Shown: one piece after another, positions 1 through 26,472 of the stretch | Layout of the letters: each line of letters starts with the position of its first letter | Position numbering within the stretch: position 1 is the first letter of the stretch | Origin: a virus | Virus record (IMG/VR): IMGVR_UViG_3300032313_000167 | Location: 1 to 26,472 of that record | Strand: one strand, 5' to 3' | DNA length: 26,472 nt | Notes under the pieces: model-generated | The model's input: the letters and a program-made list of their open reading frames with translations, nothing else | What the model was told of the DNA's origin: nothing | Database searches by the model: none | Translations under genes and position numbers: made by a program

Positions 1-507
1 AATGATGCTCACGAAGCAGCAGTTACTGTAGCAAACAACGAGTGGACAACTGCAGCAATGCAGAACATTATCTTGGCTATGCCACGTAAGTACCGTGCAA
101 TTAAGAGCAATCTTAAGTTCTATGCAGGTACAGATGCATTCCAGGGTATCGTTAAGAACAACGGTACACTCGCAGATGCAGTAGCAGAAGCATTTGCTAC
201 TCGCACAGCAGGAACACCAGCAAACCGTCAAGATTACCTTGATGGAAATGCACAAACACTTGGCAACTCACGCACAACTCGTGTACTAGGTGTAGACGTT
301 CTTGAGGTTCCTTACTACCCTGCAGGTTATGTAGATCTTACATTCCCAGCAAACCGCGTATGGGGATTCCAGAGAGACATCACTGTAAACCGTGAATACA
401 AGCCAAAGAAGGACACAATTGAATACACAGTATTTGTCCGTTTTGGTATTCAATGGGAAGAATTAGACGCTGTAGCTTATGCAGATGCAGACTCAACTGA
501 TTCATAA
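1..507 (+). CDS. Major capsid protein, C-terminal part (5' end outside window)
   Basis: The frame is open from base 1 through the TAA at 505-507 and gives 168 residues with no start inside the window, so this is the 3' part of a longer gene; the ATG at 58 is internal. The fragment has an alanine-rich stretch, then a segment ending in VLGVDVLEVPYYPAG and a beta-rich C terminus (VWGFQRDITVNREYKP, then YTVFVRFGIQW). That pattern is typical of the A-domain and C-terminal strand of HK97-fold capsid proteins. It sits just before the head-tail connector genes, as expected. All seven lysines use AAG and arginines favour CGT/CGC, unlike the AAA/AGA-rich minor tail genes, which suggests very high expression. 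The family call rests on position and general look; I cannot name the exact capsid family. Confidence 0.8.
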   Translation, partial: NDAHEAAVTVANNEWTTAAMQNIILAMPRKYRAIKSNLKFYAGTDAFQGIVKNNGTLADAVAEAFATRTAGTPANRQDYLDGNAQTLGNSRTTRVLGVDVLEVPYYPAGYVDLTFPANRVWGFQRDITVNREYKPKKDTIEYTVFVRFGIQWEELDAVAYADADSTDS

Positions 508-523
508 TCATTGATCACCCAGA

Positions 524-559
524 TTGAGGGAGGATGGATTAATTTCTGTCCTCCCTTAG
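524..559 (+). terminator. Strong hairpin after capsid gene (terminator or processing site)
   Basis: The arms at 525-534 and 549-558 can pair over about 10 bp with one G-U pair, around a 14-nt loop. The stem is G+C-rich in an A+T-rich region. No proper T-run follows (the next bases are GTCATATTC), so it may be an inefficient terminator, an mRNA-stabilising 3' structure or a processing site instead. A new promoter begins about 10 nt later. Confidence 0.55.
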
Positions 560-567
560 TCATATTC

Positions 568-576
568 TGGTATAAT
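568..576 (+). promoter_or_regulatory. Extended -10 promoter TGGTATAAT
   Basis: A perfect extended -10 box lies right after the capsid hairpin, with no recognisable -35. Transcription would start near 583. That excludes the upstream ATG at 582 and supports the ATG at 600 as the start of the next gene. The TG[C/G]TATAAT form recurs at 5106 and 19394. Confidence 0.65.
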
Positions 577-599
577 TACAAATGAACGTAGGAGATTAT

Positions 600-935
600 A
601 TGACAATTGAAGAATTAGCAAAAAAGACTGTAATGGAACTAAAATCTTATGCTAAGAAAAACAACATTGATCTATTTGGGGTATCTACTAAATTAGAAAT
701 TTTAGAAGTAATTGCAAGTTTTATTCCAACAGGATTAACAAATAATATTAAAGAAGAAAAAGCACCAATTGAAAAGGTAGCACTTTACTCAGATAGAAAC
801 ATCTATTGGCATGGTCTTGGGGAAATAAAGGTTGGATACAATATCGTCTCAAAGGAGGCATCGGAACAGTGGATTACTCGTAAGGCAGTCAGAATTGCAC
901 AGCCTGAAGAAGTAGCCTCATACTACGGTAAATAA
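600..935 (+). CDS. Small SAP/HeH-like domain protein between capsid and connector genes
   Basis: The protein has 111 residues. The start at 600 is preferred over the in-frame ATG at 582 because GTAGGAG at 588-594 lies 5 nt upstream of 600 and the promoter's start point falls near 583. Residues 1-42 look like a SAP/HeH-type helical motif (KKTVMELKSYAKKNNIDL, then a turn, then STKLEILEVIASF), a fold often linked to nucleic acid binding. A lysine/glutamate linker follows. Residues 58-110 form a second block (YWHGLGEIKVGYNIVS, then RKAVRIAQPEEVASYYG) that I associate with small actinophage genes in this position. The role is probably virion- or head-linked, inferred only from place. It could also be a scaffold-like or DNA-contacting head protein. 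Confidence 0.6.
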   Translation: MTIEELAKKTVMELKSYAKKNNIDLFGVSTKLEILEVIASFIPTGLTNNIKEEKAPIEKVALYSDRNIYWHGLGEIKVGYNIVSKEASEQWITRKAVRIAQPEEVASYYGK

Positions 936-937
936 TT

Positions 938-1939
938 ATGTCAGTCATTCTTCGTACACCCCCATATCCACTATCTGTATCCTACACAGTTCCAGATGAG
1001 TCAGCAGACTACATTCTTGTTATTGAAGACGTACCAGAGCAAACAGAACTTGAAGTTTTTATTAGCGGAGAGTCTGGACTAACTTCTTCTTCAGAAGGAA
1101 AAATTACATACGAGCTATCTGGAGACTTTGTAAGATATGATAAATCTTATGCTGTAACAGTATATGAAGATATTGATGGTGAGCGTGGAGATATAGTTGT
1201 TGAAGACAACCTACAGATTGAACGTCCATACGTTGACCCAGTTACAATAGCAGCATCATACAATGAAACATCTGCAACAGGAATTGCAAAATTTAAAGAA
1301 TATGAATCAATGGCTAGAGCAATTATTGATACAATAGTTGATGGATTTTATTATAAACGTAAATTTTTAGAAATTGTTGGACAAGAAACAGACTATATTC
1401 CGCTTTGGGATAGAACACATAAAATTTTAAAAGCATATGAGAATGCAGAACTAGTATATGATATAGATGATGTAGATGGACCAGCACTTGGAAACTTTAA
1501 CTATATTATTACAAAAGATAAAACGGCAATTACAAAAGATCCAGTTGAAGCAACAGATTCATTAAATAGAGCAGAACAACGCCCAGCAAGAATTCCTTTA
1601 GCATCTTCTGATTCATACGCAATTTTTGATACAGAAGACAGTGGAAACACACAAACAATTACTCCTGGCGTAGGGTTCCGACAGGGCACAGACTATATTT
1701 TCTTAGTAGAGACTGGATACAAGGTTGTTCCAATTGATATTCAAGATGCTACAAAAATGTTAATTGATGATATTAAGTGTGGTAAGTTAGATTACTATAA
1801 GAGATATGTAAAGAACTATAGCACTGATCAATTTAAAATTGAGTATGACAAGAGAATGATTGAGGGTACTGGAAATATTATTGTAGACAAGATTTTGTCT
1901 AAATATGTTAATAATGTTGTTCGTCCTGGAGTGTTGTAA
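938..1939 (+). CDS. Head-tail adaptor-like connector protein
   Basis: The protein has 333 residues and its ATG lies 2 nt after the previous stop, so translation is probably coupled; no clear Shine-Dalgarno is seen. Residues 1-95 look like an all-beta sandwich (SVSYTVPDESADYILVIEDV onward). From about residue 97 a mainly helical region follows (YVDPVTIAASYNE, EYESMARAIIDTIVDGFYYKR), which resembles the helical bundle of head-tail adaptors of the HK97 gp6/SPP1 gp15 type. A beta-rich insertion and a helical, basic C terminus complete it. Gene order (capsid, this gene, stopper, tail completion, tail terminator, tube) is the classic siphovirus order and is the main support. The N-terminal beta domain is an addition relative to minimal adaptors. 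Confidence 0.6.
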   Translation: MSVILRTPPYPLSVSYTVPDESADYILVIEDVPEQTELEVFISGESGLTSSSEGKITYELSGDFVRYDKSYAVTVYEDIDGERGDIVVEDNLQIERPYVDPVTIAASYNETSATGIAKFKEYESMARAIIDTIVDGFYYKRKFLEIVGQETDYIPLWDRTHKILKAYENAELVYDIDDVDGPALGNFNYIITKDKTAITKDPVEATDSLNRAEQRPARIPLASSDSYAIFDTEDSGNTQTITPGVGFRQGTDYIFLVETGYKVVPIDIQDATKMLIDDIKCGKLDYYKRYVKNYSTDQFKIEYDKRMIEGTGNIIVDKILSKYVNNVVRPGVL

Positions 1940-2388
1940 TGGCTGTATGCGAAACTACAGACTTCATGTATCCAATGAAAGCAGATATATATTTTCCAAT
2001 CCTTACACAAGGTGATTATGGACAACCTAAAAAAGACTGGGTATATGACAGAACAATTATATGTAACGCAACACCAGTAGGTGGAGTAGGAACTGAAGAC
2101 ATAAAGCCAGAAGCATTTTTACAGTACGAGAACAAACTAATTGCAAGAACAAGTAACGACCCAAGACTATCATCCAATGATTCATACAATGCAATAACAA
2201 ATATATTAATTACAAACATTAGAGATAGCCACGATTCAGTTATCTACAGAGAAACCGCAGGTGCACGAACTGGCAGAGGCACAATCTATGAAATAGCAAC
2301 GGTTGAACCATTTACAGGTCCTTTTGGATCAACAGAATATTACAAAATGTTATGGCGCAGAACCGAAAATCAAACGGTAGGTGATTAA
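1939..2388 (+). CDS. Head-closure / head-tail stopper-like protein
   Basis: The protein has 149 residues, and its ATG shares a base with the preceding stop (TAATG), so expression is coupled. It is predicted mostly beta, and the C-terminal phrase FGSTEYYKMLWRRTENQ resembles the last strand of stopper proteins of the SPP1 gp16/HK97 gp7 type in actinophages. The size fits the family (about 110-150 residues). The assignment depends mostly on its place between adaptor and tail completion genes. No catalytic motif is present. Confidence 0.55.
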   Translation: MAVCETTDFMYPMKADIYFPILTQGDYGQPKKDWVYDRTIICNATPVGGVGTEDIKPEAFLQYENKLIARTSNDPRLSSNDSYNAITNILITNIRDSHDSVIYRETAGARTGRGTIYEIATVEPFTGPFGSTEYYKMLWRRTENQTVGD

Positions 2389-3065
2389 TGATAATTACAA
2401 CCAACTCTAGATCAATTAATGCTCAGTTAAATAACATAGTAAATTATTCTTTTGGGTTTTTAGATGGCGTAGAACGTGGTAAAAAAATATTTTTTAATAA
2501 ATTAGGATTAGGAGTTATTCAAGCTTTAGGTCAATATGTTGATGTACAAGCAAGGGCAAATCCAAAAGCACTACACCACGTTTATGAATGGAATAGGGTT
2601 GGTAGTCCATCAGCAAGATTATTTAATTTAACACATACAGTATCAAATCTAGGTCTTTCCGTTAGGTCAACTTTTAGCCAATCACGAAGTGTTTCAGAAA
2701 ATATGAACACACCATTTTACAATAAGGCAAAAATTATGGAAGAGGGAATACCTATTACTATCTCACCAAAAAGATCAGGTGTATTAAGATTTAATGGTCC
2801 ATCTGGAGAAGTATTTACAAGTCGTCCAATTAAGGTAGATTCTCCTGGAGGAGATGAAGTTTATAAAAGTTTTGAATCAACAGTTGATGAGTTTATGATT
2901 AGATATTTTAAACAATCATTTTTAAGAGCTTCTGGACTATATGACTATATTAAAAAACCAACTCTTTACAAAAAGAACTTTAAGGCTGGTTCAAAAATGG
3001 GTAGAAGCAAAGGTGTTGAAACAGGATTTAAATGGATCACTAACGCAACAATTGGTGTAGAATAA
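2388..3065 (+). CDS. Tail completion / HK97 gp10-like neck protein
   Basis: The protein has 225 residues and begins in another TAATG overlap, with TAGGTGA at 2376-2382 as a weak Shine-Dalgarno. It has a helical N-terminal region (LGLGVIQALGQYVDVQARAN), then HHVYEWNRVGSPSARLF and a central beta region. The phrase around HHVYEWNRVG recurs in actinophage proteins in the neck-gene position. The C terminus is strongly basic (KKPTLYKKNFKAGSKMGRSK), plausibly facing DNA or the tail tube lumen. It is most likely the tail completion protein that sits at the head-tail joint. Confidence 0.55.
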   Translation: MIITTNSRSINAQLNNIVNYSFGFLDGVERGKKIFFNKLGLGVIQALGQYVDVQARANPKALHHVYEWNRVGSPSARLFNLTHTVSNLGLSVRSTFSQSRSVSENMNTPFYNKAKIMEEGIPITISPKRSGVLRFNGPSGEVFTSRPIKVDSPGGDEVYKSFESTVDEFMIRYFKQSFLRASGLYDYIKKPTLYKKNFKAGSKMGRSKGVETGFKWITNATIGVE

Positions 3066-3069
3066 TATT

Positions 3070-3615
3070 ATGACTATAGCAACTGACACTGGATTTCCAC
3101 CAAGTATAGTAAATGGATATATTCTTTCAGAACTAGCATTTCATGGATTAGTTGCGGAGGCTGATTTACTTAATCCTAGCCCAATGGTTCCTGCACAATT
3201 TCCAACTAATATTGAAGATTTATATAATGATAATATTTCAATTAGGCAAACAGAAAGCCCCATATTAATTGTTTACGATAGATTAATGAGATTTCGTCCA
3301 ACACCATTTTATGCTCATAAAAGAGAACAATTAATATACTTTTTGTATTCTACAGACGTTGGTAAACTAATAGACTCAGTAAGAGTAATTTCAAGTGCCC
3401 TAGATCGTGAAGACTCTTCAGCACAAGATATTAATGCCTGGTCTATAGCTAATCTTGAGTCCCCCAATGTTTTTTTTCATAATACGAGGGTATATCAGGC
3501 AGACGAAAGTAGGGACGTGGCAGAGTTAGCCTCAGCAAGAACCCTCTTTGTAAATAAAATTATTGTAGAATACGACTATCATATTAAGACTGTGGCAAAT
3601 TCTAGGTATACATAA
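3070..3615 (+). CDS. Tail terminator-like protein
   Basis: The protein has 181 residues and starts 4 nt after the previous stop. It has an N-terminal helix (SIVNGYILSELAFHGL), then beta strands ending in LFVNKIIVEYDYHIKT, consistent with the alpha/beta fold of tail terminators (lambda gpU-like) that cap the tail tube and join it to the head. It is the last gene before the tube promoter, where the terminator normally lies. The identification is by position and size; a second neck protein is the main alternative. Confidence 0.5.
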   Translation: MTIATDTGFPPSIVNGYILSELAFHGLVAEADLLNPSPMVPAQFPTNIEDLYNDNISIRQTESPILIVYDRLMRFRPTPFYAHKREQLIYFLYSTDVGKLIDSVRVISSALDREDSSAQDINAWSIANLESPNVFFHNTRVYQADESRDVAELASARTLFVNKIIVEYDYHIKTVANSRYT

Positions 3616-3622
3616 AAGGTTG

Positions 3623-3628
3623 TATAAT
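3623..3628 (+). promoter_or_regulatory. TATAAT -10 box before tail tube gene
   Basis: A perfect TATAAT sits in the 74-nt gap before the tube gene. The preceding bases are TTG, so the extended TGn form is off by one base, and there is no convincing -35. Transcription would start near 3635, giving a leader of about 55 nt with a good AAAGGAG at 3677-3683. Confidence 0.5.
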
Positions 3629-3689
3629 TATGTTTGAGGAAACAAAGCCATGCAATACAATTTAATATAACTTTATAAAGGAGAAAAAT

Positions 3690-4322
3690 ATGGCATATAG
3701 CCGTGGTACGTCAAATAACATAATCGTTGGCGCAGCAGCACTTTTTATTGCTGACACAACGCTAACTCCTGCAACTCTAGAAGGCTTTGATGCAAGTGAA
3801 TCTTTTAAAGATACACTTTCAGATGAACTAGATTATACCAATGTAGGTTACACAATGAATGGTTTGGAACTACAGTTCCAGCCAGATTTTGGTGAAGTAC
3901 AGGTAGATCAGATTCTTGACGTTGCAAGACTATACAAGCAGGGTATGCAAGTTAATATGGCAACAGCATTTGCTGAAGCAACACTTGAAAACCTACTTGT
4001 TGCATTAGCATATCAAGACCAAGAAATTTCAGGAAACAAAGCAGCATCTACAGGACGTACATTAAACTTGTCCGCTGGAGATATTGGCGATGTTCCTGTA
4101 GAACGTGGTATTGTAGCAGTTGGTCCAGGAACAGGTAATCCTACAACAGCTGACACAGTAGAGCGTGTTTACACTGCCTACCGTGCACTCTCAATTGAGA
4201 ATGTTACAGTATCTGCAAAGCGTGATGAGGCTTCAATGTTTGAAGTTTCTTTCCGTCTTCTTCCAGAAGACACATCAGGTTCATATGGTAAGATCGTAGA
4301 TCGTACATACGGACAGTCATAA
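3690..4322 (+). CDS. Major tail tube protein
   Basis: The protein has 210 residues. AAAGGAG at 3677-3683 lies 6 nt from the ATG. The sequence (NNIIVGAAALFIADTTL, then ELDYTNVGYTMNGLELQFQP, then FGEVQVDQILDVARLYKQGM and LENLLVALAY) matches the pattern of actinophage major tail proteins, which polymerise as hexameric rings into the tail tube. It has its own promoter upstream and a strong terminator directly downstream, so it forms a separate, probably highly expressed unit. Codons such as CGT, CTT and AAG are enriched, as in the capsid gene. This is one of the safer structural calls. Confidence 0.8.
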   Translation: MAYSRGTSNNIIVGAAALFIADTTLTPATLEGFDASESFKDTLSDELDYTNVGYTMNGLELQFQPDFGEVQVDQILDVARLYKQGMQVNMATAFAEATLENLLVALAYQDQEISGNKAASTGRTLNLSAGDIGDVPVERGIVAVGPGTGNPTTADTVERVYTAYRALSIENVTVSAKRDEASMFEVSFRLLPEDTSGSYGKIVDRTYGQS

Positions 4323-4343
4323 TCTATAATTAGATTAATAAAA

Positions 4344-4376
4344 GGCCCACCTTTAATTAGGTGGGTTTTTTGTTTT
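4344..4376 (+). terminator. Rho-independent terminator after tail tube gene
   Basis: The 7-bp perfect stem CCCACCT/AGGTGGG (4346-4352 with 4359-4365) has a 6-nt loop and is followed by TTTTTTGTTTT. It closes the tube transcript and isolates it from the chaperone genes, which have their own promoter starting at the last T of this terminator. Confidence 0.9.
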
Positions 4377-4384
4377 GCTATGAT
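4376..4384 (+). promoter_or_regulatory. Extended -10 TGCTATGAT, near-leaderless promoter for long chaperone
   Basis: TGCTATGAT has one mismatch to the recurring TGCTATAAT. A start point near 4391 leaves only about 8 nt before the ATG at 4399, and no Shine-Dalgarno is visible. The stretch TGCTAnnATAGAATAGA is shared with the promoter at 23215, which also abuts its start codon. Confidence 0.5.
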
Positions 4385-4398
4385 AGAATAGAAATACC

Positions 4399-5091
4399 AT
4401 GGCAACAGCTGTATATAAAAGCAAAATAATAAATTTAATTAACGGAACTGAATTAGAGGTTATTCCGTTAAAAATAAAATACTTGCGTCAATTTATGGAA
4501 GCATTTGAAAATGTTAAAAAATCTAAAAATGATGATGAGGCAATTGAGTCATTAGTTGAGTGTGTAAGAATATCTATGAAACAGTTTTATCCAGAAATAT
4601 CAAAAAGTGTTTCGGACGTAGAAGATAATTTTGATATGCCAACAATATATAAAATCTTAGATGTATCTGCAGGAATTAAGATAAACGAAAAATCAGAAGA
4701 GCCTGTAAAGAGTCAGGCAACAGATAGCGGATCTTCATGGTTTGATCTAGACTTGGCAAAGATTGAAGCAGAGGTTTTTTTGCTGGGAATATGGAAAGAC
4801 TATAACGAACTAGAAGAATCTTTGTCTATGCCAGAGTTAGTTGCAACTCTTGAAATTAGCAGAGATTTAGAATATCAAAAAAATAAATTTTTAGCTGCAA
4901 TTCAAGGTGTTGATTTAGACAAAAATTCCGAATCTGGAAAAGGTCAAAAAGAGTGGGAAGACATGAAAGCTAGAGTTTTTAGTGGTGGAGCAACAACAGA
5001 TAGTAATGATATTTTAGCGCTACAAGGACATAATGCACAAAAAGCGGGGTTTGGAATTGGCATGGGACTAGAGTATGAAAACTTAACTTAA
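4399..5091 (+). CDS. Tail assembly chaperone, long (GT-like) form
   Basis: The protein has 230 residues. Residues 10-94 (INGTELEVIPLKIKYLR through DMPTIYKILDVSAGIKI) form a G-like domain clearly homologous to the next gene. Residues about 125-230 (VFLLGIWKDYNELEESLSM, then LAAIQGVDLD and ARVFSGGATT) look like the T part of a lambda-type GT fusion, which bridges tape measure and tube during tail assembly. Here G and T are fused in one frame, whereas most siphoviruses make GT by a -1 frameshift. A run of seven T (4775-4781) containing the slippery heptamer T TTT TTG lies at the G/T border. It has no visible Shine-Dalgarno and a near-leaderless promoter. Codons are AT-rich: 8 of 18 Ile are ATA and 3 of 22 Lys are AAG. 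All this suggests modest expression. Confidence 0.75.
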   Translation: MATAVYKSKIINLINGTELEVIPLKIKYLRQFMEAFENVKKSKNDDEAIESLVECVRISMKQFYPEISKSVSDVEDNFDMPTIYKILDVSAGIKINEKSEEPVKSQATDSGSSWFDLDLAKIEAEVFLLGIWKDYNELEESLSMPELVATLEISRDLEYQKNKFLAAIQGVDLDKNSESGKGQKEWEDMKARVFSGGATTDSNDILALQGHNAQKAGFGIGMGLEYENLT

Positions 5092-5105
5092 AATAGAGCC
5101 TGACA

Positions 5106-5114
5106 TGCTATAAT
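5106..5114 (+). promoter_or_regulatory. Perfect extended -10 TGCTATAAT for short chaperone
   Basis: TGC followed by a perfect TATAAT lies in the 46-nt gap between the chaperone genes, with no good -35. The start point would be near 5121, giving a short leader that carries the perfect AGGAGG at 5131-5136. Confidence 0.65.
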
Positions 5115-5130
5115 TAACATTAACCTATAT

Positions 5131-5136
5131 AGGAGG
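5131..5136 (+). promoter_or_regulatory. Consensus Shine-Dalgarno AGGAGG of short chaperone
   Basis: The perfect AGGAGG is 1 nt from the ATG at 5138 and 4 nt from the ATG at 5141, so the second ATG is the better start. It contrasts with the missing Shine-Dalgarno of the paralogous long gene at 4399. Confidence 0.75.
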
Positions 5137-5140
5137 AATG

Positions 5141-5470
5141 ATGACAACAACTACACATGAGGAAACAACCCTCACGTTAATTGATGGCACAAAGATTACA
5201 GTACGTCCTCTAAAAATCTCTCTACTTCGTCCATTCATGAAGAAGTTTGAGGGTGTGGGAGCAGTGGCGGATAATAATGAAAAATCTATGGACATTCTTA
5301 TGGAATGTGTTCAGATTGCAATGAAACAATATAAGCCAGAGCTTTCAGAAGACGTAGCAAAACTTGAGGAAATCGTAGATCTTCCAACAGTTTACAAGAT
5401 CGTAGAAGCAGCATCAGGAATTAAACTTGCTGAAGTTTCAGACGTTCTTGGCGTAACTATGGCTGAATAA
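5141..5470 (+). CDS. Tail assembly chaperone, short (G-like) paralogue
   Basis: The protein has 109 residues from the ATG at 5141, chosen for its spacing from AGGAGG; the adjacent ATG at 5138 would add one Met. By hand alignment it matches residues 10-94 of the upstream chaperone with about 39 identities in roughly 85 positions and one gap (IDGTKITVRPLKISLLR, MECVQIAMKQYKPELS, DLPTVYKIVEAASGIKL). It stops where the T-like part of the long protein would begin. No T-like reading frame follows before the tape measure start at 5493. It probably coats the tape measure as the G protein does. It has its own extended -10 promoter, a consensus Shine-Dalgarno and richer codons (no ATA among 8 Ile; 5 of 10 Lys AAG), suggesting expression well above the long form. 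Confidence 0.75.
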   Translation: MTTTTHEETTLTLIDGTKITVRPLKISLLRPFMKKFEGVGAVADNNEKSMDILMECVQIAMKQYKPELSEDVAKLEEIVDLPTVYKIVEAASGIKLAEVSDVLGVTMAE

Positions 5471-5492
5471 TTTAAAAGAGGTGTGAAACTAA

Positions 5493-8400
5493 ATGTCTGA
5501 TGTTAATGCTAATATTGACATTAATATTAATTCGTCTAATGCATTGGCGCAACTTAAGTCACTGCAAAGGCAAATTGCTCAGTTTCACACCTCAATAGCC
5601 AAATCAAGTGAGTCAGCAGCACTTGCACAAAGAGGTTTACAAAAAAATCTTTTAAACAGTATTAATGCAATTAATGGCCTTACTGCTGAAATGCGAACAG
5701 TAACAACATCTGCAGAATCTTTTACAAATTCATTAGAAAAAAATAAGTTTTCAATGCGGGAATACTTCCGCTATGCTGGAGCATCTACAAAAACATTTGG
5801 AAGACTGTTTAAATCTGAGTTTGACACAATTGGCAAGGTAGCAGAAGAAAGAGTTAAAAGACTTCAAACCCAATATATTAAAATGGGTCGTGATGCTAAT
5901 GGAGCAATGCAGGCTATATCCATTACGCCTACTAGCCTTAACATGCAAGACTATGGTACAAAGACAGCCATAGCAGCACAGAAGCAAGCGCTATTTAATC
6001 AATTAATGAAACAGGGTTCTACCAACCTACTTAACTTTGGTAAAAATACACAGTGGGCTGGTCGTCAGCTTATGGTTGGTTTTACTATTCCGCTGGCTAT
6101 GGTTGGCACTGCTGCAACAAAAACTTTTATGGAGATGGAAGCACAAGCCATCAAGTTCAAAAAAGTTTATGGAGATTTATTTACACCAAAAGAAGAAACA
6201 CAGCAGGCACTAGATAACATTACAGAACTTGGTAAATCATTTACCCAGTATGGAATAGCAGTTTCAACAACAGTTGGACTGGCTGCAGAAGCAGCAGCTG
6301 CAGGTTTTTCTGGACTAGACCTTCAAAGACAGACAACAGAAGCAACACGCCTTTCTATCCTTGGTCAAATTGATAGTCAAAAAGCACTTGAAACAACTAT
6401 TTCATTACAAAATGCTTTTGGTATGTCGTCTGAAAAATTAGCAGGATCAATTGACTTTCTTAACGCAGTAGAAAACCAAACAGTCGTATCTCTTGATGAC
6501 ATAACTACTGCTATCCCAAAGGTTGCTCCAGTTATTCAGCAGCTTGGTGGAGATGTAAAAGATTTAACTTTCTTTATGGCAGCTATGAAAGAAGGTGGAA
6601 TTAATGCATCAGAAGGTGCTAACGCACTCAAGTCTGGTCTTGCTGCACTTATTAATCCAACTGGTAGAGCAAATGAAATGCTTAAAGGTTTTGGAATTAA
6701 TGCTAATGAAATTGTTACAAAAAACAAGGGTGATCTTAAAGCAACTGTTATTGAATTTGCTGAAGCACTTAATGCATTAGATCCATTAAATAGAGCACAG
6801 GCTATTGAGCAGATGTTTGGTAAGTTCCAGTTTGCTCGTCTATCAACACTTTTTGCAAACGTTGCTAAAGATGGCAACCAGGCAGCCCGTGTTCTTAATT
6901 TAGCAAACTCTTCTGTTGAAGAGCTTTCTTCTTTATCTGAGCAAGAACTTGGAATGACAGCAGATTCTGCAATGAATAAGTTTAAAAAGACTGTTGAAGA
7001 TCTTAAGATTGCCCTTGTTCCAGTAGGAAAGGCTTTCCTTGAAGCAGTCACACCTATTGTAGAGTTTGCTGGGAATATATTAGAAAAATTTGGAAATCTT
7101 TCAGACGGAACTAAAAAAGTAATAACATTATTGACAGTTGGTATTGGAGCAGTTGGACCAGTATTGCTTATGACATTTGGTTTGCTTGCTAACGGTGTTG
7201 CAAATATTATCAAACTATTCTTGACACTTCGTAACGGATATCAAAGGCTAACTGGCCAGTCTCAAATTCTTGGCGAACAAACTCAATACATGACAATGGA
7301 GCAGCTAGATGCTGCAGCAGCAGCCCACTCTCTTAATCAGACACACGCAACATTAACACAAACCTTTACGGCAGAGCATGCAGCAATACAAAAACTTATA
7401 GCAGCATATTCTTCAGCAGCATCAGCATCAGCAAACTTTGCAAGAGCAAATCCTGGAATGATGATGCCTGGAAGAATAGGGAAAAAGTTTGCACAAGGAG
7501 GAATGATTTCAGGTCCTGGAGGACCAACATCTGATTCAGTTCCAATTATGGCTTCTAACGGAGAAGCAATTATTTCTGCCGAAATAGTTAAAAAGTATCC
7601 TGGAATAATTGAAGGACTTATTTCTGGAAATATACCTGGGTTTAGAAATCCTGGAATTGTTGGAAAAACACCTACAACAGGATCTGTAATAGGTGGAACT
7701 TTCCCAGGAAGATCTTATTCACCAATTGCAATGCAAGCTCCAGGGAATACACCTTCTGGACCTGGCATGGATTTAGAGTGGGCTAAGTTTAGCCAAGAAG
7801 CAAATGCATCTTTTGCTGCATCTCTTAGAGTAATTGGCATGTTTGAAAAAGATATAAAACAAACACAGACAAATTATGCAGAGTTTTTAAAAGGACTTGA
7901 TCCAACAATTGATGAAATATATTCAATATTTAAATCAGGAATTACAGATGAAGTAACTGATATTAGTCAGGTTGGTAAATCACAATATCCTTTAATTATT
8001 CAACATATAAAAGACTTAGAAGCATCATCAAAAATAACTTCAGAACAAGCAGAGATACTTTCAACATCAGTTAGAAAATTAATTAATCCAAATGAAATAG
8101 ATAAAACAGTAAAAAATATTCAAAGAATTGAACTTGGAACAAGGTCTTCTGGAGAGGATTTTGTTAAAAGAGTTAGTTCTGAAAGACAAGGTGTAGATTT
8201 AAGAAAACAAACAAATAGAGCATTTGATTTTGAACTTAAAAAAAGAAATTTAGAAAGATCTCAATCAGAGTATAGTTTTGCTCATATTCCAAAGTCTGAG
8301 CCAACACGAACATTTGTTCCACCACAACTAAGAAAATCAAGACAAGGAGTAGGAACTCCAGCAGAGCAAGCAGTTTTTGATATCTTAGCTGGAGGAGGAT

Positions 8401-11400
8401 CTGTTAAAGAAGGCGAATTAATAAAAAAAGCAGAAAGATTAGCAACCTCTGCAGTTGTAGCAACAGCAAAAGCAGCAGGAACACAGTCTCCATCAAAAAA
8501 GACAATTCCAATTGGAGAAGATATTGCTCGTGGCCTTGAAGTTGGAATGACAAATAGAGTTGATGACGTAGCAAAATCTGGTCAACAACTTGGAACAGTG
8601 GCTACAGGTGGAGCCAAGTCTGGAACACGTAAAGTATCAGTACCACAGGGAGCTCCTTTATCAAGAGGTATAGCAATATCTGACCCAGCATTACTATCAA
8701 TGGCTTATCAAGAAAATATGATGAGGGATAAGGTAAAAGAACAGGCTAGCAAGATGCAAGTCATGAATCAAAAAATGGATACATTTAATAAAGGATTAAT
8801 GGGTGGAACCTTTGCACTAACATCTCTTGCAGGTGCAGGATCAATGGTTGGAGGTACAATAGGAAACCTTTCTCAACAGGTAATGAAATACTCTGGGCTA
8901 TTATTTGGATTAATGTCTGTTACACAACTATTAACACAGACAAAAATTGCAGAGCTAGCTGCAACAAGAATTGGTTTAGCAAAATCAGCTGGTGCAAATG
9001 CTTTGGCTGCGGGACCAATGTTTGGCGGATTATCAAAAGCAATTTCAGGACGTGCAGGACTTATTGGAATTATCTCTAGAGTTGGTATTAGACTTGCAGC
9101 CTTCTTAGGACCTGTAGGAATGGCAATTGCAGCAATCGGAACAGTTTACGGAGCATTTAAGTTTTTCAAAAAGAGAAGTGATGATGCAGCCTTTGCTGCT
9201 GAAGGTCTTGCAAAAGCAATGACTTTATCAAAAGATAAAGTTAAAACTTTAGCAGAATTACTAGGTCAAACCCCTACACCAAGAGCAGGTTCTGGAGCAA
9301 GAGTTAGTGCTAATCAACTTGATGCTGCAGAGCAAACTGCTGTAGATGAGTTAAGAAAAAGTAAAGACTTTTTAAAAACATATAAAGATGATATTCTTGC
9401 AATAAAAAATGCAACAGTAGGAGAAGCGCAGATTGCATTTAATGCTATTGCCTTAGACTTAAGTGGACAAGGTTTTACAGACAAGGCTATTAAAACTTAT
9501 ATTGATGCTTTAGGTGAAGAGGCTGGCAAAACAGAAGTTGCTCTAAAATTTAAAAAGATTGATTTATCTAAAGAAGAAGGAGTTGCTGCTGCAGTTAAGT
9601 TAGCAAAAGATACAGCAACAGGATTTAATAAAGCATTTGAAGGTGGCGTAAAAACTGAAAAACCTGTAATTGCTGCAAGGTATGGACAAGCTGTTTATGG
9701 ACCAGAAGAAATTAAGCTAACAGAAAAACAACAGAAACAATTAAATATTCGTTCAGCAGCACTTGCTAATACAATGACTGGATTAACTGCAGCATTTGGA
9801 AAACAAACAATAAAGGCAGATGCATACAATGCAGCAATGTTAGAAATAGCAACAACAATACCTAAAGGAAATGTTGGAATGCTGTTGATGGATAAAATCA
9901 TGACTAATATAAATCCTGAGTTTGCTAAAGCAAGTGCTGGTGTAAAGGACTATGATACAAAGATGCTATTACTAAGAGCATCGCTAGTCAATGCATCTGT
10001 TGCTGAAAAAATTTTTCAAGACCTACTGTCAAAGAATCCCGCTAAGGTAGCAGCAGCAAAAAAACAATTAGAAGAGTATAGACTTGCTACAGATGCTTTA
10101 GCAGGCCAAGTTGTTACCCCAAACCCTTACGTGCCACCAGATTCAACCTCAAAAGAAAAAAGCCCATTTCAACTAGCAATTGAACAATTAAAAAATCAAA
10201 GAACAGAAATGGTTAATACTGTAAAGGCTTACACCACTCTAAAAAATGCTGGAGTTGCAGCAGGTAAAGCATTTGCAATAGCAAAAGATCCAATATTAGC
10301 AGCAGGAATAAATTCTACAAAAGTTGGAACCGCAAAATGGAAAGAGTTAATTAAATTAATTAAGGAAACTGATGCAGCATTGGTTAAGAGTAAGCTTACA
10401 GAGCTACGTGCAGATAGAGATTATACAAAGCAGTTTACTGCCGTAGTTCCAGTATTAAAAAATCTAGGATTAAATGCACAAGAAATTCAAGATATCTTTG
10501 CAGACCCAGCATTTGCACAACAATTTATTAAAAATATAAAAAATGGAAAACTAGCAACAAAAGACCTTAATGATATTATTACAGTTACAATGCAGGATAG
10601 AACTGCTAAACTTAATTTTGAAACATCTCTTGAAACAGAAGAAGAAAAGTTTAAGTCTATTATAGGACGTACATCAGCTTTAATATCTCTTCGTGAAAAA
10701 TTAATTGACATAGAGTTTGCAGGAAAAATAAAAGAAGAAAATGATAAATTAAAAAAGCAAGAAAATGAACTACAAGATATAAATGATCAAATTGATAAAA
10801 TAACAAAAAAAGATATTGATCCACTACAGAAACAAATATCTGCTAATAACTTTGCTCTTGAAGGAATAGCACTACAAGAAGATAAAATTAATGAAAAATA
10901 TGACACACAAGTAAAAGCATTAGAAAAAATTAAAACACTAAATCAAGATATTTCTAATGTTCAAAAACAAAGAATTGGAATTGCAGATGCACTAACTAGT
11001 GGAAATGTATCTCAAGCACTCCAGCTAATTCAAGATGCAAGAGCACAACGAGCAGAGTCTGCAGCTTCTAGACAACAAGATGCACTAACTGCTGGTCGTG
11101 ATGCAGCTATTGGAGCATTAGGAAGAACTAAACTTGAAAAAGAAAACAAAAAATTACAATATGACATTAGCGTAATTGAAAATGGAAAACTATTAACTCT
11201 TAAAGAGCAAAAGAAAGAGATTGAAGAAAGCATAGATGCAACTAAAAGAGCAATTACCAAAATAGAATTACAGGTTGCAACATTAAAAGATACTGCACTT
11301 TATGCGGGACAAACTAAAACAGCAATTGACGAGCAAGAGGAATTAATACGCTTAGCAGATGCAGCGGGAATAAAATACAATGCAACACTAATTAAACAAT

Positions 11401-12002
11401 TAGCAAATGCAGAAGGAATTAAAGCAGCAATTAAAGATTTAGACACAACAGTTACAACAATCCACAATATTAAAACTGTTAATTCAAATGATATGCCTAC
11501 AGTATCAAGAGATGCAATTTTGGCACAGTTTGGCGGTTCATCTGAACAAAAAGCAAAAATACCTACACCTACACCTAAATCTACATCTACAACAGGAAAA
11601 GGAGTAATGGTTGGAGGTACGTTTGTAAATTATAAAGCTAAAGGTGGATTAATTCCAAAATATATGGCACTTGGTGGAAAAGCAATTGGATCTGACACAG
11701 TGCCAGCAATGCTTACTCCAGGAGAGTTTATAGTAAATAGAGCTGCTGCTTCTGCTAATGGTCCAATGCTTAAAGCATTAAATGAATCTAAGTACCCATC
11801 AATGCTTGGACAAAACTCATCTCTAACTGTGCCAATAGTAAACAACTCTACTTCTCTTAGCGATAACTCCACAGCAGTGTATAATTATAGTTTAGGCTTT
11901 AATATTAATGGATCTACTTCAAATCCTAATGATATTGCAAGAGCAGTGATTAAAGAGATTAAACAAATTGATTCACAAAGAATAAGGGGGTCTCGTAGAT
12001 AA
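5493..12002 (+). CDS. Tape measure protein
   Basis: The protein has 2,169 residues; AGAGGTG at 5477-5483 precedes the ATG. It sets tail length and is threaded through the tube before DNA ejection. Residues 1-190 are helical. A TP901-type core spans about 190-460 (FTIPLAMVGTAATKTF, AAEAAAAGFSGLDLQRQTTE, FFMAAMKEGGINASEGANAL). Hydrophobic segments lie near 542-585, 1114-1148 and 1191-1226, and could cross the host membrane. Coiled coils lie near 1745-1815 and 1882-1933. Two tape-measure-type glycine motifs occur, SDSVPIMASNGEAII near 679-693 and GSDTVPAMLTPGEFIVNR near 2066-2083, as if two ends were joined. Residues 2001-2045 hold a module also found in the gene at 17007. I see no clear peptidase or lysozyme motif. 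Residues about 640-1050 look less conserved and AT-rich, possibly an inserted segment. Confidence 0.9.
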   Translation: MSDVNANIDININSSNALAQLKSLQRQIAQFHTSIAKSSESAALAQRGLQKNLLNSINAINGLTAEMRTVTTSAESFTNSLEKNKFSMREYFRYAGASTKTFGRLFKSEFDTIGKVAEERVKRLQTQYIKMGRDANGAMQAISITPTSLNMQDYGTKTAIAAQKQALFNQLMKQGSTNLLNFGKNTQWAGRQLMVGFTIPLAMVGTAATKTFMEMEAQAIKFKKVYGDLFTPKEETQQALDNITELGKSFTQYGIAVSTTVGLAAEAAAAGFSGLDLQRQTTEATRLSILGQIDSQKALETTISLQNAFGMSSEKLAGSIDFLNAVENQTVVSLDDITTAIPKVAPVIQQLGGDVKDLTFFMAAMKEGGINASEGANALKSGLAALINPTGRANEMLKGFGINANEIVTKNKGDLKATVIEFAEALNALDPLNRAQAIEQMFGKFQFARLSTLFANVAKDGNQAARVLNLANSSVEELSSLSEQELGMTADSAMNKFKKTVEDLKIALVPVGKAFLEAVTPIVEFAGNILEKFGNLSDGTKKVITLLTVGIGAVGPVLLMTFGLLANGVANIIKLFLTLRNGYQRLTGQSQILGEQTQYMTMEQLDAAAAAHSLNQTHATLTQTFTAEHAAIQKLIAAYSSAASASANFARANPGMMMPGRIGKKFAQGGMISGPGGPTSDSVPIMASNGEAIISAEIVKKYPGIIEGLISGNIPGFRNPGIVGKTPTTGSVIGGTFPGRSYSPIAMQAPGNTPSGPGMDLEWAKFSQEANASFAASLRVIGMFEKDIKQTQTNYAEFLKGLDPTIDEIYSIFKSGITDEVTDISQVGKSQYPLIIQHIKDLEASSKITSEQAEILSTSVRKLINPNEIDKTVKNIQRIELGTRSSGEDFVKRVSSERQGVDLRKQTNRAFDFELKKRNLERSQSEYSFAHIPKSEPTRTFVPPQLRKSRQGVGTPAEQAVFDILAGGGSVKEGELIKKAERLATSAVVATAKAAGTQSPSKKTIPIGEDIARGLEVGMTNRVDDVAKSGQQLGTVATGGAKSGTRKVSVPQGAPLSRGIAISDPALLSMAYQENMMRDKVKEQASKMQVMNQKMDTFNKGLMGGTFALTSLAGAGSMVGGTIGNLSQQVMKYSGLLFGLMSVTQLLTQTKIAELAATRIGLAKSAGANALAAGPMFGGLSKAISGRAGLIGIISRVGIRLAAFLGPVGMAIAAIGTVYGAFKFFKKRSDDAAFAAEGLAKAMTLSKDKVKTLAELLGQTPTPRAGSGARVSANQLDAAEQTAVDELRKSKDFLKTYKDDILAIKNATVGEAQIAFNAIALDLSGQGFTDKAIKTYIDALGEEAGKTEVALKFKKIDLSKEEGVAAAVKLAKDTATGFNKAFEGGVKTEKPVIAARYGQAVYGPEEIKLTEKQQKQLNIRSAALANTMTGLTAAFGKQTIKADAYNAAMLEIATTIPKGNVGMLLMDKIMTNINPEFAKASAGVKDYDTKMLLLRASLVNASVAEKIFQDLLSKNPAKVAAAKKQLEEYRLATDALAGQVVTPNPYVPPDSTSKEKSPFQLAIEQLKNQRTEMVNTVKAYTTLKNAGVAAGKAFAIAKDPILAAGINSTKVGTAKWKELIKLIKETDAALVKSKLTELRADRDYTKQFTAVVPVLKNLGLNAQEIQDIFADPAFAQQFIKNIKNGKLATKDLNDIITVTMQDRTAKLNFETSLETEEEKFKSIIGRTSALISLREKLIDIEFAGKIKEENDKLKKQENELQDINDQIDKITKKDIDPLQKQISANNFALEGIALQEDKINEKYDTQVKALEKIKTLNQDISNVQKQRIGIADALTSGNVSQALQLIQDARAQRAESAASRQQDALTAGRDAAIGALGRTKLEKENKKLQYDISVIENGKLLTLKEQKKEIEESIDATKRAITKIELQVATLKDTALYAGQTKTAIDEQEELIRLADAAGIKYNATLIKQLANAEGIKAAIKDLDTTVTTIHNIKTVNSNDMPTVSRDAILAQFGGSSEQKAKIPTPTPKSTSTTGKGVMVGGTFVNYKAKGGLIPKYMALGGKAIGSDTVPAMLTPGEFIVNRAAASANGPMLKALNESKYPSMLGQNSSLTVPIVNNSTSLSDNSTAVYNYSLGFNINGSTSNPNDIARAVIKEIKQIDSQRIRGSRR
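11492..11530 (+). repeat. 39-nt dispersed direct repeat, copy 1 (inside tape measure gene)
   Basis: Identical over 39 nt to 17156-17194, with matching bases continuing further at 11537-11543 and 11545-11555. In both genes it is read in the same frame and encodes MPTVSRDAILAQF. The copies are 5,664 bp apart, an exact multiple of three. Confidence 0.9.
11601..11626 (+). repeat. 26-nt dispersed repeat encoding GVMVGGTF, copy 1
   Basis: Matches 17100-17125 with a single T/C difference at the 18th base. It encodes GVMVGGTFV in the tape measure C terminus and forms the second half of the shared module. Confidence 0.85.
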
Positions 12003-12637
12003 TGGCTACTAGTGCCTATTTAACGGGTAGACGCAGGTATACAAGACCGCAGGGTATCTTATGGGCAAACAACCCTGGAACCCTCTCTAATGGCCTATAC
12101 GTGCCCACTGGCATAGAGGTAGGGGCAACCACGGCAGAAACAGATCCAAACTTACTAGACCAGTTTATTATTTTATCTGATCATAATAGAGGGGATATGC
12201 AATTTAATACCCAGAGAATTGAGCAACGCCAAAGAACCATTAATGGTCGTATGCGTTCATATCATATTGCAGATAAACTTAGCATGTCTGTTTCCTGGGA
12301 CATGCTTCCATCAAGAGGATATGCTGGTTTGCCAGGGTATAGTGAAACAACAGGGCTATCACCAGATATAAGAACAACAGATGAATATACAGCAGATGGT
12401 GGAGCAGGTGGTGGTGAGATTTTAGATTGGTATGAAAACCATCAAGGTCCTTTTTGGATGTATCTTGCTTATGACAAATATAAAAATTTTGAAGGAACAG
12501 CGGGACAGTATGAAAGATTAAATAGATATAATCAAATTATTCAAGTATACTTTGCAGACTTTAGTTATACAGTTGTTAAGCGTGGCGGTACAAACCATGA
12601 CTTATGGAATATATCAGTAAGCCTGGAAGAAGTTTAA
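12002..12637 (+). CDS. Distal tail (Dit)-like minor tail protein
   Basis: The protein has 211 residues. Its ATG overlaps the tape measure stop (TAATG), and AAGGGGG at 11984-11990 may help initiation. The sequence is beta-rich, with aromatic and arginine-rich phrases such as RTINGRMRSYHIADKLSM, GPFWMYLAYDKY and the C-terminal HDLWNISVSLEEV. It lies between tape measure and hub genes, where the distal tail protein that joins tube and baseplate is normally encoded. I recall the DLWN..SLEEV ending from actinophage minor tail proteins. The function is inferred from position and fold impression. Confidence 0.6.
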   Translation: MATSAYLTGRRRYTRPQGILWANNPGTLSNGLYVPTGIEVGATTAETDPNLLDQFIILSDHNRGDMQFNTQRIEQRQRTINGRMRSYHIADKLSMSVSWDMLPSRGYAGLPGYSETTGLSPDIRTTDEYTADGGAGGGEILDWYENHQGPFWMYLAYDKYKNFEGTAGQYERLNRYNQIIQVYFADFSYTVVKRGGTNHDLWNISVSLEEV

Positions 12638-15600
12638 ATGTTTGAAAGTGCAGAATTAAAAAATCATTTTGAAACATCAGCAACAATAGAGACAAAATCT
12701 CTTGTTCTTGCAGAGTGGAATATGAATATGCCAGACAATATATTAAAACTTGGCAATTATAGATATAGGTCTGAAGAAATTAATTCACAGTTTTTAACTT
12801 TAATAAATACATTTGATAACAAAGACGCTGGATTATTTTATACTGGAGCAACAGATGCAGATATTGTTATTGATGGTGGTTTTGAAAATGATGGAACACC
12901 ACAACTTTTTACATCAATAAAAGAAAAAAACAAACTATTGTATTCTTTGGAAGATTGCATAAAGCCATTTAGACCACGTTCTGGAATAAATAAAGCAGCA
13001 TTTTTTAGAGGAAAATACCTATCTAACTCTGGAAGTGATCTTGCAAGAAGGCCTAGATACTATATGCCAGCAAGAGACGATCAATTTAAATATTGGACAT
13101 CTTATAGAACAGAAAATAATATTGAAAGAGGAATTGCAAAAAAAAATACAAATGGAAATTATTATATAGACGATACAGCTCCTTTTGTAGTTTACAAAGA
13201 AAAAGTTCCAACAAATAGAGTAATAGTTAAGATGCAAACACATGTTGGCGATATTGATCTTGGAGATTTTACTGATAAATCAAAAACATTTTCAGATCCA
13301 TTTTTTGGAGATTCCAATAAATCAACTCCAACAAGATGGAAGGTTCAGTATCTTGATAATATTAATAATTGGACAGATTTATATAACTTTACAGAAAACG
13401 ATACTCGTGAAGATGGAACCCCAATCATTGGTCCCAATGGATATGTTGAATTAGAATATGGACTTATTATCCCAAAGGACTACAGACCATCTTTTATTTT
13501 TGCAGAACGGTATTCATCAGCAACACTATTACCAGACACATCTGTTCAAGGTTATGCATATTTAGTAGTAGAAACTGATAATACTAGAGGAACATTTTAT
13601 ATTTGGATAGACGGAGAATACAAAACATTTATCCCAGAATATGGATGGACTCTTGGTTCTGAATCAATTACTAATAGCTCAGGGTTTGTAACTGATCTCA
13701 CATCTCCAGACTTTTTTATAGATACCGCGTTAGGCTCAACAACCTATAGAGAATTTGAATATATTTATGGTATTAGAATTGTTGTTGATAGGATGAATAA
13801 ACTTGATTCAACTTTTGATCTTATTGAAATGTCACCTAGGCTAGTAGTTGATATTTCTGATAAAGTTATTGATTACAGCGTTAGGAAAACTCTTTCTGAT
13901 CTTGGAAACTCTTCTTTGCCAGTAGGACAGCTTTTAGCTTCAACTGGAAACATTTCTTTATTTGACGATGATCAAGCATTTAATGATAACAATGAGCTAA
14001 GCATAGTTTATAAATATATTCGTAAAAATATTAAATTTAATTTTTATGAAAAAATACTAAATGTAAATGAGTTTGATTACTGGGTTCCAATTAAAACTTT
14101 ATACTCTGAAGGTTTTCCACAAGCAAATGTAACGGCTGGAACTTTAGAAATACAGTTAAGAGATTTTTATTTTTTCTTAGAGTCAATGCCAGCACCAAGA
14201 ATGTTAGTTACACAAGTATCTCTTAGCTATGCTATCAGCTTGTTATTAGACTATATTGGTTTTAGTAACTACTCTTTTTACAGAGCATTAAATGAAACTG
14301 AGTCAATCATCCCATATTTTTTTATTGCACCAGACCAAACAGTCGCTGAAGTTTTAAATCAGTTAGCAGTATCAACTCAGAGTGCAATGTTTTTTGACGA
14401 ATATAATAATTTTATAGTAATGAGCAAAAACTATATGCTCCCCTCTGAGTCTTATCCAAGAGATTCAAGTATAATTATTTCGGGTTCAAGTAATCAAACT
14501 AAAGATAATATTATAGAAAATCAAACATCTGGAACATTACCCAACATAATTAGCATTGCGTCAGAAGATAAAAAAGTTTATAATAATGGAAAAATAAACT
14601 ATACAAAAAGATATATTCAGAGAACTTTTGGATCTCTTAGTCAGGGTGAGTTGCTAGGTGATAAAGAAAAAACTTGGGTATACAAGCCAGTTCTTTTGTG
14701 GGAAGCTTCTGGAGATAATGTAGTTAAAACCCAAAATGAAACTACATCAAAAGAAAGTAAATATTCGCTTGCAGCAATGCCATTAAACTCAGATTTATCT
14801 GCAGTTGCTCCATCTGTAGTAAATCATTTAATAGTTAATAATATTATTGATTTAGGAGAAAGTGTTTACTTTCTTTCAAGATATAAGGGATATCTTTATT
14901 CTAGTGGTGAAATCATTAGGTTTGATGCAGTACAATTTAATATAACTGGAACAGGAAATGTTTGGATTAGTGATAATCAAGACTATCAAAAATATTTTAC
15001 ATCCCTGCCATTTAATGGAAAAATTTATCCAACAGGATTAATAAGAATATACTCTGAACCATATTATGAAACTATTGATGGAGTAACTCGTTTACAAAAT
15101 GGGGCTGTCTATCAAAGTGGTAGAGCTCAATTTGGAACAACAATAGTAGAGCACTCAGCAGGAATGAACCGATATTGGTCAGATCCCCAGCATGTAAGAG
15201 GTTGTGAAATGAACGCAAATTATTTATTTACAACAACTCTTTTAGAAGATATTTCTTTACCACAAACTACAGTTGGTCTAGCGGGTTCAAATAATGCAAA
15301 AGCAAGATTATCAGTTAGAAGTGGTACCATAAAAAATTTTATGGCATCAAGCTATCTAACAGAAACTTCAGTAAACAATAAAGTTTCAACTGAGTCTGCA
15401 ACAATACAGTCTTCAGCCTTGGTTATGAATGGGCCAACATTTACAGAAACAGAAACTCCAATTAATTTTGTTTCATATGTATATAAACAACTTGATAACG
15501 CATATAAACATTTTGGAACAAGAATGAGAATTGTTGGCAAAATTGAAAACGATGAACTTCGTGGACAAACGCCAACAGGAACCGAAACTTATTACCAAGT

Positions 15601-17005
15601 TTCTAAAGTTAAGCCAAATCAAAATGTTACTGTTGGTGGAGCATCTGGTGGTTTAGCAGTTATGCTAAATCCAGAAACAAATAATGGATACTATTTTGAA
15701 ATAGCAGCATTAACAGCAGACAATATAGAATCTTATTTAAATCCAAATTCATTAGGAGAGTCAAGCATATCAATTAATGATGTTATTTTTTATAAAATTA
15801 AAAAAGATTCTTCAAATAATAATGCAATACCAATAAAACTTTACGGAGGAATAGCAAACATAATTGTTGATGATGGAATATATGTTGGGCAATCTAGAAC
15901 AGCTGGTGAAGCAAAGACCACAGTGTATGACTTAGCTGTTGAGTATGAAGATATAGGAAAAATTAGAAGATTTTATCTATATATTAATAATAAAATGATT
16001 AAAATAGTTGATGATCCAGATCCGCTACCAATATATAATAATATGGCATTATTTGTTCGTGGCAAAGCTAGATGCATGTTTGAAAATATTTATGCTGTTT
16101 CAAAAAATTATTCACAAAATACAGTAGCACCTGTTTCTACCCCAATATCAAAAGTGTTTGGACAAACAGAAGAATCAAAAACTTTTTATAAATCTACTGG
16201 CCTATTTGGAAATAATGAAATAAACCTTAATGAATTATTTAGAAAATATGCACTAAGCGGAGTTGTTCAATCAACATATCTATCTGGAATAAGCGCACAA
16301 CAACCACCAAAATATAATATGTATTTTGAAGAGTTTGGAACTATTATGCGTGAAGCAGCATACTTTGATATTAGATATGATCGTGCCTATCCAGCTCTTT
16401 ACGCTAAAATTTCACCAACACCTAATAGATTAAAGGGCTACGTTACGTCTGGATTTTATGCAGACTCTTATGGTGCAGAGTTTTTAATATTTAATGCAAC
16501 AGATACAGGGCTAAGTCTTGATGAAACAACAGGAAATTATTTAAGAATAAATGGTATTGGTTTTACACAAGATACAACTCATGAGCTAACTGTTGATCAG
16601 TATTTTAGCAAAAAGGGAAATCTTTCAAATCCGCAACTAGACTCTTCATCTTTAATAACATCTACATTGGTTACAAAACAAAAATTTGATAATATCAAAT
16701 TAAGTAGAATGATTTATGGAAATAATGAGTTTACATTAGATACTCCGTATATTCAAACAGAAGATGATGCAGAAAATTTAATGGGATGGATAATTAATAA
16801 AACAATGGTTCCTAAAAAAAACATTGGAATAAAAATTTTTGCAACTCCTACAATTCAATTAGGAGATATTGTAAAGGTAAATTATAAAGATTCTAATAAT
16901 ATAGATCTGGTTACTTCTTCAGATGTAGATTATGTAGTATATAGTATTGAATATCTTAGAAATACTACTGGGCCAGATATGACTATTTACTTAGCGGAGG
17001 TTTAA
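12638..17005 (+). CDS. Large tail hub / minor tail protein with lectin-like regions
   Basis: The protein has 1,455 residues and its ATG directly follows the previous stop, with GGAAG at 12625-12629. Residues about 185-260 (NRVIVKMQTHVGD, then RWKVQYLDNINNWTDLYNF) resemble a galactose-binding/discoidin-like sandwich. Residues about 400-610 look like the hub fold of tail-associated proteins (VSLSYAISLLLDYIGFSNY, FFIAPDQTVAEVLNQLAV, MFFDEYNNFIVMSKNY). Residues about 945-1160 resemble a concanavalin A-like lectin domain (FGTRMRIVGKI, GGLAVMLNPETNNGYYFEI, FYLYINNKMIKIVDD, FVRGKARCMFENIYAV). The C terminus (IQLGDIVKVNYKD, then YSIEYLRNTTGPDMTIYLAEV) is hub-like again. It probably forms the tail tip and may bind host surface glycans. 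No lytic enzyme motif is evident. Domain names are impressions and need profile searches. Confidence 0.65.
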   Translation: MFESAELKNHFETSATIETKSLVLAEWNMNMPDNILKLGNYRYRSEEINSQFLTLINTFDNKDAGLFYTGATDADIVIDGGFENDGTPQLFTSIKEKNKLLYSLEDCIKPFRPRSGINKAAFFRGKYLSNSGSDLARRPRYYMPARDDQFKYWTSYRTENNIERGIAKKNTNGNYYIDDTAPFVVYKEKVPTNRVIVKMQTHVGDIDLGDFTDKSKTFSDPFFGDSNKSTPTRWKVQYLDNINNWTDLYNFTENDTREDGTPIIGPNGYVELEYGLIIPKDYRPSFIFAERYSSATLLPDTSVQGYAYLVVETDNTRGTFYIWIDGEYKTFIPEYGWTLGSESITNSSGFVTDLTSPDFFIDTALGSTTYREFEYIYGIRIVVDRMNKLDSTFDLIEMSPRLVVDISDKVIDYSVRKTLSDLGNSSLPVGQLLASTGNISLFDDDQAFNDNNELSIVYKYIRKNIKFNFYEKILNVNEFDYWVPIKTLYSEGFPQANVTAGTLEIQLRDFYFFLESMPAPRMLVTQVSLSYAISLLLDYIGFSNYSFYRALNETESIIPYFFIAPDQTVAEVLNQLAVSTQSAMFFDEYNNFIVMSKNYMLPSESYPRDSSIIISGSSNQTKDNIIENQTSGTLPNIISIASEDKKVYNNGKINYTKRYIQRTFGSLSQGELLGDKEKTWVYKPVLLWEASGDNVVKTQNETTSKESKYSLAAMPLNSDLSAVAPSVVNHLIVNNIIDLGESVYFLSRYKGYLYSSGEIIRFDAVQFNITGTGNVWISDNQDYQKYFTSLPFNGKIYPTGLIRIYSEPYYETIDGVTRLQNGAVYQSGRAQFGTTIVEHSAGMNRYWSDPQHVRGCEMNANYLFTTTLLEDISLPQTTVGLAGSNNAKARLSVRSGTIKNFMASSYLTETSVNNKVSTESATIQSSALVMNGPTFTETETPINFVSYVYKQLDNAYKHFGTRMRIVGKIENDELRGQTPTGTETYYQVSKVKPNQNVTVGGASGGLAVMLNPETNNGYYFEIAALTADNIESYLNPNSLGESSISINDVIFYKIKKDSSNNNAIPIKLYGGIANIIVDDGIYVGQSRTAGEAKTTVYDLAVEYEDIGKIRRFYLYINNKMIKIVDDPDPLPIYNNMALFVRGKARCMFENIYAVSKNYSQNTVAPVSTPISKVFGQTEESKTFYKSTGLFGNNEINLNELFRKYALSGVVQSTYLSGISAQQPPKYNMYFEEFGTIMREAAYFDIRYDRAYPALYAKISPTPNRLKGYVTSGFYADSYGAEFLIFNATDTGLSLDETTGNYLRINGIGFTQDTTHELTVDQYFSKKGNLSNPQLDSSSLITSTLVTKQKFDNIKLSRMIYGNNEFTLDTPYIQTEDDAENLMGWIINKTMVPKKNIGIKIFATPTIQLGDIVKVNYKDSNNIDLVTSSDVDYVVYSIEYLRNTTGPDMTIYLAEV

Positions 17006-17006
17006 T

Positions 17007-17768
17007 ATGGCAGACAAAGGATTAGATCCACTTGTAAAGCTTTTAGCACAATTTAACTCTTCATCTCAACAAAAGTCACCTGCACCTAAATCATCAAATG
17101 GAGTAATGGTTGGAGGCACGTTTGTCCCTTTACCTGAAAAAAAACCAGATAAACCTATGCCTACAGTATCAAGAGATGCAATTTTGGCACAGTTCAACGC
17201 TTCATCTCAACAAAAAGCACCGTCTCCCAAATTAGAGTATTCGCCATTTATTTCAGCTGATGACTCAAATTCAATAACCGCAACCCCACCAACTGTTACA
17301 CCACCACCTGCAGTTGCTGCTCCTCCTGCTCCAGCAGTAAAAACCGCAGAAACTAACGATATTCTTTTTGATCAAGACGATTATCCTGAGCAGCTAGAGT
17401 ATGATTTATTATATGAAGATATTAGTAGTCAAGAATTAATAAGCATATCACGGTCAGATATTATTAATGGGCAAAAAATTTTATATCAACCAATTAAAAA
17501 TTTATCTTCAATACAGCAACAGTATAACCCAAATAACATATTGAGCTTACAACAAACATCAAATACATACTTTGCTGGATTTTCAATAAATTTAGACAAT
17601 AAGATTCCAAGCGAGGGCAATGGTTTAAATGGAGAAAATATATATATTAATTCTGCTGGAGAATTAATAATTGAACTTATAAATCTTAATCCTGACGAAC
17701 AAGTAGAAATTCAAATAGCGTTAAGTGGTACAATATATGAAGCGAATCTTGGAGACTATACATCATGA
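17007..17768 (+). CDS. Minor tail protein with modules shared with the tape measure C terminus
   Basis: The protein has 253 residues; GGAGG at 16996-17000 is 6 nt from the ATG. Residues 9-40 hold one full module (VKLLAQFNSSSQQKSPAPK, then GVMVGGTFV). Residues 51-75 hold a second, partial one (MPTVSRDAILAQF, then NASSQQKAPSPK). Both are closely similar to tape measure residues 2001-2045. A disordered proline/alanine stretch covers about 92-112. Residues 140-253 form a compact beta-rich domain (ELISISRSDIINGQKILYQ, then ELIIELINLNPDEQVEIQIA) of a type I recall in actinophage minor tail proteins. The design suggests a tail-tip component tethered by a flexible N-terminal arm. Its exact role is unknown. 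It overlaps the next gene by 4 nt (ATGA). Confidence 0.65.
   Translation: MADKGLDPLVKLLAQFNSSSQQKSPAPKSSNGVMVGGTFVPLPEKKPDKPMPTVSRDAILAQFNASSQQKAPSPKLEYSPFISADDSNSITATPPTVTPPPAVAAPPAPAVKTAETNDILFDQDDYPEQLEYDLLYEDISSQELISISRSDIINGQKILYQPIKNLSSIQQQYNPNNILSLQQTSNTYFAGFSINLDNKIPSEGNGLNGENIYINSAGELIIELINLNPDEQVEIQIALSGTIYEANLGDYTS
17100..17125 (+). repeat. 26-nt dispersed repeat encoding GVMVGGTF, copy 2
   Basis: Counterpart of 11601-11626 with one base difference. In this gene it lies upstream of the 39-nt element, whereas in the tape measure gene it lies downstream; the order fits one full unit followed by half of a second unit. Confidence 0.85.
17156..17194 (+). repeat. 39-nt dispersed direct repeat, copy 2
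   Basis: Identical to 11492-11530 and in the same frame, encoding MPTVSRDAILAQF. The lack of even synonymous changes over 39 nt points to a recent copy event or continuing gene conversion. Confidence 0.9.
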
Positions 17769-18964
17769 TAACCAATACGGGTAAAACTATTATTGCAAAA
17801 TATTTACTTGGGCAGGCCCCCGCCTATGCCTCTTATCTTGCTATTGGCTGTGGTGCTACTCCACTAGATACCACCGATCCAATAGACGATTATTCTGAAA
17901 AAAATAACCTTGACTTTGAAATGTTCCGTGTTCCAATTTCATCTAGAGGTTTTGTAAATGAAGAAGGTATGGATAAAATTGTTTTAACAGCAGAGTTGCC
18001 AGCAGAAGAAAGATATGAAATATCTGAAATTGGGATATATTCTGCAGGCTCTAATCCATCTGCAGGAGCATATGATAGTAAAACAATATTTGCTTTTACA
18101 CAAACAGAAAATTGGCAATATGTAACAGCAGCATCAGCAGCATTAATCCCAACTATTCCAGCGCAGCTTGATACTGCAAATGACAACATTATTACAGGAT
18201 CATATTTAATAAACTCATCAACAAAAGAATATGATGCGGTAAATGGAGTACTAACAGCAACACCTGTACTTCAAACAAATGCAGACAATCCAATATTTTT
18301 TAAATCACCAAGAGTTGCAAGATATGAAAGGCCAAGATTTTTAAATAATGTTATTATGATAAAAGGTAATGAAGCTGATCTTGATCTTGAATCAGAAAGT
18401 GGTCCAACACAAGATACTTTTGAAATTGGTGCAGGGTCAAATTATATTAGATTAAACGGAGCAACAGTAGACCTTACAAAAAACTCTCCAACAGATCAAT
18501 TAAGATTAGCATTTTCAATAGTAAATAGAGACGGAACTTATGGATTAGGAACTCAACCAGAAAGAGCTAGAGTTTTAGTTTCATTTGAAAATACAGATGG
18601 AACAGAGTTTGCAAGACTTGAAGCAGAAGTCGTTGACGATAGCAGTGGTGGATTATATGATTTTGCCACAGAAAGATATTTTGTTGTAACAAAACAAATT
18701 CAAGAACTATATAGAACTTCTGGTTTTGATTGGAACGTTGTTTCTGTAGTTAAAATATATGCAACTGTTATTGATGGAGTTAATCCTTCTGGCAATTATT
18801 ATGTAGCATTAGATGCTTTAAGATTAGAAAATGTTGCTACTGTAAGTCCACTTTATGGATTAACAGGATATTCAGTAATTCAAACTTCTGACGCATCAAC
18901 AATTGTAAAAAATCCAAACACAAGCACCTATGTTGAATTTAGATTTTCAGTCGGAGTTACATAG
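17765..18964 (+). CDS. Tail fibre / receptor-binding-type minor tail protein
   Basis: The protein has 399 residues and starts in an ATGA overlap with the previous gene. Residues 1-130 (GKTIIAKYLLGQAPAYASYL, AIGCGATPLDTT, ELPAEERYEISEIGIYSAGS) resemble N-terminal attachment domains of tail fibres. Residues about 195-399 look like a jelly-roll beta domain with alternating hydrophobic strands (NYIRLNGATVDLTKN, QLRLAFSIVNRDGTYG, NYYVALDALRLENVATVSPL), the kind found in carbohydrate-binding modules. A tail-tip adhesin attached by its N terminus is the natural reading. The glycan-binding role is inference. Confidence 0.6.
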   Translation: MITNTGKTIIAKYLLGQAPAYASYLAIGCGATPLDTTDPIDDYSEKNNLDFEMFRVPISSRGFVNEEGMDKIVLTAELPAEERYEISEIGIYSAGSNPSAGAYDSKTIFAFTQTENWQYVTAASAALIPTIPAQLDTANDNIITGSYLINSSTKEYDAVNGVLTATPVLQTNADNPIFFKSPRVARYERPRFLNNVIMIKGNEADLDLESESGPTQDTFEIGAGSNYIRLNGATVDLTKNSPTDQLRLAFSIVNRDGTYGLGTQPERARVLVSFENTDGTEFARLEAEVVDDSSGGLYDFATERYFVVTKQIQELYRTSGFDWNVVSVVKIYATVIDGVNPSGNYYVALDALRLENVATVSPLYGLTGYSVIQTSDASTIVKNPNTSTYVEFRFSVGVT

Positions 18965-19389
18965 TGGCTGTAAAAAAAATAACTATTAAAAAAGAATCTT
19001 TGCCTCCAATTGATTCAGATACGGCTGCATATGCGGTTAGATATAGAATTGTATCTGAGGATAAAAACAGAACATCACCCTGGTCTCCAATATTTATTAC
19101 AAATCCTGTAGCAGTTGAGTCAGTTAGTGGGGCTTTGTCAATTACAGAAACAATTATTACTGCTGTATGGGGCGATGAATTAAATAGACCATCTTACGAT
19201 GTTTTTGTTAAATTTGATTCAGGAAGTTTTGCTTATCATGGAACATCATTAGTTCATAGTTATTCATTTTTAAATACAGGAAGTACGTCAGTTCATGTTA
19301 AGGTGCAGATAGCATCTTCAATAAAAGAAGTAAAAGCAGGACTAGTTATCTTTGACTCAGGCTCAATTATCTTTGACTCAGGCTCATAG
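18964..19389 (+). CDS. Small fibronectin III-like tail protein ending in a tandem peptide repeat
   Basis: The protein has 141 residues and starts with GTG at 18964, sharing a base with the previous TAG; GGAG at 18953-18956 is 7 nt upstream. Residues about 18-115 look like a fibronectin type III or similar beta sandwich (AAYAVRYRIVSEDKNRTSPW, then SYDVFVKFDSGSFAYHG, then SVHVKVQIASS). Such domains are common surface decorations of phage tails. The last 14 residues are a two-copy repeat, VIFDSGS-IIFDSGS, encoded by a 21-bp tandem repeat. The DNA of that repeat also seems to supply the -35 of the next promoter. The C terminus may be dispensable for folding. Confidence 0.6.
   Translation: MAVKKITIKKESLPPIDSDTAAYAVRYRIVSEDKNRTSPWSPIFITNPVAVESVSGALSITETIITAVWGDELNRPSYDVFVKFDSGSFAYHGTSLVHSYSFLNTGSTSVHVKVQIASSIKEVKAGLVIFDSGSIIFDSGS
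19346..19386 (+). repeat. 21-bp tandem repeat (two copies) at a gene end
   Basis: A 20-nt string at 19346-19365 is repeated exactly at 19367-19386, giving a 21-bp period. It encodes (V/I)IFDSGS twice and keeps frame. Each copy contains TTGACTC. The second TTGACT (19373-19378) lies 18 bp before the TATAAT at 19397. Confidence 0.95.
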
Positions 19390-19402
19390 TCTCTGGTATA
19401 AT
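19373..19402 (+). promoter_or_regulatory. Promoter TTGACT - 18 bp - TGG TATAAT
   Basis: The -35-like TTGACT (19373-19378) and extended -10 TGGTATAAT (19394-19402) are separated by 18 bp. The start point would be near 19409, about 10 nt before the ATG at 19420, and the AGGAGG at 19409-19414 would sit at the very 5' end of the mRNA. The -35 lies inside the coding end of the previous gene. Confidence 0.7.
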
Positions 19403-19419
19403 AAAAATAGGAGGAAATA

Positions 19420-19860
19420 ATGGCTAAAGTACCACTACCAGAACGAGGACAACCTCTTGATGTTACATATCTATATAGCTTGGCTGAAGCTGTTAATGAC
19501 CTATCTTCACAGCTTTCTTCAACAACATATAATTACACAACTATTGATACGGTAAATGCTAATAAACACAACATAAAAACATCTGAAACTAGAATAGTGG
19601 GTGGATATGTTTTGGTTGCAGATAATTCAACAGTATCTGCTGGAAATGAAAAAACATTTACTTACGACTATGCTGATTTTAAATACCCACCAATTGTTTC
19701 GGCAACAATAATAAATACTGGACAAACACAAATTGGACAAAACGTAAATGTAATTTTAAAACCTCCAACAACTTCAAAAGTTGAAGGTGTTGTGAGATTT
19801 GGATCTTCTGGAAATGTATCTTTAGCAATACATTTAGTTATTATTGGAGTTCCCAATTAA
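19420..19860 (+). CDS. Small tail fibre-like protein with its own promoter
   Basis: The protein has 146 residues. AGGAGG at 19409-19414 lies 5 nt from the ATG. Residues 12-45 (LDVTYLYSLAEAVNDLSSQL) look like a short helical, possibly trimeric coiled-coil stem. Residues about 58-146 form a beta-rich tip (YVLVADNSTVSAG, FKYPPIVSATIINTGQ, VNVILKPPTTSKVEGVVRFG, SLAIHLVIIGVPN). I recall similar C-terminal tips in fibre-type structural proteins of diverse aquatic phages. A private promoter and consensus Shine-Dalgarno suggest more copies than the neighbouring tip proteins. Receptor binding is plausible but not shown. Confidence 0.55.
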   Translation: MAKVPLPERGQPLDVTYLYSLAEAVNDLSSQLSSTTYNYTTIDTVNANKHNIKTSETRIVGGYVLVADNSTVSAGNEKTFTYDYADFKYPPIVSATIINTGQTQIGQNVNVILKPPTTSKVEGVVRFGSSGNVSLAIHLVIIGVPN

Positions 19861-19872
19861 GAGTAAAATATA

Positions 19873-20061
19873 ATGATTTGTAAAAAATGTAAAGGTAGAG
19901 TATTACTTGATAGACAATATTCAAGTCTTATGCATATGGAAACATATTGTATTTCTTGCGGTCTAAGATCTTTTTTTCATCCACCTAGAGAAAGTGAACA
20001 GGGAAGATGGTTACTAGCAAAGGAATTATCCAGAGCGAAGCTTACAATAACGAAGCTGTAA
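19873..20061 (+). CDS. Small zinc-ribbon protein
   Basis: The protein has 62 residues. Two CxxC pairs, C3-K-K-C6 and C26-I-S-C29, are spaced as in a zinc ribbon, with a hydrophobic loop between. The C-terminal part is basic and helical (WLLAKELSRAKLTITKL). It begins 12 nt after the previous gene without a clear Shine-Dalgarno and overlaps the next gene by 55 nt in another frame. A small nucleic-acid-binding or transcription-related role is possible; the family is not recognised precisely. The cysteine spacing makes chance coding unlikely. Confidence 0.6.
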   Translation: MICKKCKGRVLLDRQYSSLMHMETYCISCGLRSFFHPPRESEQGRWLLAKELSRAKLTITKL

Positions 20062-20549
20062 TTAAAGGAAATAAAAAAATATGGTTTTTAAATAATGATT
20101 TAGTTAGACTTCATCATAGCTCAAGATCTACTGGATTGGTTTCTGTTTATAACATTACTAAAGATTGTTTAGAAACATGCCTTCGTTCTGATTTTAGAAA
20201 AAATAGAGAACGTGCATATACTGTTACCGAAACTGCTAAACTAGTAAATCGTCATAGAAAATATATGCCTAGACTAATTAAAAATGGAATAATTCCTCCA
20301 CCAATCGGTGCAAGATTAAATGGTGAAAGAGGATGGCAAATAAGGTCATATTATTCAGAAAGCATGGTTAGAGAGATACGTGCTATACTTTCTACTATAC
20401 ATATAGGTCAACCAAGAAAAGACAAATTAATAACAAATAATATGACTCCAACTAGCCAAGAATTGACACGGCGAATGGGGGATGGTATACTTACATATAC
20501 AAAGACTGAAGATGGCAGATATATTCCTGTGTGGGCAGAGAATATTTAA
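20007..20549 (+). CDS. Helix-turn-helix DNA-binding protein
   Basis: The protein has 180 residues. The ATG at 20007 is the first possible start after an in-frame TGA at 19995, so the 55-nt overlap with the zinc-ribbon gene appears real. Residues 70-105 (AYTVTETAKLVNRHRKYMPR, then LIKNGIIPPPIG) resemble a MerR/excisionase-like winged helix: a helix-turn-helix followed by a wing ending in GWQIRSYYSESMVREI, where the phrase on the order of sites is typical of that group. The N-terminal 60 residues contain WFLNNDLVRLHHSS and may form another small domain. It lies at the border of structural and replication genes and carries a full promoter within its 3' end, so a regulatory role at this switch point is a fair inference. 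Confidence 0.6.
   Translation: MVTSKGIIQSEAYNNEAVIKGNKKIWFLNNDLVRLHHSSRSTGLVSVYNITKDCLETCLRSDFRKNRERAYTVTETAKLVNRHRKYMPRLIKNGIIPPPIGARLNGERGWQIRSYYSESMVREIRAILSTIHIGQPRKDKLITNNMTPTSQELTRRMGDGILTYTKTEDGRYIPVWAENI
20463..20491 (+). promoter_or_regulatory. Consensus promoter TTGACA - 17 bp - TGG TATACT for replication genes
   Basis: A perfect -35 TTGACA (20463-20468), an exact 17-bp spacer and TATACT (20486-20491) preceded by TGG lie inside the end of the HTH gene. The start point would be near 20498, about 70 nt before the ATG at 20568. It is one of the two perfect -35 boxes paired with an extended -10 seen in the window and would drive the small genes, helicase and primase. Confidence 0.75.
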
Positions 20550-20567
20550 CTATGAAAGTGGTGGGGT

Positions 20568-20780
20568 ATGGAAGAAAATAACAGCACAAAAGTATCAGCA
20601 ACTCTAGGATATACATTAAATTTAGGAAACTTTCAATCATTAAGGGTTGATCTTGGCGTTGTTGATTTTGTTCGCAATGAAGAGACTGCAAGCGATGCAA
20701 TGAATCGTGTCTATACTTTTGTTGAAGATCAGGTAATTCAAAAGGTAAAAGACGCTAAAGAATCTTTGCTAGAAGAATAG
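20568..20780 (+). CDS. Small conserved-looking protein of replication module
   Basis: The protein has 70 residues; GTGGTGGGG just upstream may act as a Shine-Dalgarno. The N-terminal half is beta-like (KVSATLGYTLNLGNFQSLRV, then DLGVVDF) and the C-terminal half is helical (ASDAMNRVYTFVEDQVIQKV, then KDAKESLLEE). I recall similar small beta-alpha proteins in replication regions of other phages, without known function. It is the first gene after the consensus promoter at 20463 and ends 1 nt before the next gene's GTG. Its reading frame is confirmed by tight packing and balanced composition rather than by a known motif. Confidence 0.6.
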   Translation: MEENNSTKVSATLGYTLNLGNFQSLRVDLGVVDFVRNEETASDAMNRVYTFVEDQVIQKVKDAKESLLEE

Positions 20781-20781
20781 C

Positions 20782-21090
20782 GTGGCAGAACGCAAAGACC
20801 GTATGGCTTTGCTAAGTAGATATAATAAATTTCATCTACAGAGATACGAAGCCAAGTCTAATATGAATCTTAATGTTGAACAGTGGGCAGCCGATGCTCT
20901 TGTTGAGTCATATGGTATTTCACAGTGTTATGATTTATTAGATTATTATTTTAAGATAGCAGAAAGTCCTACTTGGAATTATTTTGCATATAACGCTGAA
21001 AAAATTCTTAATGGTAAACTAGAAGTAGAGCAAGATATTAAAGAAAGAAAAGAGCGCAGAGAACTAGCAAGGAAGTGGATTAGTGAATAA
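20782..21090 (+). CDS. Small helical protein directly before the helicase (possible loader)
   Basis: The protein has 102 residues with a GTG start at 20782, one base after the previous stop; a later ATG at 20803 has no better ribosome site. It is helical, charged and aromatic (NKFHLQRYEAKSNMNLNVEQ, then WAADALVESYGISQCYDLLD, then NYFAYNAEKILNGKLEVEQD), ending in a strongly charged helix rich in K, R and E. It overlaps the helicase start by 8 nt. Position and helical look fit a helicase loader or helicase accessory protein, but no AAA+ or known loader motif is visible, so this is only a guess. Confidence 0.6.
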   Translation: MAERKDRMALLSRYNKFHLQRYEAKSNMNLNVEQWAADALVESYGISQCYDLLDYYFKIAESPTWNYFAYNAEKILNGKLEVEQDIKERKERRELARKWISE

Positions 21091-22309
21091 TACAGAAGCA
21101 AAATTAATTACTGCAGTATTAAACGATAAGCAGATTCACGTACTTTTGCAAGCTAATGTTGATAATCTTTTAAGAACTCATAATGATGTTTGGAATTTTA
21201 TTAGACAGTATTCAGAAAACAATCAGTCAATTCCGCCAACATCATTAGTTGTAGAAAAGTTTAGAGACTTTACTCCAGTAGAAGGAGTTGGCGCAACAAA
21301 ACATCATCTTGAAGAATTACAATCAGAATATTTAAACGATAGCCTTAAAGATATTTTACGTAATGCAGCAGGAGAAGTTCAAAGCGGTAATGGTAACAAC
21401 GCTCTTGAACATTTAATTACTAAAACATCAGAACTTAAAAAGAATACTGCTGCGATTAGAGATATTGAAGTAACTGATCTTGATTCTGCAGTTGCCTATT
21501 TTGAAAATGTAAAGAAGATGCAAGATCTTGGACAAGTTGGAATCAAGACTGGTCTTCCTGGATTTGATAACTACCTACCTTCTGGAATTATGCCAGGTCA
21601 GCTTGGAGTCTTTCTTGCATACCCAGGTATTGGAAAGTCGTGGTTGGCTCTGTATTTTGCTGTACAGGCTTGGAAGCAGGGTCGTAGCCCACTTGTTATA
21701 AGTCTTGAAATGTCTGAAACAGAAGTTCGTAATCGTGTATTTGCAATTATGGGTGAAGGTCTTTGGTCACATCGTAAACTTAGCAATGGCGAAGTAGAGA
21801 TTGATATGCTTAAAAAATGGCATGCTAGTAAATTGCAGGGCAAACCAGAGTTTCATATTATTTCTAATGACAGTGGTGGAGAAGTAACTCCATCAGTTAT
21901 ACGTGGAAAGATTGATCAGTATAAGCCAGACTTTGTTGTTGTTGACTATTTACAACTAATGAGTCCAAACCAAAAGTCAGATAATGAAACAGTTCGCATG
22001 AAAAACCTTTCTCGTGAATTAAAACTTATGTCTATCAGTGAAGAGGTTCCAATTATGGCTATCTCTTCTGCTACACCAGATGATGTTAAAGATTTATCTA
22101 GTCCACCAACTTTAGGGCAGACCGCTTGGTCAAGACAGATTGCTTACGATGCTGATTGGGTAATGGCTTTAGGTCGTGCCACCAATAGTGATATTATTGA
22201 ATGCGTATTTAGAAAAAATAGAAATGGTTTTATGGGTGATTTTTTAGTTCAAGTAGATTTTGATAGAGGATACTATCGTTACAAAGACTATGAGGATAAA
22301 AATGGTTAA
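21083..22309 (+). CDS. dnaB: DnaB-type replicative helicase
   Basis: The protein has 408 residues. The GTG at 21083 is used, with AAGGAAG ending at 21075 and 7 nt spacing. Residues 1-115 look like a reduced DnaB N-terminal domain. From about 150 a RecA-like ATPase domain follows: Walker A AYPGIGKS (179-186), the catalytic glutamate in VISLEM (E209), Walker B DFVVVDYLQLM (D288), a downstream SWI-type GQTAWSRQIAYDADWVMAL region and an arginine-finger-like FRKNRNG (376-382). It would unwind the phage replication fork as a hexamer on the lagging strand template. The Walker A has alanine where glycine is usual. At 408 residues it is shorter than the usual 450-470 of host DnaB, as in other phage helicases. 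The primase gene starts inside its end. Confidence 0.9.
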   Translation: MNNTEAKLITAVLNDKQIHVLLQANVDNLLRTHNDVWNFIRQYSENNQSIPPTSLVVEKFRDFTPVEGVGATKHHLEELQSEYLNDSLKDILRNAAGEVQSGNGNNALEHLITKTSELKKNTAAIRDIEVTDLDSAVAYFENVKKMQDLGQVGIKTGLPGFDNYLPSGIMPGQLGVFLAYPGIGKSWLALYFAVQAWKQGRSPLVISLEMSETEVRNRVFAIMGEGLWSHRKLSNGEVEIDMLKKWHASKLQGKPEFHIISNDSGGEVTPSVIRGKIDQYKPDFVVVDYLQLMSPNQKSDNETVRMKNLSRELKLMSISEEVPIMAISSATPDDVKDLSSPPTLGQTAWSRQIAYDADWVMALGRATNSDIIECVFRKNRNGFMGDFLVQVDFDRGYYRYKDYEDKNG

Positions 22310-23225
22310 AGATATGTATACGGCAGAACAGGTCCGTCGTGTTTTAACTGGTGCTGGAATTAACATTGAAGCAGAGTATGGAACGGACTATATTGTTTTT
22401 TGCCCATATCACAATAACAATAGAACTCCTGCTGGAGAAGTGTCAAAAGATCATGGAATGTTTTTTTGTTTTGGATGCCAAACAACAAAAAGCCTTATTG
22501 AATTTATAATGCACACATCTAATAGGACATACTTTGAGTCAATTAGATATATTAAAAGCAAAGAACAAGAAACAAGTATTGAGGATTCAGTTAACAAAGC
22601 TTTAATTGAAAAACCAGAATTTGTTCAATATGATGAACTTTTAATTAAAAGATTAACTAATCAAGCATTAGAGTCTCCAAGAGCAGTCAGATATTTTGAA
22701 GGAAGAAGTATTACAAAAGACTCTATTAATAAGTTTAACCTTGGGTATTCAGAAAAACAAGATTCAGTAACGATACCAGTACACTCACCAGATGGAATGT
22801 GCATAGGGTTTGTGGCTAGAACTGTTGAAGGAAAAGAATTTAAAAATACACCTGGATTGCCAAAAGGCAAGGTGTTGTTTAATCTTCATAGAATTAAGGC
22901 ATCAAGCACTGTCTATGTTGTTGAATCATCTTTTGATGCAATTAGATTAGACCAAGTTGGATTCCCTGCGGTTGCTACCCTAGGGGCAAATGTTTCTGCA
23001 GCACAGATAAAGTTATTAGAAAAATATTTTAATAACGTTGTACTGATTGCGGATAACGATGATGCTGGTGTGATAATGAGAGATAAGTTAATTGAAAAAC
23101 TTGGATCAATAGTCACATCCGTTTATATAGATAAAAAATATAAAGATATAGGCGATATGGATGATAGTGCAATTAAAAAACTGGAGTTTCAGTTTGACAA
23201 TTCTATCATTGGTATGCTAAAATAG
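22302..23225 (+). CDS. dnaG: DnaG-type primase, compact
   Basis: The protein has 307 residues from the ATG at 22302, which has GAGGA (22292-22296) 5 nt upstream and overlaps the helicase end by 8 nt; the further in-frame ATG at 22260 lacks such a site and would give a deep overlap. Residues 34-59 form a CHC2 zinc finger (C34, H37, C56, C59). The Toprim domain spans about 200-285, with VYVVESSFDAIRL (E208, D212), VVLIADNDDAG (D251, D253) and a further acidic DIGDMDD. It makes RNA primers for replication. It ends soon after Toprim, so it lacks the C-terminal helicase-binding domain of bacterial DnaG (about 580-600 residues). How it pairs with the adjacent helicase is unclear; the small preceding gene could help. 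Confidence 0.88.
   Translation: MVKDMYTAEQVRRVLTGAGINIEAEYGTDYIVFCPYHNNNRTPAGEVSKDHGMFFCFGCQTTKSLIEFIMHTSNRTYFESIRYIKSKEQETSIEDSVNKALIEKPEFVQYDELLIKRLTNQALESPRAVRYFEGRSITKDSINKFNLGYSEKQDSVTIPVHSPDGMCIGFVARTVEGKEFKNTPGLPKGKVLFNLHRIKASSTVYVVESSFDAIRLDQVGFPAVATLGANVSAAQIKLLEKYFNNVVLIADNDDAGVIMRDKLIEKLGSIVTSVYIDKKYKDIGDMDDSAIKKLEFQFDNSIIGMLK
23194..23223 (+). promoter_or_regulatory. Promoter TTGACA - 18 bp - TGC TAAAAT, leaderless
   Basis: A perfect TTGACA (23194-23199), 18-bp spacer and extended -10 TGCTAAAAT (23215-23223) lie in the primase end. The -10 is followed by 7 nt and then ATG at 23231, exactly the spacing expected for leaderless mRNA. No Shine-Dalgarno precedes that ATG. Confidence 0.65.
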
Positions 23226-23230
23226 AATAG

Positions 23231-23539
23231 ATGACAATGAAAAAGGTAAAGTTTAGAAATCAATGGCTAAAAGCTTTAAAAACAATGAAGTATAAAAGGT
23301 ATTGGAACAAGCCCAACACTGTAGAGTTTTTTGCTTTTATGACAAAGATTACAATTATATTTCCAGGACTATTACTTGGAAAACAATTTTGGTGGCTTTA
23401 CATTTTTGCTTTAATTTCAAGTTTAGCATTAATTTGGTCATCAACCGTAAAAACATTACCAACAATCATTTGGTTTAATATTTTATGGAGTTTACTTGCT
23501 ATACTATCAATACTAAAACACTTTAATATAATACTATAA
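23231..23539 (+). CDS. Small membrane protein inside the replication module
   Basis: The protein has 102 residues. A basic N terminus (residues 1-30: many K, R, W, Y) is followed by three hydrophobic segments near 31-49, 52-71 and 76-97. The positive-inside rule would put the N terminus in the cytoplasm. The start at ATG 23231 follows a strong leaderless promoter; the ATG at 23237 is an alternative. It lies between primase and SSB genes. I do not recognise a family. It could anchor the replisome at the membrane or alter the host envelope or block superinfection; none of these can be proved from sequence. Confidence 0.6.
   Translation: MTMKKVKFRNQWLKALKTMKYKRYWNKPNTVEFFAFMTKITIIFPGLLLGKQFWWLYIFALISSLALIWSSTVKTLPTIIWFNILWSLLAILSILKHFNIIL
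23497..23532 (+). promoter_or_regulatory. Two -10 boxes before SSB-like gene (TGCTATACT and TATAAT)
   Basis: An extended -10 TGCTATACT lies at 23497-23505 and a plain TATAAT at 23527-23532, both without good -35 boxes. Start points would be near 23512 and 23539. Either gives a short leader with AAGGAGA at 23544-23550 before the ATG at 23560, fitting high SSB expression. Confidence 0.5.
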
Positions 23540-23559
23540 AAACAAGGAGAAAAAATAAT

Positions 23560-24216
23560 ATGACTATTGTAAAGGGACTAAAGAACATTAATGCCCTAGT
23601 TGACAAGCCAAAGTATGATGAAAACTCGCCAAAGGTAAGATGGCTAAAACTTGCTGACGGACAGTCAGTAAAGATTCGTTTTATTGAAGAACTAGATGAA
23701 GACTCTGCAAATTATAATTCAGAACGTGGTCTTGCACTAGTTGTTAAAGAACACACAAATCCAAAAGACTACAAACGTAAGGCTGTAGATACAATGGAAT
23801 CAGAAGGTCGTGACTGGGCTGAAGAGATGCATCGTAAGGATCCAAAGGCAGGCTGGAGAGGTCGCCTTCGTTTTTATTGCAATGTACTTGTAGATGATGG
23901 AATTGAAGAACCATATGTTGCTATTTGGTCAATGGGTGTAAGCAAGCAATCTGCATTCAATACTATTCGTGAATATGCACTTGAAACAGGAAGCATTTCA
24001 AATATTCAATGGAAGCTAAAGCGTAATGGTCAGGGAACTGAAACAAGTTACACAATGATTCCATCTGCTCCAGATTCAGAACCATTTGACTGGAAAGATT
24101 ATAAGCCATATGCTCTTGAATTAGCATTAAAAAATATTCCATATGCTGAGCAAGAAGCATTTTATTTGGGGTTTGACACTCCATCTATAACTTCATCAAC
24201 CAATACAGATTGGTAA
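23560..24216 (+). CDS. Single-stranded DNA-binding protein (phage type)
   Basis: The protein has 218 residues. AAGGAGA at 23544-23550 sits 9 nt upstream of the ATG. The N terminus (TIVKGLKNINALVDKPKYD, then KVRWLKLADGQSVKIRFIEE) and later phrases (VLVDDGIEEPYVAIWSMGVS, LETGSISNIQWKLKRNG, TSYTMIPSAPDSEPFDW, NIPYAEQEAFYLG) match, from memory, the ssDNA-binding protein of actinophages, a gp32-like group distinct from bacterial SSB. It would coat template at the fork. The C terminus ends in a short tail (TSSTNTDW). Related proteins carry a cysteine cluster in the middle that I think is absent here (residues 76-100). Codons favour AAG and CGT, so expression is likely high. The polymerase starts 2 nt after its stop. 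Confidence 0.7.
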   Translation: MTIVKGLKNINALVDKPKYDENSPKVRWLKLADGQSVKIRFIEELDEDSANYNSERGLALVVKEHTNPKDYKRKAVDTMESEGRDWAEEMHRKDPKAGWRGRLRFYCNVLVDDGIEEPYVAIWSMGVSKQSAFNTIREYALETGSISNIQWKLKRNGQGTETSYTMIPSAPDSEPFDWKDYKPYALELALKNIPYAEQEAFYLGFDTPSITSSTNTDW

Positions 24217-24217
24217 G

Positions 24218-26472
24218 ATGAATTACGTAGGCTTACATGTCCATACCCATTTTAGTTTATTTGATGGGATTGCTACTCCAGAAGAATATGTTGACCGTGC
24301 AGTTGAGTTAGGGATGCCAGCAATTGCCATCACTGACCACGGTACTTTATCTGGGCATAGGGAGCTGCACCGTATTGCAAAAGCAAAGGGCATTAAGCCA
24401 ATTCTTGGGCTAGAGGGATACATGTGTGCAGACATATCTGATACACGAGATAAGTCTGAAAGAGAAGGTCAACAAGATCTTGTCTATAATCACATTATCC
24501 TTCTAGCCAAGAATCAAATTGGTTTAGAAAACTTAAACAAGATTAGTGAATTATCTTGGACAGATGGTTTCTTTAAGAAGCCAAGATTTGACTTTGCTAT
24601 TTTAGAAAAGTATAAAGAAGGTATTATCGTTACCTCTGCTTGTCCAAGCAGCGTACTTGTAAAAGCATTAGAAGAAGAAGAGTTTGCTCTTGCTAAGAAG
24701 TACATATCCTGGTTTAAAGAACGTTTTGGAGATGACTACTATATTGAAGTCATGCCTCATAACGAAGCGCATATTAATAAACATCTAATAGGTCTTGCAG
24801 ACGAGTTTGGCATTAAGGTTATTGTTACGCCAGACTGTCACCATGTTGATACATCACAAAAAGAAATCCAAGAATTTAAACTACTAATGAACACTCATGC
24901 AAAGGTTAAGAAAGAAGCAACTTTTGCTAAGTCAGAAAAATGTTCACATATGATGGAGCGCCTTGACTATCTTTATGGTGAAGACCGCCAGATAACATTT
25001 AATAAGTTTGACATTCACCTTCTTTCATACGAAGAAATTAAGGCAGCGATGGAATCGCAGGGGATAGATAGACCAGACATATACTCAAACACACTCCTAT
25101 TAGCAGACACAGTAGGAGACTATGGGATTCAAGAAGGTCTAAACCTTTTGCCAGTACAGTATAAGAACCCAGATAAAGAGCTTAGAACACTGGCTATGGA
25201 GGGTTTGAAGGTTCGTGGTTTGGATACAAATCAAGAATATCTTGACCGTCTTGATGAAGAGTTAGAGATTATTAAGAACAAGAACTTTGGCCCATATTTT
25301 CTTGTTGTACAAAGTATGATTGCTTGGGCAAAAAAGGAAGGCATTATGGTGGGTCCAGGTCGTGGATCTTCCGCTGGATCTTTACTTTGCTATTCACTTG
25401 GTATTACTGATATTGATCCAATTGAGTACGGACTTTTGTTCTTCCGATTTATTAATCCAGATCGTAATGATTTTCCTGATATTGATACAGACATTCAAGA
25501 TACTCGTCGTGAAGAAGTAAAAGATTATCTGGTTCGTCAATATCGCCATGTTGCATCCATTGCAACCTTCCTTGAATTTACTGGAAAAGGAATTGTTCGT
25601 GATATTGCACGAGTTCTAAATATTCCTTTGTCAGATGTAAACAAAGTACTAAAGACTGTAGATACTTGGGATGATTTCTGTAGCTCTAAATCAACAAGAG
25701 AGTTTCGTGACAAATATCCAGAAGTAGAGATATATGGAGAACAACTTCGTGGTCGCATTCGTGGTACTGGTATTCACGCAGCAGGTGTAGTAACAAGTAA
25801 GGAACCAATCTTTAGATATGCACCACTTGAGACAAGATCATCTACGGGATCGGATGAAAGAATTCCTGTTGTTGGTGTAGACATGGAAGAAGCAGAGCGT
25901 ATTGGATTAATTAAGATTGATGCTCTAGGACTCAAGACTCTTAGTGTACTTAAAAATACTATTGATATGGTTAAAGAAAATCATTATGTAGATATTGACT
26001 TGCTTTCAATTGATATGGATGACAAAAATGTTTATGAAATGCTTTCTAGTGGCTTTACCAAGGGAGTATTTCAGTGTGAAGCAACACCATACACAAACCT
26101 TCTTATTAAGATGGGTGTAAAGAATCTAAACGAACTAGCAGCATCAAATGCTTTGGTACGTCCAGGTGCTGCCAACACAATTGGTAAAGATTATATTGAC
26201 CGAAAGCACGGTCGTCAGAATATTAATTATCTTCACCAAATTCTAAAACCATTTACGGAGGATACTTATGGTTGCATTCTTTACCAGGAACAAGTTATGC
26301 AGGCATGCGTACAGCTTGGAGGTATGTCCATGTCGGAAGCAGATAAAGTTAGAAAAATCATTGGCAAGAAGAAGGATGCTAAGGAGTTTGATGTATTCAA
26401 AGACAAATTCGTTAAAGGTGCTTCTGCCTATATTAGTCCCAATCAGGCTCTTGATCTATGGCATGACTTTGA
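24218..26472 (+). CDS. dnaE: DNA polymerase III alpha subunit (DnaE type), 3' end outside window
   Basis: The frame is open from ATG at 24218, just after the SSB stop, to the window end: 751 residues of an expected 1,100 or more. The PHP domain begins at the N terminus, with all nine usual metal ligands apparent: H7, H9, D16, H41, E66, H92, C142, D206 and H208. The palm contains GPGRGSSAGSLLCYSLG (379-395), then FPDIDTDI with catalytic D423 and D425, and KIDALGLKTLS with D568 as third carboxylate. The tau/OB end lies outside. It would be the replicative polymerase of the phage. An intact PHP site is the mark of built-in 3'-5' proofreading in actinobacterial DnaE1, so this enzyme may proofread without a separate epsilon subunit. 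Confidence 0.92.
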   Translation, partial: MNYVGLHVHTHFSLFDGIATPEEYVDRAVELGMPAIAITDHGTLSGHRELHRIAKAKGIKPILGLEGYMCADISDTRDKSEREGQQDLVYNHIILLAKNQIGLENLNKISELSWTDGFFKKPRFDFAILEKYKEGIIVTSACPSSVLVKALEEEEFALAKKYISWFKERFGDDYYIEVMPHNEAHINKHLIGLADEFGIKVIVTPDCHHVDTSQKEIQEFKLLMNTHAKVKKEATFAKSEKCSHMMERLDYLYGEDRQITFNKFDIHLLSYEEIKAAMESQGIDRPDIYSNTLLLADTVGDYGIQEGLNLLPVQYKNPDKELRTLAMEGLKVRGLDTNQEYLDRLDEELEIIKNKNFGPYFLVVQSMIAWAKKEGIMVGPGRGSSAGSLLCYSLGITDIDPIEYGLLFFRFINPDRNDFPDIDTDIQDTRREEVKDYLVRQYRHVASIATFLEFTGKGIVRDIARVLNIPLSDVNKVLKTVDTWDDFCSSKSTREFRDKYPEVEIYGEQLRGRIRGTGIHAAGVVTSKEPIFRYAPLETRSSTGSDERIPVVGVDMEEAERIGLIKIDALGLKTLSVLKNTIDMVKENHYVDIDLLSIDMDDKNVYEMLSSGFTKGVFQCEATPYTNLLIKMGVKNLNELAASNALVRPGAANTIGKDYIDRKHGRQNINYLHQILKPFTEDTYGCILYQEQVMQACVQLGGMSMSEADKVRKIIGKKKDAKEFDVFKDKFVKGASAYISPNQALDLWHDF

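Follow-up and report, generated by a model that had tools for sequence, protein, structure and literature searches.

A fused tail assembly chaperone gene and a short paralogue that probably replace a programmed frameshift in a siphovirus-type phage lineage

The two chaperone genes and their products

The window, by which we mean the whole stretch of DNA analysed, is a 26.5-kb contig from an uncultured tailed phage. Two chaperone genes lie between its major tail protein and tape measure genes, the position occupied by the G/GT chaperones of siphoviruses (Table 1); in Stanwilliamsviridae, the gene at the position of the upstream neighbour is annotated as major tail protein. A first-pass annotation of the window had described the long gene as G-like and T-like domains fused in one frame and the short gene downstream as a G-like paralogue, with 39 identities in 85 aligned positions. 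Both descriptions are borne out by profile and pairwise searches. The long protein matches phrog_10504 over residues 1–101 (3e-23), its C-terminal part matches phrog_10474 (3e-15), and the short protein matches phrog_10504 along its full length (3e-19); BLASTP aligns the two with 40/88 identities (E = 1e-26). As far as their products can be read from the genes alone, the two encoded forms share an N-terminal G domain, to which the longer one adds a T domain, and the core motifs PLKI, LR-FM, and LPT of the G domain are kept in both.

Table 1. Features of the chaperone locus and its neighbours (positions in the window)
Feature	Position	Strand	Remarks
Major tail protein gene, upstream neighbour	3690–4322	+	phrog_2175, 1e-33; phrog_885 "major tail protein", 0.006
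Intrinsic terminator-like hairpin with U-tract, 3' of major tail protein gene	4337–4374	+	dG -21.4 kcal/mol, z -5.5
Promoter-like extended -10 of long gene, TGATAGAAT	4381–4389	+	9 nt upstream of ATG 4399
Long tail assembly chaperone, 230 aa	4399–5091	+	G-like and T-like domains fused in frame
G-like domain of long chaperone	about 4399–4698	+	
T-like domain of long chaperone	about 4717–5088	+	
Extended consensus -10 of short gene, TGCTATAAT	5106–5114	+	
Shine-Dalgarno sequence of short gene, AGGAGG	5131–5136	+	
Short G-type tail assembly chaperone paralogue, 110 aa	5138–5470	+	109 aa if the start is ATG 5141
Tape measure protein gene, downstream neighbour	5493–12002	+	phrog_10030, tape measure, 1e-97

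Two ATG codons compete for the start of the short gene. The Shine-Dalgarno sequence stands 1 nt from the first (5138) and 4 nt from the second (5141); because of the 4-nt spacing, and of the distance between -10 element and ATG in relatives, the second is favoured, and the short protein probably has 109 residues.

Named relatives are confined to two groups of phages. Matches were obtained by tblastn in 132 phage records, of which 127 are from Streptomyces phages (Stanwilliamsviridae, E up to 1) and 5 from Rhodococcus phages; many of the matched proteins are annotated as tail assembly chaperones and others as hypothetical proteins. With the long protein as query and E values up to 10, nothing beyond the Streptomyces and Rhodococcus phages was found among 50,697 phage records; this collection contains no phage of the fused clade described below. 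The short protein and the G proteins that carry a tail assembly chaperone annotation are members of one family. In HMM searches, curated chaperone families are linked weakly, searches of Pfam and NCBIfam gave no confident family, a sequence search of the PDB gave no relevant match, and a direct sequence link to lambda gpG was rejected (hhalign probability 0.2%).

The AlphaFold2 model of the short protein (mean pLDDT 72) consists of a beta hairpin followed by helices. Its two best matches among 350,542 PDB chains are chains A and B of the HK97 tail assembly chaperone, gp13 (2ob9; E = 0.71 and 2.4, not significant). In the BFVD viral library, the top match is a 104-amino-acid tail assembly chaperone (E = 1.5e-6, 32% identity) that is a sequence relative. 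A fold search of the PDB with the model of the long protein (pLDDT 78) returned nothing useful and no match resembling HK97 gp13.

Fused and frameshift loci among relatives

Relatives were surveyed in IMG/VR by running G and T profiles on stop-to-stop reading frames, which yielded at least 572 loci; the scans were seeded from known members, and the survey is non-exhaustive. When the count is restricted to unique T domains followed by 600 nt or more of visible sequence, at least 265 are fused in frame to G and accompanied by a second G gene, and at least 60 are unfused, lie in the -1 frame, and have no second G. Among the matches listed, there were no counter-examples to this pairing of fusion with a second G gene. 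One locus (L111) that might have passed for an unfused T with a second G was rejected, its contig starting inside T, as were eight fused loci lacking a second G, whose contigs all break off no more than about 160 nt past the T domain.

The junction between G and T differs accordingly in the two classes. In all 62 frameshift-type overlaps inspected (56 plus 6 new loci), T lies in the -1 frame and a slip site, CCCAAAN, CCCGGAA, or GGGAAAA, is present in -1 phase. The same is found in the Streptomyces phages Circinus, Braelyn, and Karp, where T is -1 to G and the overlap contains C CCA AAT or C CCG GAA in X XXY YYZ phase, and for Sham and the Rhodococcus phage Francesca the G and T frames are joined in the deposited annotation. 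A CCC-type (ancestral-type) heptamer at the G/T junction was seen in none of the 167 fused pairs inspected, and no overlapping T frame was found within the fused clade. A hidden frameshift at the fused junction was rejected as well: 15 of the 167 pairs have some heptamer within codons 85–125, none of them CCC-type and none conserved. The relatives of the frameshift type that were identified lie outside the clade, and none of them has a second G.

A survey of relatives for the same gene pair, proposed in the first-pass annotation, shows that it recurs in at least 275 non-identical pairs, and the two-gene anatomy is therefore not due to chance similarity or an assembly artefact. In two loci, L067 and L276, what looks like a change of frame interrupts the short G gene; either a sequencing error or a recent mutation may lie behind it. 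A GTDB scan for the host gave one non-decisive lead, a distant locus (L573:8001-8614) of the frameshift type, with G, T, and CCCAAAC; it lies on a 110-kb contig binned with an uncultured cyanobacterium (GTDB) and is probably a phage contig placed in that bin.

From these comparisons we conclude that the window probably encodes a siphovirus-type chaperone module in which two genes have taken over from a programmed -1 frameshift. This reading is well supported, except for the short:long protein ratio itself.

In a careful tree built from 133 G domains, a long-G clade (support 100/100), a short-G clade (98/83), and the frameshift G domains come apart, and a branch with 100/100 support sets the short-G clade and the frameshift G domains against the long-G clade. 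In the T tree, the fused T domains form one clade nested among frameshift loci with moderate support (74/72). Earlier quick trees had placed two frameshift loci, L367 and L466, inside the fused clade. Several independent origins were rejected in view of the single clade in the careful T tree and the strong single clades in the G trees. The trees are most simply read as a single duplication and fusion, after which the short gene stayed nearest to the ancestral G. If all fused loci descend from one event, as is probable, then the perfect association of fusion with a second G represents one transition kept by the sampled descendants and not many.

Median dN/dS is 0.31 for the long G domain, 0.18 for the long T domain, and 0.18 for the short gene, values that indicate purifying selection on both genes and make the short one the more constrained G. 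The faster divergence of the long G domain, which sits on its own long branch and has a mean identity of 56% against 69% for the short protein, would also be expected if the two G domains no longer mixed, the short protein serving as tape measure chaperone and the long one doing a separate job, such as starting tube polymerisation, so that their mutual stoichiometry would not be critical. We consider such a division of labour unlikely, since both G domains retain the core motifs and a second G occurs in every fused phage and in no unfused one among the matches listed, as would be expected if the fused and short proteins together restored the ancestral pair.

Expression signals and codon usage

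The putative signals upstream of the two genes are of different types. In 264 of 271 loci, the long gene has an extended -10 element ahead of it, which in 259 of these lies 5–9 nt from the ATG; its hexamer is TAGAAT in 110, TATACT in 63, TAAAAT in 44, TATAAT in 31, and another variant in 16. No Shine-Dalgarno sequence was found in 114 unique regions upstream of the long gene, nor at ATG 4399 in the window. A -10 element this near to the ATG is a published signature of leaderless genes (PMC3160421), and the start of the long gene appears to be effectively leaderless, with a predicted leader of at most about 3 nt in the window. Another gene of the same phage (ATG 582) seems to have a leaderless-type start too, TGGTATAAT at 568–576 ending 5 nt upstream of its ATG.

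The short gene has TGnTATAAT ahead of it in 267 of 271 loci, mostly 23–29 nt from the ATG, and 98% of unique upstream regions have a Shine-Dalgarno sequence of at least five bases. Both short-gene signals named in the first-pass annotation were located in the window (Table 1). The -10 hexamer is TATAAT for the short gene and not for the long one in 229 loci; the reverse case does not occur. Most sister frameshift phages have signals of the short-gene type ahead of G.

A terminator-like hairpin, absent from the features listed in the first-pass annotation, stands in the window between the major tail protein gene and the promoter-like element of the long gene, and 263 of 268 relatives have one in the corresponding place, ahead of the long gene. 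Terminator-like structures between the long and short genes were seen in 17 of 275 pairs. Seven loci (L015, L017, L019, L021, L027, L075, and L098) have an insert of about 780 bp between the two genes, which in L015 and L027 holds a methyltransferase-like open reading frame of 209–215 amino acids with the motif DVLELGCGSG. In these last two loci, the promoter and Shine-Dalgarno sequence of the short gene are kept beyond the insert, which supports independent expression. Promoters and terminators are named here from their motifs and predicted folds, and their activity is putative.

Codon usage separates the two genes in the same direction. The counts given earlier for the window proved exact: ATA serves for 8 of 18 Ile codons in the long gene and 0 of 8 in the short one, and AAG for 3 of 22 and 5 of 10 Lys codons, respectively. 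Across relatives, Ile ATA accounts for 45% in the long gene, 5% in the short gene, 2% in the major tail protein gene, and 6% in frameshift G; the corresponding figures for Lys AAG are 27%, 63%, 76%, and 81%. GC3 is higher in the short gene than in the long one in 254 of 275 pairs. By this measure, the codons of the short gene are of the type associated with high expression, like those of G in the frameshift relatives, and in nearly all pairs the predicted expression signals and codon usage point in the expected direction.

The long gene had been credited with a weak, near-leaderless promoter and no Shine-Dalgarno sequence. The near-leaderless start and the missing Shine-Dalgarno sequence are upheld, but leaderless need not mean weak, for example in actinobacteria, where leaderless genes are common (PMC3160421). 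Streptomyces and Rhodococcus are the hosts of the nearest named relatives, and 31 of the 264 long-gene promoters have the consensus TATAAT; a leaderless mRNA might therefore be translated efficiently, and the two products be made in near-equal amounts or separated in time rather than in amount. That the long gene is not weak nevertheless seems improbable to us, given that its codon usage differs from that of the genes for the major tail protein, the short G, and the frameshift G, that the consensus -10 distinguishes the two genes in one direction only, and that the long-gene transcript would also carry the short gene.

A two-gene circuit and its known counterparts

The proposed history begins with an ancestor that would have made G and, by -1 slippage on a CCC-type heptamer, GT. 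The module would then have been duplicated, one copy becoming an in-frame G-T fusion and the other losing T, so that the slip site disappeared. As the sequence shows, the stand-alone G keeps the ancestral style, with a TGnTATAAT promoter, a Shine-Dalgarno sequence, and the codons of a highly expressed gene, and the fused gene has a start of the leaderless type, preceded by a terminator and a promoter of its own. Since no terminator stands between the genes, the transcript of the long gene should also carry the short gene, and the second promoter would add further short-gene mRNA; the short form would as a consequence always exceed the long one, as gpG exceeds gpGT in lambda. By analogy with lambda, the tape measure protein would be coated by the short form, and the few long copies would recruit the major tail protein through T; binding of the tape measure protein by both forms and recruitment of the major tail protein by T come from work on lambda as summarised in PMC5009743.

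Slippage could persist in the fused gene, for instance on A AAA AAG within T, to give a truncated third product with G activity and leave the short gene an accessory role, but this is most improbable, in that the -1-phase A6N heptamer on which it would depend (113 of 275 pairs, long-gene codons 150–170) is missing from more than half of the pairs, falls among Lys-Lys codons that are simply rich in A and T, and lies away from the G/T boundary, at which slip sites are rare and not conserved. In the window, AAAAAAT occurs in -1 phase at 4878–4884 (codon 159 of the long gene, in the T domain). The A AAA AAN heptamers are probably a product of Lys-rich, AT-rich codons, on which slippage could lead to a stop a few codons on.

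Returning to the two-gene replacement, we favour, with some reservation, the fuller account in which, in an abundant and presumably freshwater phage lineage, the frameshift gave way in one event to a two-promoter circuit, comprising a leaderless, rare long form and a Shine-Dalgarno-led, abundant short form on nested transcripts, that was kept by every sampled descendant. If so, the essential product of the frameshift would be the ratio of two proteins, which could be encoded through the starts of transcription and translation. Kinship to Streptomyces and Rhodococcus phages, together with the leaderless starts, suggests an actinobacterial host; a freshwater origin would fit the kind of environment expected for the contigs.

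Few recoding events in tailed phages are conserved as widely as the G/GT frameshift. A clean lineage in which the slip has gone and a second gene has come in, and whose sisters still frameshift, amounts to a natural experiment on the reasons for keeping the slip, and its paired loci offer material with which the required ratio and its control could be tested. Annotators should not mistake a chaperone fused in frame, with a short paralogue behind it, for an error of assembly or annotation.

The closest named counterparts are in Stanwilliamsviridae (Circinus, Braelyn, Karp, Sham, and Coruscant, all on Streptomyces), with homologous G and T at about 40–47% identity, and in Rhodococcus phage Francesca, whose homologous G and T are more distant. 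All have the genes in the same position, between those for the major tail protein and the tape measure protein, but they differ from the window in having one G, with T reached in -1 via C CCA AAT, C CCG GAA, or G GGA AAA, and no second G. Nearer still are the uncultured frameshift-type loci L367, L383, L466, L467, L476, L488, and L492, whose T domains are nearest to the fused clade; they share the terminator, a TGnTATAAT-like element, and a Shine-Dalgarno sequence ahead of G, but their G and T frames are separate, with CCCAAAC, and a second G is absent. Lambda gpG/gpGT works in a similar way, with a short form and a longer G-T form produced before the tape measure protein; there, slippage programmed into a single gene sets the ratio, as in the frameshift family of Xu et al. 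2004 (reviewed in PMC5009743).

Two-gene chaperones have been described elsewhere. According to PMC10885494, citing Vladimirov et al. 2022, some T4-like phages do without frameshifting and have a separate short gene and a single long fusion gene, which by that description is the solution found here; those phages are of a myovirus lineage, and the window protein has no homology to their chaperones detectable by tblastn. In Microbacterium cluster EA phages, no frameshift is evident and the chaperones are reported as apparently expressed from two separate open reading frames (PMC7302621), which resembles the window in the use of two reading frames without a slip. Because of these reported cases, the arrangement is not new in kind; the first-pass proposal that two genes replace the frameshift is supported, and its claim to a different solution yields to the T4-like precedent as PMC10885494 presents it. 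On present comparisons, the arrangement in the window is apparently a variant independent of the T4-like case, and what appears to be new is its occurrence in a siphovirus-type lineage, with frameshift-using sisters and with conserved leaderless as against Shine-Dalgarno-led signals.
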